Below, piece by piece: positions 1 to 64,000 of a DNA stretch of 64,000 nt. This stretch comes from Paenibacillus donghaensis (GTDB taxonomy: Bacteria; Bacillota; Bacilli; Paenibacillales; Paenibacillaceae): positions 2,170,001 to 2,234,000 of the forward strand of contig NZ_CP021780.1 in assembly GCF_002192415.1 (NCBI RefSeq), written 5' to 3'. The stretch's first letter is position 1; each line of letters starts with the position of its first letter. Under the pieces are notes generated by a model. It had not been told where the DNA came from and made no database searches. It worked only from the letters and a program-made list of their open reading frames with translations. The translations under genes and the position numbers were made by a program.

Positions 1-153
1 CCCTTACGCGTACTCACCCGAACAGGCAGATTACACGACACTGCCTGAAACATCCTCTTGTCAATATCGAACCTTTTGCGGTACTTGATTTGGAAACAAT
101 AGCAGTACAATAATAATAGATTTTTGGATTGTGATGAGATAACTTGAACGCTA

Positions 154-180
154 AAGACACTAACCACGCGTTAGTGTCTT
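154..180. terminator. Terminator-like hairpin at window start
   Basis: A perfect 11-bp inverted repeat (AAGACACTAAC / GTTAGTGTCTT) with a 5-nt loop precedes the first gene. It lacks a clear T-tract on either strand, so it may end an upstream transcript or simply be a stable hairpin. Bases 1-153 hold no recognisable gene. Confidence 0.45.
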
Positions 181-249
181 AATGAAATTTGAGGGAAGCG
201 GATTTGTTTGGTAGGATTATACATAAACTTAGTTATTAGGGGGTTGCTA

Positions 250-759
250 ATGGATATCGCTTTTGAGTTAATTGAAAGTATGTTGGTTAAGTTTAGATCG
301 GAAAAGAAATGGACTCTTCAAGCACTTGAACAATTGTCCGAAGAAGATATTACTTCTTCCCCAACAATGGAAAGTAACAGTATTGCCAATTTAGTTGCTC
401 ACATTAGAGGGGCAGCACACTCTCGAATTGAAACAATCCTCTTTGATATTCCTGACACAAGAGATAGAGAGAGGGAATTTGAAAAAGGACTGGAAATGTC
501 AAAAGAACAAGCCATAAAAATGACCAGAGAAGCTTTTGATATTATCATTCAATATCTTGAACGTCTCCAATCGAACCCTGAGTTATTAATGTCACAACCA
601 TTTCTTAATTTACCACCTCTTACCTATAGCCAAGTAAATAACGAGACGACAGCTCTCAATCTTATGATAGCGATGGTGAGAGAGGTTCATTATCATACGG
701 GTCAAATCATATATGCTGCAAAAATGAGAAAGGGACAGCTTGTATGGCAATACGATTAA
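250..759 (+). CDS. DinB/DUF1572-like protein
   Basis: 169-residue protein resembling the DinB-like four-helix superfamily (DUF1572 type). Members are often thiol transferases or metal-binding enzymes of unknown substrate. Visible features are an early His in the LVAHIRG segment and the late VREVHYHTGQI motif, which supply the typical metal-ligand histidines. The start at 250 is preferred over the ATG at 208 because an AGGGGG ribosome site ends about 7 nt upstream and the family begins at MDIAFEL. The gene is clearly AT-richer than the rbs operon that follows and stands alone between two hairpins, consistent with acquired DNA. Exact function unknown. Confidence 0.75.
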   Translation: MDIAFELIESMLVKFRSEKKWTLQALEQLSEEDITSSPTMESNSIANLVAHIRGAAHSRIETILFDIPDTRDREREFEKGLEMSKEQAIKMTREAFDIIIQYLERLQSNPELLMSQPFLNLPPLTYSQVNNETTALNLMIAMVREVHYHTGQIIYAAKMRKGQLVWQYD

Positions 760-810
760 AATAGCATCTGACGATTCGGAACGTGTACTCATCCAAAGTA
801 ATCTGATATC

Positions 811-855
811 AACAAACCGGAGGCGCATGTTGGGCAGCACTCCGGCTTGTTTTTT
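811..855 (+). terminator. Intrinsic terminator after DinB-like gene
   Basis: Stem AACAAACCGGAG / CTCCGGCTTGTT (one mismatch) with a 17-nt loop, followed by a run of T. It lies about 50 nt after the DinB-like stop codon. Bases 860-960 show no gene. Confidence 0.75.
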
Positions 856-964
856 AATGTATTGGGATTTGACCTCAGCTCGCAAGGTAAATCCGATGGT
901 GATTTGATTACACTGGGCCTCAATGAGGCTGTTTGCTTCCTGCTGAAGAAGCTATTTTGGGTAC

Positions 965-993
965 TTGTAAATTCAAACGGGATGTGCTAATCT
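965..993 (+). promoter_or_regulatory. Possible sigma-A promoter of rbs operon
   Basis: TTGTAA and TAATCT hexamers separated by 17 nt lie upstream of the palindromic operator. Both hexamers are imperfect, so this is a position estimate. Transcription would start near 1000, just before the operator at 1008-1021, a geometry that allows repression by road-block or promoter occlusion. Confidence 0.4.
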
Positions 994-1007
994 AAAAATA
1001 TAAAACA

Positions 1008-1021
1008 TGTAACCGGTTACA
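1008..1021. promoter_or_regulatory. Palindromic LacI-family operator (RbsR, possibly also CcpA)
   Basis: TGTAACCGGTTACA is a perfect 14-bp palindrome centred on CG, the hallmark of LacI-family operators. It lies 25 nt before rbsR, so RbsR autoregulation is the simplest reading. The sequence also fits the relaxed cre consensus (TGWAANCGNTNWCA), so CcpA could act here too. Confidence 0.75.
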
Positions 1022-1045
1022 CAAATGAGGGGGTGACAGCAGTTC

Positions 1046-2044
1046 ATGATGACAATTAAGGATGTCGCAAAAATTGCCGGCGTTTCGGTGGCCACGGTTT
1101 CACGGGTGATCAATGAATCGGGTTATGTCAACATCGATACCCGCAAAAAGGTTGAGGCGGCGATTCGGCAAAGCAATTATTCTCCCAATGAAGTGGCCCG
1201 GTCTTTATACAAACGAAAATCCAAGTTAATCGGTTTGCTGCTTCCGGATATTACCAACCCTTTTTTCCCGCAGCTGGCGCGGGGCATCGAAGATTACATG
1301 CAGGAGAATGGCTACCGGATTATTTTTGGCAACAGCGATGAGAATGCGGATAAAGAGCTGGATTATATTCGCACCTTTGTCCAGAACAACGTCGTTGGCG
1401 TGATATCATCTACGAATTTTCCCGACAGCGGGGCTTATCTGGAAATGAATATTCCGGTCGTCTTCCTGGACCGTACTTCCAATGACAGTCCTTCCGTTTA
1501 CGCAGATGGCCGTAAGGGCGGACGTCTTGCCGCGCAGGAAATGGTTGCAAGAGGCAGCAGCCGGATTACCATTATCCAAGGACCTGCCCATGTCAAGCCG
1601 GCGCAGGACCGATTTCAGGGCGCGGCTGAAGCACTTGCTGAAATGGGGATCAGCTACAATGTGATCCAGACATCATCCTTCTCCTATACCGAAGCGGGGC
1701 AATGGGCGACCGAGCTGTTTGAGCGATTTTTGGATACGGACGGTGTTATCGCCAGCAATGATATTGTGGCCTCGGCGGTTCTTCGTGAAGCCCATCGGCT
1801 TGGCAAAACCGTGCCGGAGGATGTCCAGATTATCGGATTCGACGATATTCCGCTCAGTAGCCTGATGTCGCCATCCTTGTCCACCATCCGCCAGCCCGCG
1901 CGTGACATGGGCAGCGCGGCGGCCCGATTATTGATTCAGCTCATAGAGCAGGATCAGGTGGAAGACAAGATCATTCAGTTGCCCGTCAGCTTCATCGAGC
2001 GGGAAACGACCCGAAGCAGAATGGAAACCAGTAAGAAAGGGTGA
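1046..2044 (+). CDS. rbsR: Ribose operon repressor, LacI family
   Basis: 332-residue LacI/GalR regulator. Residues 2-25 form the helix-turn-helix (TIKDVAKIAGVSVATVSRV) and the YSPNEVARSL hinge-helix segment follows near residue 45. From about residue 60 on it has the periplasmic-binding-protein fold (LIGLLLPDITNPFFP, then IIGFDDIPLSS). It is the first gene of a complete ribose uptake operon in the same order as Bacillus subtilis (rbsRKDACB), which gives the function. A perfect palindromic operator lies just upstream. Two ATG codons are adjacent (1046, 1049) after a distant GGGGGTG; either may start. The stop overlaps the region of the rbsK start, so the two are translationally linked. Confidence 0.93.
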   Translation: MMTIKDVAKIAGVSVATVSRVINESGYVNIDTRKKVEAAIRQSNYSPNEVARSLYKRKSKLIGLLLPDITNPFFPQLARGIEDYMQENGYRIIFGNSDENADKELDYIRTFVQNNVVGVISSTNFPDSGAYLEMNIPVVFLDRTSNDSPSVYADGRKGGRLAAQEMVARGSSRITIIQGPAHVKPAQDRFQGAAEALAEMGISYNVIQTSSFSYTEAGQWATELFERFLDTDGVIASNDIVASAVLREAHRLGKTVPEDVQIIGFDDIPLSSLMSPSLSTIRQPARDMGSAAARLLIQLIEQDQVEDKIIQLPVSFIERETTRSRMETSKKG

Positions 2045-2049
2045 AAGAT

Positions 2050-2928
2050 GTGGCTAAGATTTGTGTGATTGGAAGCTGTTCTATGGATTTGGTGGTGACC
2101 GCTTCCAAACGGCCTCAAGTCGGTGAAACGGTTCTGGGAGACAACTTCACCACCGTTCCGGGAGGAAAAGGCGCGAACCAAGCGGTTGCCGCCGCGCGGC
2201 TGGGCGCTGAGGTTACGATGATCGGCTGTATCGGTGACGATTTTTACGGCAAAGCGATCCTGGACAATTTTAAAAGAAACGGCGTTGTTACCACCTATGT
2301 GGAACCGGTTACATATGCCGAGAGCGGGACGGCCCACATCGTTTTGGCTGAGGGGGACAACAGCATTATCGTAGTCAAAGGCGCCAATGATCACGTTACG
2401 CCTGCCCTGGTCGAACGGGCGCTGGACGCTATCCGAAGCGCCGATATGGTTCTGGTGCAGCAAGAAATCCCGGAGGAGACTGTATCGTATGTTAGCAGCC
2501 TCTGCCATAGCATCCATGTGCCGCTGCTGCTCAATCCGGCACCCGCCCGTCCGCTTAGTGAAGCGGTGATCGAACAGGCCGCCTACCTGACGCCGAATGA
2601 ACACGAATGCTCCATTTTGTTCAGCGGGATGAATAAGGCGGAAGCGTTGCGGAAGTATCCGGGCAAGCTTTTTATAACGGAGGGAAGTAGCGGCGTGCGG
2701 TATTGCGATGGAGAGCGGGAGGTACTGGTGCCCACTTATCAAGTGGAGGCCATAGATACGACGGGAGCCGGAGATACGTTCAACGCTGCATTTGCCGTGG
2801 CTCTGGCCGAAGGCGGCTCCATCCAGGCCAGCGTGAAGTTCGCCAATCGAGCCGCTTCCTTATCCGTTACCAAATTTGGCGCTCAAGGCGGCATGCCTAT
2901 GAGAGCAGAGGTGGAGGAGAGTCTTTAA
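2050..2928 (+). CDS. rbsK: Ribokinase
   Basis: PfkB-family sugar kinase that phosphorylates imported D-ribose at O5 using ATP, in the cytoplasm. The N-terminal PfkB signature GGKGANQAVAAARLG and the C-terminal signature DTTGAGDTFNAAF, with catalytic Asp at about residue 242, are both intact. Length (about 292) is normal. A GTG start at 2050 gives the usual MAKICVIGS beginning and sits 6-7 nt after AAAGGGTGA. A GTG at 2041, overlapping the rbsR stop, is the alternative. Second gene of the rbs operon, followed 2 nt later by rbsD. Confidence 0.95.
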   Translation: MAKICVIGSCSMDLVVTASKRPQVGETVLGDNFTTVPGGKGANQAVAAARLGAEVTMIGCIGDDFYGKAILDNFKRNGVVTTYVEPVTYAESGTAHIVLAEGDNSIIVVKGANDHVTPALVERALDAIRSADMVLVQQEIPEETVSYVSSLCHSIHVPLLLNPAPARPLSEAVIEQAAYLTPNEHECSILFSGMNKAEALRKYPGKLFITEGSSGVRYCDGEREVLVPTYQVEAIDTTGAGDTFNAAFAVALAEGGSIQASVKFANRAASLSVTKFGAQGGMPMRAEVEESL

Positions 2929-2930
2929 TT

Positions 2931-3326
2931 ATGAAGAAACACGGGATATTGAACAGCCATATTTCCAAAATTCTGGCCGACCTGGGCCATACCGACATGA
3001 TTGTCATAGCGGATATCGGACTACCGGTTCCGGCGGGCGTTCCCAAGATTGACCTGGCCCTTAAACCGGGCGTTCCCGGCTTTCAAGAGGTCGTCGATGT
3101 CATAGCCGAGGATATGGTGATCGAGAAGGTAATTGTAGCCGAGGAACTGGCCGCGAATAATCAAGCAACCTCGCAATATGTGAATGACAAGTTCAGGGGA
3201 ACTCCGATAGAGGCGCTTTCCCATGAGCAATTCAAGCAGCTGACCCAGAAGGCCAAGGTGATTATTCGCACGGGCGAAGCGAAGCCTTACGCGAACTGCA
3301 TCCTGCAAGCCGGCGTCTATTTTTGA
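2931..3326 (+). CDS. rbsD: D-ribose pyranase
   Basis: 131-residue RbsD/FucU protein. It interconverts pyranose and furanose forms of ribose so that ribokinase receives the furanose. The start MKKHGILNSHISKIL carries the conserved His of the family near residue 20 (LGHTDMIVIAD), and the C-terminal GEAKPYANCILQAGV matches the family end. The start at 2931 follows GGAGGAGAG and leaves 2 nt after the rbsK stop. A longer frame beginning at 2703 is an overlap with rbsK and not the true start. Confidence 0.95.
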   Translation: MKKHGILNSHISKILADLGHTDMIVIADIGLPVPAGVPKIDLALKPGVPGFQEVVDVIAEDMVIEKVIVAEELAANNQATSQYVNDKFRGTPIEALSHEQFKQLTQKAKVIIRTGEAKPYANCILQAGVYF

Positions 3327-3347
3327 TATGGAGGAGGTTCTAGAGAT

Positions 3348-4829
3348 ATGCGCATCGAAATGAAAGACATTTATAAGTCCTTTGGCACCAACCCGGTTCT
3401 CACGGGAGTGGATTTTGAGCTACAGGATGGGGAGATTCATGCCCTGATGGGAGAGAACGGCGCCGGCAAATCCACGCTGATGAACATTCTGATCGGTCTT
3501 CATCAACGGGACAGCGGGACTATCCTGATCGATGGTCGGGAAACCTATTTTGCCAACCCCAAAGAAGCGGAGCGTAACGGGATCGCTTTTATCCACCAGG
3601 AGCTGAATGTATGGCCGGATATGACGGTCCTGGAGAATCTGTTTATCGGGAAGGAAAGAACCACTGCACTTGGCCTATTGAATACGAACGAAATGAAAGC
3701 GCTAGCAAATGAGCAGTTCCGCAAGCTCTCCGTGACGATACCGCTGAACCAGGAGGCCGGGGAATGTTCGGTTGGGGAGAAACAGATGATCGAGATTGCC
3801 AAGGCACTCATGACCCATGCTCAGGTTATCGTTATGGATGAACCCACGGCCGCACTGACCGAGCGGGAAATCAAGAAATTATTCGAAGTCATTGCCTCCC
3901 TCAAAAAAGAAGGCGTCTCCATCGTCTATATTTCTCATCGGATGGAGGAGATCTTTACGATATGCGACCGGATCACCGTCATGCGGGATGGCAAAACCAT
4001 AGATACCCAGGCCATACCGGACACGGATTTTGACGATGTGGTCCGGAAAATGGTCGGGCGTCAATTAACGGACCGTTTCCCTCAGCGCGCCTTCCAGCCC
4101 GGAGAAGTGGTGCTTGAAGTGAAGAACGCTTTCAAAACGGGGAAATTTAAAGACATTAGCTTCTCGGTGCGGGCCGGTGAAATTATCGGATTCTCTGGAT
4201 TGATGGGGTCGGGCCGGACGGAAATCATGAGAGCGTTGTTCGGGCTTGATGCTCTGGACAGCGGCGAGGTGTGGGTTCGGGGGCAACAAGTGGCGATCCG
4301 TAACCCCCATGATGCGATGCAAGCGGGCATCGGCTTCGTTACGGAGGACCGTAAGGATGAGGGTCTAATTCTTGATTTCTCCATCCGCGACAATATGGCA
4401 CTGACGAATTTATCCAGCTTCGCCCCCAAGGGTGTAATTCTGGACAAGAAGGAAAAAGAGTTCGCGGATCTGCTCATTCAGCGCCTTCAGATCAAGACGG
4501 AGTCCTCATCCACGCCGGCGCGTCAGCTCTCGGGAGGCAATCAGCAGAAAGTGGTTATCGCCAAATGGATCGGCATCGGCCTAAGCGTGCTGATCCTGGA
4601 TGAACCCACACGCGGCGTCGACGTGGGAGCCAAGAGGGAAATCTATCATCTCATGAACGAGTTAACCGAACGCGGCGTTGCGATCCTTATGGTGTCCTCT
4701 GAGCTGCCCGAGGTTCTGGGGATGAGCGACCGGATATTAGTGGTCCATGAAGGGGAAATCGGCGGAGAACTATCCCGGCAGGAAGCTACGCAGGAAAGCA
4801 TTATGACATTAGCCACAGGGGGGCAATAG
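3348..4829 (+). CDS. rbsA: Ribose ABC transporter ATP-binding protein
   Basis: 493-residue protein with two fused ABC nucleotide-binding domains that drives ribose import through RbsC. The first domain has Walker A GENGAGKST (35-43), signature CSVGEKQ (about 141) and Walker B VIVMDEPTAALT. The second domain has the degenerate Walker A typical of sugar CUT2 importers (GLMGSGRTE), signature LSGGNQQK (about 394) and VLILDEPTRGVDVG. Length is standard. The RBS is GGAGGAGG. It follows rbsD by 21 nt and ends 1 nt before rbsC, so the transport genes are co-translated. Confidence 0.96.
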   Translation: MRIEMKDIYKSFGTNPVLTGVDFELQDGEIHALMGENGAGKSTLMNILIGLHQRDSGTILIDGRETYFANPKEAERNGIAFIHQELNVWPDMTVLENLFIGKERTTALGLLNTNEMKALANEQFRKLSVTIPLNQEAGECSVGEKQMIEIAKALMTHAQVIVMDEPTAALTEREIKKLFEVIASLKKEGVSIVYISHRMEEIFTICDRITVMRDGKTIDTQAIPDTDFDDVVRKMVGRQLTDRFPQRAFQPGEVVLEVKNAFKTGKFKDISFSVRAGEIIGFSGLMGSGRTEIMRALFGLDALDSGEVWVRGQQVAIRNPHDAMQAGIGFVTEDRKDEGLILDFSIRDNMALTNLSSFAPKGVILDKKEKEFADLLIQRLQIKTESSSTPARQLSGGNQQKVVIAKWIGIGLSVLILDEPTRGVDVGAKREIYHLMNELTERGVAILMVSSELPEVLGMSDRILVVHEGEIGGELSRQEATQESIMTLATGGQ

Positions 4830-4830
4830 G

Positions 4831-5799
4831 ATGACAACAATTACGGATGGCAGAGAAAAAAAGAATTTGCGGGTGGGGCAGATTATACAGAAGCTGGGTC
4901 CGCTGCTGGGGTTGTTCATTCTTGTTCTCATCGTGTCCTTGCTGAATCCGAGCTTTCTGGAGCCCCTTAATATACTGAATTTGCTCCGGCAAGTCGCCAT
5001 CAATGCGCTGATCGCTTTTGGGATGACCTTTGTCATTCTGACAGGCGGAATTGATCTATCGGTGGGTTCCATTCTCGCACTCTCCAGTGCCTTCATGGCA
5101 AATTTGCTGTTGGCGGGCTGGAATCCCATACTGGCGATTATAGGTGGCTGTGTATTGGGCGGAGCGATAGGAATGGTCAACGGCCTGATGATTACCAAAG
5201 GCAAAATGGCGCCGTTCATCGCCACTCTGGCGACCATGACGATTTTTCGAGGATTGACTCTTGTCTATACGGATGGCAACCCGATAACGGGTCTTGGAGA
5301 CAGCATGACGTTCCAATTGTTTGGCCGCGGGTACTTCATGGGTATTCCCGTTCCGGCTGTTACGATGATTATCGTGTTCGCTTTGTTGTGGATAGTGCTG
5401 CACAAAACGCCGTTCGGCCGCAAGACCTACGCCATCGGCGGCAATGAGAAGGCCTCCATTATTTCAGGGATTAAGGTAGACCGTATCAAAATTATGATTT
5501 ATTCGCTGGTCGGCATGCTGTCGGCATTGGCCGGGGCCATCCTGACTTCCCGATTGAATTCGGCCCAGCCAACGGCGGGAACCTCCTATGAGCTTGACGC
5601 CATCGCGGCGGTTGTACTGGGAGGCACCAGCTTGACCGGGGGCCGCGGACGCATTGTTGGTACCTTGATCGGTGCGCTAATTATCGGAATTCTGAACAAT
5701 GGGCTGAATCTGCTGGGCGTCTCTTCTTTCTACCAGATGGTCGTCAAAGGGATTGTCATTGCGATTGCCGTACTGATTGACCGCAAGAAAGCCGTATAA
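4831..5799 (+). CDS. rbsC: Ribose ABC transporter permease
   Basis: 322-residue polytopic membrane protein of the CUT2 permease family (BPD_transp_2). Hydrophobic segments run through nearly the whole length after a short cytoplasmic N-terminus. The conserved GGIDLSVGSILALSSA motif near residue 75 and the late VVLGGTSLTGGRGR loop, which contacts the ATPase, are present. It lies between rbsA (1-nt gap) and rbsB (15-nt gap), completing the RbsABC importer. No abnormality seen. Confidence 0.96.
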   Translation: MTTITDGREKKNLRVGQIIQKLGPLLGLFILVLIVSLLNPSFLEPLNILNLLRQVAINALIAFGMTFVILTGGIDLSVGSILALSSAFMANLLLAGWNPILAIIGGCVLGGAIGMVNGLMITKGKMAPFIATLATMTIFRGLTLVYTDGNPITGLGDSMTFQLFGRGYFMGIPVPAVTMIIVFALLWIVLHKTPFGRKTYAIGGNEKASIISGIKVDRIKIMIYSLVGMLSALAGAILTSRLNSAQPTAGTSYELDAIAAVVLGGTSLTGGRGRIVGTLIGALIIGILNNGLNLLGVSSFYQMVVKGIVIAIAVLIDRKKAV

Positions 5800-5814
5800 A
5801 AGGGGGATTCCACT

Positions 5815-6735
5815 ATGAAAAAACTCGCTTTAGTCCTGACGTCCATACTGCTGTTGATGATGACCGGCTGCTCCCTGGAGCCCCCCGAGTGGGCTAAACC
5901 TAATAATGAAGGCAACGCGCAAAATTTGAAAATCGGCTTATCCCTGTCAACCCTGAACAATCCCTTCTTCGTGTCCCTCAAAGACGGCGTAACGGCGGAG
6001 GCGAAGAAGCAAGGGGTGGAGATCCTGGTTATCGACGCTCAGAACGACTCTGCCAAGCAGAACAACGATGTGGAGGATCTGATGCAAAAAGGGGTGGACG
6101 CACTGTTGATCAACCCTGTGGATTCATCGGCAATCTCGACATCGGTCCAGTCGGCCAACAGCCTGAATATCCCGGTTATTACACTGGATCGCTCGGCGGA
6201 TCAAGGAGAAGTCAAAGCCCTGGTCGCGTCGGACAACATTAAAGGCGGAAACATGGCGGCCGAATATATCGTCCAGAAGTTGGGCAAGGGCGCGAAGGTC
6301 ATTGAGCTGGAAGGATCGCCGGGTGCATCGGCCACCCGTGAACGGGGCAAGGGATTCCATGAACTCGCGGATACCCAGCTAGATGTCATTGCGAAGCAAA
6401 CAGCCGATTTCGACCGCATCAAAGGATTGACCGTTATGGAGAACCTGCTCGAAGGAAATCCGGGCGTGCAGGCGGTCTTCGCCCACAATGACGAGATGGC
6501 CCTGGGTGCGATTGAAGCGATCCAGAGCTCGGGCAAAAATATTCCCGTTATCGGGTTTGACGGCAACAAAGACGCGCTTGCTTCCATTGAGGCGGGCAAA
6601 TTGACCGGAACCATCGCCCAACAGCCCGAATTAATCGGCCAGCTGGCCGTTCAAGCCGCCAAGGATGTGCTGGACGGGCAAACCGTGAAGCCGATGATTC
6701 CCGCACCGCTGAAGCTGGTCTTGAAAGAGCAATAG
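5815..6735 (+). CDS. rbsB: Ribose-binding lipoprotein
   Basis: 306-residue substrate-binding protein of the ribose importer. The signal peptide MKKLALVLTSILLLMMTGC ends in a lipobox with Cys19 as the lipidated residue, anchoring it to the outer face of the membrane. The mature part has the two-lobed periplasmic-binding fold (LSLSTLNNPFFVSLKDG, VTLDRSAD-type segment, IGFDGNKDALASIEAG). Last gene of the rbs operon and followed by a hairpin terminator. It shares its fold with RbsR, as expected for this family. Confidence 0.95.
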   Translation: MKKLALVLTSILLLMMTGCSLEPPEWAKPNNEGNAQNLKIGLSLSTLNNPFFVSLKDGVTAEAKKQGVEILVIDAQNDSAKQNNDVEDLMQKGVDALLINPVDSSAISTSVQSANSLNIPVITLDRSADQGEVKALVASDNIKGGNMAAEYIVQKLGKGAKVIELEGSPGASATRERGKGFHELADTQLDVIAKQTADFDRIKGLTVMENLLEGNPGVQAVFAHNDEMALGAIEAIQSSGKNIPVIGFDGNKDALASIEAGKLTGTIAQQPELIGQLAVQAAKDVLDGQTVKPMIPAPLKLVLKEQ

Positions 6736-6769
6736 AAGAGAAGGCTTATTCCAAGCCGTCCAACCATAC

Positions 6770-6803
6770 AACACTGCGTTCGCTGTCAGGCGGGCGCAGT
6801 GTT
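6770..6803 (+). terminator. Terminator of the rbs operon
   Basis: Perfect 9-bp stem AACACTGCG / CGCAGTGTT 35 nt after the rbsB stop, followed by a short T-rich stretch. The T-tract is weak (TTTGCTT), so termination may be partial. Confidence 0.6.
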
Positions 6804-7112
6804 TGCTTAGTGATTCATTAGGACTGCTTGAGTAATTCTTGCAACGATACAGGAAATAATAGAGTTCTCTGGTTTGCTTCGCCAATCTAGCAGTTACTCA
6901 AAAACGGAAGAAATCCGCTAATTAGTTGCACTTTTGCAATTAAATCAATGGTTCCGAATTCAGGAACCCGGTGGATCAGGCCGATGCACTCTTTTATCCT
7001 TCTATAGTAGTGCAACCAGGCTTCGTTCTCCATATTCTTTGCCGTAGCACACAGACTAACCCGCACCCGGATGCATCTCTTATACTATCAAACTGTAAAG
7101 AGGTGTAAACTC
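6804..7112. other. Non-coding stretch with one palindromic repeat unit
   Basis: No gene is recognisable. Bases 6922-6943 read TTAGTTGC-n6-GCAATTAA, a near-palindrome of the same kind found in the repeat islands at 13-14, 53 and 60 kb. Just before the next gene, TATACT near 7081 could serve as a -10 element. Confidence 0.5.
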
Positions 7113-7334
7113 ATGAGTGTAACTGATCGAGCAAGACTGCGCAAAGCGCTAAAAGCATTGCGGGCACAGCGGGTGGTGCTGAAGGAAAGATTAGTGCGCA
7201 TCAATCAGAATCTGTGTTTCGCTCCCATTGGAAGCCGTCCCAGAGCTGAGCTGCTTGCAGCAAGAGACTCTATCCGCCAAGCGCTTCGTTTGAATGCTGT
7301 AGCTGTCCGCAAAATTAAACGGGTATTGTGCTAG
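7113..7334 (+). CDS. Small basic hypothetical protein
   Basis: 73 residues, rich in Arg, Lys, Leu and Ala, with no signal peptide or membrane segment. The first 30 residues (SVTDRARLRKALKALRAQR) look strongly helical and the composition suggests a nucleic-acid- or ribosome-associated helical protein, but that is inference only. The start at 7113 follows AAAGAGGTG; the in-frame ATG at 7071 lacks a site. A short GC-rich hairpin follows at 7384. I do not recognise the family. Confidence 0.6.
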   Translation: MSVTDRARLRKALKALRAQRVVLKERLVRINQNLCFAPIGSRPRAELLAARDSIRQALRLNAVAVRKIKRVLC

Positions 7335-7383
7335 CAGCGGGTTGTCTGAGCAAGTAAAAGTGTACAGGCTGCATCGACAGAGG

Positions 7384-7401
7384 AGGCCGGATTGCCGGCC
7401 T
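7384..7401 (+). terminator. Short intrinsic terminator
   Basis: Stem AGGCCGG / CCGGCCT with loop ATTG followed by TCTTTAT. It lies 50 nt downstream of the small basic protein gene. Confidence 0.65.
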
Positions 7402-7485
7402 TCTTTATGCTGTTTGCCGACATGACTATTCTAACCATTATGCTAAAATAAGATCATCTGAATCTGCCGGACAGGAGGTGCAGCC

Positions 7486-7557
7486 ATGGAGTATAACCCG
7501 TTCCGCTGGTGGAAGCTGGTGCTGAGACTGTTGCTGCTGATGGGCTTTCATAGATAA
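7486..7557 (+). CDS. 23-residue membrane-type microprotein
   Basis: A very short frame, M-E-Y-N-P-F-R-W-W-K then a leucine-rich segment (LVLRLLLLMGF) and a basic end (HR). The supporting evidence is translational: a full ACAGGAGGTG ribosome site ends 5 nt before the ATG. An extended -10 element (TGCTAAAAT, 7441-7449) lies just upstream, giving a leader of about 35 nt. An aromatic/basic head followed by a hydrophobic helix suits a single-pass or amphipathic membrane peptide. Function unknown; it could also be a leader peptide for the lipoprotein gene at 7639. Confidence 0.5.
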   Translation: MEYNPFRWWKLVLRLLLLMGFHR

Positions 7558-7638
7558 GTGTGTAGTTTATAACCCCGCTGAATCGTCAAGGCTGTAGTAG
7601 AGTAGGCTGTTGCAGCAATTGACGAAAGGGGTATAGCT

Positions 7639-7857
7639 ATGATTCAATTAATGAAAAAATGGGGGCTTGGCGTATCTGCAAGTCTGCTGCTGGTCTTAAC
7701 GGGCTGCTTCCCGGAGGAACAAAGGCCGACAGTGACTGAGGTGGAGACGATGTCCAATCTGGATGGCGGACTCGGAACCGAATATGGTCCGTATTCCCCG
7801 GTGCTGCAGGATGTATATGACCGTTCCATTCCTGAAGAGGTGTACTCGGGAGAGTAG
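7639..7857 (+). CDS. Small hypothetical lipoprotein
   Basis: 72 residues. The N-terminus is a lipoprotein signal (charged MIQLMKKWG, a hydrophobic stretch, then lipobox VLTGC with Cys at residue 23). The mature 50 residues are acidic and low in structure (TEVETMSNLDGGLGTEYG). It would sit on the outer face of the membrane. The RBS is GAAAGGGG. The 3' end is 63 nt before the GNAT gene on the same strand. No family recognised. Confidence 0.65.
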   Translation: MIQLMKKWGLGVSASLLLVLTGCFPEEQRPTVTEVETMSNLDGGLGTEYGPYSPVLQDVYDRSIPEEVYSGE

Positions 7858-7920
7858 ACTTAAGCTTCAGGAGCAGCGCATGTATCTAAATTGGGAAAGT
7901 GAAAGAGGAGAGTTGCGATC

Positions 7921-8364
7921 ATGGCTGCAGAAATTGTACGAGTGACTACAGAGGAACAACTTCAATTGGGACTGGCTATCCGCACCAAGGTGTTCGTCGA
8001 GGAGCAGAAGGTGCCGATGCAGGAAGAGGTTGACGAATATGACGTCATCAGTCCGAATGTGCAGCATATGCTGATTATGGATCACGGCGTGCCGGTAGCG
8101 ACGGGTCGGATGATTTATTACCAGAACGATTCAGCCAAAATGCAGCGGATTGCTGTGCTGAAGGAATACCGGGCTTATGGGTACGGCCGCGTGCTGCTGA
8201 TGGCGCTGGAGGAGTATGCGCGTGAGCTGGGCCTCAAGGCGTCCATCCTGGATGGACAGTGCCAGGCGGAAGTTTTTTATGCCAAGCAGGGATATGAAGT
8301 GATTTCAACGGAGCCGTTCTATGATGCGGGCATTCTTCATGTGCGTATGAGAAAGGCGTTATAG
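7921..8364 (+). CDS. GNAT family N-acetyltransferase (YjcF/ElaA-like)
   Basis: 147 residues, a full single-domain GNAT enzyme that would transfer an acetyl group from acetyl-CoA to an unidentified amine. The N-terminal IRTKVFVEEQKVP segment is the signature of the YjcF/ElaA-like subgroup. The acetyl-CoA pyrophosphate loop is MQRIAVLKEYRAYGYGRVLL (about 74-93), and the C-terminal YAKQGYEVISTEPFYDAGI gives the last strands. The RBS is GAGGAGAG. Substrate cannot be told from sequence. Confidence 0.85.
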   Translation: MAAEIVRVTTEEQLQLGLAIRTKVFVEEQKVPMQEEVDEYDVISPNVQHMLIMDHGVPVATGRMIYYQNDSAKMQRIAVLKEYRAYGYGRVLLMALEEYARELGLKASILDGQCQAEVFYAKQGYEVISTEPFYDAGILHVRMRKAL

Positions 8365-8459
8365 CAGCAGTTGTACATAATCTTCTGATCCCCGGTACAA
8401 GCTATGAACTGCCCGGTAAGCACCCAGGCACAATTTAGCGACGGGGAGCGAACGATCAT

Positions 8460-8696
8460 ATGATGGACAATGAACGCGAAAGTTTTGTAGCCGCCCAGAA
8501 GAATGGAGACGGTGATCTGACCAGCTTCCAGACTTCATCCGGACGTGTGCTCGCTTATGAGCAGGCTCTGCAGGAGGTGCAGGCCGGCAGAATCGCCGGA
8601 GTGAATGTTTTTAAAGGCAAGGATGGGGAAATGTATATCCGTGGTGACGCCGATGGAGATCCTACGAACAACCTGGATCAGCTGCCGTCATTCTAA
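8460..8696 (+). CDS. DUF3892 family protein
   Basis: 78 residues matching the DUF3892 pattern: a central helix (LAYEQALQEVQAGRIAGVNVF) followed by GEMYIRGDADGDPTNNLDQLPSF, where the family's YIRS-type strand and NLD-LP-F ending are recognisable. The family is small, widespread in Bacillota, and of unknown function. Two tandem ATG codons occur at the start, with GGGGAG 11 nt upstream of the first. Followed closely by a strong terminator. Confidence 0.8.
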   Translation: MMDNERESFVAAQKNGDGDLTSFQTSSGRVLAYEQALQEVQAGRIAGVNVFKGKDGEMYIRGDADGDPTNNLDQLPSF

Positions 8697-8710
8697 TCTG
8701 CAATATCTTA

Positions 8711-8750
8711 ACCGGGCAGACCGTGTCTTAACCGGCCTGCCCGGTTTTTT
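8711..8750 (+). terminator. Intrinsic terminator after DUF3892 gene
   Basis: Stem ACCGGGCAG / CTGCCCGGT with a 17-nt loop, followed directly by TTTTTT. Confidence 0.9.
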
Positions 8751-8756
8751 GTTGAA

Positions 8757-8855
8757 ATATAAGAAATTATATGTTCCACACTATAATTCATCCTTCTATT
8801 TTTCGCAGAAACGGATGCCGCCTCTTGCAGAGGACGGCGAAGCCGTTTCTTCTTA
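8757..8855 (+). repeat. ~100-nt double-hairpin repeat, copy A
   Basis: Begins ATATAAGAAATTATATGTTCC, runs through TCCTTCTATTTTTCGCAGAAACGG and ends GCCGTTTCTTCTTAT. Outer arms GAAACGG / CCGTTTC enclose an inner stem GCC-n-CCTCT / AGAGG-n-GGC. Four other copies lie near 16.1, 39.0 (opposite strand), 43.9 and 57.5 kb. The inner stem here (CCTCT/AGAGG) differs from the CCTT/AAGG of other copies yet still pairs. Bases 8856-9026 hold no convincing gene. Confidence 0.8.
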
Positions 8856-9026
8856 TGTCTGAATGCAAAACCGGGCAGGCAAATCTATGGAGGATCACCC
8901 GCTGTCGCCTTTTCTGCAGATCAGAGAGCAGAAATTAGTAATAGATGAAATTTTAACCGTATCAGCGCAACTTGCGTGAGGGGAGACAGTATATATTAAT
9001 AGCATGAATTATCTGGAGGTTCTCCA

Positions 9027-9581
9027 ATGACTAGATGGAAAAAAGTAGCGGTGTGTGTATTCGTGTTTTCGCTCATGGGCGGTTCTTTCTTGTTCGCAGA
9101 TACCGTCACGCAGAAAATCCGGGTATGGAGCAACGGCAAGGAAATTGCGGATGGCGGCTATGTGATTGATGGGAAGACATTTATTTCCGCAAGAGAAGCC
9201 GGCGGCATTGTCAGTCTGGATGGTTCCGGTAAGGTGAGCATCCTCAGACCCAATGTTCATATCGTACTCTTCAAAGGAGATACCGTCTTCGGCAATGTGA
9301 AGCTGGGCAAGCTTAAATTCAAGGTACTCTCCCAGGTAGACAGCCTGACCGATTCGGTCTCCTCGGTGAAGATCGCCATTACCGACCCTTCAGGAAACGT
9401 GAAGGATATTGATACCCGTGATATGGAAGGCGCCAAGATGGCGGATTTCTGGTTCCCCACTTCGGAATTTACTTATGATTTCAAGGAGAGCGGCAAGTAT
9501 AAGGTAGGCTTCTACATTAAGGCCACCAAGGGCTCGGATTACGTACTTGTGTCTGAGAAAGTAATCACTACAATGAATTAG
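9027..9581 (+). CDS. Secreted protein with copper-amine-oxidase-N-like segment
   Basis: 184 residues. The N-terminal signal peptide (TRWKKVAVCVFVFSLMGGSFLFA) has a likely cleavage after FLFA, so the protein is exported. The following segment (IRVWSNGKEIADGGYVIDGKTFISAREAGGIVSLDGSGKVSI) has the strand-turn pattern of the short repeats called copper amine oxidase N-terminal-like in Paenibacillus exoproteins. The C-terminal 100 residues are beta-rich (VKIAITDPSGNVKDI, KYKVGFYIKATKG). The RBS is CTGGAGG. No catalytic residues are evident; a wall- or surface-associated role is inference. Confidence 0.65.
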   Translation: MTRWKKVAVCVFVFSLMGGSFLFADTVTQKIRVWSNGKEIADGGYVIDGKTFISAREAGGIVSLDGSGKVSILRPNVHIVLFKGDTVFGNVKLGKLKFKVLSQVDSLTDSVSSVKIAITDPSGNVKDIDTRDMEGAKMADFWFPTSEFTYDFKESGKYKVGFYIKATKGSDYVLVSEKVITTMN

Positions 9582-9671
9582 GGTATTTGTGGGTCCGGCA
9601 AATTGACCTGAACTTACCAACCATGTTACGATACCCTTCGTAGGATAATTCAATTAAAGTGAGGTATTACA

Positions 9672-9995
9672 ATGAGCGATCACAAACATGAGCATGGCCA
9701 TGAACATGGTGAAGCATGCGGTTGCGGACATGATCACGACCATGAGCACGAGGAGTTTGTGCTGACCTTGACGAATGAGCAGGGCGAAGATGTGGAAATG
9801 GTGCTGGTGGAAACGTTTGATGTAGAAGAGAAGCTGTATGCTTTGCTGCTGGAACGTGAAAACCCTGAGGCAGACGGCATTATTCTGCGCTTGGAAGAAG
9901 AGAATGAAGAAATGGTGCTGTACAATATCGAAGATGAAGCTGAATGGAAAGCCGTTGAAGAAGCTTACAACGAGATGCTTGCCCAGCAACAATAG
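9672..9995 (+). CDS. DUF1292 protein with His-rich N-terminus
   Basis: 107 residues. Residues about 28-90 match DUF1292 (FVLTLTNEQGEDVEMVLVE, then ILRLEEENEEMVLYNIEDEAEW), the YrzB-type small acidic domain of unknown function. Residues 4-26 hold nine His and two Cys (DHKHEHGHEH, CGCGHDHDHEHE), a likely metal-binding extension. The protein is strongly acidic overall. Stands alone with a GTGAGG ribosome site and is followed by a long convergent hairpin shared with the decarboxylase gene. Confidence 0.85.
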   Translation: MSDHKHEHGHEHGEACGCGHDHDHEHEEFVLTLTNEQGEDVEMVLVETFDVEEKLYALLLERENPEADGIILRLEEENEEMVLYNIEDEAEWKAVEEAYNEMLAQQQ

Positions 9996-10046
9996 ATTTC
10001 GGTGACTACACAGAGGCTCTGGCAATAGGGAGCATCTGATGCAGCT

Positions 10047-10091
10047 AACCAATGAACCCCCCGATGCATGTGCGTCGGGGGTTCATTGGTT
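10047..10091. terminator. Bidirectional hairpin between DUF1292 gene and speA
   Basis: A 15-bp perfect stem (AACCAATGAACCCCC and its complement) between convergent genes. Neither side has a clean T-tract, but the position and stability suggest a shared terminator. Confidence 0.65.
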
Positions 10092-10121
10092 GCCGTCTCT
10101 ATTCAGGAGCAGAGGCTCCCA

Positions 10122-11597
10122 TCAGGAGATGGGGTCGGCCTCTACAATCACTTTGATATTGGTGATGCTGCGGTCTTCAGGACCTTTGACCGGAAGTCCA
10201 ATCTCCACATGATCAATAATATAATCGATATTGTCCTGGGTAATGACCTCTCCAGGCAGCAGGATCGGGATTCCCGGCGGGTAGACGTAAATAAATTCTG
10301 CGATGATAAAACCAGCCGATTCACGGAAAGGCACCAGCTGTGTGTCGGCATAGAACGCATCTCTTGGGATCAAGGCCAGCTGTGGAATTTCCGGAACCTG
10401 GACCTTCATCTCGTAGATTTCGCCTTTGCTGTAATGAATGGCAGAGAGCACACGCAAGGCAGCTAATAATTTATCAACTGATTCTTGGGTATCTCCCGGG
10501 GTAATAAGGCAAAGAATGTTATACATATCGCTAAGCTCTACTTCGATATTATATTTAGCACGCAGCCAGTTCTCGGTTTCGTAGCCGGTAATGCCCAGAT
10601 GGCGCACATGCACATTAAGTTTCGTCGGGTCTAGATCAAATGTAGCTTCTGTACCTAGAATTTCTTTGCCGAAGCTGTACAAGCCCTCGATCTTGTTGAT
10701 CTCTTCGCGGGCGAAATTGGACAGTGCAATCGTCCGGCTCGCCATCTCGTGGCCATTCAGCGCAAGATTGCGTCTGGACGTATCCAGCGATGCGAGCAGA
10801 ATGTAGGATGTCGAGGTTGTGGTCAGCATGCTCATGATCGTCTGTACCCGTTGCGGGTTAATCAGACCGGTCTTGGCATTGACATTAAGCACCGAGCTTT
10901 GGGTCATGGAGCCGCCCAGCTTATGCACGCTCGTAGCTGCAATGTCCGCACCGGCCTGCATCGCCGATACCGGCAGATCCTCATGAAAATGAATCAGAAC
11001 ACCATGTGCCTCGTCAACCAGAACGGGAACACCGTAAGTATGGGCCAGGTCGACAATCGAACGCAGATCAGCGCAGACACCGAAATAGGTTGGATTGATG
11101 ACCAGAACGCCCTTGGCATCCGGATGGCGCCTTAAAGCCCGTTCCAGCGAGCTGGTGGTTATGCCGTGGTCTATCCCGAGATTCTCATCCTGTACAGGCG
11201 AGACGAACACAGGCTTGGCTCCGGAGAAAATAATCGCCGACATCACCGATTTATGGATGTTGCGCGGCACGATAATTTTGTCACCGGGAGAGCAGACAGA
11301 GAGGATCATCGTCATGATGGCATTGCTCGTGCCTTGTACACTGAAATACGTGTAGTCGGCGCCGAAAGCCTGCGCCGCCAGCTTCTGAGCTTCCTGAATC
11401 ACCCCTGTGGGCTGATGTAGGTCGTCAAGCGGCGCGATGTTGATCAAGTCTATGGATAGAGCATTATCGCCGATAAACTCACGGAATTCGGCATCGGTTC
11501 CCAGCCCCTTCTTATGTCCCGGAATGTGGAATTGAACTGGATTGCCGGCGGCATGCTTTTTGAGAGCAGAGAAGAGGGGAGTACGGTGTTGATTCAT
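10122..11597 (-). CDS. speA: Orn/Lys/Arg decarboxylase family enzyme (arginine decarboxylase)
   Basis: 491-residue PLP-dependent decarboxylase of fold type I. It probably converts arginine to agmatine, the first step of polyamine synthesis in Bacillota. PLP contacts are visible: VDEAHG (Asp195, His198) and the Schiff-base lysine in SVHKLGGS (Lys226). The N-terminus has the family motif FHIPGHKKG. Length equals the Bacillus SpeA type and lacks the wing domain of large enteric enzymes. The start at 11597 has a modest AAAGGTTGTGA site. Lysine or ornithine specificity cannot be excluded from sequence. Monocistronic and divergent from the MFS gene. Confidence 0.85.
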   Translation of the reverse strand: MNQHRTPLFSALKKHAAGNPVQFHIPGHKKGLGTDAEFREFIGDNALSIDLINIAPLDDLHQPTGVIQEAQKLAAQAFGADYTYFSVQGTSNAIMTMILSVCSPGDKIIVPRNIHKSVMSAIIFSGAKPVFVSPVQDENLGIDHGITTSSLERALRRHPDAKGVLVINPTYFGVCADLRSIVDLAHTYGVPVLVDEAHGVLIHFHEDLPVSAMQAGADIAATSVHKLGGSMTQSSVLNVNAKTGLINPQRVQTIMSMLTTTSTSYILLASLDTSRRNLALNGHEMASRTIALSNFAREEINKIEGLYSFGKEILGTEATFDLDPTKLNVHVRHLGITGYETENWLRAKYNIEVELSDMYNILCLITPGDTQESVDKLLAALRVLSAIHYSKGEIYEMKVQVPEIPQLALIPRDAFYADTQLVPFRESAGFIIAEFIYVYPPGIPILLPGEVITQDNIDYIIDHVEIGLPVKGPEDRSITNIKVIVEADPIS

Positions 11598-11688
11598 TTA
11601 ATGCTGTCACAACCTTTCGTGTTTCGCTAAATTTTCAAGCAAGCATCAGTATAACAAAACCAACAACATATTACTAGGATGTGATGTA

Positions 11689-12981
11689 ATGCCTGGCAAA
11701 ATCGAGCAGCGTATGCATATTAAATTGGCGTCTCCGTTTATCATGGAGATGTGGGTCATTATTTTTCTGGTGGAGTTTGTCAAAGGTTCACTTCTTGTCG
11801 CCCTGCTGCCGGTATATATGGAGAACATACTCGGTTTATCCGTGACAGTGGTGGGTTTTGCGTTCGCCCTGCAGTATCTGGGGGACAACCTGTTTCGCAG
11901 CCCGTCCGGCTGGATCATGGAGCGTATCGGCTACCGCTGGGCGATGACCGGAGCGCTGCTGCTTATCCTGGTAGCTGTGGGCATGATCGTTTACGCTAAG
12001 GATGCAGTATCCTTGTCCGTGGCCTGCCTGATTCTGGGCATCGGGACTTCGCCGCTCTGGCCCTGTGTCATGACCGGAATTACCGAGCTGGCCGGATTAA
12101 CCAAGAGCGGCAGCAGCGGAGCTGCGATGGGGGCGGTGGAGATGGCTTCCCTGGCCGGAACCGGCATAGGGCCGATCACGGTTAATTTCCTGATGGATCA
12201 TGGCGGAAAAAGCTACCAGGCAGCCTTTCTGTTCCTGCTCGGCTGCGCGGTCCTTGTGGTGGTCGTTGCGCTGTTTCTGCCCAAGCGGATCGGCCCCAGC
12301 GCGCCCCATGTCGTGCGTGACATGGATGCCACTGTCAGCGAGGTCGCTGTGCCGGCCAAGAAGCTGAGACCGCTGGAGAGCCTGCGAAGAACACTGCACC
12401 AGGTTAGAACAACACTCAAAGTCAGCCGGCTCCTCTATCCGGCGCTGTTCCTGCAGGCCTTTGCCATCGGGCTGATGACGCCTGTGGTCACGTTGTTCGC
12501 CCGCACGGAGCTGCATGTGACCCCGAACCAGTTCAGCCTGCTGCTGATTGCCGGCGGAGGCATTACCGTGCTGGCGCTGATTCCGGCCGGCCGACTGGTG
12601 GATCGGATCGGAACGACCGTATTCCTGAACATCGGCTTTCTATTGGCTGCTGTTTCTCTGGCGCTGTTCTCCCAGGTGCGCTGGCTGCCGTTCGCGTTCG
12701 GCGCGGTGGCACTGGTGGGAATAAGCTACGCGCTGATCCTCCCGGCCTGGAATGCATTTCTGGCCCAGCAGGTGCCAAAGGGTGAGCGGGGTACGGTCTG
12801 GGGTTTGTTCCTGACCCTGCAAGGCTCAGGGATGGTGGCCGGACCGGTGCTGTCCGGGAAGCTATGGGACAGCGTGGGGCATGGTGTGCCATTTCTGGCC
12901 AGCGCTGTTGTGATGGTTCTGCTGTTTGTGCTGCATCTGCTGATTGTCCACCGGACGAAGCTGAAGCTGAAGCTGAGCTGA
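11689..12981 (+). CDS. MFS transporter
   Basis: 430-residue major facilitator with about 12 hydrophobic segments and a central basic loop (KKLRPLESLRRTLHQVRTTLK) between the two halves. The cytoplasmic loop after TM2 has the MFS pattern in LQYLGDNLFRSPSGWIMERIGYRWA, and GRLVDRIG is its counterpart in the second half. The family exports drugs or metabolites using the proton gradient; substrate unknown. The RBS is AGGATGTGAT. It diverges from speA with a 91-nt gap, so shared regulation is possible. It ends before a strong bidirectional terminator. Confidence 0.85.
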   Translation: MPGKIEQRMHIKLASPFIMEMWVIIFLVEFVKGSLLVALLPVYMENILGLSVTVVGFAFALQYLGDNLFRSPSGWIMERIGYRWAMTGALLLILVAVGMIVYAKDAVSLSVACLILGIGTSPLWPCVMTGITELAGLTKSGSSGAAMGAVEMASLAGTGIGPITVNFLMDHGGKSYQAAFLFLLGCAVLVVVVALFLPKRIGPSAPHVVRDMDATVSEVAVPAKKLRPLESLRRTLHQVRTTLKVSRLLYPALFLQAFAIGLMTPVVTLFARTELHVTPNQFSLLLIAGGGITVLALIPAGRLVDRIGTTVFLNIGFLLAAVSLALFSQVRWLPFAFGAVALVGISYALILPAWNAFLAQQVPKGERGTVWGLFLTLQGSGMVAGPVLSGKLWDSVGHGVPFLASAVVMVLLFVLHLLIVHRTKLKLKLS

Positions 12982-13042
12982 ATGAAGCAGAAACCGCCTC
13001 TATGACTAGAGGCACGCTTATTGTGTATGCTTGTGAGCTATG

Positions 13043-13091
13043 AATAAAGCCGCTGGTCCCCGGGAACATCCTGGGGACCAGCGGCTTTATT
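13043..13091. terminator. Strong 19-bp bidirectional terminator
   Basis: Perfect 19-bp stem (AATAAAGCCGCTGGTCCCC and its complement) with an 11-nt loop. AAT and ATT ends give U-rich tails in both directions. It closes the MFS transcript and separates it from the repeat island. Confidence 0.9.
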
Positions 13092-13102
13092 GTTGACTTA
13101 AT

Positions 13103-13128
13103 CTCTTGCGCATTCCGCAGGAACAGCC
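13103..13128 (+). repeat. CTCTTGCGCATTCCGC repeat, copy 1
   Basis: CTCTTGCGCATTCCGCAGG followed by AACAGCC occurs here and twice more, at 14313-14340 and 14355-14389, flanking the repeat island on both sides. The core GCGCATTCCGC is partly palindromic. No coding sense is apparent. Confidence 0.7.
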
Positions 13129-13137
13129 GGCCTTTGT

Positions 13138-14297
13138 GTTACTACTTAGGACTCCTTTAAGGAGCCGAACATTTAGTTGCGAAACGGGTTGCTGCTTAGG
13201 TCTCCATAAGATAGGAGCATCCAAGATGTGATTTCTTGAACACCAGCTTAGTCCAGCCAGCGATTTAAGTGCGAAAACGCACCTAATTCACCGATTTTTT
13301 CTGTTTTGGAGCAAATAAGTGCGAATACGCATCTAATTTCGAGTTTTGAGCGTTAAACAAACGTTTTCCTCGAAAATAGTTGCAGATTCGGTTACTACTT
13401 AGGATCCTGCGAGGATATAGAAGGTTTACTTGCGAAGGTTAGGGGATCACACTACCGTAATCCAAACCCTCCCCACCCGAACTTCAGGTAACCCACGTCC
13501 TAACGGACCGTATAGCTCCAATTTCCTCATTTCTGCGCTGGTTTGGAATCTAACGGACCGCATAGCCTCTATATCGGAAAAACAGGCCTTACCTAGTGGG
13601 TTTTGGCTTGAATAGGGGCTCCTGAATCCGTTAGAGCTGCAAAACAGCCTTTGTACAGCAAATAGGGGCTCCTGAGTCCGTTAATAGTCTGAAAGTTAAT
13701 CGCTGGTTACCGGCGACAGCCTTCCTTTGTTATACTTAGCCTCCTTGTCGCGCGGTGTGGTATGACAGGCTCGGACGAGTAACACAAGGAACATAAGGGG
13801 GTCCTAAGTAGTAACCAGATTCGCACTTATTTCTCCGCTAACAGGAGTTTCAGCTGAAATTAAATGCAGATTCGCATCTAATTCTCTGAAAGCTCTTATG
13901 CAACACTCTACATTGATGTTTCAGCTGAATTTAGTTGCAGTTTCGGTTACTGCTTAGGACTCGGGCCTTCCCCAAGCAGATTGGCGCTATCGAAGGAGAA
14001 AAATATAGGTGGCTATGGGGAAAAACTACCGTTAATTCCGGGCTAATGATCGATAATCATGGCATATAGGGAAAAGTTACCACTGAATCGTCTATCGAGG
14101 GCATTTTGGAGCCAATAGGGTGTCATTAGTGGTAGAAACTCCCTATCCTCTCATCAGATTCCCCAACTTTCGTACAATTAGCGGTAGAATTTCCCTACAC
14201 ATCCTCACTGGACCTAAGGAGTAACCAGTTTCTCATCAAATTACCCAGAAAGTTCCAGGGCAGACTCTAAATTCCTGGCAAGAACCTAAGTAGTAAA
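13138..14297. repeat. Non-coding repeat island 1 (GTTACTACTTAGG-bounded)
   Basis: About 1.16 kb without a gene. The 13-mer GTTACTACTTAGG or its complement appears, exact or with one or two changes, at 13138, 13188, 13391, 13803, 13946, 14213 and 14285. Between them lie near-palindromic units of the type TTAGNTGC-n6-GCANNTAA (for example around 13266, 13317 and 13862), paired CTAACGGAC / GTCCGTTAG elements, and TAGTGGTAGAAA-type elements (14030-14200). The same architecture recurs at 53.4-54.0 and 60.4-61.0 kb. Confidence 0.8.
13391..13815. repeat. 425-bp long repeat with inverted 13-mer termini, copy 1
   Basis: Starts with GTTACTACTTAGG and ends with CCTAAGTAGTAAC. It is nearly identical, by eye about 85-90%, to 60556-60975. 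Inside, two CTAACGGACCG-type units face two inverted CTCCTGA-n-TCCGTTAG units, and a conserved AGCCTCCTTGTCGCGC segment lies near the right end. Short frames in the two copies do not encode the same peptide, so it appears non-coding. Confidence 0.8.
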
Positions 14298-14312
14298 ATT
14301 TTTGCACTTAGG

Positions 14313-14389
14313 CTCTTGCGCATTCCGCAGGAACAGCCCGCTCTCGCTCATAGGCTCTTGCGCGCATTCCGCAGGAACAGCCCGCTCTT
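14313..14389 (+). repeat. CTCTTGCGCATTCCGC repeat, copies 2 and 3
   Basis: Two tandem copies, about 41 nt apart (14313-14340 and 14355-14389), of the element also present at 13103. The second carries an extra GC (TTGCGCGCATTCCGC). Both continue into AGGAACAGCCCGCTC. Confidence 0.7.
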
Positions 14390-14512
14390 GATCTTAGCAA
14401 TCGGCCGTGTTATCCCGTAAGGGATGCCACGGCCAACCCCAGCGGCGTCCAAGCGGTCCCGCAGGGATAAGCGCTCCTCCCTCCCAGCCTCCTAATCACA
14501 GTACCGCCAAGC

Positions 14513-15211
14513 TCATTCGCCAAATTTGCGGGAGTCCAGAGGGTGCAGCCCTTTGGGGCCCTCCCTTGGAAGGGAGGGTTTGGGAGGGATCGACGCCATC
14601 CTATACAACACCAACAACCTCTCAAAAGTCTGCTGAATCAAGGCGATCAGCCGATCCTGATCCTGCAGCACAGGGTCATCCTTGGCGATGCGCAGCCCGC
14701 AGGTGACTTCAGCTTTCTTCACTTCCTTCAGCCTGCGGGCGAATTCGCCGTACTCTTCGCCGCCCATTTCCGAATGGGGTGTGCCACGCGGGTCCAGATG
14801 ATCTGTGGACCAGAAATAATCCCCTGGCAGCTGCTTGATCACATCCTCTGTATTTCTCGACAGGGCTTCGGCAAAGCTAATCTTATTAGTGCTCTCATAG
14901 ATAATGGCAAACACCACAAACAAATGGCTGCCGAACATCCCTACCTGAAAGTGGGGCAACGCCTTGTAGCCGCGTTTATTCGGTCCCCAGGCGACCCAGG
15001 TATCCTTCGGGGCGTGGACGGTACGGCGGGCATGCTTCGCTACATGCGGGAACATCTCCTCGCCGCAGAGTGCAGACAGGAAGGGTGCCAGCTCATAGCC
15101 AAGCTGGGTCAGCTTGGGACGGACGCGTTCGATCAGCGCCTCCATACGCGGCTCCAGTCCTTCAATCTCAAAGACGGCAAAATCGGGCTTGTCAAATTCA
15201 ATAACCGGCAT
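14513..15211 (-). CDS. yktB: DUF1054 family protein YktB with altered C-terminus
   Basis: 232 residues from the start at 15211 (MPVIEFDKPDFAVFEIEGLE), which has AGGTGA upstream. The family is a conserved Bacillota protein of unknown function. Family segments FLSALCGEEMFPHVAKH, VAWGPNKRGYKALPHFQ, and GDYFWSTDHLDP are intact up to about residue 207 (VLYRMA). The last 25 residues (PPKPSLPREGPKGLHPLD and so on) do not look like the family and are encoded by a repeat-like segment with a perfect CCCTCCCTT / AAGGGAGGG hairpin, suggesting an insertion replaced the natural stop. An upstream extension to 15361 would add a hydrophobic segment but has no ribosome site. Confidence 0.85.
   Translation of the reverse strand: MPVIEFDKPDFAVFEIEGLEPRMEALIERVRPKLTQLGYELAPFLSALCGEEMFPHVAKHARRTVHAPKDTWVAWGPNKRGYKALPHFQVGMFGSHLFVVFAIIYESTNKISFAEALSRNTEDVIKQLPGDYFWSTDHLDPRGTPHSEMGGEEYGEFARRLKEVKKAEVTCGLRIAKDDPVLQDQDRLIALIQQTFERLLVLYRMASIPPKPSLPREGPKGLHPLDSRKFGE
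14526..14592. repeat. GC-rich hairpin insertion at the 3' end of yktB
   Basis: Contains CCCTCCCTT-GG-AAGGGAGGG (14559-14578), a perfect 9-bp hairpin inside the yktB reading frame. It coincides with the point where similarity to the DUF1054 family stops. It may also act as a terminator for yktB. Confidence 0.5.
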
Positions 15212-15432
15212 GATAGCTGTCACCTCGTATTTTAATGGGTTAAAATGTTGTAAACGTTTGGGAATGGACAGCAGCGGGTAAAAATAGTCAATAAACCAAG
15301 TTACCGCTACATAAAATGAAGTATAAAATAAGAGTAACACGAACGCAAAATTCAGCATCACAAAAATTGGGGAGGTCCGGCATCCTGCAATACTTCCGAG
15401 ATTGACTTACCAAGCTGTTAGGAGGGAGTGCC

Positions 15433-16029
15433 TTGAATAAAAACGACGAGGTTGAATATTGCAATCTGGAGCTGCGTTTCGACCGGCAGCATATCCAGGA
15501 TCTGATCAAGAATCTGATTCAAGACGGCTATTCCCTGTATTGGAGCGAGAATGAGAACGTGTTTCTGATCTCGGTACGCACCGGCCGCAAGCTTGTCAAA
15601 CTGCGGTTCCAGCCGTTTAAAGACGGCTACAAGCTGGTGGGTGACTATATGATCCGTGATCCGCGCCTGTCCGAGTGGATGGAGAAGCTGATCGGAGAGA
15701 TGCGCGGCCATGCAATCGTCAAGCGTTTCCGCGACCGCCAGATTATTATCGAGAATATTCTGTTCGGTGAAGTCATCCGTCTGGTGGAAATCTCGGGCTA
15801 CCAGCAGCGGGTATTATACCAGAAGGGGCCGCTGCTGTCGGACCTGGAGCTGAGCAAGCTGTACTATTCCGCAGAGGGAGAGGAACGCATCCGCCAGCGC
15901 AGGCTGGAGGTTGATGAGCAGCTTGATCTGCTGAGCAAGGCAATGCGTGCAGGCGATGCTGAGGCTTCGGCGGAATGCACCGGCAAGCTTCAAGCGCTGA
16001 CGCACGAGCTGAGCCTGCTGGAATGGTAA
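15433..16029 (+). CDS. Conserved hypothetical protein
   Basis: 198 residues starting at a TTG codon with GGAGGGAG 5 nt upstream. It is soluble, with a mixed alpha/beta first half (LELRFDRQHIQDLIKNLIQDGYSLYW, KLVKLRFQPFKDGYKLVGDYMI) and a helical, charged second half (EERIRQRRLEVDEQLDLLSKAM) that could form a coiled coil. No catalytic motif is visible. I do not recognise a characterised family. It stands alone with its own terminator. Confidence 0.7.
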   Translation: MNKNDEVEYCNLELRFDRQHIQDLIKNLIQDGYSLYWSENENVFLISVRTGRKLVKLRFQPFKDGYKLVGDYMIRDPRLSEWMEKLIGEMRGHAIVKRFRDRQIIIENILFGEVIRLVEISGYQQRVLYQKGPLLSDLELSKLYYSAEGEERIRQRRLEVDEQLDLLSKAMRAGDAEASAECTGKLQALTHELSLLEW

Positions 16030-16055
16030 CATAATGGACCACAGCAGCGCAAAGG

Positions 16056-16083
16056 GCACTCCGCAGCCGGGGTGCTTTTTTTT
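16056..16083 (+). terminator. Intrinsic terminator
   Basis: GCACTCC / GGGGTGC stem with one T-G pair, followed by eight T residues, 27 nt after the stop of the hypothetical gene. Confidence 0.9.
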
Positions 16084-16085
16084 CA

Positions 16086-16187
16086 AATAAAAGAAGTTAT
16101 ATGTTTCAGCCATAAATTATCCTTCTATTTCCCGCAGAAACGGATTCCGTCTCCTTCAAAGGACGGCGGCAAGCCGTTTCTTCTTGG
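16086..16187 (+). repeat. ~100-nt double-hairpin repeat, copy B
   Basis: Same layout as copy A: an AT-rich head (AAGAAGTTATATGTTTCAG), TATCCTTCTATTTCCCGCAG, outer arms GAAACGG / CCGTTTC and inner CCGTC-n-CTT / AAGGACGG. It immediately follows a terminator, as do copies A and D. The 200 nt from here to gnd contain no gene and presumably its promoter. Confidence 0.8.
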
Positions 16188-16397
16188 AATATGTAGCTGC
16201 CTATCTACGGAGGGGTTCACTTCTGAACATAAAACCGTTAAAATAGTCATTGTGAGCAATTTCCCTGTATCCAGGGATTTGTCAATGAAATTGATCTCTT
16301 TTCGCAGGGGACTTTGCTGTCTCTGACAAAGGGTGGTATTCTTATACTGCGAGAAATGGATTTCACACAATACAGAGTGTAAAGGATGGAGGACCAG

Positions 16398-17810
16398 ATG
16401 GCTAAACAACAAATCGGCGTCATTGGCTTAGCGGTAATGGGCAAGAATTTGGCTCTGAATATCGAGAGCAGAGGTTTCACCGTATCAGTATTCAACCGTT
16501 CTCCTGAGAAGACACATGATCTTCTGAACGAAGCGAAAGGCAAGAACCTGACGGGTGCTTTTACCATTGAGGAATTTGTTGAATCATTGGAAACACCGCG
16601 CAGAATTCTGATCATGGTGCAGGCGGGTAAAGCAACGGACGCTACCATTGAGCAGCTGCTGCCGTTCCTGGACCAGGGCGATATTATCATCGACGGCGGC
16701 AACGCTTATTTCCCTGACACGGTGCGCCGCAGCAAAGAGCTGGAGGAAAAAGGCTTCCGCTTCATCGGAGCCGGTGTCTCCGGGGGCGAAGAGGGTGCTC
16801 TTAAAGGGCCTTCCATCATGCCAGGTGGCCAGGAAAGCGCGTATAAGCTCGTAGAACCTATTCTTACGGCAATTTCGGCCAAAGTGGACGGAGAGCCTTG
16901 CTGTACATATATTGGGCCTGGCGGTGCGGGACATTACGTCAAAATGGTGCATAACGGCATTGAGTATGGCGATATGCAGCTGATCTGTGAAGCCTACCAA
17001 CTGCTTAAGGATGTGCTTGGCCTGGGTGCCAAGGAACTGCATGAAATTTTTGCAGAGTGGAATAAAGGCGAACTCGACAGCTACCTGATCGAGATTACCA
17101 AAGACATCTTCGCGCAGTATGACGAAGAAACCGGCAAACCGATGGTGGATGTGATTCTTGACTCCGCCGGACAGAAGGGTACCGGCAAGTGGACAAGCCA
17201 AAGCTCGCTGGATCTCGGCGTGCCATTGTCCATGATTACCGAATCCGTATTCTCCCGCTTCCTGTCTGCCATGAAGGATGAGCGTGTAGAAGCCAGCAAA
17301 GTGCTGAACGGACCGGAAGCCGCTCCATTCACCGGGGACAAGGCTGAATTCATCGAGAACGTGCGCAAGGCACTGTTCACGAGCAAGATCGTTTCCTACG
17401 CCCAGGGCTTCGCCCAGTTGCGCGTAGCTTCCGACGAATACGGCTGGAACCTGAAATATGGCGAATTGGCCAAAATCTGGCGCGGCGGCTGCATTATCCG
17501 CTCCCGTTTCCTGCAGAACATCACAGATGCTTATGAGAATAACGCTGATCTGAAGAACCTGCTGCTTGATCCGTTCTTCAAGGATGTCATGGATTCCTAC
17601 CAGACTGCATGGCGCAAGGTCATCGCTTCGGCGGTAACACTTGGTGTGCCGGTTCCAGGGTTCTCCAGCGCACTCGCTTATTATGACAGCTACCGCACAG
17701 AACGCCTTCCGGCGAACCTGCTGCAGGCGCAGCGCGATTACTTCGGTGCCCACACGTTCAAGCGTGTTGACAAAGAAGGCGTGTTCCACCACAACTGGCT
17801 GGCAGAGTAA
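16398..17810 (+). CDS. gnd: 6-phosphogluconate dehydrogenase, decarboxylating
   Basis: 470 residues. It oxidises 6-phosphogluconate to ribulose-5-phosphate with CO2 release in the oxidative pentose phosphate pathway. The Rossmann motif [15 protein letters not shown] and the NRS at residues 33-35 point to NADP preference. Substrate motifs [11 protein letters not shown] and [22 protein letters not shown] (catalytic Lys) are intact, as is the C-terminal YDSYR...RDYFGAHTF. The start at 16398 gives the usual [17 protein letters not shown] lies 4 nt upstream. An upstream in-frame ATG at 16386 is less likely. A terminator follows. Confidence 0.97.
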
Positions 17811-17836
17811 GACATACGATTCATTTCATAACTTGC

Positions 17837-17884
17837 AAGCCCGGAAGATTTCGCCAGAAATGGCGGGCCCTCCGGGCTTTTTGC
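17837..17884 (+). terminator. Terminator of gnd
   Basis: Outer stem AAGCCCGGA / TCCGGGCTT containing a nested CGCCA-GAAA-TGGCG hairpin, followed by TTTTTG. Confidence 0.9.
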
Positions 17885-17980
17885 TGTGGCTGTGCCTGGG
17901 CGGGGCGTGCAAGAAGCGGATTGTCTAATCTTTTGACCCTGTGTTATGATATGACAAATGTCGCGGCCAGGAGGGTAGTC

Positions 17981-18547
17981 ATGACTGGGAAGAAGGAAGC
18001 AGAGAAACCGGCAGAATGCCGTGAGCACAGCAGTAATATCGTTCTGGTAGGCATGATGGCGACCGGTAAGTCGACTGTGGCTGTGCTGCTTGCCGAGGAG
18101 CTGGGCTATGAGCTGGTGGATGTGGATCAGGTGATCGTCCGGAAGGAAGGCCGGAGCATCGCGGAGATCTTCGCACAGAGCGGCGAAGCCTATTTCCGGA
18201 AGGTTGAGTCGCAGTGTCTTGCGGAGGTGCTGCAAGCCGACAAGCAGATTATATCGACCGGCGGCGGAGCGGTGCTGGCACCGGCCAATACCCGTCTCAT
18301 GCTGGAGCAGGGAGTGGTCATTGCGCTTACGGCAACTGCTGAGGAGATTATTGCCCGGGTCAGCGGGGATCAGAACCGGCCGCTGCTCGCCGGCAATGCG
18401 GAAGAACGGGTCCGGGGCATCATGGAAGAGCGCCGGGAGGCCTATCGCTTCGCGCATTGCACAGTGGACACCACAGGCCTGAATACGGCTGAGGTGCTGC
18501 AGCATATTTTGGATCATATGGGTAGTTATACTTCAATTCATCCATAA
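17981..18547 (+). CDS. aroK: Shikimate kinase
   Basis: 188 residues. It phosphorylates shikimate at O3 in the aromatic amino-acid pathway, directly before the step of AroA, which is encoded 0.5 kb downstream. The Walker A is GMMATGKST (24-32), DVDQ is the metal/shikimate motif, FRKVESQCL holds the shikimate-binding Arg/Glu, STGGGAV the Gly-rich loop, and NRPLL the lid. The start at 17981 has AGGAGGG 5 nt upstream; a longer in-frame start at 17921 has no site. The first 18 residues are a charged extension. Confidence 0.93.
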   Translation: MTGKKEAEKPAECREHSSNIVLVGMMATGKSTVAVLLAEELGYELVDVDQVIVRKEGRSIAEIFAQSGEAYFRKVESQCLAEVLQADKQIISTGGGAVLAPANTRLMLEQGVVIALTATAEEIIARVSGDQNRPLLAGNAEERVRGIMEERREAYRFAHCTVDTTGLNTAEVLQHILDHMGSYTSIHP

Positions 18548-18653
18548 ACCTTGAGGTTCTGGAAGAGCGGGTTGCCGCTAAGCAGGGACAGTCAGCCCCT
18601 TGTCTTTGGTGCATTGCCGCGTCTTAGCTTCTAAGCGTGTGGAACTGCAGGCA

Positions 18654-18965
18654 TTAGTCCTCCTGCGTTTCGTTCCATTCGATCATGCCGCCGCTCAGGT
18701 TGGCGACGTTATAGCCGGACTGAACCAGGTATTCACAGACCCGCTGGCTGCGTGCGCCGGAGCGGCAGATGAATATAATCTCTGCGTCTGCAGGAATCTC
18801 ATCCTGGCGCGCAGTAATTTCGCCCATGGGGATATGCAGCGCATCCGGGATCATGCCCGCGGCTACTTCTTCATCCTCGCGGACGTCGATGAGCACCAGG
18901 TCACTGCCTGTTTCCAGTCGCTGCCGCAGTTCCTGCGGTGTAATTTGGGGAATATTATTGTTCAT
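18654..18965 (-). CDS. Rhodanese-like single-domain protein
   Basis: 103 residues. A single rhodanese domain of the GlpE/YqhL type, expected to carry sulfane sulfur on its cysteine. The active loop CRSGARS (Cys67) and the LIDVRE entry motif (25-30) are intact, and the C-terminal GGMIEWNE matches the family. The start at 18965 follows AGAGGTTG; an upstream frame start at 18983 lacks a site. It is on the opposite strand between aroK and aroA, so it is not part of their operon. Physiological acceptor unknown. Confidence 0.9.
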   Translation of the reverse strand: MNNNIPQITPQELRQRLETGSDLVLIDVREDEEVAAGMIPDALHIPMGEITARQDEIPADAEIIFICRSGARSQRVCEYLVQSGYNVANLSGGMIEWNETQED

Positions 18966-19076
18966 GGAGCAACCTCTTTTCATCTGAAGAATGCCCTAAT
19001 GATAACACAAGAGCAGAATAGCCTGTCAAACCAGCTGTACATACAGACTACAATTATACTAAGGAGCGCTTAAATT

Positions 19077-20369
19077 ATGGATGTTATTGTTAGGCCAACG
19101 CCAACGCTGCAAGGTGAAATCGGAGCACTCTCTTCCAAGAATTACACCACCCGCTACCTGCTTGTTGCCGCCCTCTCCGAAGGGGTGAGCACGATCTATC
19201 ATCCCGCACACAGCGAGGACAGCGATGCGATCCGCCGCTGTATTGCCGACCTTGGAGCAGTGCTTACCGAAGACGAAGAGAAGATTGTTATTCAGGGCTT
19301 TGGACGCCATCCGCGTCATGTGAAGGAGCTGAATGTGGGCAACGCGGGAGCGGTGCTGCGTTTCCTGATGGCTGTGGCTGCACTTAGTCCTGAGGTGACC
19401 TTCGTGAACACCTATCCCGATTCGCTGGGCAAAAGGCCGCATGACGACCTTATAACAGCGCTGGGCCAGCTCGGTGTGGAGGTCGAGCATCGTGAAGGCA
19501 AGCTGCCAATCACCATTCGCGGCGGCTCGGCGGTAGGAGGCCGGATTACCGTCTCCGGTGCGGTCAGCTCGCAATATCTCAGCGCATTGCTGTTCCTGAC
19601 CCCGCTGCTTGCCGAGGACAGCGAGATTATCGTGCTGGACGATCTGAAGTCGAAGGTGGTTGTGGGGCAGACGCTGGAGGTGCTGGAGCAGGCCGGAATT
19701 GTAGTCCATGCTGCAGAGGATTACATGTCCTTCAAGGTGCCAGGCGGGCAGGCGTATGCCGCCAAGAATTATACGGTGCAGGGCGATTACCCCGGATCTG
19801 CAGCGGTGCTTGCCGCAGCGGCGGTAACGCAGTCGGATGTGAGCATTCACCGGCTGGCCGAGCACAGCAAGCAAGGGGAACGGGCGATAATCGATGTGCT
19901 GCGGATGATGGAAGTGCCGCTAACCCATGAGAACGGTACGGTGCATGTGCAGGGGAACGGGAAGCTGAAGGCGGTTGAATTCGACGGTGACAACGCAACG
20001 GATGCGGTGCTGGCGATGGTGGCGGCGGCGGTCTTCGCCGAAGGCACCTCACGGTTCTACAATGTGGAGAACCTGCGCTATAAAGAGTGCGACCGGATTA
20101 CGGATTATCTGGCCGAGCTGACACGGGCCGGAGCCAAGGTCGAGGAGCGGCGCGATGAGATTATTGTCCACGGCATGCCGGAAGGGGTTGAAGGCGGCGT
20201 GACGATCAATGCGCATTATGACCACCGGGTAATTATGGCGCTCACCGTAGTAGGCCTGCGTGCCCGCCAGCCGCTGCTGATCAAGGATGCGCATCATGTG
20301 GCGAAGTCCTATCCGCAATATTTCGATCACCTGCGTGCGCTTGGTGCCGATGTAGAGTGGGTACAATAA
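19077..20369 (+). CDS. aroA: 3-phosphoshikimate 1-carboxyvinyltransferase (EPSP synthase)
   Basis: 430 residues, full length. It condenses shikimate-3-phosphate with PEP in the cytoplasm. Recognisable segments are the N-terminal SSKNYTTRYLL (substrate Lys/Ser), NVGNAGAVLRFLMAVAAL, the SGAVSSQYLSALL loop, GDYPGSAAVLAAAAV, RYKECDRITDYLAEL and the C-terminal DHRVIMAL. The first domain motif NAGAVLRF differs from the NSGTTxR of class I enzymes, so it belongs to a divergent or class II-like group. The RBS is AAGGAG. Located 0.5 kb from aroK. Confidence 0.93.
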   Translation: MDVIVRPTPTLQGEIGALSSKNYTTRYLLVAALSEGVSTIYHPAHSEDSDAIRRCIADLGAVLTEDEEKIVIQGFGRHPRHVKELNVGNAGAVLRFLMAVAALSPEVTFVNTYPDSLGKRPHDDLITALGQLGVEVEHREGKLPITIRGGSAVGGRITVSGAVSSQYLSALLFLTPLLAEDSEIIVLDDLKSKVVVGQTLEVLEQAGIVVHAAEDYMSFKVPGGQAYAAKNYTVQGDYPGSAAVLAAAAVTQSDVSIHRLAEHSKQGERAIIDVLRMMEVPLTHENGTVHVQGNGKLKAVEFDGDNATDAVLAMVAAAVFAEGTSRFYNVENLRYKECDRITDYLAELTRAGAKVEERRDEIIVHGMPEGVEGGVTINAHYDHRVIMALTVVGLRARQPLLIKDAHHVAKSYPQYFDHLRALGADVEWVQ

Positions 20370-20414
20370 GGATAGGGAACCATTCAGAGCCTAATATGAA
20401 AAGGGGAATGAGAT

Positions 20415-20849
20415 ATGCATTTTGAGAACCCGCCCCGTGAACGGATCGGCGACCTGCTGGCTGCTGTGGGCAACATAGCTGTTGTTGGATTATCAGACAA
20501 AACCGACCGCACCTCCTATATGGTCGCCCGGGCGATGCAAATGCGCGGCTACCGGATCATCCCGGTCAACCCAACAGTTGACGGCGAAATCCTGGGCGAG
20601 AAATGCTACCATACGCTGGCAGAAATCCCGGAACCCGTGGATATCGTCAATGTGTTCCGCCGCAGTGAATTCTGCGCGGAGGTTGCGCAGGAGGCGGCCG
20701 ACATCGGCGCGAATGTGCTGTGGCTCCAGCAGGGCATCATCAGCCAGGAGGCGGCAGATATTGCCGCCCTGCACGGGATGACGGCCATTATGGACCGCTG
20801 CATCAAGGTAGAGGAAGCGATCACGATGCACGGGCGCAGCCGGGTGTAA
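20415..20849 (+). CDS. CoA-binding protein (YccU-like)
   Basis: 144 residues, a single CoA_binding_2 Rossmann domain. The nucleotide loop IAVVGLSDKTDRTSYMVARAMQMRG and the conserved PVDIVNVFRRSE and VLWLQQGIIS segments are present. The family has structural CoA/nucleotide binding but no established reaction. The RBS AAGGGGAATGAG lies upstream. It follows aroA by 45 nt in the same direction, probably cotranscribed. Confidence 0.87.
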   Translation: MHFENPPRERIGDLLAAVGNIAVVGLSDKTDRTSYMVARAMQMRGYRIIPVNPTVDGEILGEKCYHTLAEIPEPVDIVNVFRRSEFCAEVAQEAADIGANVLWLQQGIISQEAADIAALHGMTAIMDRCIKVEEAITMHGRSRV

Positions 20850-20860
20850 GGGAGCTGAAT

Positions 20861-20930
20861 GCTGCCTGTCGCTATGCTAAGCGCCGCTTGTTGCCATGCT
20901 AAGGGCCGCCTGTCGCCATGCTAATGCCTG
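20861..20930 (+). repeat. Degenerate tandem repeat, 3 units of ~23-25 bp
   Basis: Units of the form GCNGCNTGTYGCYATGCTAAG repeat three times directly after the CoA-binding gene. A related GAACCGTAGCTAAGCC-type tandem lies at 56681. No ORF; the remaining bases to 21045 show nothing else. Confidence 0.55.
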
Positions 20931-21047
20931 CACCTTGCCAAGCGCCTGCTGGGCTGAGCTAAACCGCTACCCTGCGTGAGTGATGGCCTAAGACTTTTCC
21001 CGCAGAGGGGCAGCCGGATCGTTGTAGAACTTTTAAGCTGGAACAGC

Positions 21048-21053
21048 TATAAT
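21048..21053 (+). promoter_or_regulatory. Perfect -10 element upstream of DUF559 gene
   Basis: TATAAT with a poor -35 (TAGAAC at 17 nt). Transcription would begin near 21060 and run straight into the hairpin at 21081-21120 before reaching the gene start at 21146. Confidence 0.5.
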
Positions 21054-21080
21054 TGTAAGTAGTTATATGTGACGAAGAAC

Positions 21081-21120
21081 GTCCTTTAATCCGCAGCTCT
21101 GCGGGTTGAAGGGCTTTTTT
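21081..21120 (+). terminator. Intrinsic terminator in front of the DUF559 gene
   Basis: A 16-bp stem (GTCCTTTAATCCGCAG against CTGCGGGTTGAAGGGC, with G-U pairs) and a 2-nt loop, followed by six T. It may end the aroA transcript, or attenuate a transcript from the TATAAT at 21048, since it lies only 25 nt before the next start codon. Confidence 0.85.
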
Positions 21121-21145
21121 GCGTTATAAGAATGGGGGGGGAGAA

Positions 21146-21838
21146 ATGATGGAGAATGGCAGCAATCAGGAGTTTGAGGAAGCTCACCGTTTGTGGATCA
21201 GCCAGCATGCTGAACAGAGAGAGGGTGAAGCTAAGGGAAGACTGCTCAGGGGGCATAACTATGCCGAGAAGCTTTTTGTGCAAAATGTGTGGTGGCCGCT
21301 ATTCGAATCGCTGGATCAGCTGCATCCAGAGGTTGAGATTTATGATTGGAACCGCAAATCACAGTTCCTGGATTTTGCCTATCTGCCGCAGAATGGGGCG
21401 CGTTTCGGGCTGGAGTGTGACGGCTTTCAGAGTCATATTAAGGATATGGACCGCGAGAAATTCAGCTACGCGCTCAACCGGGACAGCTACCTGACAGGAA
21501 TGGGCTGGCGGATGCTGCACTTCGCGTTTGACGATATTCAGAATCGTCCCGAGATCTGCCGGATGCTGCTGCAGCTTGCGTTGGCTCCATATCTGACGCG
21601 CAGCAGAACGGGCGGCCCTGTGCTTGCTTCAGCAGAAAAGGACGTGCTGCGTTATGCCTGGAGCCTGGGCCGTGCTGTTAGGCCGAAGGATGTGCAACTG
21701 CATTTTGAGCTGAACTTTCGGACGGCACAGAAGCTGCTGCAGTCGCTTAGCGGCAAAAATCTGCTCCAGCCAGTCGGCTCCGGCCAAAGAGTGAGATTTT
21801 ATGAGCCAAAAGCGATGCATCCCGATCAAATATGGTAA
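21146..21838 (+). CDS. DUF559/Vsr-like nuclease-fold protein with C-terminal winged helix
   Basis: About 230 residues. The central part fits the PD-(D/E)XK-like fold of DUF559/Vsr proteins: SQFLDFAYLPQNGARFGLECDGFQSHIKDMDREKFSYALNR supplies a catalytic-type Asp and a Glu-Cys-Asp strand, then GWRMLHFAFDDI is the usual final strand. The last 60 residues (LGRAVRPKDVQLHFELNFRTAQKLLQSLSGKNLLQP) resemble a winged helix. Nuclease activity is unproven; the ECD replaces the usual D/E-x-K, so it may be an inactive DNA-binding relative. The start is one of two tandem ATG codons after GGGGGGGAG. Monocistronic behind a terminator. Confidence 0.6.
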   Translation: MMENGSNQEFEEAHRLWISQHAEQREGEAKGRLLRGHNYAEKLFVQNVWWPLFESLDQLHPEVEIYDWNRKSQFLDFAYLPQNGARFGLECDGFQSHIKDMDREKFSYALNRDSYLTGMGWRMLHFAFDDIQNRPEICRMLLQLALAPYLTRSRTGGPVLASAEKDVLRYAWSLGRAVRPKDVQLHFELNFRTAQKLLQSLSGKNLLQPVGSGQRVRFYEPKAMHPDQIW

Positions 21839-21864
21839 GTGGATCACCCGGCGGGCGTTTCTAT

Positions 21865-22060
21865 GGAGAGTAACTGTATTTCATACATCTATTCTTAAAG
21901 TAATCAGCTGTTTTTTAGTTTTAGTTGTATTTGGTGCAGTTAAAATTGACCAAAGCGTATGAAAACGGCTAAATCAGGATTTTTAAGTGTATGAAATACA
22001 GTTATTCACTGATTTGAGAGAAAAGTGACTGTTTTAAGTGTACAAAATGCAGTTACCTTG
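21865..22060. repeat. AACTGTATT-type palindromic repeat cluster 1
   Basis: Non-coding. Contains TAACTGTATTTCATACA, GTATGAAATACAGTTA (its inverse) and AATGCAGTTA elements. A second cluster with the same words lies at 53015-53210. The units resemble the TTAGTTGC palindromes in layout but not in sequence. Confidence 0.65.
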
Positions 22061-22100
22061 GCGTGGGGGCAGGCAGGTGGTCAGAATTGGGGCTGGTGCG

Positions 22101-22190
22101 TACCAGGAGGAGCGATGGGAGTAGTTGGCGTGCGTGGTACCTGGAGGAGCGATGGGAGTAGTTGGCGTGCGTGGTACCTGGAGGTACCGG
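22101..22190 (+). repeat. 37-bp tandem repeat upstream of nagE
   Basis: Two nearly identical 37-bp units (22101-22137, 22138-22174) and a third partial one, each starting TACC-n-GGAGGAGCGATGGGAG. A second pair of related words (GCAGGTGGTTAGTGGT / GCAGGTGGTAAGTGGT) follows up to 22265. Non-coding and G-rich. Confidence 0.75.
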
Positions 22191-22310
22191 GGCAGTTGAA
22201 GGGCAGGTGGTTAGTGGTCAGAGAGCGAGCGCACCTGAACGTGCAGGTGGTAAGTGGTTGGAGAGCGGGATATAGCGCTTCCAGCTGTGGGCGAATCGGC
22301 ACAGAATCTT

Positions 22311-22339
22311 TTGACAAAAACTCGCCCAGCGCGTACCAT
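22311..22339 (+). promoter_or_regulatory. Sigma-A promoter of nagE-ptsI
   Basis: TTGACA, 17 nt, then TACCAT. The -35 is perfect and the -10 matches four of six. The leader would be about 25 nt, so no room remains for a long antiterminator structure. Confidence 0.6.
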
Positions 22340-22368
22340 CTATTATAGAAAGAAAGGAGAGGGTCAGC

Positions 22369-24255
22369 TTGAATTGGCTCGGATCATTGCAGCAACTGGG
22401 CAGAGCCATCATGCTTCCGACCATGGTGCTTCCGGCGGCAGCGATTCTGCTTAGTCTGGGCAGCTTGCCTTGGTCTGCATGGGGACTTTCTTCGGTAGCC
22501 GAAGTGGCCACACTGGCGGGAGAGGGAATATTCTTCTATATGCCATACCTGTTCGCAGTCGGCGTAGCGTGGGGGTTGTCCAATCAGGCAGGGCCTGCGG
22601 GACTGGCAGCGCTGGCAGGGATGTTCACCTATGACCGGATTCTCAGCGGTATGGGTGACGGAACCGTTCAGCCCGCTACACTGATCGGTATTATGCTTGG
22701 GATTGTTGCCGGTGTTGCGCATAACCGGTTTAAGAATATAAAGCTTCCGGAGGCGATCCAGTTTTTTGGAGGATCGCGTTTTGTTTTGCTGTTTATGGGG
22801 CTGTTTTCCGCCCTGTTCGCCTGGGTGATGCTGGGGGTTGCGCCTCTGCTGCAGAGCGGCTTGAACCGCTTGTTTGCAGGCATACTTGAAACCGGCGGTT
22901 TTGGCTTGTTTATATACGGGGTGCTGTACAGGGTGCTGACCGCCTTCGGACTGCATCACATCCTGAACAATGTGTTCTGGTTCCAGCTGGGCAGCTTTCC
23001 CACATCTGACGGCAGCGCTGTTGTACAGGGCGATTTGCCGCGTTTTTTTGCCGGAGACCCTACAGCGGGGATCTTCATGGCCGGGCTGTTTCCGATCATG
23101 ATGTTTGCGCTGCCGGCCATCGCGTTCGCCATCATTCAGGAAGCACGCGAGGATTTGAAGCCTAAGATCAGGAAGACTTTTTTTCGTGCCGCTTTGGTCT
23201 GTTTCTTGACCGGGGTGTCAGAGCAAATTGAGTTCGCGTTCCTGTTTGCTTCGCCGCCGCTATTTATCCTGCACACGGTGATGTCGGGTCTGGCGATGGT
23301 GCTGACTTATTACCTCGGCATCCATCACGGATTCTCCTATTCGGCCGGGGCGATTGATTTCTTCCTCAATCTGCATCTGTCGCAGCGGGCGTGGCTGCTG
23401 ATTCCGATCGGCATCGGCTACGGAATTGTCTACTACAATCTGTTCCGCTGGGCTATACGCCGTTTCCAGATTCCAACTCCGGGCCGCGAGGAGGGCTCCG
23501 ACCTGGGCGACTGGGCGGGCAATATTCCGTATCAGGCACCGCTTGTACTGGAAGCGCTTGGCGGCAAGGAGAATATCGTGCAGGTGCAGGCCTGCATCAC
23601 CCGTCTGAGACTCACAGTGCACAATGACCGGATGATCGATACCGGAGCGCTGAAGGGACTCGGCTCGGCCGGGATCATCAAGCTCGGAGGCGGCAATGTG
23701 CAGGTGGTCTTTGGCACGTACTCTGAGCTGATCCGGGAAGAGATCAACAAGCTGCTGCTGCGGGATCTGCCGCAGGTGCTGTTCAGTGCGCCGATGCAGG
23801 GCCGGATGCTGCCGATCGAGGAGGTGCCGGACCATATTTTTGCCGCTAAGCTGGTGGGAGACGGCGTCGCCTTTATGCCGGAGAAAGGAGAGTTGGTCTC
23901 TCCGGTCTTCGGCAAGGTTATGCATGTGTATCCCACGATGCATGCTGTCGGCATTGCCACGCCGGAAGGGCTGGAGGTGCTGATGCATATCGGCATTGAT
24001 ACCTCACAGCTGAAAGGGCCGTTTGATGCGGTGGTGAAAGAAGGCGACAGCGTAGAGCCGGGACAGCTGCTTGTGAGGTTTGATCTGGCCTACCTGAAGG
24101 AGCATGCTGCATCGCTGGCCACTCCGATGGTGATTACGAATCCGGACCGTGTGAAATCCTGGAGTTATGCTCCATTCAAAAATGTTAAAAAGGGGCAATC
24201 ATCAGTAATGTCCGTAGTATTGCATGAAAGCAGCATTGGAGGGATCGAAGCATGA
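22369..24255 (+). CDS. nagE: PTS permease EIICBA, N-acetylglucosamine type
   Basis: 628-residue fused sugar phosphotransferase. The IIC membrane channel (1-365) carries the GlcNAc-type segment HHILNNVFWFQLG and a DLPRFFAGDPTAG motif. IIB (about 390-465) has its phosphocysteine in QACITRLRL (Cys409). IIA (about 475-615) has His525 and the phospho-His540 in LMHIGIDT. The protein imports and phosphorylates its sugar at the membrane using phosphate from enzyme I via HPr. The IIC motifs favour GlcNAc over glucose. TTG start after AAAGGAGAGGG. Overlaps ptsI by 4 nt. Confidence 0.9.
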   Translation: MNWLGSLQQLGRAIMLPTMVLPAAAILLSLGSLPWSAWGLSSVAEVATLAGEGIFFYMPYLFAVGVAWGLSNQAGPAGLAALAGMFTYDRILSGMGDGTVQPATLIGIMLGIVAGVAHNRFKNIKLPEAIQFFGGSRFVLLFMGLFSALFAWVMLGVAPLLQSGLNRLFAGILETGGFGLFIYGVLYRVLTAFGLHHILNNVFWFQLGSFPTSDGSAVVQGDLPRFFAGDPTAGIFMAGLFPIMMFALPAIAFAIIQEAREDLKPKIRKTFFRAALVCFLTGVSEQIEFAFLFASPPLFILHTVMSGLAMVLTYYLGIHHGFSYSAGAIDFFLNLHLSQRAWLLIPIGIGYGIVYYNLFRWAIRRFQIPTPGREEGSDLGDWAGNIPYQAPLVLEALGGKENIVQVQACITRLRLTVHNDRMIDTGALKGLGSAGIIKLGGGNVQVVFGTYSELIREEINKLLLRDLPQVLFSAPMQGRMLPIEEVPDHIFAAKLVGDGVAFMPEKGELVSPVFGKVMHVYPTMHAVGIATPEGLEVLMHIGIDTSQLKGPFDAVVKEGDSVEPGQLLVRFDLAYLKEHAASLATPMVITNPDRVKSWSYAPFKNVKKGQSSVMSVVLHESSIGGIEA

Positions 24256-26018
24256 TACAAGGCATAGGCGCAGCAGCTGGTGTAGCCATCGGGAAGGCCT
24301 TTGTCTTGCCGAACTGGGAATGGAGCCTGCCGGATACGCAGGTGAACCCGGTAGATCTGGCCAAGGAATTCGAACGATTATATGAAGGCATCCGTACCTC
24401 GAAGAATGAGATTGAATTTATCAAAAAAGAGTTTCGCGAGGTGGTGGGGCCGGAGGAGTCCAGCATTTTTGATGCGCATCTGGCTATCCTGGATGATCCG
24501 GTATTCATGAGTGAAATCCGTGGCATTATCGAACGCCAGTACAAGGCGGCTGAGGTGGCGGTTAAAGAGGCCATCGACCACTTTGTACAGATGTTCGACC
24601 TGCTGGATGACGAATATATGAAAGAGCGGGCGGTCGATATCAAGGATGTCGGCAACCGTCTGCTCAAGCATCTGCTGGGTGCACCGGAAGTGGTTCTTCC
24701 CTCGGACACACAGCCTTATATCCTGGTAGCGAAGGAGCTGTCGCCTTCCCAGCTGGTTCATTTGAACCCCGCTTATGTCCTGGGTATTGTGACCATGATG
24801 GGCGGCAAAACCTCGCACTCCTCAATCATGGCGCGGGCGCTCGGAATTCCGCTGGTGGCGGGACTGGAGAACAAGCTGCCCAGCCCGATCCAGACCGGGG
24901 ATATGCTGGTGATCGATGGCGAGACGGGTTCAGTGCAGCTTCATCCCGATGAGACGACCGTGACCAATTACGCTTCCATCCGGGACAAGCAGCAAAAGAA
25001 GCGGGAACAGCTGGAGCTGCTGGCGACGGTGGAAGCTGTCACGAAGGACGGAGTGACGCTGCGGCTTGCCGGCAATATCAGCTCGGTGAAGGAATTAAAA
25101 GTGGCGCTGAAGTACGGAGCCGGAGGCGTCGGGCTGTTCCGTACCGAGTTTCTCTACATGGACCGCAGCTCCTTCCCTACGGAAGAAGAGCAGTTTGATG
25201 TCTACAAGCAGGTGGTAGAGCAGGTAGGAGATGGCTCGGTTGTTATCCGTACGCTCGACATCGGCGGGGACAAGCACTTGGATTACTTCCAGCTGCCGGA
25301 AGAGCAGAATCCCTTCCTGGGCTACCGCGCCATCCGTATCAGCCTCGACCACAAGGATATGTTCAAAACCCAGCTGACTGCCATTGTGCGGGCCAGCGCG
25401 TTCGGCAAGGTCAAGGTGATGTTCCCCATGATCTCCTCTGTGGAGGAGGTTCAGGCTGCCAAGGCTGTGCTGGAGGAAGTCAAGCAGGAGCTGGCAGATC
25501 GGGGTGTGCCGTTCGACAGGAATCTGCCGGTGGGCATTATGATCGAGGTGCCTGCAGCGGTGATGATCGCCGATCTGCTGGCAGAGGAAGTTGATTTCTT
25601 CAGCATCGGCACCAATGATCTAGTGCAGTACGTGCTGGCTGTTGACCGGATGAATGAGCAGATTGCTCATATGTATCATCCCTACCATCCGGCAGTGCTG
25701 CGCATGATCCGCATGACCGTGGAAGCCGCCGCTGATGCGGGCATTCAGGTCAGCGTATGCGGAGAGATGGCAGCAGACGAACGTTCGCTGCCACTCTGGC
25801 TGGAGCTGGGCATCAGCGAACTGAGCATGTCGCCGCAGGCGCTTCTGAAGGTGAAGCACCGCGCGCTGAATACAATAGCTTCAGAGGCCAGAACGGTAGC
25901 GAAGGCCTGTTTCCGCCACCGCACCAGTCTGGAAACCGAAGAGAAGCTTAGCGCTTTTGTCCGAAGAAGCGGAATCGTGCTTGAAGCCGCTGCCAAGCCG
26001 CAAGAGAAAAGCTCCTGA
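24252..26018 (+). CDS. ptsI: PTS enzyme I (PEP-protein phosphotransferase)
   Basis: 588 residues. It takes phosphate from PEP onto its histidine and passes it to HPr. The N-terminal HPr-binding domain, phospho-His domain GGKTSHSSIMARAL (His189) and the C-terminal PEP-binding barrel (GGVGLFRTEFLYM, GTNDLVQYVLAVDR, VSVCGEMAADE with catalytic Cys) are all present and in normal order. The ATG overlaps the nagE stop (ATGA). The gene pair nagE-ptsI is unusual in that ptsH is not beside ptsI. A hairpin terminator follows. Confidence 0.93.
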   Translation: MIQGIGAAAGVAIGKAFVLPNWEWSLPDTQVNPVDLAKEFERLYEGIRTSKNEIEFIKKEFREVVGPEESSIFDAHLAILDDPVFMSEIRGIIERQYKAAEVAVKEAIDHFVQMFDLLDDEYMKERAVDIKDVGNRLLKHLLGAPEVVLPSDTQPYILVAKELSPSQLVHLNPAYVLGIVTMMGGKTSHSSIMARALGIPLVAGLENKLPSPIQTGDMLVIDGETGSVQLHPDETTVTNYASIRDKQQKKREQLELLATVEAVTKDGVTLRLAGNISSVKELKVALKYGAGGVGLFRTEFLYMDRSSFPTEEEQFDVYKQVVEQVGDGSVVIRTLDIGGDKHLDYFQLPEEQNPFLGYRAIRISLDHKDMFKTQLTAIVRASAFGKVKVMFPMISSVEEVQAAKAVLEEVKQELADRGVPFDRNLPVGIMIEVPAAVMIADLLAEEVDFFSIGTNDLVQYVLAVDRMNEQIAHMYHPYHPAVLRMIRMTVEAAADAGIQVSVCGEMAADERSLPLWLELGISELSMSPQALLKVKHRALNTIASEARTVAKACFRHRTSLETEEKLSAFVRRSGIVLEAAAKPQEKSS

Positions 26019-26089
26019 CGCAGCGGGCGTCAGCTGCAAATACAGCACACAGCCCTGGGCCGGAGTATCGGCATTCAGGCTGACTTAAT

Positions 26090-26118
26090 CAAAGGCCTGG
26101 CAGATTGCCGGGCCTTTG
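26090..26118 (+). terminator. Terminator of nagE-ptsI
   Basis: Stem CAAAGGCCTGGCA / TGCCGGGCCTTTG with a 3-nt loop about 75 nt after ptsI. The following T-tract is short. Confidence 0.75.
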
Positions 26119-26284
26119 GTCTGTCTGCAGCTTTCAGCAGCCTTGGAAGTTAGGCTGCTCCAAAAAAGAAAAACCGTTTGCGCCTGAACAGAGTCAATAT
26201 AAAAACAGAGCAACAAAACTGCTGCTTCCTAAGAAGATACGGCATCGCCGTCCTCTGAAGAACAGCAGATTGGGGGGGAAGGGT

Positions 26285-26806
26285 ATGCAACAAACGGCTG
26301 AAGCAGGGGCGCTTGAGATATCGGAGGAGGAGATCTTCTATGAGCAGGTGTCCGCGCAGCGGAGGAAGCTGTACGGCATCGCCTACAGCTATCTAAGAAG
26401 TGAAGCGGACGCACTGGAGGTACTGCAGGAGACTACCTGCCGTGCCTGGCAGAAGCGTAAGAGCTTGAGAAATCCCGAGCGTTTCACGCCCTGGCTGGTC
26501 CGTATTCTGATTAATTGCTGCAAGGATGAGCTGAAGCGCAGAAAACATATCGTTACTGCTGAGCAGCCAGAACGTTTCGAAGACGGTGTTATGGAGATGA
26601 GAAGCGACCACAGGCTGGATATGGATCAGGCACTGGATGCCGTGAAGCCCAAATACCGCCAGGTGCTGGTGCTTAAGTATTACAAGGATATGACGGTCAG
26701 CGATATTGCCGAGGTACTAGATAAGCCGGAGGGAACCGTAAAGACCTGGCTCAACAAAGGGCTGAAGCAGCTGCGTGACCGAATGAAGCGGAAGGGGGAA
26801 TACTAA
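26285..26806 (+). CDS. ECF-type RNA polymerase sigma factor
   Basis: 173 residues. Region 2 (YGIAYSYLRSEADALEVLQETTCRAWQK, then FTPWLVRILINCCKDELKRRK) and region 4 (KPKYRQVLVLKYYKDMTVSDIAEVLDKPEGTVKTWLNKGLKQLR) have the ECF layout with a short linker, so it would direct polymerase to a small regulon. The start at 26285 follows GGGGGGGAAGGG; the longer frame from 26105 has no site. It is 1 nt from the membrane protein at 26808, which is its probable anti-sigma factor. Regulon unknown; the usual trigger is envelope stress. Confidence 0.88.
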   Translation: MQQTAEAGALEISEEEIFYEQVSAQRRKLYGIAYSYLRSEADALEVLQETTCRAWQKRKSLRNPERFTPWLVRILINCCKDELKRRKHIVTAEQPERFEDGVMEMRSDHRLDMDQALDAVKPKYRQVLVLKYYKDMTVSDIAEVLDKPEGTVKTWLNKGLKQLRDRMKRKGEY

Positions 26807-26807
26807 T

Positions 26808-28259
26808 ATGGATACCAATGAAGACAAACAACAGCTGTCAGACTATTTCCAGAAACTCACGGCCGAAGCCGATGAGGTGCCGGAAATGAAGCTGGAGCTT
26901 GCCATCCGCAAGGGAATGCAGCGGGGGACAAGTAGCCGCAGAGGGCTGCGCAGCCGTTATACTGCCGGGCTAATTGCCGCCGTTACCCTAGTAATGCTGG
27001 TTCTTCTCCCCTGGGTGTATCAGCAGCAGTTGAAGCCGCAGCAGACCTTCACCCCGCAGAGCTGGGGAGAGCTGGAGGTGTTTCGTTCAGTCATTAATGA
27101 GAGCAGCCTAAGCTTGCTGTCCGCGCTGGATGCTGGTTTAGTGCAGCCGATGAATGTGGCTTCAGAGGAGAAGAACGGCTATCAGTTAACTATTAACGGT
27201 GTTGTAGCAGACCGGATGGGTATGATTGTGCTGTATTCATTCGAAAACAAGAATAAGGATAGAGCAAGTTTGGGTGGCATGAGCTTATCTTTCGAAGGAC
27301 TGAAAGAACCGGTGACAGGAAATTATGGTGAAAGCGGTCGTAGAATGGATTCAGACCAAACAGGACTTATCCGGGAATATACGAGTATTTCCTGGAATCA
27401 ACTGCTGGACGGGCAATCGGAATTCAATCTCGCATTCAGGGTATTCCCGGAGAAACTGCTTGAATCGAAACAATTTAACTGGTTCGAAGATGCTACTACT
27501 CTTAATGTACCGCTTAAGCTGAAGCTGGCAGAAGAAACGGAAGACTACGGTGTAACTCCAATTAACAAGACCCTTCAGGTTGAAGGACAGAAGATGCTGG
27601 TGGAGCAGGTGTATGTAGGACCCACAGGTATTTATGTGGAAACGTCCATGGACCGCAAGAATTCGATGAGAATATTTCATATGTATCCACAGCTACGCAG
27701 AGGAATTCTGGAGGGACAACAAGAGCCGAGTGATGATCTTATGTATCCGCTATATAGCTTGACCAGCAAAAACAATTTCAAAGAAACCTACATCTATCAG
27801 AACGACAACAGGAATCCGGACAGTCCGTTAACACTGGTAATTGAAGATGTTTATGCGTTGGAGCGGAACAAGCTGGAGGTCGTAATTGATACAGAGAAGC
27901 ATACCATCCTTCAAGCACCGGATGACCGCCTCAAGGTAATCGACCGGAAGGAGCTTGGAGAAGAAGGATATCTGTATGTAGAGCTGACCACACCGAAAGA
28001 ATCAGGGAGCCAATCAGGTGGGGGGGATAATTTCGCCTTCGATGATAACTTTGTGGACGGCACTGGGAGCGGACACTTTATGCAGGGACTGAAGGACAAT
28101 TACTCAACGTATAGCGAAACTAACCAAGGGGTTGACGGCGCTGCAAGTAGAATCAACACGTATAACCTGGGGACAGAGAAGCTGCCCCAGCCATTGACAT
28201 TCAGGCTTACCGTGTACCCGAACCTGCTTGAAGGCAGTGACAGTCTGAGGATCAGATAG
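26808..28259 (+). CDS. DUF4179-type membrane anti-sigma factor
   Basis: 483 residues. A cytoplasmic N-terminal part (1-50) is followed by one membrane segment (52-70, TAGLIAAVTLVMLVLLPWV) and a large extracytoplasmic region of about 400 residues resembling DUF4179/DUF5643. The pairing with an ECF sigma factor one nucleotide upstream supports an anti-sigma role: the short cytoplasmic tail would bind sigma and the outer region would sense a signal. The extracytoplasmic sequence (27150-28100) is visibly AT-richer than the flanking genes and carries a low-complexity Gly/Ser/Asp patch (SGSQSGGGDNFAFDDNF). The ligand is unknown. Confidence 0.8.
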   Translation: MDTNEDKQQLSDYFQKLTAEADEVPEMKLELAIRKGMQRGTSSRRGLRSRYTAGLIAAVTLVMLVLLPWVYQQQLKPQQTFTPQSWGELEVFRSVINESSLSLLSALDAGLVQPMNVASEEKNGYQLTINGVVADRMGMIVLYSFENKNKDRASLGGMSLSFEGLKEPVTGNYGESGRRMDSDQTGLIREYTSISWNQLLDGQSEFNLAFRVFPEKLLESKQFNWFEDATTLNVPLKLKLAEETEDYGVTPINKTLQVEGQKMLVEQVYVGPTGIYVETSMDRKNSMRIFHMYPQLRRGILEGQQEPSDDLMYPLYSLTSKNNFKETYIYQNDNRNPDSPLTLVIEDVYALERNKLEVVIDTEKHTILQAPDDRLKVIDRKELGEEGYLYVELTTPKESGSQSGGGDNFAFDDNFVDGTGSGHFMQGLKDNYSTYSETNQGVDGAASRINTYNLGTEKLPQPLTFRLTVYPNLLEGSDSLRIR

Positions 28260-28304
28260 TTGTGCAGATAGCTGCAGATTAGCTGAAAATAACATCAATA
28301 AATA

Positions 28305-28347
28305 AGCAAGCCCTGATCCTCACTTCGGTGAAGGAACAGGGCTTGCT
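28305..28347. terminator. Bidirectional terminator between anti-sigma gene and DJ-1 gene
   Basis: Stem AGCAAGCCCTG / CAGGGCTTGCT with an inner CCTCAC-TTCG-GTGAAGG hairpin, located between convergent genes. Confidence 0.85.
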
Positions 28348-28372
28348 GCTAAATCTGGCTTATGAATATAAT

Positions 28373-28897
28373 TTATTCTCCAGCCAGCGCATCACAGAAC
28401 GCTTTGCCGTAAGGCGGCAGGTCCGGCGGACGGCGCGCGGAGATGATGTGCCCATCGGTCACGACGGCTTCATCCTTCCAGATGGCTCCGGCGTTCTCCA
28501 TATCATCACGGATGCCGGGGGTGGATGTTACCGTGACCCCTTGCAGGATTTTGGCGGAGATCAGCACCCAGCCCGCATGGCAGATCTGGCCAATCGGCTT
28601 CTTGGCTTCATTGAAATCCCGCACCAGCTTCAGCACAGCTGGATAGCGGCGGATTTTGTCCGGCGCCCAGCCGCCTGGAACCAAGATGCCGTCATAATCG
28701 GCAGCATCCAGATCGTCCCAGGAGTATTCCGCGGTGGCGGGAACGCCGTATTTGCCCATATAAGTCTTGTCCTTCTCCAGCCCGGCGAGATGAACCTCTG
28801 CGCCTTCTTCACGTACCCGGTACACCGGATACCATAGTTCCAGGTCCTCAAATTCATCGTCTACCAGTGCAATTACTTTTTTGCCGGCTAATCTCAT
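28373..28897 (-). CDS. DJ-1/PfpI family protein (YraA-like)
   Basis: 174 residues. A class I glutamine-amidotransferase-like fold in the DJ-1/PfpI family, members of which act as glyoxalases, deglycases or peptidases. The nucleophile elbow QICHAGWVL gives Cys106 and His107, and the early Glu in DDEFEDLELWYP matches the family. The start at 28897 is set by AAGGAGT. It is monocistronic and convergent with the anti-sigma gene. Function cannot be narrowed beyond a probable detoxification enzyme. Confidence 0.87.
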   Translation of the reverse strand: MRLAGKKVIALVDDEFEDLELWYPVYRVREEGAEVHLAGLEKDKTYMGKYGVPATAEYSWDDLDAADYDGILVPGGWAPDKIRRYPAVLKLVRDFNEAKKPIGQICHAGWVLISAKILQGVTVTSTPGIRDDMENAGAIWKDEAVVTDGHIISARRPPDLPPYGKAFCDALAGE

Positions 28898-29104
28898 GGG
28901 TAGAACTCCTTTCAAGCTGCAGGATGCTTTACATTCTAGCAAATTAACGGTTTGAAGTCACATGTGGAATTGTAATCCTTAGGTATTTTTCCAAATTAAT
29001 CATGATATGCAAATCGGAAGGGTTTAAGGGCCGGCAGGTCGAATATAGTGTATTGAAAAGGCTGGACTATACCCCTTTTTAATCTAACGTCAGAGGTGTA
29101 ATGG

Positions 29105-29563
29105 ATGCCGAATGATGAACTCATGAGAAAGACCTGCAGCTGCGGCGGCGTAATGACCATACATATGCATACATTAATTTATAATGCCAGAACCAAAATA
29201 ACCAATGTACCGGTCTACACCTGCCGTGATTGCGCGCGTTATGAGCCCTTGCCAATGATTAAGCAGGACTTGGCTGATCTGATTACCGGGATGGGCGGGC
29301 AGTCGCTCGACCGTTCCCGCAGACATTACTCTTTTGCCGACCACAATGAATGGGCCGGTGTATTGAAGGAGACTTTTGCCAAATCCGTCACCGGCGGACT
29401 GGAAGAGCTGGAGTTAAGAATCCGCACAGCCATCCAGAGCCGGATCGATCTACTGCTGGATATCTACCGCTTTGCAGCCGATCATTCGGATCAGGAATGG
29501 ATGGAAGAAACCGGCCGTAGGCTGTCTCAATTAACCCAACATTCGTTAAAAAGTGCGAAATGA
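29105..29563 (+). CDS. Protein with N-terminal YgiT-type zinc ribbon
   Basis: 152 residues. The first 50 hold a CxC...CxxC zinc ribbon (Cys11, Cys13, Cys40, Cys43) of the YgiT type, with VPVYTCRDC typical of that family. The rest is helical and has no visible DNA-binding domain. Such ribbons are found in MqsA-like antitoxins and stand-alone regulators, but no toxin gene is adjacent. Start set by AGAGGTG. Followed by an AT-rich hairpin (29561-29597) without a T-tract. Function unknown. Confidence 0.65.
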   Translation: MPNDELMRKTCSCGGVMTIHMHTLIYNARTKITNVPVYTCRDCARYEPLPMIKQDLADLITGMGGQSLDRSRRHYSFADHNEWAGVLKETFAKSVTGGLEELELRIRTAIQSRIDLLLDIYRFAADHSDQEWMEETGRRLSQLTQHSLKSAK

Positions 29564-29718
29564 AAGATTTTTCTGCAAAAAAGATGAAAATCTTTCACGA
29601 ATATTGGATTTTTCACTCACTTTTTGTTACGATAGAGAAAGCTTATAGAATTGGTGCAAGGAACAGTAGCGTATTTCAGCCTTGAAAGAAATATTGAAAG
29701 GAAAATGAAGCGTTATCA

Positions 29719-29747
29719 TTGCACAAATGTACAAAGTGTCGTATCAT
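29719..29747 (+). promoter_or_regulatory. Sigma-A promoter of ccpA
   Basis: TTGCAC, 17 nt, TATCAT, ending about 48 nt before the TTG start of ccpA. Confidence 0.65.
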
Positions 29748-29795
29748 AATTTTAATTAGTCGAACGATAAAATTTATCGCAATGGAGAGAGTAAT

Positions 29796-30806
29796 TTGAC
29801 GGTAACCATTTACGATGTAGCTCGAGAAGCAGGCGTATCCATGGCTACGGTATCACGGGTTGTGAATAATAACCCCAACGTGAAGCCGCAGACCCGGAAG
29901 AAAGTGTTTGAAGCGATTGAACGTTTGGGCTATCGTCCCAATGCCGTGGCAAGAGGTCTTGCCAGTAAGAAAACGACAACAGTTGGTGTTGTCATTCCTG
30001 ATATTTCCAACTCGATATTTGCGGAAATTGCGCGCGGGATTGAAGATATCGCCAACATGTATCATTACAATATTATTCTGTGCAATGCGGACAAGCGTAA
30101 AGAGAAGGAGATCCGTGTCATCAACACGCTGCTGGAGAAGCAGGTGGATGGTCTGCTGTTCATGGGCGGTACGGTAACAGACGAGCATATCCAGGCTTTC
30201 CAGACCTCTTCCGTTCCGATTGTGCTCTGTGCGACACGCGATGAGAAGGGTACCTACCCGTCGGTTGATATTGACCATGAGACTGCGGCATTTGATGCCG
30301 TGAATACGCTGATTCGTCACGGACACCGTGAGATCGCGATGATCAGCGGCACCCTGCAGGACCCGGCCAATGGCTATTCACGTTTCCATGGCTACAAGAA
30401 AGCGCTTGAAGCAGCGGGAATTGAATACCAGGAGGACCTGGTGCGTATCGGCAACTACCGCTACGAATCCGGTGTCGAAGCCATGAAGTATTTCCTGGGG
30501 CTTAAGCATAAGCCTACGGCAATCTTTGCCGCTACCGATGAAATGGCGATCGGCGCGATCCACAGCATTCAGGATGAAGGGCTGAAGGTGCCGGATGATT
30601 TCTCAATCATCAGCGTCGACAACATCCGCATGGCTTCGATGGTTCGTCCATTGCTGACCACAGTAGCCCAGCCTATGTATGATCTGGGTGCAGTAGCGAT
30701 GAGACTGCTGACCAAATTGATGAAGAAGGAAACGGTGGAGAACCCGCGGGTTATTCTGCCGCATGAAACCATTCTTCGTCTTTCCGTTAACCACGTCAAC
30801 AAATAA
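29796..30806 (+). CDS. ccpA: Catabolite control protein A
   Basis: 336-residue LacI-family regulator. With HPr-Ser46-P or Crh-Ser46-P it binds cre sites and controls carbon metabolism. The helix-turn-helix ([22 protein letters not shown]) and hinge ([12 protein letters not shown]) are those of CcpA, and [23 protein letters not shown] with [16 protein letters not shown] matches closely. TTG start with GGAGAGAG upstream. The neighbourhood (acuA, acsA, tyrS, rpsD) matches the Bacillus ccpA region. A weak terminator follows. Confidence 0.96.
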
Positions 30807-30864
30807 TTGAAGGCTGTGCCGGCATTCCTCGGTACACAGCATTTACAGGATTAGGTGACATAAG

Positions 30865-30885
30865 AAGCTCCTTTGGGAGCTTTTT
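30865..30885 (+). terminator. Intrinsic terminator between ccpA and mtnN
   Basis: AAGCTCC / GGAGCTT stem with a 4-nt loop followed by TTTT. A second, weaker stem (GCTGTG / CACAGC, 30813-30840) lies just upstream. Confidence 0.8.
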
Positions 30886-30932
30886 ATGCTGTTTGGCGAG
30901 CAATCGATTATAACTTAACAGGAGGTCATAAG

Positions 30933-31628
30933 ATGAGTCAAGTGATTGGGATTATTGGGGCAATGGACGAAGAAATCCAGCTGATGCAAGGTAGCATGAC
31001 GCAGGAGCACAGCCGGATTAAGGCTGGGATTACATATTATGAAGGGACCATTCACGGCAAAAGGATTGTCCTCTGCAAGTCCGGGGTTGGGAAAGTTAAC
31101 GCTGCAGTAACGACGCAGATTCTGATCGATACATTTGGCGTGTCCCGTGTATTGTTCACCGGTGTGGCAGGTGCGCTGCACCCGGACCTGGATATTGCCG
31201 ATATTGTCATTTCCTCGGAGTGTATGCAGCATGACATGGATGTGACCCCGCTGGGGTATGCCAAGGGAGTCATTCCTGACGCAGAGATTTCGATCTTCCC
31301 TGCAGATGCTGCCCTGGTGCAGCTGGCAGAGCAGGCTTGTGCTGAGCTTGGCCAGAAATTCCTGACCGGACGCGTGCTGTCAGGCGATCAGTTTATTGCC
31401 AGCAAAGACGCAGTTGCAGCACTGAGAGCGGAGATGGACGGCGCATGTGCGGAGATGGAGGGAGCGGCTGTGGCCCAGGCTTGCTCGATGAATGCGATTC
31501 CTTTTGTAGTGCTGCGTTCCATGTCCGACAAGGCGGATGGTTCGGCCGAGATGAATTACAGAGATTTCACCATTCTGGCTTCCGAGCGCTCCCACGCCAT
31601 TCTGGAGCACATGCTGAAGGCTCTTTAG
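30933..31628 (+). CDS. mtnN: 5'-methylthioadenosine/S-adenosylhomocysteine nucleosidase
   Basis: 231 residues. It hydrolyses MTA and SAH to adenine and the ribosyl product, in methionine salvage and quorum-signal precursor turnover. It has the N-terminal IGIIGAMDEEI, VLFTGVAGAL, the substrate motif DGACAEMEGAAVAQAC with the ribose-binding Met-Glu, and catalytic Asp in LRSMSDKADG. The start at 30933 follows ACAGGAGGTC, and an upstream frame extension to 30873 would cross the preceding terminator. Full length. Confidence 0.96.
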   Translation: MSQVIGIIGAMDEEIQLMQGSMTQEHSRIKAGITYYEGTIHGKRIVLCKSGVGKVNAAVTTQILIDTFGVSRVLFTGVAGALHPDLDIADIVISSECMQHDMDVTPLGYAKGVIPDAEISIFPADAALVQLAEQACAELGQKFLTGRVLSGDQFIASKDAVAALRAEMDGACAEMEGAAVAQACSMNAIPFVVLRSMSDKADGSAEMNYRDFTILASERSHAILEHMLKAL

Positions 31629-31629
31629 G

Positions 31630-32265
31630 CTAGTACATGAAACGTTGTCTGAAGCGCACCCTGTCGAAGGTTTCACGGGAAGACAGCGGCACCTCTGTGC
31701 CGACCCGGACCATCAGGCAGTTGGCGGGGTGCGCACAGATTTCCGGATCATCGGTTGCATACCACACCATATCAACAGTCTCCATCAGCCGCTCCATCAT
31801 TTGGCGGTACCCCCACACATCCAGCCCGCTGCCTGCCAGATCCCAGTGCCAATAATATTCGGTTGTAAACACAATAACATTCTCCAGCTGTTCCCTGTCA
31901 AAAGCAGTCAACAGCATCTGCCGTCCAATCCCGGCTCCCCTGTAATCATCGGCCACTTCAATCGCTCCCAGCTCGACCAGATCGGCCATTCCGCCCTGAG
32001 ACCAGAGCTCCAGTTCATCTGGATAATGAAAGGTAACATAACCAACGATGGTATGCTGATCCACTGCTGTAATCACACGCCCTTCAGGCAGTCCTGCAAT
32101 CTCCAGAAGAGCCTCCAGCTGTTCGCGGGGAGGACGGAAGGCGTCCAGATCAGGGTGCATCACAAGCCGTTCCAGAGCGCTCTGCGGCTGCGGTCCGGAT
32201 ACCTCAATGCTTTTGCCATTAAAAGGACAGACCCGTGTGCCATAACGTTTGCGGTGCTCCATCAT
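31630..32265 (-). CDS. acuA: Acetoin utilization acetyltransferase AcuA
   Basis: 211-residue GNAT enzyme. In Bacillus, AcuA acetylates and inactivates acetyl-CoA synthetase AcsA. Here acuA is divergent from acsA with a cre-like site between, the same arrangement as in Bacillus. The acetyl-CoA loop is VADDYRGAGIGRQML and the C-terminal half has the AcuA-type EYYWHWDLAGSGLDVWGYR. The start at 32265 follows AAGGAGAGGG. acuB and acuC are not downstream; mtnN abuts convergently at 31628, with the stop codons about 1 nt apart. Confidence 0.92.
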   Translation of the reverse strand: MMEHRKRYGTRVCPFNGKSIEVSGPQPQSALERLVMHPDLDAFRPPREQLEALLEIAGLPEGRVITAVDQHTIVGYVTFHYPDELELWSQGGMADLVELGAIEVADDYRGAGIGRQMLLTAFDREQLENVIVFTTEYYWHWDLAGSGLDVWGYRQMMERLMETVDMVWYATDDPEICAHPANCLMVRVGTEVPLSSRETFDRVRFRQRFMY

Positions 32266-32296
32266 GCAGACCCTCTCCTTTATCCAAACCATGGTA

Positions 32297-32310
32297 TGTA
32301 AGCGTTTGCT
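32297..32310. promoter_or_regulatory. CcpA cre site between acuA and acsA
   Basis: TGTAAGCGTTTGCT matches the cre consensus in all core positions (TG-AA-CG-T). It lies about 32 nt upstream of acuA and 135 nt upstream of acsA, and a TATACT at 32315-32320 could be the -10 of the acsA promoter. CcpA itself is encoded 1.5 kb away. Confidence 0.75.
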
Positions 32311-32444
32311 ATGATATACTGGTTCAGACACATAATATTCACATTTGCCATGTTGTCATTCCCAAGCTCAGCAGAAGTGGCATCATCTACAACAATAGTC
32401 TCGCCCTTAAAGCTTAAAGCAAATAGGTAAGGGAGGCAAGCAAG

Positions 32445-34168
32445 ATGAAGAGTATGGAGAAGGAAGTTCTGCCGGTTACCGCAGCAAACAGCAATATGCC
32501 GAATTATGAGCTGGCAGCAGCGCAGTTTGCATGGGAGGACGCGCAGCGGCACTTCACCTGGTTCCAGAGCGGTAAAGTGAATATGGCTTATGAAGCGGTA
32601 GACCGTCATGTCGAGGAGGGCCGTGGGGCTGACCAGGCGCTATTGTACAGTGATTCGGTGCGTCAGGAACGCTATACCTTTGAGGATCTGAAGGAGCTTT
32701 CGAACCGTTTCGGCAATGTGCTGCGCCAGTATGGAATAAGCAAGGGAGACCGCGTATTCCTGTTTATGCCCCGCCAGCCTGAGCTGTATTTCAGTTTGCT
32801 AGGTATTCTGAAGGTCGGCGCTGTAGCTGGTCCGTTATTTGAAGCTTTTATGGAAACGGCTGTCACGGATCGGCTGGAGGACAGTGGAGCGGTGCTGCTG
32901 GTAACTACACCAGAGCTGCTGAAACGGGTGAAGCGCGAGGCGCTGCCTGCTCTGAGGCATATTATCGTGGTGGGCGGGGAGAACAGGGAGGAAGAAGGGC
33001 TCCTCAGCTATGAAGCGGAAATGGCCGCTGCCTCGCCACAGCTGGAGCTGGAATGGCTGAGCCTGGAGGATGGCCTGATCATGCATTATACCTCAGGCTC
33101 CACCGGGAAACCCAAAGGTGTCTATCACGCGCAGCGGGCCATGATCCAGCATTATTATACAGGCCGGGTCGTGCTCGATCTGCGCCCGGGCGATGTGTAT
33201 TGGTGTACGGCAGATCCCGGCTGGGTTACAGGTACCTCCTACGGGATCTTCGCTCCTTGGCTGAACGGGTGGCCAACGTGATCCGGGGCGGAAGGTTCAG
33301 TCCGACTGACTGGTATAAGACCATTGAACGGTATGGGGTAACGGTGTGGTACAGTGCGCCAACGGCGTTCCGCATGCTGATGGGCGCAGGAGAGCAGGCA
33401 CTGAAGGATGTAGACCTCGGAAGTCTGCGCCATGTGCTGTCCGTCGGTGAGCCGCTGAATCCGGAGGTCGTTCGCTGGGGGGACAAAGTCTACCATCAGC
33501 GGATTCACGATACGTGGTGGATGACCGAGACTGGCGCACAGCTGATCTGTAACTATCCGGCGATGCCGATTAAGCCCGGCTCGATGGGTCGGCCACTGCC
33601 CGGCATACAGGCAGCGATCCTGGATGACAAAGGGCAGGAGCTGCCGCCATTCAGCATGGGCAACCTGGCAATCCGCACTCCATGGCCATCGATGATGAGC
33701 ATGATCTGGAACAACAGGGCGAAATATGATGAGTATTTCCGTATCCCCGGCTGGTATATTTCAGGTGACTCCGCCTATATGGATGATGAAGGATATTTCT
33801 GGTTTCAAGGCCGCATCGACGATGTAATCAATTCCTCTGGAGAGCGGATTGGTCCGTTTGAAGTCGAGAGCAAGCTGGTGGAACATCCAGCGGTGGCTGA
33901 GGCAGGTGTGATCGGCAAGCCTGATCTTACGCGGGGCGAGATTATCAAGGCGTTCATCTCGTTGCGGGAAGGGTATCTTCCGACAGCTGCTCTGAAGGAA
34001 GAGATCGCCGCCTTCGTCAAGGCGGGATTATCCGCTCATGCGGCTCCCCGCGAGATCGAATTCAAGGAGAAGCTGCCCAAGACCCGATCCGGCAAAATCA
34101 TGCGCAGGGTCCTGAAGGCCTGGGAGCTGCAGCTGCCCGCCGGCGACCTATCCACCATTGAAGACTAA
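32445..34168 (+). pseudogene. acsA: Acetyl-CoA synthetase AcsA, interrupted by one frameshift
   Basis: Two overlapping frames make one acetate-CoA ligase. Frame 1 (32445-33281) holds the N-terminal domain and the ATP motif YTSGSTGKPKG, then stops after FAPWLNGWPT. Frame 2 continues VANVIRGGRFSPTDWY through TETGAQLICNYP, ISGDSAYMDDEGYFWFQGR and the C-terminal PKTRSGKIMRR with the acylatable Lys. Restoring one G in the run at 33267-33269 rejoins them to 574 residues, the normal size. Every catalytic motif survives, so the lesion is recent or a sequencing error. Regulated with acuA by the cre site upstream. Confidence 0.9.
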
Positions 34169-34182
34169 CCCTGCAGCACAAA

Positions 34183-34217
34183 AACACCGTTCCCGGCTGA
34201 TTAGCGGGAACGGTGTT
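34183..34217. terminator. Bidirectional terminator between acsA and PBP gene
   Basis: Perfect 13-bp stem AACACCGTTCCCG / CGGGAACGGTGTT with a 9-nt loop between convergent genes; A-rich on the left and TTGTG on the right. Confidence 0.88.
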
Positions 34218-34257
34218 GTGTTAGGAGGCAAGCTCACGGTAGGGCTTGCCGCTCTCC

Positions 34258-37215
34258 TTATTGGGGTTTCTCGGTATTTTTGCCTGTAGTGTTGGCATTG
34301 CCGCCACCTGGGCTGTTGCCACCCTGGTTGTTGCTGCCCTGGCTGTTGCCTGTACCGGCAGGCACATTCTCGGTTGTAGGCGGATCAATGATGATCATTC
34401 CGGGATCTTCCGGGCTGACGGTCTCCGTGGGGAGAATCTCCGGCTCCGGTGTCGGTTCAGTTCCCGGCGTCTCCGCCGGTGGTGTAGTCTCGGCAGGTGG
34501 AGGCGTTGAGACTACACCGCCCGCCACACTTCCGGACGATGTCTCATGTCCGGCTACGTCTACCGCTGTAACATAGAACGTCGCATTGGAGCTTGCCGGG
34601 GTTCCCGGACTAAAGGAAAGACTGTCTCCCGCCATAATCACGTCCTGCTGCTTGAACGCGCCTCCGTTAAGTGAGCGGTATAAGCGGTATCCAACGACAT
34701 CTGGAGATCCGCTGCGCGTGAAGCTGATTACTGCTTTGCCGCTGCTGTACGATATGCTCACATTGCCCGGAGGGGTTGGCGAGCTGCCGTCATCGACACG
34801 AGGGTCCACTTCGGTCGGGAAATCGGTTTTGGCATCCGAAGGCATATAGTAGGATAACTGCTCATGCGTCTTCATGGCCGGGAATGCGGCCAGCAGCTCC
34901 TTGACTAGCTCCTGAATTGGCTTGTCGCGTTTCACGACAATCTTCTGCTTCAGAAAGTCTGAAGGCGTTCCTTCCAGCGGGATGTAATTAACCCCGTTAT
35001 AAGTAATATAAGTGGCATTGGAAATTCCATCATCACTATCGGTAGGCACATATTTGCTGTTAAACAGATCGGTAGTGAACCGGTCCGTCAGCTTCGTCGG
35101 CAGCTTGCCGCTATAGGCGGATACGGTTTTCTTAACGATATCCTCCGGCTGCTTGAATTTATCGGTAACGAACAGATCAGGCTGCTTAGTGATGACCGCA
35201 TTCAGCACCTTGGTCCACAGCGTCTGTGCCTGCCGTTGCTGGCTTTTGCCCTGTAGCGTGTTGATCTGCTCTTTATAGCCTACCCACATGCCAAGCGTAA
35301 CGTCAGGGGTGTAGCCCATAAACCAGACATCTCCATAATTCTGGGTGGAGCCGGTTTTGCCGACAATCGGGATATCCTTGAAGTGTTTATAATTGCTCTT
35401 TACAGTGCTTGCCGTACCCTCGGTAATAACCGTGCGCAGCATATCCGTCATTAAATATGCCGTTTGCGGGGAGAAGACCTGCTTCGAATTGGTTTTGTGC
35501 TCGTAGATAATCTTGCCGTCGGCATTGACGATCTTCTCAATCATATAGGCGTCATTGAAGGCTCCATGATTCCCAATAGCGGCATAGGCATTGGTCAGCT
35601 CCTCGACAGTTACCCCGTAGCGCAATCCGCCGATTACACCTGTCTTGGCATTATAATCATCTTCCGTGAGCGTAGTGATCCCCAGCTTCTTGGTGAAGGC
35701 CCAGGACGCTTCAATGCCGACCTTCTCATTAAAAAGCTTCAGAGCAGGCAGGTTCAGCGACTTGTTCAGCGCGTAACGAGCGGTGACCAGTCCCTGGTAG
35801 CGGTTGTTGGAATTTTTTGGAATATGATATCCTTTGCCGCCATCCTTCAGAATAATAGGCGCATCGTCCAGAATCCCCGCAGGTTGGATCAGTCCGGCAT
35901 CCAGTGCCGGAAGGTATGCAGAGATCGGCTTCATGGTGGAGCCGGGCTGGCGGATCATCTGGGTGGCGTAATTCATCTGCTCAATGTTGAAGTCGCGTCC
36001 CTCGATCATGCCGAGGATGGCGCCTGATTTGTTGTCAAGCATAATGCCTGCAGTCTGTTCCTTGCCTCTGGCCTTGCTGTCCTTGGTGAAATTGTCAGCG
36101 TCTTCGGAGATGCTGTGCATCGCACTGTAGACCTTCTTGTCAATTGTAGTATAGACACGGTAGCCGCCTGTCATCAGCTGTTGGCGTGCTTCCTCCAGCA
36201 GGACGTTATTGTCGGTCGTTTCTCCGGCGCCTGCGGTTTCTTCCTTGATGGCTAGCATGATTTCAGCGGCCTTGCGCTCGGTTTCAAGCATCAGATAAGG
36301 ATAGGTGGCGTAGGCTTTCTTGGTCTGCTTCGCCAGCGAGCCTTGGATATCGAATTCGAGTGCGGTCTCATACTGGGTGGTGGTAATCTTGTTCTCCTCC
36401 AGCATACGGCGAAGCACCAGCTTCTGGCGGTCCATGGCCCGCTTAAAGGCGGTCTCATTAAATTCGCCAACCCCGTTAAATGCCGAATAGGAGGAGGGAA
36501 GCTGCGGCAGTCCGGCTAGATAAGCCGCTTGTGCCGTATTCAGCTTGTCGAGATCATCCAAGCCAAAGATCCCTTTGGCTGCGGCTTTGATACCAAAGAC
36601 ATTATAGCCGTTCGAGCCGTTGCCGAAGGGAACCTTGTTCAAATAAGCGGTCAGGATATCGGGTTTCGTGAGGAACCGCTCCAGCCGGAGGGCGAGCAGA
36701 ATCTCCTTGACCTTGCGGTCCTCCGTCTTATCGAGACTGAGGAATACCCGCCGGGCCAGCTGCTGGGTTAGCGTGCTGCCGCCGGTCTGGACGGATTCGT
36801 TCAGCAGCCGCTGCTTCACCGCACGCAGAGTACCTTTGAAATCGACGCCCTCATGATCATTGAAATTATTGTCCTCTATAGCGAGGACGGCATCGATGAC
36901 CAGCTGGGGGATATCATTGTATTGAATGATTCTGCGGTCTTCTTCCGTACGGAGCTGCCCGATGGGAGAGCCGTCGCGGAAGTAAGCAAAGCCAGTGATC
37001 GCATTCTGGCTGATTTGCTGCTCAATCATTTCGCCGGAGCGTACAATATCATCTTTTACGATCGAAGTAATATAGCCTGCCAGTGCACCACCGGCAAACA
37101 GAATACCCATGATTCCCAGAATAAACATCCACTTGACTATAGACCCGAATCTTCTCAGCCCGGATCTGCGGGGTTTAGGCTTTTTGGGAGTTTTCTTTTT
37201 TGTCTCTTCAACCAT
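34258..37215 (-). CDS. Class A penicillin-binding protein (PBP1A-type) with FN3 domain
   Basis: 985 residues. A bifunctional peptidoglycan synthase: basic cytoplasmic N-terminus, one TM (about 30-50), glycosyltransferase 51 (EDNNFNDHEGVDFKG with the catalytic Glu, GGSTLTQQLARR), then transpeptidase with SxxK in PGSTMKPIS, SxN in KSLNLPALK and KTGSTQNYGDVWF. After the transpeptidase come a fibronectin type III domain (SYSSGKAVISFTRSGSPDVVGYRLYR) and a Pro/Thr/Gly/Asn-rich tail likely to interact with the wall. The start at 37215 has AAGGAGGA 9 nt upstream; the longer frame to 37377 is unsupported. Divergent from the tyrosine T-box. Confidence 0.93.
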   Translation of the reverse strand: MVEETKKKTPKKPKPRRSGLRRFGSIVKWMFILGIMGILFAGGALAGYITSIVKDDIVRSGEMIEQQISQNAITGFAYFRDGSPIGQLRTEEDRRIIQYNDIPQLVIDAVLAIEDNNFNDHEGVDFKGTLRAVKQRLLNESVQTGGSTLTQQLARRVFLSLDKTEDRKVKEILLALRLERFLTKPDILTAYLNKVPFGNGSNGYNVFGIKAAAKGIFGLDDLDKLNTAQAAYLAGLPQLPSSYSAFNGVGEFNETAFKRAMDRQKLVLRRMLEENKITTTQYETALEFDIQGSLAKQTKKAYATYPYLMLETERKAAEIMLAIKEETAGAGETTDNNVLLEEARQQLMTGGYRVYTTIDKKVYSAMHSISEDADNFTKDSKARGKEQTAGIMLDNKSGAILGMIEGRDFNIEQMNYATQMIRQPGSTMKPISAYLPALDAGLIQPAGILDDAPIILKDGGKGYHIPKNSNNRYQGLVTARYALNKSLNLPALKLFNEKVGIEASWAFTKKLGITTLTEDDYNAKTGVIGGLRYGVTVEELTNAYAAIGNHGAFNDAYMIEKIVNADGKIIYEHKTNSKQVFSPQTAYLMTDMLRTVITEGTASTVKSNYKHFKDIPIVGKTGSTQNYGDVWFMGYTPDVTLGMWVGYKEQINTLQGKSQQRQAQTLWTKVLNAVITKQPDLFVTDKFKQPEDIVKKTVSAYSGKLPTKLTDRFTTDLFNSKYVPTDSDDGISNATYITYNGVNYIPLEGTPSDFLKQKIVVKRDKPIQELVKELLAAFPAMKTHEQLSYYMPSDAKTDFPTEVDPRVDDGSSPTPPGNVSISYSSGKAVISFTRSGSPDVVGYRLYRSLNGGAFKQQDVIMAGDSLSFSPGTPASSNATFYVTAVDVAGHETSSGSVAGGVVSTPPPAETTPPAETPGTEPTPEPEILPTETVSPEDPGMIIIDPPTTENVPAGTGNSQGSNNQGGNSPGGGNANTTGKNTEKPQ

Positions 37216-37296
37216 CGACCATATTCCTCCTTTTAACGGAACTATTATAGCATAAATTGGCGAATTTGAATGCGCTTCTTCCTCAGAAGATGCGAT

Positions 37297-37326
37297 TTGA
37301 TATGACAGCGAAGTCTGTGATAAAAG
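37297..37326 (+). promoter_or_regulatory. Possible promoter of the T-box transcript
   Basis: TTGATA, 18 nt, TAAAAG, about 20 nt before the first conserved T-box bases. Both hexamers match four to five of six positions. Confidence 0.4.
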
Positions 37327-37345
37327 TAACGTAATCTCATATCTG

Positions 37346-37617
37346 AAAAAGCGCGGAAAGACAGCAGTAGAAGGCAAGCCTTGCGTTGCAGAGGGTGGGT
37401 GGTGCGAATCGGCAACGGGCCCCTTTGAATTACAGTCTGGAGCTGTGCGGAGGAACGGCGTGTCTGCCTGGGCAGGCTCAGCAGTCCGGCACCGGGTGCA
37501 AGCCCGTTATGGCAATGAAGTGAAGGCTCCGACTGCACAAAGCAGTGCTGCAGGCGCTTTAATAAGGGTGGTACCGCGAGCCTCTTACTCGTCCCTAGGG
37601 ATGAATAAGGGGCTTTT
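37346..37617 (+). promoter_or_regulatory. T-box riboswitch, tyrosine specifier
   Basis: The leader has all landmarks of a T-box: AAAGCG start, AGTAGAAGG in stem I, and a specifier region GAATTACAGTCTGGAGC where TAC (37431-37433) is a tyrosine codon. The antiterminator core is AAGGGTGGTACCGCG (37564-37578), and the terminator runs AGCCTCTTA / TAAGGGGCT with CGTCCC / GGGATG inside and TTTTT at its end. Uncharged tRNA-Tyr would favour read-through. The structural gene behind it is a collapsed tyrS, so a sensor without an effector remains. Confidence 0.93.
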
Positions 37618-37690
37618 TGTTGTGCAGTGCATTCAATAAAAGCCGCTGTCTATGGCGTTATTATGTGAATTTAACAGGGGGAATATGACG

Positions 37691-37942
37691 ATGAGGTGGG
37701 AAGAGTTGTCAGTGGAACAGCAGGAAAACTGTGCAGCATCAGCTGGAAGTAATCTCGCGTGGAGTTGCAGAAATGGTACCTGAGGAAGAATTGAAGCGCA
37801 AACTGATCCAATCGGCGGCGTGCCGCTGAATGTGAATGGTGGGTTAGCACCGCAGGACGGAGACATCATTCAGGTGGGGAAGCGAAAGTTCGCGAAGTTG
37901 AGATTGACGATGCTTGATCACGTGGCGCATGATCCAAGATAA
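37691..37942 (+). pseudogene. tyrS: Tyrosyl-tRNA synthetase remnant
   Basis: About 250 bp. Pieces of the expected protein appear in shifting frames: MRWEELSVEQQ (frame 1), QLEVISRGVAEMVPEEELKRKLIQS (frame 2), then GVPLNV joined directly to the C-terminal end NGG...DGDIIQVGKRKF. Roughly 340 codons including the HIGH and KMSKS motifs are missing, and two frameshifts lie in what remains. A good GGGGGA site and the T-box upstream are retained. The position beside rpsD matches the ancestral Bacillus tyrS site. A functional copy must exist elsewhere in this genome. Confidence 0.85.
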
Positions 37943-37960
37943 AGCAGGATTTTAATAAAC

Positions 37961-37996
37961 AAAAAAAAGAACCTCCGGAATGATCCGGAGGTTCTT
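37961..37996 (-). terminator. Terminator of rpsD
   Basis: Read on the minus strand: AAGAACCTCCGGA / TCCGGAGGTTCTT stem, short loop, then a run of eight T. It lies 25 nt after the rpsD stop. Confidence 0.92.
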
Positions 37997-38021
37997 GGTC
38001 ATACACAGATTAAGATTAATC

Positions 38022-38621
38022 TTAACGGTTGTAGAACTCGACGATTTGCTTCTCATCAATATCCTGGGACAGCTCAGCGCGCTCAGGCAAACGGATGTAT
38101 TTACCTTCGAACGATCCGTCAGCATATTCCAGGTAAGCTGGAAGGTGGGAACGGTTCTCCAGGGCTTCCTTGATGGAGGACATTGCACGGCTCTTCTCGC
38201 GAAGACCGATTACGTCGCCCAGTGCTACACGGTAGGAAGCGATGTCGACTTTCTTGCCGTTTACGGTTACGTGGCCATGAGCTACCAGCTGACGCGAACC
38301 AGCGCGGGAGTTGGCGAAGCCAAGACGGTAAACGAGGTTGTCCAAACGGCTCTCAAGCAGGAACATGAAGTTCTCGCCCGCGATCCCTTGCAGCTTCTGT
38401 GCTTTGGTGAACAAAGTCTTAAACTGCTTCTCACCCAAACCGTACATGTGGCGAAGCTTCTGCTTCTCCAGCAACTGCATTCCGTAGTTACTTACTTTAC
38501 GGCGTTGGTTGGCTCCATGTTGTCCTGGTGGGAAAGGGCGTTTCAAGTCTTTGCCTGTACCGCTTAGGGAAATGCCCAGACGGCGGCTGAGTTTAAATTT
38601 AGGTCCGGTGTAACGTGCCAT
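38022..38621 (-). CDS. rpsD: 30S ribosomal protein S4
   Basis: 199 residues. It binds 16S rRNA early in assembly of the small subunit. The N-terminal [16 protein letters not shown] and [17 protein letters not shown] are the rRNA-binding head, and the S4 domain [34 protein letters not shown] follows at about 92-125. The N-terminal zinc cysteines are absent, as in the C- form of S4. A structured leader and a strong promoter lie upstream, so autoregulation through the leader is likely. Own terminator. Confidence 0.98.
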
Positions 38622-38639
38622 GTTATAGTAGACTCCTTT

Positions 38640-38811
38640 ATATTTGGGTTTAGATTAATAGGGAGTATTTGCGCCGCATTTCGTATGTGTGAACAGCATG
38701 GAATGCTGCCACACTGCCAGGAAAGTTCAGCCGCTGTCCTGACAGTACGAAACGCGTAGAGGGTGACACAACGTTACGCCCAAGTAAGACCTGTTACAGT
38801 CTTGTTCAACA
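38640..38811 (-). ncRNA. Structured rpsD leader RNA
   Basis: The 190-nt leader folds around an outer stem TTTCGTA / TACGAAA. Inside are GTGTG / CACAC and GCAGCAT / ATGCTG hairpins and a CAGGA / TCCTG stem. AAGGAG follows as the ribosome site. S4 represses its own mRNA through such leaders in Bacillota; the match is by position and foldability, not by a database model. Confidence 0.55.
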
Positions 38812-38817
38812 ATAAAT

Positions 38818-38845
38818 ATTATATGAAAACCATGCTTGATGTCAA
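38818..38845 (-). promoter_or_regulatory. Strong sigma-A promoter of rpsD
   Basis: On the minus strand TTGACA, 16 nt, TATAAT: both hexamers are perfect. Transcription would start near 38811. Confidence 0.9.
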
Positions 38846-38978
38846 GCGCATCTTTAAAGAGTTTTTGTCAGTCTTTGTCGTTAGTTCTTTGGTCCTAAAA
38901 AAAATCCCGGAAATCCCGAAAAACTAATGCATATCCTAAGGAAAGAGAGTAAAATATAGCTAATTAGTCGTTACCGCA

Positions 38979-39113
38979 GGTAGAAACGTCTTCGCCGTCC
39001 TCTGCAAAAGCCTACGCTTCCGAAGCAGCGATACTACGTATCGCTTTCAGGCATCCGTTTCTGCGAGAAATAGAAGGATAATTTATGGCGTGAAACATAT
39101 AAATTCTTATATT
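38979..39113 (-). repeat. ~100-nt double-hairpin repeat, copy C (long form, minus strand)
   Basis: Reverse-strand copy of the family. The ends match the others (TATAAGAATTTATATGTTTCAC head, TATCCTTCTATTTCTCGCAG, GAAACGG), but the centre carries an extra palindrome GCGATAC-GTA-GTATCGC and a GCTTCGGAAGC hairpin, extending the unit to about 135 nt. It lies between rpsD promoter and the diguanylate cyclase gene. Confidence 0.78.
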
Positions 39114-39158
39114 TGAAAAATTTGTTTACTTACTTGAGATGCAAAGGGGATCCTCTTT

Positions 39159-41159
39159 ATGTCAGAGCAGGAAGCGTACGGTCATAAAGACAGTCGTATG
39201 CTGTTACAGGATACCATGCAACCCGGGGGACCTGCCGTTGACCCCGCCGCATGGCTCAGGGAAGCGGACATCGTGTCCCATGACTTTCCTTACGCAGCGG
39301 AGCTGATAGCCGAGAGCTTCAGCGAATGGCATGAAGGACTAAAGGACCTGCCTTTTGCCGAGGCTTGGGAATGGTGCATCCTTGATTATGAAGGAAAGTG
39401 GATCAGTACCAAGGGAGGCGACCAGGAGCGCTGGAGCCCTTATTGGAATGAGGCCGCCTATAGCTCCCTCTTATCCGGGGATATAGCAGCGGTTCGTTCC
39501 TCTATGGACGGAATGGAGCTGAACTTGTTCACCATTCCGGTATTTACGCGCAAGGGCAGGGAGATCTTTGCCCTGCTTGGCTGCGTCATGCCTGCAGAAG
39601 TATATGATCAGGGTGGTCGCTTCACGGCTGAGGCGATGGCGCAGCATTACCGAACCTGTTTCTACCGCCGTTTCGAGCATGTGTTTGTTTCTGATCTGGC
39701 TGGCGTGCATCTTCACGCAGAACGGGAGAGCACCCGCCGCTCCCTGCTGTTCCAGATTGTGCAGCGGATGCATGACAATATAGATGTGGACGCTGTGCTG
39801 TCTGAAGTCATTGACAGTATTTCGGCTATGTATCCGGGGGCTGAGCTAAGACTGTTCATGTCCCAGGACCACCGCAGTACCCACTCAAAGGTCAAGCCGC
39901 TGTCTCATCTCTGGACAAGCGATGATGTGCGGGCCAAGGCCTTTAAGGACGGCAAGGTGACGCTGTCAGTGGGAGGAGCTGACTGCAGTACGGTAGAGAT
40001 CGGTCTTCCGCTTGGCGGCAAGCAGGGGGTATACGGGGTTTTTCATATGGTGCTTAACGATCCTGAATTCCCGGATGTTGATTTGCGGTTTCTGTCTATG
40101 GTGGCCGATACAGCCGGAACAGCATTTGAGAATGCCAAGCTCTATGAACGCTCCAATCAGCTGATTCGCGAGCTGCGGATGAGCAATGAACTGACCCAGC
40201 GGCTGAATCAGAGCCTGCGGCTGGGCGATATTTTCCGCTTTGCTTTTGAAGAGCTGCTGGAGATGTTTGGCGCCGACTACTGCTGCATTATGCATATGAA
40301 TGAAGAGAAGGGCGGACTGGAGGTCATTGCCTGCAATCATGCTCCCCTGCTGAACGAGATCATGCCGGCAGGGCAGGGACTTGGTGGGAGAGTATACTCG
40401 ACGGGCGAACCGGTAATTATATCCGACTACCTGGATAATCCCGAAGCCAGCTCCCGGCTAATGGATGCCACCGGCTCCGAGTCGCTGATTGCAACGCCGC
40501 TAAGTGTAGGCGGTGAAGTACGCGGAGCCATTATGCTTGCGCACCGCGATGCTCACTACTTCTCTTACGACAATTACAAGCTGCTCCAGGCCATGGCAGG
40601 CCATATTGGCCTGGCTGTTGGTAACGCGCGTTTACATGCCGAGGTAAGACGTCTGGCCAACAGGGACAGTCTGACAGGGCTGTATGCCCGCCATTATCTG
40701 GACGAAGTGATCAAGGACAGGCAAGGCACCGATTTCTGCGGATCGTTGATTGTTGTGGATATCGACCAGTTCAAGCTGGTGAATGACACCTATGGCCACC
40801 AGAAGGGGGACAAGATCCTCAAACAGGTCAGCGAGATTGTGAAATCCTCCATCCGGCAGGGCGATATTGCCGCCAGGTGGGGCGGGGAAGAGCTGGCCGT
40901 ATATTTGCCGCAGCTTGGCGCGCAGCAATCGATGTTTGTGGCCGAGCGTATCCGTAAACGTGTGATGGACGAAACGGAGCCGAGAGTCACCGTATCATGC
41001 GGGATTGCGGAATGGAGCTGGACAGATGAACGTGTGAGCGTGGAATCGCTGTTCTACCGTGCCGATATGGCGCTGTACGAAGCTAAGAACCAAGGCCGCA
41101 ACCGGGTCGTGATTGACAGTAAGAAATTCGAGAGCAGTATGAAGAATCCCTGGGCCTGA
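39159..41159 (+). CDS. Diguanylate cyclase with tandem GAF domains
   Basis: 666 residues, soluble. The N-terminal 180 residues are an unassigned sensor-like part (PFAEAWEWCILDYEGKW). Two GAF domains follow (about 195-330 and 360-500), then GGDEF (about 505-660). The active-site motif is GGEEL, an accepted variant, and an RxxD inhibitory site (RQGD) lies five residues before it, so product feedback by c-di-GMP is expected. RDSLTGLYARHYLDE opens the domain. It makes c-di-GMP in response to an unknown small molecule. The end overlaps a terminator. Confidence 0.9.
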   Translation: MSEQEAYGHKDSRMLLQDTMQPGGPAVDPAAWLREADIVSHDFPYAAELIAESFSEWHEGLKDLPFAEAWEWCILDYEGKWISTKGGDQERWSPYWNEAAYSSLLSGDIAAVRSSMDGMELNLFTIPVFTRKGREIFALLGCVMPAEVYDQGGRFTAEAMAQHYRTCFYRRFEHVFVSDLAGVHLHAERESTRRSLLFQIVQRMHDNIDVDAVLSEVIDSISAMYPGAELRLFMSQDHRSTHSKVKPLSHLWTSDDVRAKAFKDGKVTLSVGGADCSTVEIGLPLGGKQGVYGVFHMVLNDPEFPDVDLRFLSMVADTAGTAFENAKLYERSNQLIRELRMSNELTQRLNQSLRLGDIFRFAFEELLEMFGADYCCIMHMNEEKGGLEVIACNHAPLLNEIMPAGQGLGGRVYSTGEPVIISDYLDNPEASSRLMDATGSESLIATPLSVGGEVRGAIMLAHRDAHYFSYDNYKLLQAMAGHIGLAVGNARLHAEVRRLANRDSLTGLYARHYLDEVIKDRQGTDFCGSLIVVDIDQFKLVNDTYGHQKGDKILKQVSEIVKSSIRQGDIAARWGGEELAVYLPQLGAQQSMFVAERIRKRVMDETEPRVTVSCGIAEWSWTDERVSVESLFYRADMALYEAKNQGRNRVVIDSKKFESSMKNPWA

Positions 41160-41176
41160 TGGCTTGGGGATTTTTT
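41145..41176 (+). terminator. Terminator overlapping the cyclase stop
   Basis: AATCCC / GGGATT stem with inner GGCC / GGCT pairing, then six T. It begins 12 nt before the stop codon ends. Confidence 0.8.
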
Positions 41177-41294
41177 AGTTGCGAGACTGCGGTAACTGAT
41201 CAGCAGATTAATGCTCAGCGTATAAGCGCGACCGGAGAGGATAACCTAACTTAGCAGATTGATTAACTTCATGCGAACAAAGGAAGGGTCGCAA

Positions 41295-42254
41295 ATGAGA
41301 AAGCGGATGAAGCACTGGCACAATATTGTACGGAAGCATGTGTGGTGTTCTGCCTGCGGCATCTGCTGCCTCCTCAGCATCTGCGCGGGCTGCAGCGCGG
41401 GGATGGACAAGCCGGCTGCCGAGGATCTGAATCTGGTGCTGGCGGGGATGGCGGGCAGCGATGCGGTATCGTTCGAAGGGGCGGCAGCGCTGCTGCGCGG
41501 CGGGAAGCCGCTGGCCGATTCGATTCTATATTATGGAGGCAATGTGGAGGACCATAATAAGGTTAGTCTGTATACGCTGCTGCCGGACCGTCCCCCACTC
41601 GGCGACACAGAGATGGAACCTGTCTCCCGTCCCGGAGGTACAGCTATAGCGGAGCAGCCAGATACAACCGCCGCAGACGCAAGTGCGGACGTGAAACGCC
41701 CGGCAGAGCGCGCCCTGCGCTCGCCGACGTATTATTCCCGCCTGGAGAAGCAGGCGGGCGTGTGGCAGCCACAGGCGAATGCGCTGGTTTCGCAGCAGCA
41801 AGGGAACCCCTTGCCTGCGCTCAACCCGCTGCGCCAGCTGGAGGAGCTGGAGGATGCGCCCAAGCAGGTGACCGAGGAGCGCGGCGCAGCCCGCGGTACC
41901 CGGATGCTGCGCATCCGGGTGACCCCGGCGGAAGCAAAGCGGCGGCTGGCCGCCGAGCTGGAGCAGGAGATGCTCGCCGCGCGGCCGGCCACGGCGGAGA
42001 GCGCCGAGCAGCTGACGCCGCAGGAGCAGCGGGTAAACGCGGCGTTGGAGAAGCTGTGGCAAAAGCGGCATAAGGAGCTGCTGCAGAAGCTGAACCAGGC
42101 CGAGGTGGAGGCCGTCTACCATCTGACGGTAGATACGAAGCGTAATCTGCCCAAGCGGCTGACCTGGAACCGCAAGGTAAGCAGTACGGGAGCCATGGGC
42201 CAGGCGGACAGTGAAACCTATGTGGTAGAGGTGGATTTCTACGGCTACCGCTAA
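41295..42254 (+). CDS. Hypothetical lipoprotein with helical basic C-terminus
   Basis: About 319 residues. The N-terminus (MRKRMKHWHNIVRKHVWCSACGICCLLSICAGCS) has a basic start, hydrophobic run and possible lipobox ICAGC; several Cys make the exact site uncertain. The middle is Pro/Ala/Thr-rich and low in structure (PGGTAIAEQPDTTAADASADVKRP). The last 130 residues are helical and charged, ending in beta strands (YVVEVDFYGYR). The start at 41295 is set by GGAAGGG; 41259 is less likely. High GC in the central part. No family recognised. Confidence 0.65.
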   Translation: MRKRMKHWHNIVRKHVWCSACGICCLLSICAGCSAGMDKPAAEDLNLVLAGMAGSDAVSFEGAAALLRGGKPLADSILYYGGNVEDHNKVSLYTLLPDRPPLGDTEMEPVSRPGGTAIAEQPDTTAADASADVKRPAERALRSPTYYSRLEKQAGVWQPQANALVSQQQGNPLPALNPLRQLEELEDAPKQVTEERGAARGTRMLRIRVTPAEAKRRLAAELEQEMLAARPATAESAEQLTPQEQRVNAALEKLWQKRHKELLQKLNQAEVEAVYHLTVDTKRNLPKRLTWNRKVSSTGAMGQADSETYVVEVDFYGYR

Positions 42255-42350
42255 GCCGCTGCACAGCCGCAAAGATCTTGCGCTCGCATGCCGGAGTGCT
42301 ACAATAGAAAGGCATGTCTATTTTAGTCAGAGGAAGGAAGATAGAGAACC

Positions 42351-43466
42351 ATGAAGGACCCGCGAATTCAGAAGCTGGCGGCTAACCTGGTAGGTTATTC
42401 CGTGAATGTACAGCCGGGCGAGAATGTACTCGTCGAAATGATCGGCAGTGAGAGAGATTTGATCAAAGCCGTGGTGGAGGAGATCGGCAAAGCCGGCGGC
42501 AACGCTTTTGTCCAACTGACAGACCGTACCGTGCTCCGCAGCATGCTTCAATATGCAACCCGTGAGAGCCTGCAGACCTGGGCTGAGATTGACCTGAACC
42601 GTATGAAGCAGATGGATTGTTATATCGGTATCCGTAGCGGTGAGAATGTCAATGATCTGTCCGATGTGCCGGAAGACAATATGAAATTATACAACTCCAT
42701 CTACTCCCATCCGGTACATATTGAACAACGCGTGAAGCACACCAAATGGGTGATTCTGCGTTATCCGAATGCAAGTATGGCACAGCTGGCCAATGTCAGC
42801 ACTGAGGCTTTTGAAGATTTCTACTTCGAGGTCTGCAATCTGGATTATGCCAAAATGGACAAGGCCCAGGACGCGCTCGCCGAGCTGATGAGAGCTACCG
42901 ACAAGGTGCGCATCGTAAGCCCGGGTACCGACCTCAGCTTCTCAATCAAAGGGATCGGGGCCGAGAAATGCTCCGGCCAGAAGAACATCCCGGATGGCGA
43001 GGTGTACAGCGCGCCGGTTCGTGATTCTGTAAACGGCACAATCAGCTATAATGCAGCGACTCTATATAATGGGGTAACTTTTGAGAATGTGAAATTCAGA
43101 TTCGAGTCAGGCAAAATTGTCGAGGCTTCCAGCAACGATACGGCCCGCTTGAATGAAATTCTGGATTCGGATGAAGGCGCCCGGCATATCGGTGAATTCG
43201 CCATCGGCTTCAACCCGTATATTCTGCACCCTATGAAGGACATTCTGTTCGATGAGAAAATCGCAGGCAGCCTGCATTTCACTCCCGGTCAGGCCTATGA
43301 TGTCACCGACAACGGCAACCGTTCGGCCATTCACTGGGATCTGGTACTGATTCAGCGTCCGGAATACGGCGGCGGCGAGATTTATTTCGACGATGTGCTG
43401 ATCCGCAAAGACGGGATTTTTGTGACCCCGGAATTGCAAGGTCTGAATCCGGATAACCTGAAATAA
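42351..43466 (+). CDS. M29 family aminopeptidase (AmpS/AmpII type)
   Basis: 371 residues, typical for the thermophilic/M29 aminopeptidases that remove N-terminal residues from peptides using two metals. The metal-ligand motifs appear in sequence: FSIKGIGAEKCSGQKNIPDGEVYSAPVRDS (Glu), GARHIGEFAIGFNP (His, Glu), then AIHWDLVLIQRPEYGGGEIYFDDVLI (His, Asp). No signal peptide, so cytoplasmic. Start set by GAGGAAGGAAG. Monocistronic. Confidence 0.92.
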   Translation: MKDPRIQKLAANLVGYSVNVQPGENVLVEMIGSERDLIKAVVEEIGKAGGNAFVQLTDRTVLRSMLQYATRESLQTWAEIDLNRMKQMDCYIGIRSGENVNDLSDVPEDNMKLYNSIYSHPVHIEQRVKHTKWVILRYPNASMAQLANVSTEAFEDFYFEVCNLDYAKMDKAQDALAELMRATDKVRIVSPGTDLSFSIKGIGAEKCSGQKNIPDGEVYSAPVRDSVNGTISYNAATLYNGVTFENVKFRFESGKIVEASSNDTARLNEILDSDEGARHIGEFAIGFNPYILHPMKDILFDEKIAGSLHFTPGQAYDVTDNGNRSAIHWDLVLIQRPEYGGGEIYFDDVLIRKDGIFVTPELQGLNPDNLK

Positions 43467-43568
43467 AATGTAAAGAAAGAAAACACCTTGCGTGAGTAAG
43501 CGGATTCAATGTATCATGAGAATGGATAACGAAGACTAGTCTTATAATCAAGTTGCGGAGGGATTTCT

Positions 43569-43814
43569 ATGTCCAGTAACAATGCGGCAATTGTTGACAT
43601 TGCCCAAACAGCGGGCCGTTTTAACTCATCTATCGTTCTTCAAGCAGAGAACAAGTACATTGACGTTAAGAGCATTCTGGGTTTGTTCACTACGCTGGTA
43701 TCCAGCCAGAGCTATGAGCTTCATGTTCATGGAGCCGATGCTGAGGAAGCCAAGAAGGCAATGAGCGAAGTGTTCGCTAAGCACGGACTCAACTTCACGG
43801 TTGTAGCGGAGTAG
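43569..43814 (+). CDS. HPr-like protein lacking the phosphocarrier His segment
   Basis: 81 residues aligning with HPr from about position 17 to the end: AQTAGRF, then NKYIDVKSILGLF and HGADAEEAKKAMSEVFAKHGL. The first strand and the active-site GIHARPA loop with His15 are absent; the frame has a stop 24 nt upstream of the ATG, so this is not a mis-called start. The regulatory serine is retained (Ser35, equivalent to Ser46 of HPr). This resembles Crh in having Ser but no His. A CcpA-cofactor role is inference. The RBS is GGAGGGAT, followed by a terminator. Confidence 0.75.
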   Translation: MSSNNAAIVDIAQTAGRFNSSIVLQAENKYIDVKSILGLFTTLVSSQSYELHVHGADAEEAKKAMSEVFAKHGLNFTVVAE

Positions 43815-43828
43815 TCAGAAGAAGAGGA

Positions 43829-43857
43829 CGTCCTGCCGATTGTGGCAGGGCGTTTTT
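43829..43857 (+). terminator. Terminator of HPr-like gene
   Basis: CGTCCTGCC / GGCAGGGCG stem with a 6-nt loop and TTTTT. Confidence 0.9.
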
Positions 43858-43864
43858 ACTATGA

Positions 43865-43963
43865 ATATAAGAATTTATATGTTTCACACGATAACTTATC
43901 CTTCTATTTCTCGCTGAAACCATACCGTCCTTATAAAAGGACGGCAAAGCCGTTTCCACTTGG
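43865..43963 (+). repeat. ~100-nt double-hairpin repeat, copy D
   Basis: TATAAGAATTTATATGTTTCAC head, TATCCTTCTATTTCTCGC, then GAAAC-n-CCGTCCTT / AAAGGACGG and CCGTTTC. The outer left arm is degraded (GAAACCAT) but the inner stem is perfect. It directly follows a terminator. Confidence 0.8.
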
Positions 43964-44092
43964 AAATGACGGATATTGATTCTGGAAATGAGTCTTTCGC
44001 AAACTGAATTCTTGTATTGGTATGCAATTTCGACTAATATTAAATAAACTAACAAAAGCAGATTTCACTTTTGGACATGGGGGGGACGAAAC

Positions 44093-44383
44093 ATGACTTC
44101 ATCGGAGTTGCAGGAACAGTATAATCTTAAAGCGATCAATCTTCTACAGGAAGATGCCAATAAAATTGAGAAGCTTATCGAGGTTCAGATGGAGAATCTG
44201 GCGACCCGGTATTGCCCTCTCTATGAGGAAGTGCTGGATACCCAAATGTACGGTTTCTCCAGAGAGGTCGATTTCGCGGTCAGAGCCGGGCTGGTGCCGG
44301 AGATTACCGGCAAGATGGTGCTGAGCAAGCTGGAGCGCAATTTGGCGGTATTGTACGAAGCGCTCAACAACAAAGCGAAGTAA
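44093..44383 (+). CDS. ylaN: YlaN family protein (UPF0358/DUF1507)
   Basis: 96 residues, all-helical. The family is conserved in Bacillota, is important in B. subtilis under iron limitation and has been linked to Fur and iron. Recognisable segments are NLLQEDANKIEKLIEVQMENL, CPLYEEVLDTQMYGFSREVDFAVR and a C-terminal LERNLAVLYEALN. Neighbouring ftsW and the order ylaN-ftsW match Bacillus, although ftsW is on the other strand here. GGGGGG-rich site upstream. A strong terminator follows. Confidence 0.93.
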   Translation: MTSSELQEQYNLKAINLLQEDANKIEKLIEVQMENLATRYCPLYEEVLDTQMYGFSREVDFAVRAGLVPEITGKMVLSKLERNLAVLYEALNNKAK

Positions 44384-44412
44384 TCCGCTCATACGGGACA
44401 AACCCATTATTA

Positions 44413-44455
44413 AAGCGCACATACGGTCCGGAGAGCCGTGATGTGCGCTTTTTTT
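44413..44455 (+). terminator. Terminator of ylaN
   Basis: AAGCGCACAT / ATGTGCGCTT stem with an inner ACGG / CCGT pairing, then T7. Confidence 0.92.
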
Positions 44456-44460
44456 CTGCC

Positions 44461-44490
44461 TATAGAACGTGAACTTAAGAATGTTACATA
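44461..44490 (+). mobile_element. Solo end of a MITE-like element
   Basis: TATAGAACGTGAACTTAAG plus AATGTTA is the same 26-nt end as the complete 105-bp element at 53482. No matching inverted partner is nearby, so only one end remains. Confidence 0.7.
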
Positions 44491-44500
44491 CGGAGAAGCC

Positions 44501-44602
44501 CTAAAGTATAAACTGCAGGGTGTGGCCCCAGCCGGCATAATGCCCGATGGCGATGAGGGCGAAGGTGATGCCCAGCAGCCCCGGAGAAATCCATTTTTTC
44601 AC
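44501..44602 (-). pseudogene. Truncated or very short membrane protein
   Basis: A GTG-started frame of 33 residues: MKKWISPGLLGITFALIAIG then HYAGWGHTLQFIL and stop. It looks like the first membrane helix and loop of a larger protein, cut off where the MITE end (44461-44490) begins 10 nt beyond its stop. Insertion followed by deletion is the simplest reading; a genuine microprotein is possible. Confidence 0.45.
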
Positions 44603-44704
44603 TTGAGACACGCTCCATCCGATATATGTAGGATAAATTCATAAACAATATACCCAAATTGCCCATGCATGTAAACGGAAGCTGTAAGAAAGTAGGAAAG
44701 TCAT

Positions 44705-44734
44705 TTGCTTTTTAGCCTGTTTAGGAATTACAAT
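44705..44734 (+). promoter_or_regulatory. Sigma-A promoter of the Asp23 gene
   Basis: TTGCTT, 18 nt, TACAAT (five of six in the -10), about 30 nt before the coding start. Confidence 0.65.
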
Positions 44735-44764
44735 AATTGATAATGAGTGTAGGAGGGATATGGC

Positions 44765-45130
44765 ATGGCGGAACAACTTCAACTGGAAATGGGAAATATA
44801 CGAATTTCGAATGACGTCGTTTCCAAGATTGCCGGACTGGCTGCCTTGGAAACGCCGGGAATAGCGGCCATGTCCGGCGGCTTGTCCGAAGGCTGGGCCA
44901 AGCGCTTAAGCGGGAAGAACGTGCAGAAGGGTGTTACCGTTGAAGTGGGACAGCTTGAAGCGGCTGTAGATCTGCGTATTATTGTTCTGTACGAAACACC
45001 GATACACGAAGTGTGCCGGATGCTTCAACAGAACGTACGCGAGGCTGTGGAGAGTATGACCGGTCTTCATATTGTAGAAGTGAATGTTAAGGTGGAAGGC
45101 GTAGCCTTCAAGAATGACGAGATTTCGTAA
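44765..45130 (+). CDS. Asp23/Gls24 family envelope-stress protein
   Basis: 121 residues, a single Asp23 domain: GNIRISNDVVSKIAGLAALETPGIAAMSGGL, then VTVEVGQLEAAVDLRIIVLYETPIHEVCRMLQQNVREAVESMTGL and VNVKVEGVAF. No membrane segment; such proteins are peripheral or cytoplasmic and linked to alkaline and envelope stress. The RBS is AGGAGGG. It has its own promoter and a shared bidirectional terminator. Confidence 0.92.
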   Translation: MAEQLQLEMGNIRISNDVVSKIAGLAALETPGIAAMSGGLSEGWAKRLSGKNVQKGVTVEVGQLEAAVDLRIIVLYETPIHEVCRMLQQNVREAVESMTGLHIVEVNVKVEGVAFKNDEIS

Positions 45131-45170
45131 ACGTCAGGGTTGCCTTAAATTGAAAAAACTTATCTATCAC

Positions 45171-45210
45171 AAAAAGGCAGTCCGCGGATCATCTCCCGGA
45201 CTGCCTTTTT
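45171..45210. terminator. Bidirectional terminator between Asp23 gene and ftsW
   Basis: AAAAAGGCAGTCCG / CGGACTGCCTTTTT, a 14-bp stem between convergent genes with A5 and T5 outer tracts. Confidence 0.95.
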
Positions 45211-45219
45211 GTGTGAAGT

Positions 45220-46479
45220 TTACCGTTGATTGGTTCTTAGCGCCCTTACCTGTCTGACCGTGGTCACCGATTTGGTCACCTCCTGCTTGGCCGGGCGATT
45301 GCTCTCTCTGGAGATGGAGAGCATAATGCCCATGCAGAGCATGCTTACCAGCAGCGAGGAGCCGCCGTAGCTGATGAACGGCAGGGTGACCCCTGTCAAG
45401 GGAATCGTCTTGGTGACGCCCCCAATGTTGACGAAGGCCTGGATGGCGAACAGCCCCATAATGCCGATCCCGACCAGCGTCCCGAACGGATCGGGGCAGC
45501 GCAGGGCGATCAGAATGCCCCTCCAGATGAAATAGAGGTAGAGCAGCAGGAACATGGAGGTCCCGATAAACCCGAACTCCTCTCCGATGATGGCGAAGAT
45601 GAAATCGGTATAGGGATAAGGCAGATAATTCAGCTTCTGCACACTTTGACCGAATCCGGAGCCGCTGACCCCGCCGTCGCCAAAAGCCATTAAAGACTGA
45701 ATAATCTGGAATCCGCCTTTATCCGGTTCTTTAAAAGGATTGAGAAAAGCTTCGATCCGGTCCATTCTGTAGTTCTGTTCAGTAGTCACGATCTCCGGAG
45801 AGGACGAGAGAGAATCTAGCAGACCCTTGGCGCCCAGCACCAGCGCAGCCCCCAGCACGAGCAATGCGAGCGAGGCCATAATATGCTTCATGCTTGCGCC
45901 TCCGGCATAAATCACCAGCCCGCTGGTGGCGACCAGAATCATACAGGAACCGAAGTCGGGCTGCATCATGATCAGTCCGGCGACAATGCCGACAATAACC
46001 ATGACCGGGATGTAGCCGGTGCGCAGATCGCGCAGCCGCTCACCTTTTTTGGTGATCAGGGCAGCAAGGTAGAGAATGATCGAGATTTTGGCCAGTTCGG
46101 TAGGCTGGATTCCCAAGGTTCCGATGCTGAGCCAGCTTCTGGCACCGTTAATGCCTTCCATTGTGGCTACCAGCAGCAGCAGAACCACAGTGATTACAAA
46201 TATCGGAGCATACCATTTCTTGAATTTGCTGTAATGAATATTCATCACGACCAGCATCACGAAGGTTCCCAGCGCGACCCAGATAATCTGTTTCTTGATG
46301 AAAAAATAAGGATTATAGCTGAATTGCTTGCTGGACAGGGTAAGGCTGGAACTGGAGCTGTAGATCATAACCAGACCGAAGCCTACAAGCAGCATAACCA
46401 GCACGAGCAGCTGAAAATCGGGTGTTCCTCTTTTGGGCAGGCTGACTTTGGACTTCGTCTTTCCCTTTGCCGTACTCAA
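45220..46479 (-). CDS. ftsW: FtsW/RodA family peptidoglycan polymerase
   Basis: 419 residues with about ten membrane segments. SEDS-family glycosyltransferase that polymerises lipid II with a partner PBP at the septum. Conserved sites: GARSWLSIGTLGIQPTELAKISIILYLA, LIMMQPDFGSCMIL, the extracellular loop IQSLMAFGDGGVSGSGFGQSVQKLNYLPYPYTDFIFAIIGEEFGF, with the catalytic Asp in YTDFIF, and LTGVTLPFISYGGSSL. TTG start overlaps the yugN stop by 4 nt. Placement beside ylaN favours ftsW over rodA or spoVE. Confidence 0.9.
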   Translation of the reverse strand: MSTAKGKTKSKVSLPKRGTPDFQLLVLVMLLVGFGLVMIYSSSSSLTLSSKQFSYNPYFFIKKQIIWVALGTFVMLVVMNIHYSKFKKWYAPIFVITVVLLLLVATMEGINGARSWLSIGTLGIQPTELAKISIILYLAALITKKGERLRDLRTGYIPVMVIVGIVAGLIMMQPDFGSCMILVATSGLVIYAGGASMKHIMASLALLVLGAALVLGAKGLLDSLSSSPEIVTTEQNYRMDRIEAFLNPFKEPDKGGFQIIQSLMAFGDGGVSGSGFGQSVQKLNYLPYPYTDFIFAIIGEEFGFIGTSMFLLLYLYFIWRGILIALRCPDPFGTLVGIGIMGLFAIQAFVNIGGVTKTIPLTGVTLPFISYGGSSLLVSMLCMGIMLSISRESNRPAKQEVTKSVTTVRQVRALRTNQR

Positions 46480-46823
46480 GCTTCCAGCAGCTGCTTAAGC
46501 TCAAGAATCCGCTGTGCAGCTGCGTCCAATACAGGCTGTGGAACCGGCGACTCATATTCCAGCCCATGAGGGAAGGTCGCTTTCCCGAGATAAACCGCTT
46601 CAATCGAGAGGACCGCGTCGGGCTTCTCCAGCTTGCCCTCCACAGCGCGTGTGTTGAAGCGCAGGTAATATTCATCGCCATTCTGCCGGTCTTCGATTTT
46701 ACAGTCGTAAGTGGCACGGTAGTATTCCCATTGCCAGCGGATGAAGCCGGCTTTTGCCGCACTCTCGTCAAGATAGAACAGATCGCTTCTTAATCCCACG
46801 AGGCCCGTGTTCTCAAAAATCAT
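46476..46823 (-). CDS. yugN: YugN family protein
   Basis: 115 residues, beta-rich (FIRWQWEYYRATYDCKIEDRQNGDEYYLRFNTRAVEGKLEKPDAVLSI), resembling the YugN-like family of unknown function. The RBS is AAGGGGGATG. Its stop overlaps the ftsW TTG start, so the two are translationally coupled, and ftsW would be the second gene of the operon. Confidence 0.8.
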   Translation of the reverse strand: MIFENTGLVGLRSDLFYLDESAAKAGFIRWQWEYYRATYDCKIEDRQNGDEYYLRFNTRAVEGKLEKPDAVLSIEAVYLGKATFPHGLEYESPVPQPVLDAAAQRILELKQLLEA

Positions 46824-47062
46824 AGCACAGACATCCCCCTTATGAAGTATAATGATAAATTGCTGATCCGGTTATTGACGTTCCTCCTCATGATAGTATG
46901 TTTAAAGGGGTTCTGCAAGAGCGTTCGAAAGGCTGCGATACACTGTTTTTGGGGTTTCTGCTACAATAAAAGCTATATATGGGACCGTGGCAGCAACTAA
47001 CATAAAAGATTCGTTATTACGGGCTGCACGGATCATGATCCCGGGAGAGGATTTGGAGAAAC

Positions 47063-48244
47063 ATGGAGAGATTACAGGTGGAACAATTACTGGAGGATAT
47101 GATCGTCTGGCGGCGGCATCTGCACCGTCACCCCGAATTGTCTTATCAGGAAAAAGAGACCTCCGCATATGTGGCGGACAAGCTGGCAGCCTTCGGGATT
47201 GAAATGATCCGAAGCCAAACAGGTTATGGCCTGACTGGCATCCTGAAGGGGGCGCTTCCGGGCAGAACGGTGGTGCTGCGGGCGGATATGGATGCGTTGC
47301 CGATCCGTGAGGACAACGGTTGTGAATACAGCTCGCTGAATGAGGGGGTTATGCATGCCTGCGGCCATGACGGTCATACGGCGATGCTGCTGGGCGCAGC
47401 GGCTTATTACAGTGCCCGGCGCGAAGAGCTGGCTGGGGAGATCCGCTTCCTGTTTCAACCGGCGGAGGAGGTCTGCCCCGGCGGGGCACAGGGTATGATT
47501 GCCGAAGGTGTGCTTGAAGGAGCAGATGCAGTCTACGGCCTGCATCTGTGGACTCCGTTTCCGGTAGGGACAGTAGGCAGTGCGCCCGGTCCGCTCATGG
47601 CTTCCGCAGATGAATTCTTCATCGATATCATCGGCCGAGGGGGGCATGGCGGTATGCCCCACAAGACGATTGACAGCATCGTGGCGGGCGCGGCGCTGGT
47701 CACCCAGCTGCAGAGCGTGGTCAGCCGGTCCGTTGATCCGCTGCGTCCGGCGGTGTTAAGCGTGGGCACGATCCAGGGCGGCTTCGCCCAGAACGTAATT
47801 GCCGAGCGCTGCCGGATCACCGGGACCGTGCGGGCTTTCGATGAAGAGACGCGGCATCTGATCCGGCGTAGAATTGAAGAGATGACGGCTGCTGTAGCTG
47901 CCGCTCACGGCGCCGAAGCGAAGCTGGACTATGTGATGGGTTATCCGCCGCTGGTGAATGATGAGGCGGAGTATGGCCGTTTTGCCCGGATTGCGCCAGA
48001 AGCGCTGGGGGATTCCGTTCAGGTGATGCGGATGGAGAAGCTGATGCCTGCGGAGGATTTCTCCTATTATGTGAAACAGGTTCCCGGCTGTTTCATGTTC
48101 GTCGGCGCGGGCAATCCGCATAAGAACGCGATTTATCCTCATCACCACAGCAAATTTGATTTCGATGAGGATGCTATGCTCCACGGGCTCCGGCTGATGA
48201 TTGCCATGGCCGATTCCTCGCTGGCAGAACCCACACTTGTATAA
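47063..48244 (+). CDS. M20 family amidohydrolase
   Basis: 393 residues. A dimetal peptidase-fold enzyme of the hippurate/N-acyl-amino-acid amidohydrolase group, which removes acyl groups from amino acids. Metal-site motifs: RADMDALPI, MHACGHDGHTAMLLG (Cys, His, Asp, His), LFQPAEE (Glu), GLHLW and the dimerisation-domain GRGGHGGMPHKTIDSI. The C-terminal AEDFSYY supplies the last ligand region. The start at 47063 overlaps weak GGAGAAACATGGAG. No signal peptide. Terminator at 48285. Confidence 0.92.
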   Translation: MERLQVEQLLEDMIVWRRHLHRHPELSYQEKETSAYVADKLAAFGIEMIRSQTGYGLTGILKGALPGRTVVLRADMDALPIREDNGCEYSSLNEGVMHACGHDGHTAMLLGAAAYYSARREELAGEIRFLFQPAEEVCPGGAQGMIAEGVLEGADAVYGLHLWTPFPVGTVGSAPGPLMASADEFFIDIIGRGGHGGMPHKTIDSIVAGAALVTQLQSVVSRSVDPLRPAVLSVGTIQGGFAQNVIAERCRITGTVRAFDEETRHLIRRRIEEMTAAVAAAHGAEAKLDYVMGYPPLVNDEAEYGRFARIAPEALGDSVQVMRMEKLMPAEDFSYYVKQVPGCFMFVGAGNPHKNAIYPHHHSKFDFDEDAMLHGLRLMIAMADSSLAEPTLV

Positions 48245-48284
48245 TCTTCTCCGAGAGAGGATAACCTGATAAGGACTATTGTGA

Positions 48285-48319
48285 AAGCTCATTGCCGTGG
48301 ATACGCAATGGGCTTTTTT
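48285..48319 (+). terminator. Terminator of amidohydrolase gene
   Basis: AAGCTCATTGC / GCAATGGGCTT stem (one mismatch) followed by T6. Confidence 0.88.
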
Positions 48320-48397
48320 GAAATATAGGCTGTTTCTTATTTGTGAATGGATTCAATGCCGCTTGGCAAAACCGCCTGCGACTAAGGAGGTAACCGA

Positions 48398-50196
48398 ATG
48401 AACGGATCAGGAGCATGTATTGTGCGCAAGGACCGCAGTATTCTGCTGGAGTGTGCCCATCCCGGCTTTGAGGAGGCAAGAAGGGTGCTGGCAGTCTTTG
48501 CCGAGCTGGTCAAAAGCCCTCCAGGCTATCACACGTACCGGGTTACGCCATTGTCTCTCTGGAATGCGGGAGCACTAGGCTATACGGCTGCTCAGATCAA
48601 CGACAGCCTGAACGCGCTGGCCCGCTTGGGAGTTCCCGCAGGGCTGGAGGAAGAAATCACACTGCTGCTGTCCCGCTACGGCAGATTGACGCTGCATGGC
48701 GCGGATGCTGATCCGGGGCGGATTCTGCTGCGCACTGACGGGCCTGAGCTGCTGGATGAGTTGGAGTGCCACCTCACAGTTACCGGTCTGGGCTGGGAGA
48801 GGACCGCAACGCTGGAGGCGAGATTCCCTGCACAGGAACGGGGGCTGCTGAAGCAGGAATTAACGCGGCTGGGCTACCCTGTGCTGGATTATGCGGGTTA
48901 TCATGCGGGGCAGACGCTGCAGCTATCATGGAAGAAGGAGAGCGGTGAGCAGGCTGGCAGAGGGGCTGGGGGAGGGCTGATAAAGGGGCTGGAGATAGAG
49001 CGAGTGAAAGTGCTGGTGAAAGTGCTGGTGAAAGTACTGGTGAAAAAGCGGGTGAGAAGGCCGCAGGTGCTACATCGCTGGAATTAAGAGACTACCAGGT
49101 GGAGGCGGTCAGGCAGTTCCAAGGCCTGGAGGGCAGCGGAGTAGTCGTGCTGCCCTGCGGGGCAGGCAAGACCTTGGTAGGTCTTGCCGTGCTGGAGAAG
49201 CTTCAATGCGAGACGCTGATTCTGACCTCCAATACGACTTCTGTCAGGCAGTGGATGGAGGAGCTGCTGCTGAGGACGGACCTCGCAGCAGATGCGGTCG
49301 GTGAATATTCCGGGGAGAAACGGCAGGTGCGCCCGGTTACCATTGCCACCTATCAGATCCTTACGCACCGCCGCTCCAAGGATGGGGACTTTCTACATAT
49401 CAATCTATTCAACGAGCGCAATTGGGGACTGATTATCTATGACGAGGTGCATCTGCTGCCTGCTCCGGTCTTCCGGGCTACCGCAGATATTCAGGCAACC
49501 CGCCGTCTCGGTCTGACGGCAACGCTGGTAAGGGAAGACGGCAGGGAAGGCGATGTATTCTCACTGATCGGCCCGAAGCGTTACGACCTGCCCTGGAAGG
49601 AGCTGGAGCAGCAGGGGTGGATCGCCACCGTGGAATGTGTCGAAGTGCTGGTTCCGATGGATCGTGAGCTGAAGCAGCGATATATCCATGCGGAGCCTAA
49701 AGAGAGATTCCGCCTGGCTGCCGTTAATCCGGCCAAGGCTGCGGCTGCGCGGCAGATTGTGAATGAACACGCCGGATCATCGATTCTGATCATCGGGCAA
49801 TATCTCGATCAGCTGAGTGAGCTGGCGGAGCTGTTTCAAGCGCCGCTGATCACAGGGCAGACGACCCAGCAGGAGCGGGGCAGGCTGTTTGCGGCTTTTA
49901 ATGCCGATGAAATCCGCCTGCTGGTGGTGTCCAAGGTGGCCAATTTCGCTGTTAACCTGCCGGATGCCGCGGTTGCTGTGGAGGTCTCGGGCGCATTTGG
50001 CTCACGCCAGGAGGAGGCGCAGCGGCTGGGCCGGATTCTGCGGCCGAAGCCGGGAGAGAACCGCTCCTTTTTCTATTCGCTGGTCACGGTTGACAGCCGG
50101 GAGCAGGATTTCGCAGCGCACCGCCGGATGTTTCTGACCGAGCAGGGGTATGAATATGAAATCCGCAGTCTGGCTGCCGGACAGGAGGCGCTGTGA
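48398..50196 (+). pseudogene. XPB/Ssl2-type DNA helicase, interrupted by one frameshift
   Basis: Frame 1 (48398-49087) encodes an XPB-like N-terminal domain of about 190 residues. The helicase core is in a second frame to 50196: LRDYQVEAVRQF (Q motif), PCGAGKTLVG (Walker A), IIYDEVHLLP (DEVH), GLTATLVRED (motif III), then QEEAQRLGRILRPK (motif VI). Adding one G at 48974-48976 joins both into about 599 residues with a SAGESAGES-type linker. It is an SF2 3'-5' helicase of the kind linked to repair; all core motifs are intact. The stop overlaps the next gene. Confidence 0.85.
49004..49051 (+). repeat. 12-bp tandem repeat in helicase linker
   Basis: GTGAAAGTGCTG occurs twice, followed by GTGAAAGTACTG and GTGAAAAAGCGG. 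In the repaired reading frame this codes for SAGE/STGE units, a flexible linker between the N-terminal and helicase domains. Confidence 0.8.
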
Positions 50197-52175
50197 TGAG
50201 CAGGTTGGAACAGCTCTCACAAGGGGCGCAGGAATTGTTGAGGCGTATCTGTGCGGCTCACGCCTCAGAGCCCTTCGTTGCCGGCAAAGAGCAGCGGCTC
50301 GGTCCGGTAAACCAATGCCGGGCGGCGGGCACGCTGGCGCGGCAGGAGCTGCTGCAGGGCGGCTGGCTGACAGCTGTGCAGGAGGTATCCGGGGAAATCT
50401 TCTACCGGATACCGGAGGCAGTGCTGCCAGCGCTTCAGCAGCGCTGGTTCAGCTATACGCCTGCAGCGCTGGACGGCAGCGGCGTGAAGCTGCTCCGCGA
50501 GCCTGGAGCAGGACTGGCGGGCGAGCTATTTCGGGCGCTGCTGTTCACGGCGCGGGAAGGACTGCCTCTCACGGCCAAAGGCATCATTGCCAGAAGTACG
50601 ATGCGCCGCCTGAATCTGCAACTGTCCCTGTGCGATGAAACGCTGCGCAGCCTGATTATGTTCTTCCCGGCCGGCGATCTGCAATTTCCGGCTGCGGCTG
50701 TTGCCGTGGATCTGATGCTGTGCCTCGGACTGGTGCAGAGACACAGCAAGGGGTACAGCCTAGTACCCGGACAGCTGAAGGCCTGGATGCAGCTGCCAGA
50801 GCCGGCTATGGACAGGCTGCTCTATGGCATTGTGTGCCGGCGGTACGGCAGTGACCGGCCCGCCGCGCGTCATTTGCGGTGGCTGCTGTCAGGCCGTGGC
50901 GTGGCACCTGGCGTATGGGTGTCCTTTCCTGCGCTGCTGGACTGGATGGAAAGCACTGCTCTGGTGGACATAACCAGCCGGGACGAATTGGCAAGTGCAG
51001 GGCAGCGGTGGCTGGAATGCCTGGCTGCTTTTGGCTGGGGTGAGCTGGGGAGCGCCGGCTCGGGGGCGCTTTGCTTCCGCTGGACAGCAGGCAAGCCGCT
51101 GCCGGAAGCTGGCGGTGGGGCTGGGCTGTGGGATGGGCTGGAGATGGACATGGACATGGACATGGAGCCCGACAGTTACGTGGAGACGGCATCCCCGTCG
51201 TTTATCGTCCAGCCGGACTATGAGATTCTGGTCCCGCCGGAGGTTCCCTATGCGGTGCGCTGGAGTCTGGCTGGCTGCGCAGAGCTGCTGCTGAGCGACA
51301 CGCTCTGGAGCTACCGGCTGACCCGTGCGCAGCTGGAGTTCGCGCTGGAGCAGGGCCTGGACGCAGGACAGGTGTGCCGCTGGCTGGAGAGCCACGCGCT
51401 CGGCGGGCTGCCACCGGTGGTGAGGACTTCGCTTGCGCAATGGGGCAGGAGCCTTGGCCGGACGACACTGTCCGGCGATATGCTGCTCTGCCGCAGCGAA
51501 GAGGATGCCGATGCCCTCGCCGGGCATCCACGGTTGCAGGCGGGCCTATCCAGGGATGGCCCGCTGCAGTTTCGCGTGACAGCTCCTTCAGCAGCGGCAT
51601 TGCTGAAGGAGCTGGCGGCAGCCGGGATGGCCCCGCTCCGCAGCAAGGGGCCGCAGAGCCAGCCGCCCGAAGCTGTGGGCGGCTGGTTCAGCCTGGAAGC
51701 CGCATCGCCGGCGGAGAGGTTCTGCTTGCCGGAGCAGGAACCGCAGCCAGAGCTGCTGCCGGGACCACTGCCAGCGAGGGAACGGCCACACTGGCAGCCG
51801 CTTGCGGACCTGCCGCAGGAACCGCTGTACCCGGGCCTAGGGCAGGTCCCGGCCAGGTGGAGCCGCGAGTGGCGGCACTACCACAGTTCAACGGCCCGCC
51901 AAGTCATGGAGCAGGCCTTGGCTTGGGGCATCGGGGTAAGTCTGACCCTGGATGGACAAGTCTGTGAGTTCATTCCCTCGAGAATTACGGACAACCCTTG
52001 GATAGTGGCAGGTTACCTGCTAGAGGGTGACAGCGAAGAAGGCGCTTCCGAAATGGAGCTGACGGCTGAGGACTGGACCGGAATGAAGCTGGTATTTCCA
52101 GTTGTAAGCAGAAATTCCTCTTCTGTTGAAGCGGCCGGATATGCTATGATAGAAAGGTCTACTTCAAGCAGGTAG
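50196..52175 (+). CDS. Helicase-associated (XPB N-domain-like) protein
   Basis: About 659 residues, high GC. The part near residues 330-430 (SFIVQPDYEILVPPEVPYAVRWSLAGCAELLLSDTLWSYRLTRAQLEFALEQGL) matches the helicase-associated domain (Helicase_C_3) found in partners of bacterial XPB. No Walker motifs, so not a helicase by itself. Adjacent partner genes of this kind are known beside XPB in actinobacteria, which supports a shared repair or chromatin role. The ATG at 50196 has AGGAGG 7 nt upstream and overlaps the helicase stop (TGATG). A low-complexity acidic Met/Asp run (MDMDMDME) lies near residue 318. Confidence 0.82.
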   Translation: MSRLEQLSQGAQELLRRICAAHASEPFVAGKEQRLGPVNQCRAAGTLARQELLQGGWLTAVQEVSGEIFYRIPEAVLPALQQRWFSYTPAALDGSGVKLLREPGAGLAGELFRALLFTAREGLPLTAKGIIARSTMRRLNLQLSLCDETLRSLIMFFPAGDLQFPAAAVAVDLMLCLGLVQRHSKGYSLVPGQLKAWMQLPEPAMDRLLYGIVCRRYGSDRPAARHLRWLLSGRGVAPGVWVSFPALLDWMESTALVDITSRDELASAGQRWLECLAAFGWGELGSAGSGALCFRWTAGKPLPEAGGGAGLWDGLEMDMDMDMEPDSYVETASPSFIVQPDYEILVPPEVPYAVRWSLAGCAELLLSDTLWSYRLTRAQLEFALEQGLDAGQVCRWLESHALGGLPPVVRTSLAQWGRSLGRTTLSGDMLLCRSEEDADALAGHPRLQAGLSRDGPLQFRVTAPSAAALLKELAAAGMAPLRSKGPQSQPPEAVGGWFSLEAASPAERFCLPEQEPQPELLPGPLPARERPHWQPLADLPQEPLYPGLGQVPARWSREWRHYHSSTARQVMEQALAWGIGVSLTLDGQVCEFIPSRITDNPWIVAGYLLEGDSEEGASEMELTAEDWTGMKLVFPVVSRNSSSVEAAGYAMIERSTSSR

Positions 52176-52196
52176 TCAATTTTATACAGAAATGAG

Positions 52197-52643
52197 ATGA
52201 AGCTCATGAGCGTAGCGGAATTAAATACGGTTGATATGGCCGAAGTGCTGACATACGCCTATGAATTGGGCGACATGATAAATCAGTCTGTCGAAGTGAC
52301 GGATTACTTATACTGGAAGGGACGGGTTGACACTAACCCTGAAATCCAGGCGATGATCAATCGGTTGCAGAGCAAGAAAGAACTGTTCGAGGAGACACAG
52401 CGGTTCGGACATTTCCATCCGAATTATCATTCGGCCAAGGATGAGGTAACAGCGGTAGAACTGGAGATGGAACAGTTTGAAGAGGTGGTCCGCTTCAAGC
52501 AGGCGGAGAAGATACTCGACGATATCCTGTACTCCATGTCGGAGACGATTGCTTTCTCTGTATCCGAGACGATTAAGGTTCCAAGCAATAACCCGGCGCC
52601 GAAGGGCGGCTGCGGCAGTGGCGGCAAGTGCTCCTGCGGGTAA
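52197..52643 (+). CDS. ylbF: YlbF family protein
   Basis: 148 residues. In Bacillus, YlbF with YmcA and YaaT forms the Y-complex, an RNase Y specificity factor that carries Fe-S clusters. The helical body (MINRLQSKKELFEETQRFGHFHPNYHSAKDEV) and the Cys-rich end (GGCGSGGKCSCG, four Cys) fit that family. Upstream it overlaps nothing and no strong ribosome site is visible: an ATG at 52206 is an alternative start. ylbG follows 43 nt later, as in Bacillus. Confidence 0.88.
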   Translation: MKLMSVAELNTVDMAEVLTYAYELGDMINQSVEVTDYLYWKGRVDTNPEIQAMINRLQSKKELFEETQRFGHFHPNYHSAKDEVTAVELEMEQFEEVVRFKQAEKILDDILYSMSETIAFSVSETIKVPSNNPAPKGGCGSGGKCSCG

Positions 52644-52686
52644 GGTAGCTTAGGCAGGGCATTGAAGATGAAGGGCGGATGAGCTT

Positions 52687-52950
52687 ATGTTTGCGGAACG
52701 CACAGGATATATTGTTTGGGTCAGCGATGTCAAGGCGGCACGCAACCTGGAGAAGTACGGAACATTACATTATGTTTCGCGCAGAATGCATTACGCGGTC
52801 ATGTACGTCAACGCGGAACGCGCCGAGGAAGTCATGAAGAACGTCCGCAGACTTTCTTATGTGCGCAAGATCGAAAGATCCTACCGCAATGAGCTGAAGA
52901 CCGAATATACCAGTAACGGGCCGGACAAGTCCCGATATTACGGATTATAA
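52687..52950 (+). CDS. ylbG: YlbG family protein (DUF2129)
   Basis: 87 residues, a small alpha/beta protein of the DUF2129 family (GYIVWVSDVKAARNLEKYGTLHYVSRRMHYAVMYVNAERAEEV, then LSYVRKIERSYR). Function unknown; always near ylbF in Bacillota. Followed by a strong terminator 14 nt downstream. Confidence 0.92.
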   Translation: MFAERTGYIVWVSDVKAARNLEKYGTLHYVSRRMHYAVMYVNAERAEEVMKNVRRLSYVRKIERSYRNELKTEYTSNGPDKSRYYGL

Positions 52951-52963
52951 ATGGAGTTCTGAA

Positions 52964-52990
52964 ACAGGTGCCTTTGGCACCTGTTTTTTT
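52964..52990 (+). terminator. Terminator of ylbFG
   Basis: ACAGGTGCC-TTT-GGCACCTGT, perfect 9-bp stem, then T7. Confidence 0.96.
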
Positions 52991-53014
52991 GGGTGCGCCT
53001 CACAGTCGCTGTCG

Positions 53015-53210
53015 ATGCTAACTGTATTAGGTACAGTTATTCTGGGCAAAAGTTGGCTCAAAACTACTTTAACTGTATTCTGCGCAGTTATTTTCGGCCA
53101 AAATGCGTAATCAGGGCTGTATCGGCAAATATAAGTGTGCGAAATACATCTAAACTACTTTCTACGCTCCAACCAGCTAATACAGCTGTACGAAATGCAG
53201 TTACCTCTCT
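53015..53210. repeat. AACTGTATT-type palindromic repeat cluster 2
   Basis: Non-coding. Holds TAACTGTA-n5-TACAGTTA (perfect 8-bp arms), TAACTG-n9-CAGTTA, GCGAAATACAT and GTACGAAATGCAGTTA. It matches cluster 1 at 21865. Units are about 21 nt, separated by spacers of 25-40 nt. Confidence 0.7.
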
Positions 53211-53481
53211 TCCCCATTCGTCTCTCCCTATCCCTATCCTCACTATCACCCGCTATCCTCTCTTCTCATGCAGCCCCTTACTCAAATAGTGTGCTCTAGA
53301 GCTATACTTCTTCTGAAAGCTGGTTACTTAGATGACTGTGATGGTGCGAAGAGGGATAAGTGGAGCATTACGTGCAGGATTGGAGGTACAGGTTGACTTA
53401 TAAGAGGTTTGCCTTTAATTTGTTTAAACGTTACTACTTAGGATTCCGTATGATAAGAACACTTCAGATTCAGTTCCATGA

Positions 53482-53586
53482 TATAGAACGTGAACTTAAG
53501 AATGTTATATTCGAGTGGTCCGGGTAGCCCAATGCACCCAGCATTCTGACAACTCCACCGTTTCATTCTTAAGTTCATCTTATATA
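53482..53586. mobile_element. 105-bp MITE-like element
   Basis: Left end TATAGAACGTGAACTTAAG-AATG and right end CATT-CTTAAGTTCATCTTATATA are imperfect inverted repeats of about 23 nt, sharing TGAACTTAAGAATG. No coding capacity. A solo left end lies at 44461 and a diverged relative at 61064. Confidence 0.7.
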
Positions 53587-53861
53587 GTCTCATATGATCA
53601 GTCCAAAGAATTAGTTGCGAAACTGCATCTATTTAGCCGTTTTTTTCTGTGTTGGAGGAAATAAGTGCGAAAACGCACCTAATTTAGGATTTTGAGCGTA
53701 ATAAGCTTGCTTTACTCGAATTTAGTTGCAGATATGCACTTATTATCCTGATAATGGGTGTTTCGGCGGAGATTAGTTGCAGTTTCGCATCTAATTACTC
53801 CGGAGGTTCCAAGGCAACACTCTAAATCCTGGCTGAATCCTAAGCAGTAACGAAATGTGAG

Positions 53862-53899
53862 AATAAGCCTCTCTTCCTATAGCGGAAGAGAGGCTTATT
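53862..53899. terminator. Orphan 16-bp perfect hairpin
   Basis: AATAAGCCTCTCTTCC and its exact complement around TATAGC. It has the form of a terminator (TTTG after it) but no recognised gene precedes it, only the repeat island. Confidence 0.55.
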
Positions 53900-53975
53900 T
53901 GATGAGGTATAGGTTACTACGTAAGGCCCCTTGCCTTCTGATAGAGGTTTTAGCTTTCTAAGGAGTAACGCGTAG

Positions 53976-54185
53976 GTGACTATGAATAGTGTGCCCGGAC
54001 GCTTTGAACTGATATTCACCCCCAAACATGGTTCTTGGCTCAATGTGATTGAAAGCTTTTTTGCAAAGATGACGAAACAAGTGCTTCGTCACCTACGAGT
54101 GAAGTCCAAGGAAGAATTGAAACAACGTATTGAATTGTATCTTCAAGAAGTCAACGCCAATCCTGTTACTTTTTCGTTGGAAGCA
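53976..54185 (+). pseudogene. IS630-family transposase C-terminal remnant
   Basis: The frame PGRFELIFTPKHGSWLNVIESFFAKM, then VLRHLRVKSKEELKQRIELYLQEVNANPVTF matches the C-terminal DDE part of IS630-type transposases, including the Glu of the last catalytic residue in LNVIESFF. The N-terminal two thirds with the other two Asp are missing and the end is fused to unrelated sequence (from about 54185 to 54318). Not functional. Bases 54320-54592 show no gene. Confidence 0.8.
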
Positions 54186-54592
54186 TGGGTTAGGTTGAAT
54201 GCCTTTTACGTTATTTCAGATCGTTCTACTAGGCTAATGGAAGTGTTTTACTTCTGGGCCATTTTCCCGGGGAGACGGTTTTTCGGCACCGGATCCGGCT
54301 TAGCGAATCGTCATAAATAGACGCATGAATTGTGCACTAAGATTCGTTCGATTTTTACACCCTTTTCCATAAAGGTTACAAAATTGATACCAAAGTCATA
54401 ATAAAAAATCGCATAACAACGCGGTTTTTCGTAAATCGGTAAAGTTACAAACCATGTAAAAAAAGCTTTGGGTCACAGGCGGGGCTCAGCGCTTTTTCGT
54501 CGTTTCGGATTACGAACTTTCGTCAGGCCAAGCAGGCCGGGTTGGTAACTTATTTTCTAAAATGACGCATTCCCGTCTGTTCGCCTCTATTC

Positions 54593-55339
54593 TTACTGGG
54601 CCGTTAAAATCAGCGGTCCGTCCGGTGTGATTGCGATCGTATGCTCATATTGCGCCGACAACTTGCCGTCGGCCGTTCTCGCCGTCCACTGATCGTCGTC
54701 GATCGTCATACGGAACGTACCTTCGTTGACCATCGGTTCAATCGTAAATACCATGCCTTCCTTTAACCGAATGCCTTTGCCGGCTACGCCGATATGCTCG
54801 TAGCTCGGCTCCTCGTGCAGGCTCCGCCCGATCCCGTGCGCCAGCAGATCGCGTACGACCGAATACCCGTTTGCTTCCGCATGCTGTTGAATCGCCGACG
54901 TTATGTCGCCGAGCCGGCCCCCGGGGAGCGCACGGGCGATCCCCAGATCCAAGCATTCCTTTGTCACCTTCATTAATTTTTGCGCCTCCGGCCGGATATT
55001 GCCCACCGCATAGCACATGCACGAATCGCCGAACCATCCGCCGTATTCCACGACGATGTCGAGCTTCAGCAAATCGCCGTCCATAAGCGCCCGGTTCGAA
55101 GGAATGCCGTGGGCCACCACATCGTTGACCGAAGTGCAGGTTTCGGCGGGGAAACCGTTGTACCCTTTCGTAAACTGCTTGCCGCCCAGCTTGGTGATGT
55201 GTCTGGCAACAAAGTCATTGATTTCCCGGGTGGTGATCCCAGGCTTGATCAGTTTGGCCACCTCGCGGTAGCAGTCCGCAACGATTTGGCTCGCCGGCTT
55301 CATCTCTTCGATTTCCCTAGGTGATTTTAAAATGATCAT
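54593..55339 (-). CDS. map: Type I methionine aminopeptidase
   Basis: 248 residues. Removes the initiator Met from nascent proteins. Metal ligands are all in place: Asp94 (KLDIVV), Asp105 (GWFGDSC), His168 (AHGIG), Glu201 (TIEPMV) and Glu232 (YEHTI), plus the substrate His77 (VAHGIP). The gene follows tetR by 27 nt on the same strand. This is the stand-alone form rather than the one in the ribosomal-protein operon, so it may be a second copy; that cannot be checked here. AAGGAG lies 14 nt upstream, a long spacing. Confidence 0.93.
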   Translation of the reverse strand: MIILKSPREIEEMKPASQIVADCYREVAKLIKPGITTREINDFVARHITKLGGKQFTKGYNGFPAETCTSVNDVVAHGIPSNRALMDGDLLKLDIVVEYGGWFGDSCMCYAVGNIRPEAQKLMKVTKECLDLGIARALPGGRLGDITSAIQQHAEANGYSVVRDLLAHGIGRSLHEEPSYEHIGVAGKGIRLKEGMVFTIEPMVNEGTFRMTIDDDQWTARTADGKLSAQYEHTIAITPDGPLILTAQ

Positions 55340-55366
55340 CTTTTGTTTATTCGCTCCTTATCCATT

Positions 55367-56230
55367 CTATAATTTTAAAAACCGGGCGATATCCCTGGCC
55401 TCCTCGTGCAGCTTTCCGCGGCGAAGCGAAAGCGAGGCGCAGCCGACTAAGGCGGCCAGCAGCATTTCCGCGCGCCGCAGCCGATACGGCGGCTCCGCCG
55501 CGTTTCCGCCGGAAGCGGCAGCCCCGTCCGCCGCACGCCCGGTTTCCAGCAGCGCGGCCAGCGGCGCGAGCACCTCCCGGCGAAAGGCGACCGAGAGCGG
55601 GGCTGAGCGCGCTTCAGGCAGCGAGGCAAAGCCCTCACCGGCCAGCTTATGCAGCAGGTACAGGGCGTGGTCCTCCGCCCAAAGCTGCAGCAGCCGGACG
55701 CCGGCGGCGGCGGCGGGGCCAAGCTCTGCGGCAGCGGCCGTTTCGCGGCTTCCGCTTCGGGAATCCGCGGCAGCCGAGTTCCCGGTGTCCGCCGCAGCAG
55801 CCAAGCCGAAATGCCCGCCCGCCGGCGCCTCCCCCGAAGCCGAAGCGCGCGGAACCTCCAGCGGGGCCTTCAGTTGAGCCTCCAGTGGGACCTCCGGCGG
55901 AACCTTCAGCAGGACCTCCAGCGGGGCCTTCAGTTGAGCCTCCAGTGGGACCTCCGGCGGAACCAGCAGGGCCTCTAGCGGAGCCTCCAACGGGGCCTCC
56001 AGCCATCCCCCGGCCCGCTCCAACGCGTCCCATAGCAGATCGTGGAGCAAATCGCCCTTATTGCTGTAATAATGGTATACCGTGCCATAGCCGAGTCCTG
56101 CCTGCGCGGCCACATCACGGATTTCCAGTAAAGGCCCTTTCTTCAAAAACACATCGGCAGCGGCTTTACGGATTTGCGCCAGACGCCGTAGCCGGATATC
56201 TTCGTTTTGTTCCTTCGTGCGTGGAGTCAT
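55367..56230 (-). CDS. TetR-family regulator with internal tandem repeat
   Basis: 287 residues. N-terminal TetR DNA-binding domain (about 15-62; helix-turn-helix IRDVAAQAGLGYGTVYHYYSNKGDLL). After helix 4 an insertion of about 100 residues begins: a run of LEAPLEA- and PPEVPLEAQLKAPLEV-type repeats (78-127), then an Ala/Gly/Ser-rich part to about 180. The C-terminal ligand domain resumes with LLQLWAEDHALYLLHKLAGEGFASLPEARSAPLSVAFRREVLAPL. It is the first gene of a two-gene unit with map and could control it. High GC. The RBS is AGAGGTGAACGG. Confidence 0.85.
   Translation of the reverse strand: MTPRTKEQNEDIRLRRLAQIRKAAADVFLKKGPLLEIRDVAAQAGLGYGTVYHYYSNKGDLLHDLLWDALERAGGWLEAPLEAPLEALLVPPEVPLEAQLKAPLEVLLKVPPEVPLEAQLKAPLEVPRASASGEAPAGGHFGLAAAADTGNSAAADSRSGSRETAAAAELGPAAAAGVRLLQLWAEDHALYLLHKLAGEGFASLPEARSAPLSVAFRREVLAPLAALLETGRAADGAAASGGNAAEPPYRLRRAEMLLAALVGCASLSLRRGKLHEEARDIARFLKL
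55855..55964. repeat. 60-bp intragenic tandem repeat in tetR
   Basis: Two units of 60 bp (55855-55914 and 55915-55964 onward); about 50 nt are identical between them, including CCTCCAGCGGGGCCTTCAG. Each contains shorter CCTCCAGC / CCTCCAGT sub-repeats that continue to about 56000. The 60-bp period keeps the frame (20 residues). Confidence 0.85.
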
Positions 56231-56394
56231 CTCGTCCGTTCACCTCTTTTGTTATTGACCTACTCATATGTCAATATAAAATATTGGCTTGCGAATTACA
56301 AGAGATTAGCTGGAGGATTTCCGGCGCAACCTAGAAATCGGTGCTTGACCAACGGGTTAGCCTCGAACGAGCGACCTGTTTGGAACATTGATAC

Positions 56395-56607
56395 GCTAAC
56401 GGTTGTCATAGCGCTTAATCGGCCCAAAAAACGGGGGTTTCTTTTCTAACGGTTGTATGCGCGCTTATTTGGACGAAACAGCCCCTCTGCCTACGAAAAA
56501 ACGGAAAATAGGCCCGCTGGCAACGGTTACATTTTGTAAACCCCCATTCTGAGACCAACTAGCGGTAAGAAATCCCTCTAAAATTGCCGCTGGACCTAAG
56601 TAGTAAC
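56395..56607. repeat. Repeat island fragment ending in CCTAAGTAGTAAC
   Basis: CTAACGGTTGTCATAGCGCTT and CTAACGGTTGTATGCGCGC face an inverted GCAACGGTTA, then a CTAGCGGTAAGAAATCCCT element leads to an exact CCTAAGTAGTAAC (56595-56607). Same grammar as islands 1-3 but a different unit sequence. Bases 56231-56394 hold the tetR upstream region and show nothing else. Confidence 0.65.
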
Positions 56608-56680
56608 GTTTAAACTAATTAATAGAATATGGATTAGCTATACCTGGTGAAAATTTCCTGTAATCACCTGCAGCTACCCG

Positions 56681-56851
56681 GCCCATGATGCCGCGTCTGA
56701 ACCGCAGCTAAGCCAAGCCGCAGGCATTTGCCGCCGAATCCGAACCATAGTTAAGTCAAGCCGTAGCATTTGCCGCCGAATCCGAACCGTAGCTAAGCCA
56801 AGCCGCAGGCATTCACCGCCGCGCTCGAACCGTAGCTGAGCCAAGCTTCAG
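56681..56851 (+). repeat. Tandem repeat, 4 units of 42-43 bp
   Basis: Units begin near 56681, 56724, 56766 and 56809, each reading GCATTTGCCGCCGAATCC then GAACCGTAGCTAAGCCAAGCC with variation. Non-coding, GC-rich, between the tetR region and the hypothetical gene at 56983. Confidence 0.8.
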
Positions 56852-56982
56852 AGAGTTCCGCAACTGCCCCTGAGACACTGCAATGTCCTGCCTCCAAGCC
56901 TCCGGGCAAGCTTGTACAACCCCCGGCAATAAGGTAAGATGACAGAAATAAGTAGCATGTTTATGGTGGAGTGTGAGCAAAG

Positions 56983-57441
56983 ATGCGCAACAAGGGAACG
57001 GAAGGACTGGGCATGTATGAGCCTTTTTACATCATGCTGGACGAATGCAGAATCGTCGATATCGTGATTACAAGCCATGCGGGAAGCCGCTATCAGGACC
57101 GGATCAACCCCACGGGCAGCGAAGAGCCGGTGGATGCCGAGGTTGCGGCCTGGATGTGGCAGTGCTTGAGACAGAATCGTCTTGCACCCTATCTGGCAAG
57201 AGAATATAATGCCTATCTGATCGATAATGATATTGTGACGATCTGTGAGCTTAAGGAGCTGGAAGGGGAGAGCACCCTGTCCGGTGATCCGCTCTATCTG
57301 CTGGTCGTTGTCACGTTTCTCGGCCGGATCTCGGCCCAGCTGCAGCTGCGGAATCTGCGGAGCTTCTATTCCGCTCTCAGCTCTTCGCGCCGCCTGAAGC
57401 TGGCGAAGAAACGCCGCAAGCGCAAGAAGGATGGCAAGTAG
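56983..57441 (+). CDS. Conserved hypothetical protein
   Basis: 152 residues, soluble. First half beta/alpha (YIMLDECRIVDIVITSHAGSRYQDRINP), then acidic (GSEEPVDAEVAAWMWQCLRQN), and a strongly basic C-terminus (SSRRLKLAKKRRKRKKDGK) that could bind nucleic acid. No known domain recognised. Start at 56983 has a weak GGAGTGTGAG; ATG at 57013 (MYEPFYIML) with GGAAGG upstream is an equally good start. Monocistronic, on the same strand as the LysR gene. Confidence 0.65.
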   Translation: MRNKGTEGLGMYEPFYIMLDECRIVDIVITSHAGSRYQDRINPTGSEEPVDAEVAAWMWQCLRQNRLAPYLAREYNAYLIDNDIVTICELKELEGESTLSGDPLYLLVVVTFLGRISAQLQLRNLRSFYSALSSSRRLKLAKKRRKRKKDGK

Positions 57442-57510
57442 GATGAAAGATCGAGTATAACCCAGAGAAGGACAGGCATGCGGCGAGAGCTGCATGCTCT
57501 TTATTGAAAA

Positions 57511-57608
57511 GATAAGAATGTATAGGTTTCACCTGATGCTAAATCCTTCTATTTCTCGCAGAAACGGTTACCGTCCCTAAAAGGACGGCGAAGCCGTTTC
57601 TACTTAGC
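57511..57608 (+). repeat. ~100-nt double-hairpin repeat, copy E
   Basis: GATAAGAATGTATAGGTTTCAC head, AAATCCTTCTATTTCTCGCAG, outer arms GAAACGG / CCGTTTC and inner CCGTCC / GGACGG. Lies directly upstream of the LysR gene. Confidence 0.8.
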
Positions 57609-57650
57609 AAGTATTCAAAGATTAGAGCAATCGGCAAGGAGTGGCAGAGG

Positions 57651-58550
57651 ATGAATTTTCACCAGCTGCATATTTTTTATACCGTGTCCGAGCGGGGCAG
57701 CTTCTCGGCGGCAGCGCAGACGCTGCATATGACACAGCCTGCGGTTACGATGCAGGTGCAGGCGCTGGAGGATTATTTCGGCATCAAATTGTTTAACCGT
57801 TCCACCAAAAAAATCTCGCTCTCGGAAGCAGGCCGCACGCTGATGCCCTACGCACTGCGCAGCATTCAGCTGATGCGGGAGACGGATCAGGCGATGTCGG
57901 CCTTCACCCATATGCTGGAGGGGCGTCTGCAGCTGGGAGCCAGTCTGACGATCGGGGAATATGTATTGCCGCGTATGCTTGGGCCTTTTGCCAAGCAGAA
58001 TCCCCATATCTCGATCATGATGAAAGTGATGAACACCGCCCAGATTATGGACGAGATTCTGAAGCATCAGCTGAATTTCGGCCTGATCGAAGCTCCGGTC
58101 AGCCATCCCGATATGGTGATGGAGCCGGTAATGGGTGATGAGCTGAAGCTGATTGTTCCGGCCGGACATCCGCTGGCTCAGCGGCAGCCGGTGACGCTGG
58201 CCGACGCGCTGGAATATCCGTTTGTGCTGCGCGAGCAGGGTTCGGGGACACGCAGTGTGATGGAGGAAGAACTGCTGGCGAGGGGACTTGACCCGGGGGC
58301 GATGAGAATTGTGATGGAGCTGGGCAGTACCGGCGCAGTCAAATCGGCGGTGGAGGCGGAGCTGGGGATTACGATTATTTCGGCCTCCTCCGTCAAGCAT
58401 GAGGTCGCGCTGGGGCTGCTGAAGATAGTGGATCTGGCGGATGCCTCCTTCAAGCGGCAGTATTACTCGATTCATCTGAAATCCACGCTGCTGCCGATTT
58501 CGGCTGTGACGTTTTTGACTTTTTTGCGTGAACATGCGGCATATCATTAG
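57651..58550 (+). CDS. LysR-family transcriptional regulator (CysL-like)
   Basis: 299 residues. Winged helix-turn-helix at 1-60 (FYTVSERGSFSAAAQTLHMTQPAVTMQVQALEDYFGIKLFNR), then the two-lobed effector domain from about 90 (LQLGASLTIGEYVLPRMLGPFAKQNPHISI). The pattern QPAVTMQVQ and FNR resembles the CysL/selenium-metabolism subgroup, but target genes are not adjacent, so ligand and regulon stay open. Ends 24 nt before the GNAT-PHP gene, possibly cotranscribed. Confidence 0.9.
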   Translation: MNFHQLHIFYTVSERGSFSAAAQTLHMTQPAVTMQVQALEDYFGIKLFNRSTKKISLSEAGRTLMPYALRSIQLMRETDQAMSAFTHMLEGRLQLGASLTIGEYVLPRMLGPFAKQNPHISIMMKVMNTAQIMDEILKHQLNFGLIEAPVSHPDMVMEPVMGDELKLIVPAGHPLAQRQPVTLADALEYPFVLREQGSGTRSVMEEELLARGLDPGAMRIVMELGSTGAVKSAVEAELGITIISASSVKHEVALGLLKIVDLADASFKRQYYSIHLKSTLLPISAVTFLTFLREHAAYH

Positions 58551-58573
58551 TTAGGGAGAGGGGGAATGCGGAA

Positions 58574-59983
58574 GTGAGCATCAGACTGCATGGAGAACGT
58601 GTGCTGCTGCGGGACCTCACGGAAGAGGATCTGCCCAAGCTGTATTACTGGTATTATGAGGCCGAGGACCGCGAGCATCTGAACTGGGATGGGCCGTATG
58701 AACCGCAAGAGGAATGTACCTATGAGGAGTTTGCCAAAGATTATGAGCCAATTCTGGCCCAGGCGCAAACGGACATTACGCGGAGAAAGCTGATTATTGA
58801 AATCGACGGTGAGCTAAAAGGTTCGGTTGGCCGCTATTGGGTATCTGAAGTGACCAACTGGTTTGAGATTGGAATCAGCATTATGGATTCCCGCTACTGG
58901 TCCGGGGGCTATGGAACCGAAGCGTTCCGGCTGTGGATGGAGTATCTGTTTCAAAATCTGGATACCGTCCGTCTGGGGATCGGTACCTGGTCGGGTAATA
59001 TTCGCATGATGGGACTTGCGTCTAAATGCGGCATGATTGAAGAAGCGCGTGTCCGCAAGGCGCGGATTGTGCGCGGTGAATATTATGATGCGATCAAGAT
59101 GGGCATTCTCCGCGAGGAATGGGAGAACCGGGGGCGCTGTGATCTGCACTCGCATACCCAGGCTTCGGACGGCATGCAGCCTCCTGCGGACAATGTGCGG
59201 CTGGCCCGTGACAAAGGGCTTGGGGCGGTAGCCATAACCGATCATGACACGGTGGCAGGCATAGCCGAGGCGCTGAAGGCAGGCCGCACCTACGGAATTA
59301 CCGTAGTGCCGGGAGTGGAGATCAGTACGCGTGCAGGCGGCAAGGATATTCATGTGCTGGGCTATTACATCGATCCGGCGGATGAACTGTTCCTGTCGCG
59401 TCTGGCCGGACTAAGAGATACCCGTGCCCAGCGCAATGAACTGATCCTCTCCAAGCTGCGCAGTCTAGGTATTGAGATTACCATGGAGCAGGTGATTCTA
59501 GGGATGGGGCGCGAGCTGCAGCCGGATGAGAGTATCGGACGGCCGCATATCGCCGATGAGCTGGTACGGCTGGGAGCGGCTGAGGATATGCGGGACGCCT
59601 TCAACAAATATCTTGCCGAAGGAGCAGCTGCGTTCGTCTCGCCGCTGCGGATTGCACCGCAGGAAGCCTGCGAATGGATACTCGCTGCCGGGGGTTCGCC
59701 GGTGCTGGCTCATCCGGGGCTGTACGGGGATGATCTGCTGGTGCGCGATATCCTGGAGAAATGCCCGCTTACAGGGATTGAGGTGTACCACTCAGATCAC
59801 GGCCCTGCTGAAGAGGAGCGTTATCTTGCATTGGCAGAAGAATACAAGCTGGCGGTCACCGGTGGATCGGATTTTCATGGCGCCCGCCAGGGTGTGGTTT
59901 TTCACGGCGATCTGGGCAGTGTCACGGTTGGCGTGGAGGTACTGGAGCGCCTGAAGCCACAGGGGAGTACAGCGAACAGGTAA
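58574..59983 (+). CDS. GNAT acetyltransferase fused to a PHP-family phosphoesterase
   Basis: 469 residues in one continuous frame from a GTG start (GGAGAGGGGG upstream). Residues 1-180 are a RimJ/RimL-like GNAT domain (SIRLHGERVLLRDLTEEDLPKLYYWYY, WFEIGISIMDSRYWSGGYGTEAF). Residues about 188-460 form a PHP domain of the TrpH/RNase AM type with its metal motifs GRCDLHSHTQASDG, AITDHDTVAG, GVEIS, SPVLAHPGLYG, then GGSDFHG. The GNAT part ends IRLEEWENR-like and the PHP part starts at once, without a linker. The usual arrangement is two separate genes, so this is a fusion; both halves look intact. Confidence 0.8.
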   Translation: MSIRLHGERVLLRDLTEEDLPKLYYWYYEAEDREHLNWDGPYEPQEECTYEEFAKDYEPILAQAQTDITRRKLIIEIDGELKGSVGRYWVSEVTNWFEIGISIMDSRYWSGGYGTEAFRLWMEYLFQNLDTVRLGIGTWSGNIRMMGLASKCGMIEEARVRKARIVRGEYYDAIKMGILREEWENRGRCDLHSHTQASDGMQPPADNVRLARDKGLGAVAITDHDTVAGIAEALKAGRTYGITVVPGVEISTRAGGKDIHVLGYYIDPADELFLSRLAGLRDTRAQRNELILSKLRSLGIEITMEQVILGMGRELQPDESIGRPHIADELVRLGAAEDMRDAFNKYLAEGAAAFVSPLRIAPQEACEWILAAGGSPVLAHPGLYGDDLLVRDILEKCPLTGIEVYHSDHGPAEEERYLALAEEYKLAVTGGSDFHGARQGVVFHGDLGSVTVGVEVLERLKPQGSTANR

Positions 59984-60102
59984 GCAACTGCAGCCATTGT
60001 GTAGTCATGCCCACGGGGAGAAAGCGTATATTGCTTAGGTCCCAGAACGACCTGGTGTCGATGACAAGGCTCGGTGGCAATAGTTAAACAATATAAAAGG
60101 TT

Positions 60103-60146
60103 AAAAGGCCCATCTAGATGCTGAAGTGCATCTGAATGGGCCTTTT
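60103..60146 (+). terminator. Terminator of GNAT-PHP gene
   Basis: AAAAGGCCCAT / ATGGGCCTTTT with an inner GATGC / GCATC hairpin, ending in TTTT. It lies 120 nt after the stop. Confidence 0.88.
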
Positions 60147-60378
60147 GTACAGTCTGGGAGAGAATAGACAGCTGGATGACAGCTCTAAATGCGATGCTGT
60201 AAGAGACATGAAACTGATCTGCTTGAGCTTAGCTACAGCTCCTCACACTTAATCACACGCGGGATGTCTAGCGGCTAAGCTAGGCACACTCTCGGTCACT
60301 GCTTCGGACTGACTATGAGTATGATAAGAAGCTGAAGAATTAGCACAGAGATGCTGCTGCTAAGTTCAAACCCATACT

Positions 60379-60975
60379 TTAGTTGCAAAAGTGCAACTAA
60401 TTGTCCGATTTTTATCGTTTTGGAGAAAATAAGTGCAAAAAGGCATCTAATTTTGGCGTTTGGTCCAAATAGGACGGATTTACGCCAGATTAGTTGCAGA
60501 TTTGCACTTATTCACCCGCTTGCTCACGATTCGGCCGAAATTAGTTGCACTTTCGGTTACTACTTAGGTCCCTGCGAGGGTATAGAAGGTTTACTTGCGA
60601 AGGTTAGGGGATCGCGCTACCTTAACCCAAACACTCCCCCCTTCAGGTAACCCACGTCCTAGCGGACCGTATAGCTCCTATTTCCGCATTCCTGTGCTGG
60701 TTTGGAGTCTAACGGACCGCATAGCCTCTATATTGGAAAAACAGGCCCTAACTAGTGGGTTTTTGCCTGAATAGAGGCTCCTGAGTCCGTTAGACCTGCA
60801 AAACAGCCTTTTTACAGCAAATAGAGGCTCCTGAGTCCGTTAGTAGTCTGAAATTTAAGTGCAGGTTACTGGCGATGGCCTTCATTTGTAATTCTTAGCC
60901 TCCTTGTCGCGCAGTGTTGTATGACAGGCTCGGACGAGGAACACATGGAACACAAGGGGGCTCTTAAGTAGTAAC
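60379..60975. repeat. Non-coding repeat island 3
   Basis: Begins with four palindromic units: TTAGTTGCA-n4-TGCAACTAA (perfect, 60379-60400), then 60429, 60490 and 60541, at intervals of 50, 61 and 51 nt. The last unit runs into GTTACTACTTAGG (60556-60568), which starts the long repeat 60556-60975. No gene is recognisable. Confidence 0.85.
60556..60975. repeat. 420-bp long repeat with inverted 13-mer termini, copy 2
   Basis: Starts GTTACTACTTAGG, ends CTTAAGTAGTAAC, and matches 13391-13815 along its full length with scattered substitutions. Both copies share the CTAACGGACCG units, the CTCCTGAGTCCGTTAG units and the AGCCTCCTTGTCGCGC segment. Confidence 0.85.
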
Positions 60976-61063
60976 CACTTTCGCATCTATTTGCGCTGAA
61001 CGTTCCCAACACACTCAGATCCTGGCTAGGTGCTATTCAGCAACCAGTTTCGCAACTATACAA

Positions 61064-61150
61064 GATTAACTTAAGAATGAAGCAGTGGAGCTGGAGCTGG
61101 CAGCAAGCCTGGTGTATAGAGCTTCCTGACAACTCCGAATGTTCGGAGCA
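61064..61150. mobile_element. Diverged MITE-like relative
   Basis: ATTAACTTAAGAATGAAGC and TTCCTGACAACTCCGAATG resemble the right end and interior of the 53482 element in reverse, but the far terminal repeat is not recognisable. Low confidence. Confidence 0.4.
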
Positions 61151-61169
61151 ACCTGATCCGCAGCTTTAA

Positions 61170-61215
61170 AGCCAGCCAGCAAGCAAGCAAGCAGTAAGCA
61201 GCAAGCAAGCAGCAA
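61170..61215 (+). repeat. AGCA/AAGC tetranucleotide microsatellite
   Basis: GCCAGCCAGCAAGCAAGCAA-type array of 4-bp units, interrupted once, immediately downstream of the rqcH stop on the opposite strand. Confidence 0.8.
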
Positions 61216-61241
61216 ACGGGTCCGCCGGCCACCACAACGTT

Positions 61242-63119
61242 CTATTTATAGCTGCTAGGCAGCCGTCTGATCAAGTCTTCGTCCGGCGTTACGAACAGAG
61301 TCTTCTGATGGTCGTAGATTACGAACCCCGGCTTGGAGCCGCTGGGCTTGCGCACATAACGGATCAGGGTGCAGTCAACCGGCACACTGCTGGACTGCTT
61401 GGCCTGGCTGAAGAACGCGGCCAGCTGGGCGGCTTCCTCCAGGGTGGCGTCGCCGAACTGCTCGCTGCGGATTACGACATGGGAACCCGGAATATCCTTG
61501 GTATGCAACCAGGTGTCATTCGGCGAGGCCAGACGGTTGGTGACATATTCGTTCTGCAGATTGTTTTTGCCGACATAAATGTCGATGCCTTCAGAAGAAG
61601 TGAACACCTGGAGTATCGGCTTGGCCGATTTTTTCTTCTTTTTGGTTTTTTTGCTGCGGTCGCGCAGATAGCCCTGGGTTACCAGCTCGTCGCGGATCTC
61701 CTCGATATCGTGCAGGGAAGCATGGGCTAGCTGCTGCAGCAGGCTCTCCATATAAGCGATTTCCTCATGAGTTCTGGTCAGCTGCTCATCGATTACGCGC
61801 AGACTGTTCTTGTATTTGTTGTACCGTTTGAAATAACGCTGGGCGTTGTCGGACGGACTGAGCAGCGGATCAAGCGGGATCACAATTTCGGCCTGGTTCT
61901 CATCGTAATAATTGACCAGCGAAGCCGATTTGTCTCCCTTGGAGACGGCATGCAGGGAAGCGAACAGCAGCTCGCCCCAGATCCGGTAACGCTCAGCATC
62001 CTGGGCTTCATCCAGATCCTTCTTCAGGTTGGTCAGCTTCTTGATGTTCTTGCTGCGCTCATTGCCGAGGAAGCGGATCAGGTCGCTTACGCGCTGCTTC
62101 ACGGTATCCCGCTCGGCCTTGTCCCCGTAATAATCCTCCATGCACTCGCTGATGGAGCTGTATGGCTTTGCGTTCTCCTGAATCTGCAGCAGCGGCACCG
62201 CCGAGAAAATCATCTTGCCCTTGCTGCTCGGTCCCGCCACCGGTGTGAACCTGCACGCGCGGACCGGCTCCATCACGGTATCGAAAGCTTCCCAGAGCCG
62301 GAGGGGGAAGTCCTCCCCAAACGGACCGTCATAGGCGCCTCCCGATTCCTTGAAACGCAGCATGATCTCGCCGGCGATCAGCGGACTCATGCCGCTGAAG
62401 GCATGGACCATCCAGCCGACCGGATTCCCTGAGGGAGAAGGCCCGCCGGAGCCGTCGGCAGGCTGCTCCTCCAGGCTCTTCAGCAGATTGGCTAGCTCTC
62501 CCTCGATAACCTCTTCAGGCTCCGATTCTTCTTCAGCGCCTTCCAGCAGAGCCGCTTCCTCGGCTGCGGCAATCAGCTGGACGAACTGCTCCTTGCCAAC
62601 CGCCAGCGGATTCAGCTTATGCTGCTGCGGCGGCTCTGTGTAGGACACGCCAGGCATAACCACGCGGTAGCTGCTGATGGATGGCGTGACATGATGAATG
62701 CCGTCGATAATGGTGCCTGTGGCCTGATCGGTAAGAATAATATTGCTGTGACGGCCCATCAGTTCGATGATGATCGTTTTGGCGGAAAGATCTCCCAGCT
62801 CATCCCGGCTCTTGATGCTGATATGTATTATCCGCTCCATACCGACCTGGGTGATGCTCTCAATGGTTCCGCCTTCACAATGCTTGCGCAGCAGCATGCA
62901 GAACATCGGGGCGTCCGAAGGATTCAGACTGCTGCGTTCAGTCAGATGCAGTCGCGGGTAAGTTGGGTTGGCCGACAGCAGCAGCTTGCCGCCACCGAAG
63001 CCACGCAGAATAAAGATAAGATCGTGAGTGCTTGGCTGATATATTTTGCCTATTCGCGCACCTGTAAAAGCCTGCAATTCGTGCACGATAGCGCGGGTTA
63101 CAATGCCGTCCAATGCCAT
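61242..63119 (-). CDS. rqcH: NFACT-family ribosome quality control protein RqcH
   Basis: 625 residues. RqcH binds split 50S subunits with stalled peptidyl-tRNA and adds C-terminal alanine tails. Layout: NFACT-N (1-190; PMFCMLLRKHCEGG, IIIELMGRHSNIILTD), a Glu-rich linker, helical coiled-coil arms (about 350-480), then NFACT-R (FTSSEGIDIYVGKNNLQNEYVTNRLASPNDTWLHTKDIPGSHVVIR). The tRNA-contacting DR motif appears as Glu95-Arg96 (GMERII), a conservative change from Asp-Arg. The start at 63119 has AGGAGAG about 9 nt upstream; the frame extension to 63335 is unsupported. Divergent from the P-type ATPase. Confidence 0.93.
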   Translation of the reverse strand: MALDGIVTRAIVHELQAFTGARIGKIYQPSTHDLIFILRGFGGGKLLLSANPTYPRLHLTERSSLNPSDAPMFCMLLRKHCEGGTIESITQVGMERIIHISIKSRDELGDLSAKTIIIELMGRHSNIILTDQATGTIIDGIHHVTPSISSYRVVMPGVSYTEPPQQHKLNPLAVGKEQFVQLIAAAEEAALLEGAEEESEPEEVIEGELANLLKSLEEQPADGSGGPSPSGNPVGWMVHAFSGMSPLIAGEIMLRFKESGGAYDGPFGEDFPLRLWEAFDTVMEPVRACRFTPVAGPSSKGKMIFSAVPLLQIQENAKPYSSISECMEDYYGDKAERDTVKQRVSDLIRFLGNERSKNIKKLTNLKKDLDEAQDAERYRIWGELLFASLHAVSKGDKSASLVNYYDENQAEIVIPLDPLLSPSDNAQRYFKRYNKYKNSLRVIDEQLTRTHEEIAYMESLLQQLAHASLHDIEEIRDELVTQGYLRDRSKKTKKKKKSAKPILQVFTSSEGIDIYVGKNNLQNEYVTNRLASPNDTWLHTKDIPGSHVVIRSEQFGDATLEEAAQLAAFFSQAKQSSSVPVDCTLIRYVRKPSGSKPGFVIYDHQKTLFVTPDEDLIRRLPSSYK

Positions 63120-63314
63120 GTTACAGCTCTCCTGCCTTCCTTGAAATAAAGTTCTTGCCCCTCTATGATGCCACACTTGGGGACATTTGCGCAAAAGCGG
63201 CAGTCCGGTTGCAGTGATATTTCGGGACGACCCTGAATACACTTGGTCTTGAACAGGTGGAAAAGCTGTGCGCCGCCGGAAGTCAAGAAACGACCGGGAG
63301 GGGAAAGAATAATT

Positions 63315-64000
63315 ATGGAACAAAAAAGTTGGCACCGGCTCGGTGCAGAGGAGCTGCAGGAACTATTCAAGGTTCATCCGACAGCAGGCCTGAGCGGAGA
63401 GGATGCCGCAGAGCGGCGCAAAGAAAGCGGGCTTAATGAGCTGTCGGAAGGCAAAACGGTCTCGCCGCTGACCCTGCTGCTGAATCAGTTCAAGGATTTC
63501 ATGGTGCTGGTGCTGATGGGTGCGACGCTGGTTTCGGGGCTGCTGGGCGAATACCTGGACGCCATCACGATTATCGCCATTATTCTGCTCAACGGAGTGC
63601 TGGGCTTCGTCCAGGAATTCCGCGCCGAACGTTCATTGCGCGCCTTGAAGCAGCTGTCCGCGCCTACGGCAAAGGTCATGAGGGCAGGCAAAAGCGAGGT
63701 GATTGCAGCCAAGCTGCTCGTTCCGGGGGATATTGTGCTGCTGGAGAGCGGGGACCGGATTCCGGCCGATGTGCGGTGGCTGCAATGCAGTGCGCTGTAT
63801 GTGGAAGAATCGGCGCTCACCGGTGAATCGCTGCCGGTTTCGAAACATTCGCAAGCCATCCACGCTGAGGAGATCCCGCTTGGCGATCAGAAGAATCTGG
63901 GCTTCATGGGCACGATGGTGACCCGGGGAACCGGACGGGCCATGGTCATTCGAACCGGAATGAATACGGAAATGGGCAAAATCGCCGATCTGATTCAAAA
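63315..64000 (+). CDS. Cation-transporting P-type ATPase, calcium type (partial)
   Basis: The first 228 residues of a P-type ATPase that continues past the window. Start ATG at 63315 with GGGAGGGG upstream. N-terminal cation-ATPase domain (LGAEELQELFKVHPTAGLSGEDAAERR), two membrane segments (FKDFMVLVLMGATLVSGLLG, DAITIIAIILLNGVLGFVQEF), and the actuator domain with LLVPGDIVLLESGDRIPADVR and TGES. The sequence resembles calcium-translocating P2A ATPases, but ion specificity sits in missing segments. Phosphorylation and nucleotide domains lie beyond the end. Confidence 0.88.
   Translation, partial: MEQKSWHRLGAEELQELFKVHPTAGLSGEDAAERRKESGLNELSEGKTVSPLTLLLNQFKDFMVLVLMGATLVSGLLGEYLDAITIIAIILLNGVLGFVQEFRAERSLRALKQLSAPTAKVMRAGKSEVIAAKLLVPGDIVLLESGDRIPADVRWLQCSALYVEESALTGESLPVSKHSQAIHAEEIPLGDQKNLGFMGTMVTRGTGRAMVIRTGMNTEMGKIADLIQ

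Follow-up and report, generated by a model that had tools for sequence, protein, structure and literature searches.

What occupies the intergenic DNA between an MFS gene and a DUF1054 gene of Paenibacillus donghaensis, where about 1.2 kb (positions 13138-14297) is filled with short palindromic units, separated again and again by the same 13 bases? The stretch of DNA analysed here, hereafter called the window, has 64,000 nucleotides and corresponds to positions 2170001-2234000 of the source, an 8.54 Mb sequence in one contig. The initial annotation of the window had listed 13 occurrences of GTTACTACTTAGG or its complement in gene-free DNA, and we recovered all 13 with zero to two mismatches. 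At this tolerance the window holds 15 matches, for a mean of 0.52 and a maximum of 3 in 100 shuffles, the two additional ones being located at 53957 (minus strand) and 57596 (plus strand); the latter falls inside an unrelated repeat found throughout the genus and is probably a chance match. Over the entire genome, 307 exact copies were counted (142 on the plus and 165 on the minus strand) and none of the reversed control, and the exact 13-mer is also present, in at most five copies each, in five of 59 further genomes (36 from the genus, 23 from the order). In the 1.264 Mb where genes were called with a home-made hexamer model (approximately 15% of the genome, window included, with a coding fraction of 0.74-0.75), none of the 70 exact copies was contained in a called gene. 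The initial annotation had named a random distribution of the 13-mer, or its occurrence mainly in genes, as what would speak against a modular element, and the distribution measured is neither. The orientation of the copies is not random either: they form inward-facing pairs (plus then minus), mostly 280-430 bp apart, and many of these pairs are bordered on the outside by 8-bp duplications.

The identity of the 13-mer is given by the long elements that share it. Six matches to the IS66 transposase domain (PF03050) were found in the genome, three of which are full-length elements of approximately 1.6 kb with inverted 13-mers at their ends, one end being altered in two of the three. Perfect 8-bp duplications (CACTTTTG, CAAAAAGG and CGATATCG) flank all three elements. 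The 13-mer ends are absent from the remaining PF03050 matches, namely a fourth long match and two fragments. Among the open reading frames of at least 150 codons, the sole IS66-like one between the ends encodes TnpC, of 509-518 amino acids, with neither tnpA nor tnpB; the protein of locus L044 matches the IS66 catalytic domain PF03050 with an E value of 1.9e-49, together with PF13005 (zf-IS66). Since three full-length IS66 elements end in the 13-mer and are bordered by perfect duplications, the 13-mer is a transposon end, and an ISBst12-like, single-ORF insertion sequence of the IS66 family has GTTACTACTTAGG as its terminal inverted repeat. Two statements of the initial annotation are modified by this result: the 13-mer is not a general boundary word, being the end common to these three elements, and the absence of any gene explaining the islands holds for the window but not for the genome, where the three insertion sequences (ISs) carry the same ends.

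Most of the 13-mer pairs enclose much shorter sequences. In 31 pairs of ends (28 once pairs sharing an end were merged), the outer 8 bp are duplicated with one mismatch at most, and the calculated frequency of such a duplication around a random pair of ends is approximately 4 in ten thousand; some pairs of ends lack the duplication. Four families were distinguished among the short elements: A, of 298 bp; A2, of 412-427 bp; B, of 299-316 bp; and C, of 279-280 bp. Their terminal inverted repeats are those of the full-length IS. By eye, the right end of A2 also resembles the left end of the IS over about 27 bases. The overlap of the duplication-flanked elements with called genes does not exceed 20% for any of them. 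The islands are made of MITEs, short gene-less relatives of the IS66-family element. The succession of units and spacers described earlier is found in the aligned members of each family as two units followed by two inverted units, and the mobile, modular and non-coding nature attributed to the islands is borne out by terminal repeats, target duplications and nesting. Considering the ends that they share with the IS, the MITEs were most likely moved in trans by its TnpC, and each insertion creates the 8-bp target duplication.

The anatomy of the island, together with the other element copies of the window, is given in Table 1. The second B element sits in the first unit of an outer one, and each of the two has received a further insertion. 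The inner B element lacks its right end and the outer one its middle part, which points to a deletion within the island, and no recognisable target duplication was observed around the outer B element. Fusion of the 13-mer to the last unit, reported in the initial annotation, was indeed seen, but its meaning is that of a scar, left where an element inserted halfway along a palindromic unit. The MFS and DUF1054 genes are separated by approximately 1.6 kb here vs 94-153 bp, measured between comparable points, in 6 of 11 relatives where both gene ends were matched; in the other five, 121-182 bp separate MFS from the DUF1054 match, of which only the first 40 or so residues were matched. The nearest sampled relative is approximately 82% identical and base-exact empty sites are not readable in sister species, so that absence is documented at the level of the locus and by empty sites within this genome. 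Direct repeats around TCTTGCGCATTCCGCAGGAACAGCC were also observed on both sides of the island (13096-13131, 14306-14341 and 14350-14385).

Table 1. Element copies in the window, with positions counted from its first base and identities to the corresponding family.
Feature	Position	Strand	Basis
Solitary B-element fragment	6894-6946	-	81% over 53 bp
Outer B element, left end	13138-13187	+	Exact 13-mer at 13138-13150 and first half of first palindromic unit; 13155-13185 matches B positions 51-81 at 94%
Second (inner) B element, left two thirds	13188-13390	+	79% to B positions 1-195; target duplication CAGATTCG in last 8 bases; terminal repeat 13188-13200 with 2 changes
A2 element, 425 bp, in third unit of inner B	13391-13815	+	Exact 13-mer at both ends; perfect 8-bp duplication CAGATTCG, second copy 13816-13823; with flanks joined, 87% to intact B elements over 189 bp
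Inner B element, further part up to B position 286, right end missing	13816-13913	+	84% over 99 bp
Outer B element from B position 211 onward	13912-13945	+	91% over 34 bp; last 8 bases are duplication CAGTTTCG
C element, 280 bp, in fourth unit of outer B	13946-14225	-	Ends, family alignment and joined flanks; duplication copy 14226-14233 with 1 change
Outer B element, right end	14226-14297	+	86% over 71 bp; terminal repeat 14285-14297 on minus strand, 1 change
Candidate passenger-carrying unit, 3178 bp	53430-56607		Left end of B type and right end of C type, bordered by the two copies of an 8-bp duplication, GTTTAAAC (53422-53429 and 56608-56615)
B element with unrelated palindromic insert at about 53480-53605	53430-53851	+	B homology
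C-family end remnant	53913-53984	-	74% over 73 bp
C-like right end, exact 13-mer	56539-56607	-	80% over 69 bp
B element, left part with palindromic units	60378-60553	+	77% over 176 bp
A2 element, 420 bp, in B unit	60556-60975	+	Perfect 8-bp duplication CACTTTCG at 60548-60555 and 60976-60983; joined flanks align to intact B

The nesting follows a rule that concerns the B element. This element contains four copies of the palindromic unit TTAG.TGC......GCA.CTAA, of which 232 exact copies are present in the genome. The pattern was absent from 99 other genomes of the genus, which does not support a genus-wide origin of the units, and stretches of B-element homology of 75 bp or more contain 137 of the 142 exact units in the part of the genome that was read; the B units thus travel with the MITE in this genome. 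The three ISs and most of the A, A2 and C elements are centred in such units, at TTAG.TG^C......G^CA.CTAA, and the elements therefore pile up inside one another. In a logo of 25 insertions, two of which share an end with another row, the positions that border and open the 8-bp duplication are almost invariant (A-4 25/25, C1 24/25, G8 24/25, C9 24/25 and A10 25/25). The sequence abutting the end is a B half-unit for 47 of the 70 exact ends, for 20 of 46 ends that carry one change and for 4 of 34 that carry two, the control being 554 of 100000 random positions. When the flanks were joined with one copy of the duplication removed, 19 of 26 had a match spanning the junction in an intact B element at another place in the genome; these 19 include the three ISs, and no spanning match was obtained for the other seven. 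At the 20 sites of this genome that received elements other than B, 121 flank pairs were complementary, for 59.0 in the shuffled-flank control (0/2000); the permuted control was equally high (123.9) since all these sites share one consensus, and this flank test was run without the rows of four start positions that were outer or redundant. The B elements themselves are mostly located outside B units (2 of 8 sites are in B-like units), and at seven B-element sites the palindrome signal was absent (24/63 vs 23.8 permuted). The A and C units have by eye an outline similar to that of B (TAR-N13 to N15-YTA); as targets they are used very little, by 1 and 0 of 116 ends, respectively.

From these data we propose that the transposase would read the B unit as a target with two-fold symmetry, and that each B copy would spread four such targets. 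Later insertions would then be drawn into old elements, and the islands would grow by self-nesting with the genes spared. That GTTACTACTTAGG is an IS66 end of the ISBst12 type and that the islands are MITEs nesting in the palindromic units of B is, in our opinion, the best explanation of the locus and a very probable one.

The preference for palindromes is not restricted to this genome. Among the best 80 of 495 IS66 relatives, which were scanned for ends and duplications, 32 gave both (17 with GTTAC-type and 15 with GTAA-type ends), the remaining loci being cut by contig ends or missed. For the 17 GTTAC-type ISs, 100 of 153 flank pairs were complementary vs 56.9 in permuted data (0/2000), and when each genome was represented by a single site (n = 11), 58.8 of 99 were complementary on average vs 33.7 (0/40000). 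No palindrome signal was detected for the 15 GTAA-type ISs (37/135 vs 42.5; with one per genome, n = 13, 33162/40000). In a tree of 26 transposases, all 16 GTTAC rows are located on one side of a branch with a support of 100/100. The IS66 transposases with GTTAC-type ends thus form one clade that inserts at palindromes in Paenibacillus and Cohnella. With the short elements added, the scan of 139 loci gave 38 sites in 16 genomes, including copies of Alicyclobacillus, which are outside the length limit of the 32-locus test. The half-sites of these 38 sites read NNN-YTA-WW outward from the duplication, and their first three positions (d1-3) match between left and right in 56 of 114 cases vs 33.4 expected; this symmetry is weaker with one site per genome (16 genomes, MITEs included), with a mean of 22.2/48 vs 14.4 (1232/40000). 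Duplications of 9 bp were observed for Cohnella luojiensis, C. cholangitidis and P. eucommiae, whose transposases group together. The broader proposal, in which an IS66 clade with ends GTTACTACTYAGG (Paenibacillus, Cohnella and Alicyclobacillus) seeks palindromes and its MITEs have here acquired four copies of the target, nest in themselves and can reach hundreds of copies with the genes spared, has in our judgement about an even chance of being right.

Several other readings of the palindromes have to be considered. The units could be REP-type repeats of the host with a function of their own, used by the IS66 elements as a safe target in the way that IS1397-type elements use REPs. Other ISs are known to insert into REPs (PMC1525189), the relative G027 has palindrome arrays without the 13-mer (51-bp period, 55 matches to AATANNNGCNNNNNNGCNNNTATT), and this genome contains 46 copies of a further type of palindrome, ACCTGC-N6-GCAGGT. 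Against such a host origin, nearly all exact B units (137/142) are confined to B homology and the pattern is found in 0 of the 99 other genomes of the genus, and we consider this reading unlikely. Even less is to be expected from structured RNA or regulatory sites of which the 13-mer would be a conserved motif: the islands are indeed intergenic, repeated and palindromic, but the 13-mers behave like the ends of a transposon, duplications included, no covariation of pairs was seen in the units, and Rfam matches at gathering thresholds are absent from the window. We regard this explanation as highly improbable.

The question of what the transposase recognises is closer. Since the stems differ across genomes yet stay symmetric, recognition of a hairpin or cruciform shape, rather than of a symmetric DNA sequence, would suit the data: the stems vary between and within genomes (ccg/ccg and cat/cat in C. 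cholangitidis), in line with the d1-3 match at the 38 sites (56/114), and the symmetry of the GTTAC-type ISs taken one per genome was not reached in any of the 40000 permutations. In this genome, however, the variable arm positions of the units do not exceed the expected pairing and often fall short of it (67 vs 83.1 for positions 4-19 and 31 vs 47.0 for 5-18), so that maintenance of a hairpin within this genome is not supported by pair covariation. Moreover, the same YTA recurs at d4-6, at 81 of 116 ends here and, elsewhere, with T in 51 and A in 48 of 76 half-sites. Because covariation is missing in this genome and the YTA half-site is recurrent, we favour, without certainty, a symmetric sequence read by a transposase dimer; recognition of shape is the less likely of the two but a serious candidate.

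Repeats of other kinds were encountered during this work. In G027, loci L219 (11758-12410) and L222 (6121-7648) contain tandem units AATAACGGC-N6-GCCGTTATT, repeated about twelve times in succession and not bounded by the 13-mer. The ACCTGC-N6-GCAGGT palindrome forms some regular groups, for example at C1:8380199-8381928, and has 9 copies in the genome G129 and 5 in P. faecis. The repeat that contains the match at 57596 (window positions 57500-57606) is a dispersed intergenic sequence of approximately 105 bp ending in a hairpin (CCGTCC..GGACGGCGAAGCCGTTTCTTCTT), and each of the 14 genomes of the genus that were searched has matches to it. The 1.264 Mb read here contains 27 matches; 400 kb of G027 gave 13 and 300 kb of G018 gave 5. 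The first called gene downstream has the same orientation as the repeat in 19 of the 27 cases; the repeat had no Rfam match in the window, and RNAalifold found almost no common structure among the copies. A CRISPR-like hairpin repeat with the arm CGCTCCC (CGCTCCCCGTGCGGGAGCGTGGATT) gave 42 hits in G000 C1:1-400000 (loci L047-L066).

The elements may also have carried genes. According to Pfam, the 3178-bp segment with a B-type and a C-type end contains an M24 peptidase gene, a TetR-type gene and an IS630-like remnant. The genes that flank it are 697 bp apart in the relative G003 vs approximately 4 kb here, and no alignment across the junction was obtained between its joined flanks and G003. On the basis of its one duplication and this one relative, it is possible that the segment moved as a unit. 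Its IS-type ends and its passenger genes without a transposase of that family resemble the mobile insertion cassettes named in PMC3281130, from which it differs by having ends from two types of MITE. No duplication was seen around the B-type pair of ends at 53430-53851; the insert of this B element is, by eye, a palindromic element of approximately 120 bp bounded by GAACTTAAGAATG and its complement, which also occurs at about 61070 and in locus L027.

Mosaic repeats such as BOX and BIME are modular, intergenic and made of repeated units, and the B units, with their 232 exact copies, are likewise repeated extragenic palindromes; here, in contrast to BOX and BIME, the ends, the duplications and the related IS are identified in the same genome. 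The short elements correspond to bacterial MITEs in being short and non-coding, with the ends of a full-length IS, target duplications and many copies, and the B element departs from them by its four internal target-like units, which give rise to self-nesting. The full-length elements are comparable to the ISBst12 group, including ISDge4, described with a single transposase ORF, the end GTGACTACTCAGCA and 8-bp direct repeats (PMC12898284): the single ORF, a similar end sequence and the 8-bp repeats are common to both. What distinguishes the clade with GTTAC ends is its clear palindromic target, the terms "target site" and "palindrom" being absent from the main text of PMC12898284. Insertion into repeated extragenic palindromes is shared with IS1397 and ISKpn1 (IS3), IS621, ISPpu9 and ISPpu10 (IS110) and ISRm22 (IS4), as listed in PMC1525189; these belong to other transposase families, IS66 not being mentioned in that article, and in our case the palindromes ride on MITEs that have the element's own ends.

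IS66 elements, MITEs and ISs inserting into extragenic palindromes are thus already known (PMC12898284, PMC1525189). In a literature search that covered subscription journals only in small part, no title or abstract dealt with IS66 MITEs in Paenibacillus or with palindrome targeting by IS66, and with the same partial coverage no report was found of a MITE carrying an array of its own family's target. Both the palindrome-targeting IS66 clade and the MITE bearing such an array appear to be new.

These results explain a puzzling class of intergenic islands and provide a testable target rule for the transposases of the IS66 family, whose transposition mechanisms have been described as insufficiently characterised (PMC12898284). 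If the B elements are truly landing pads, we would be dealing with a natural mobile element that keeps its own spread within harmless DNA, and its transposase may be a palindrome-directed insertion enzyme.
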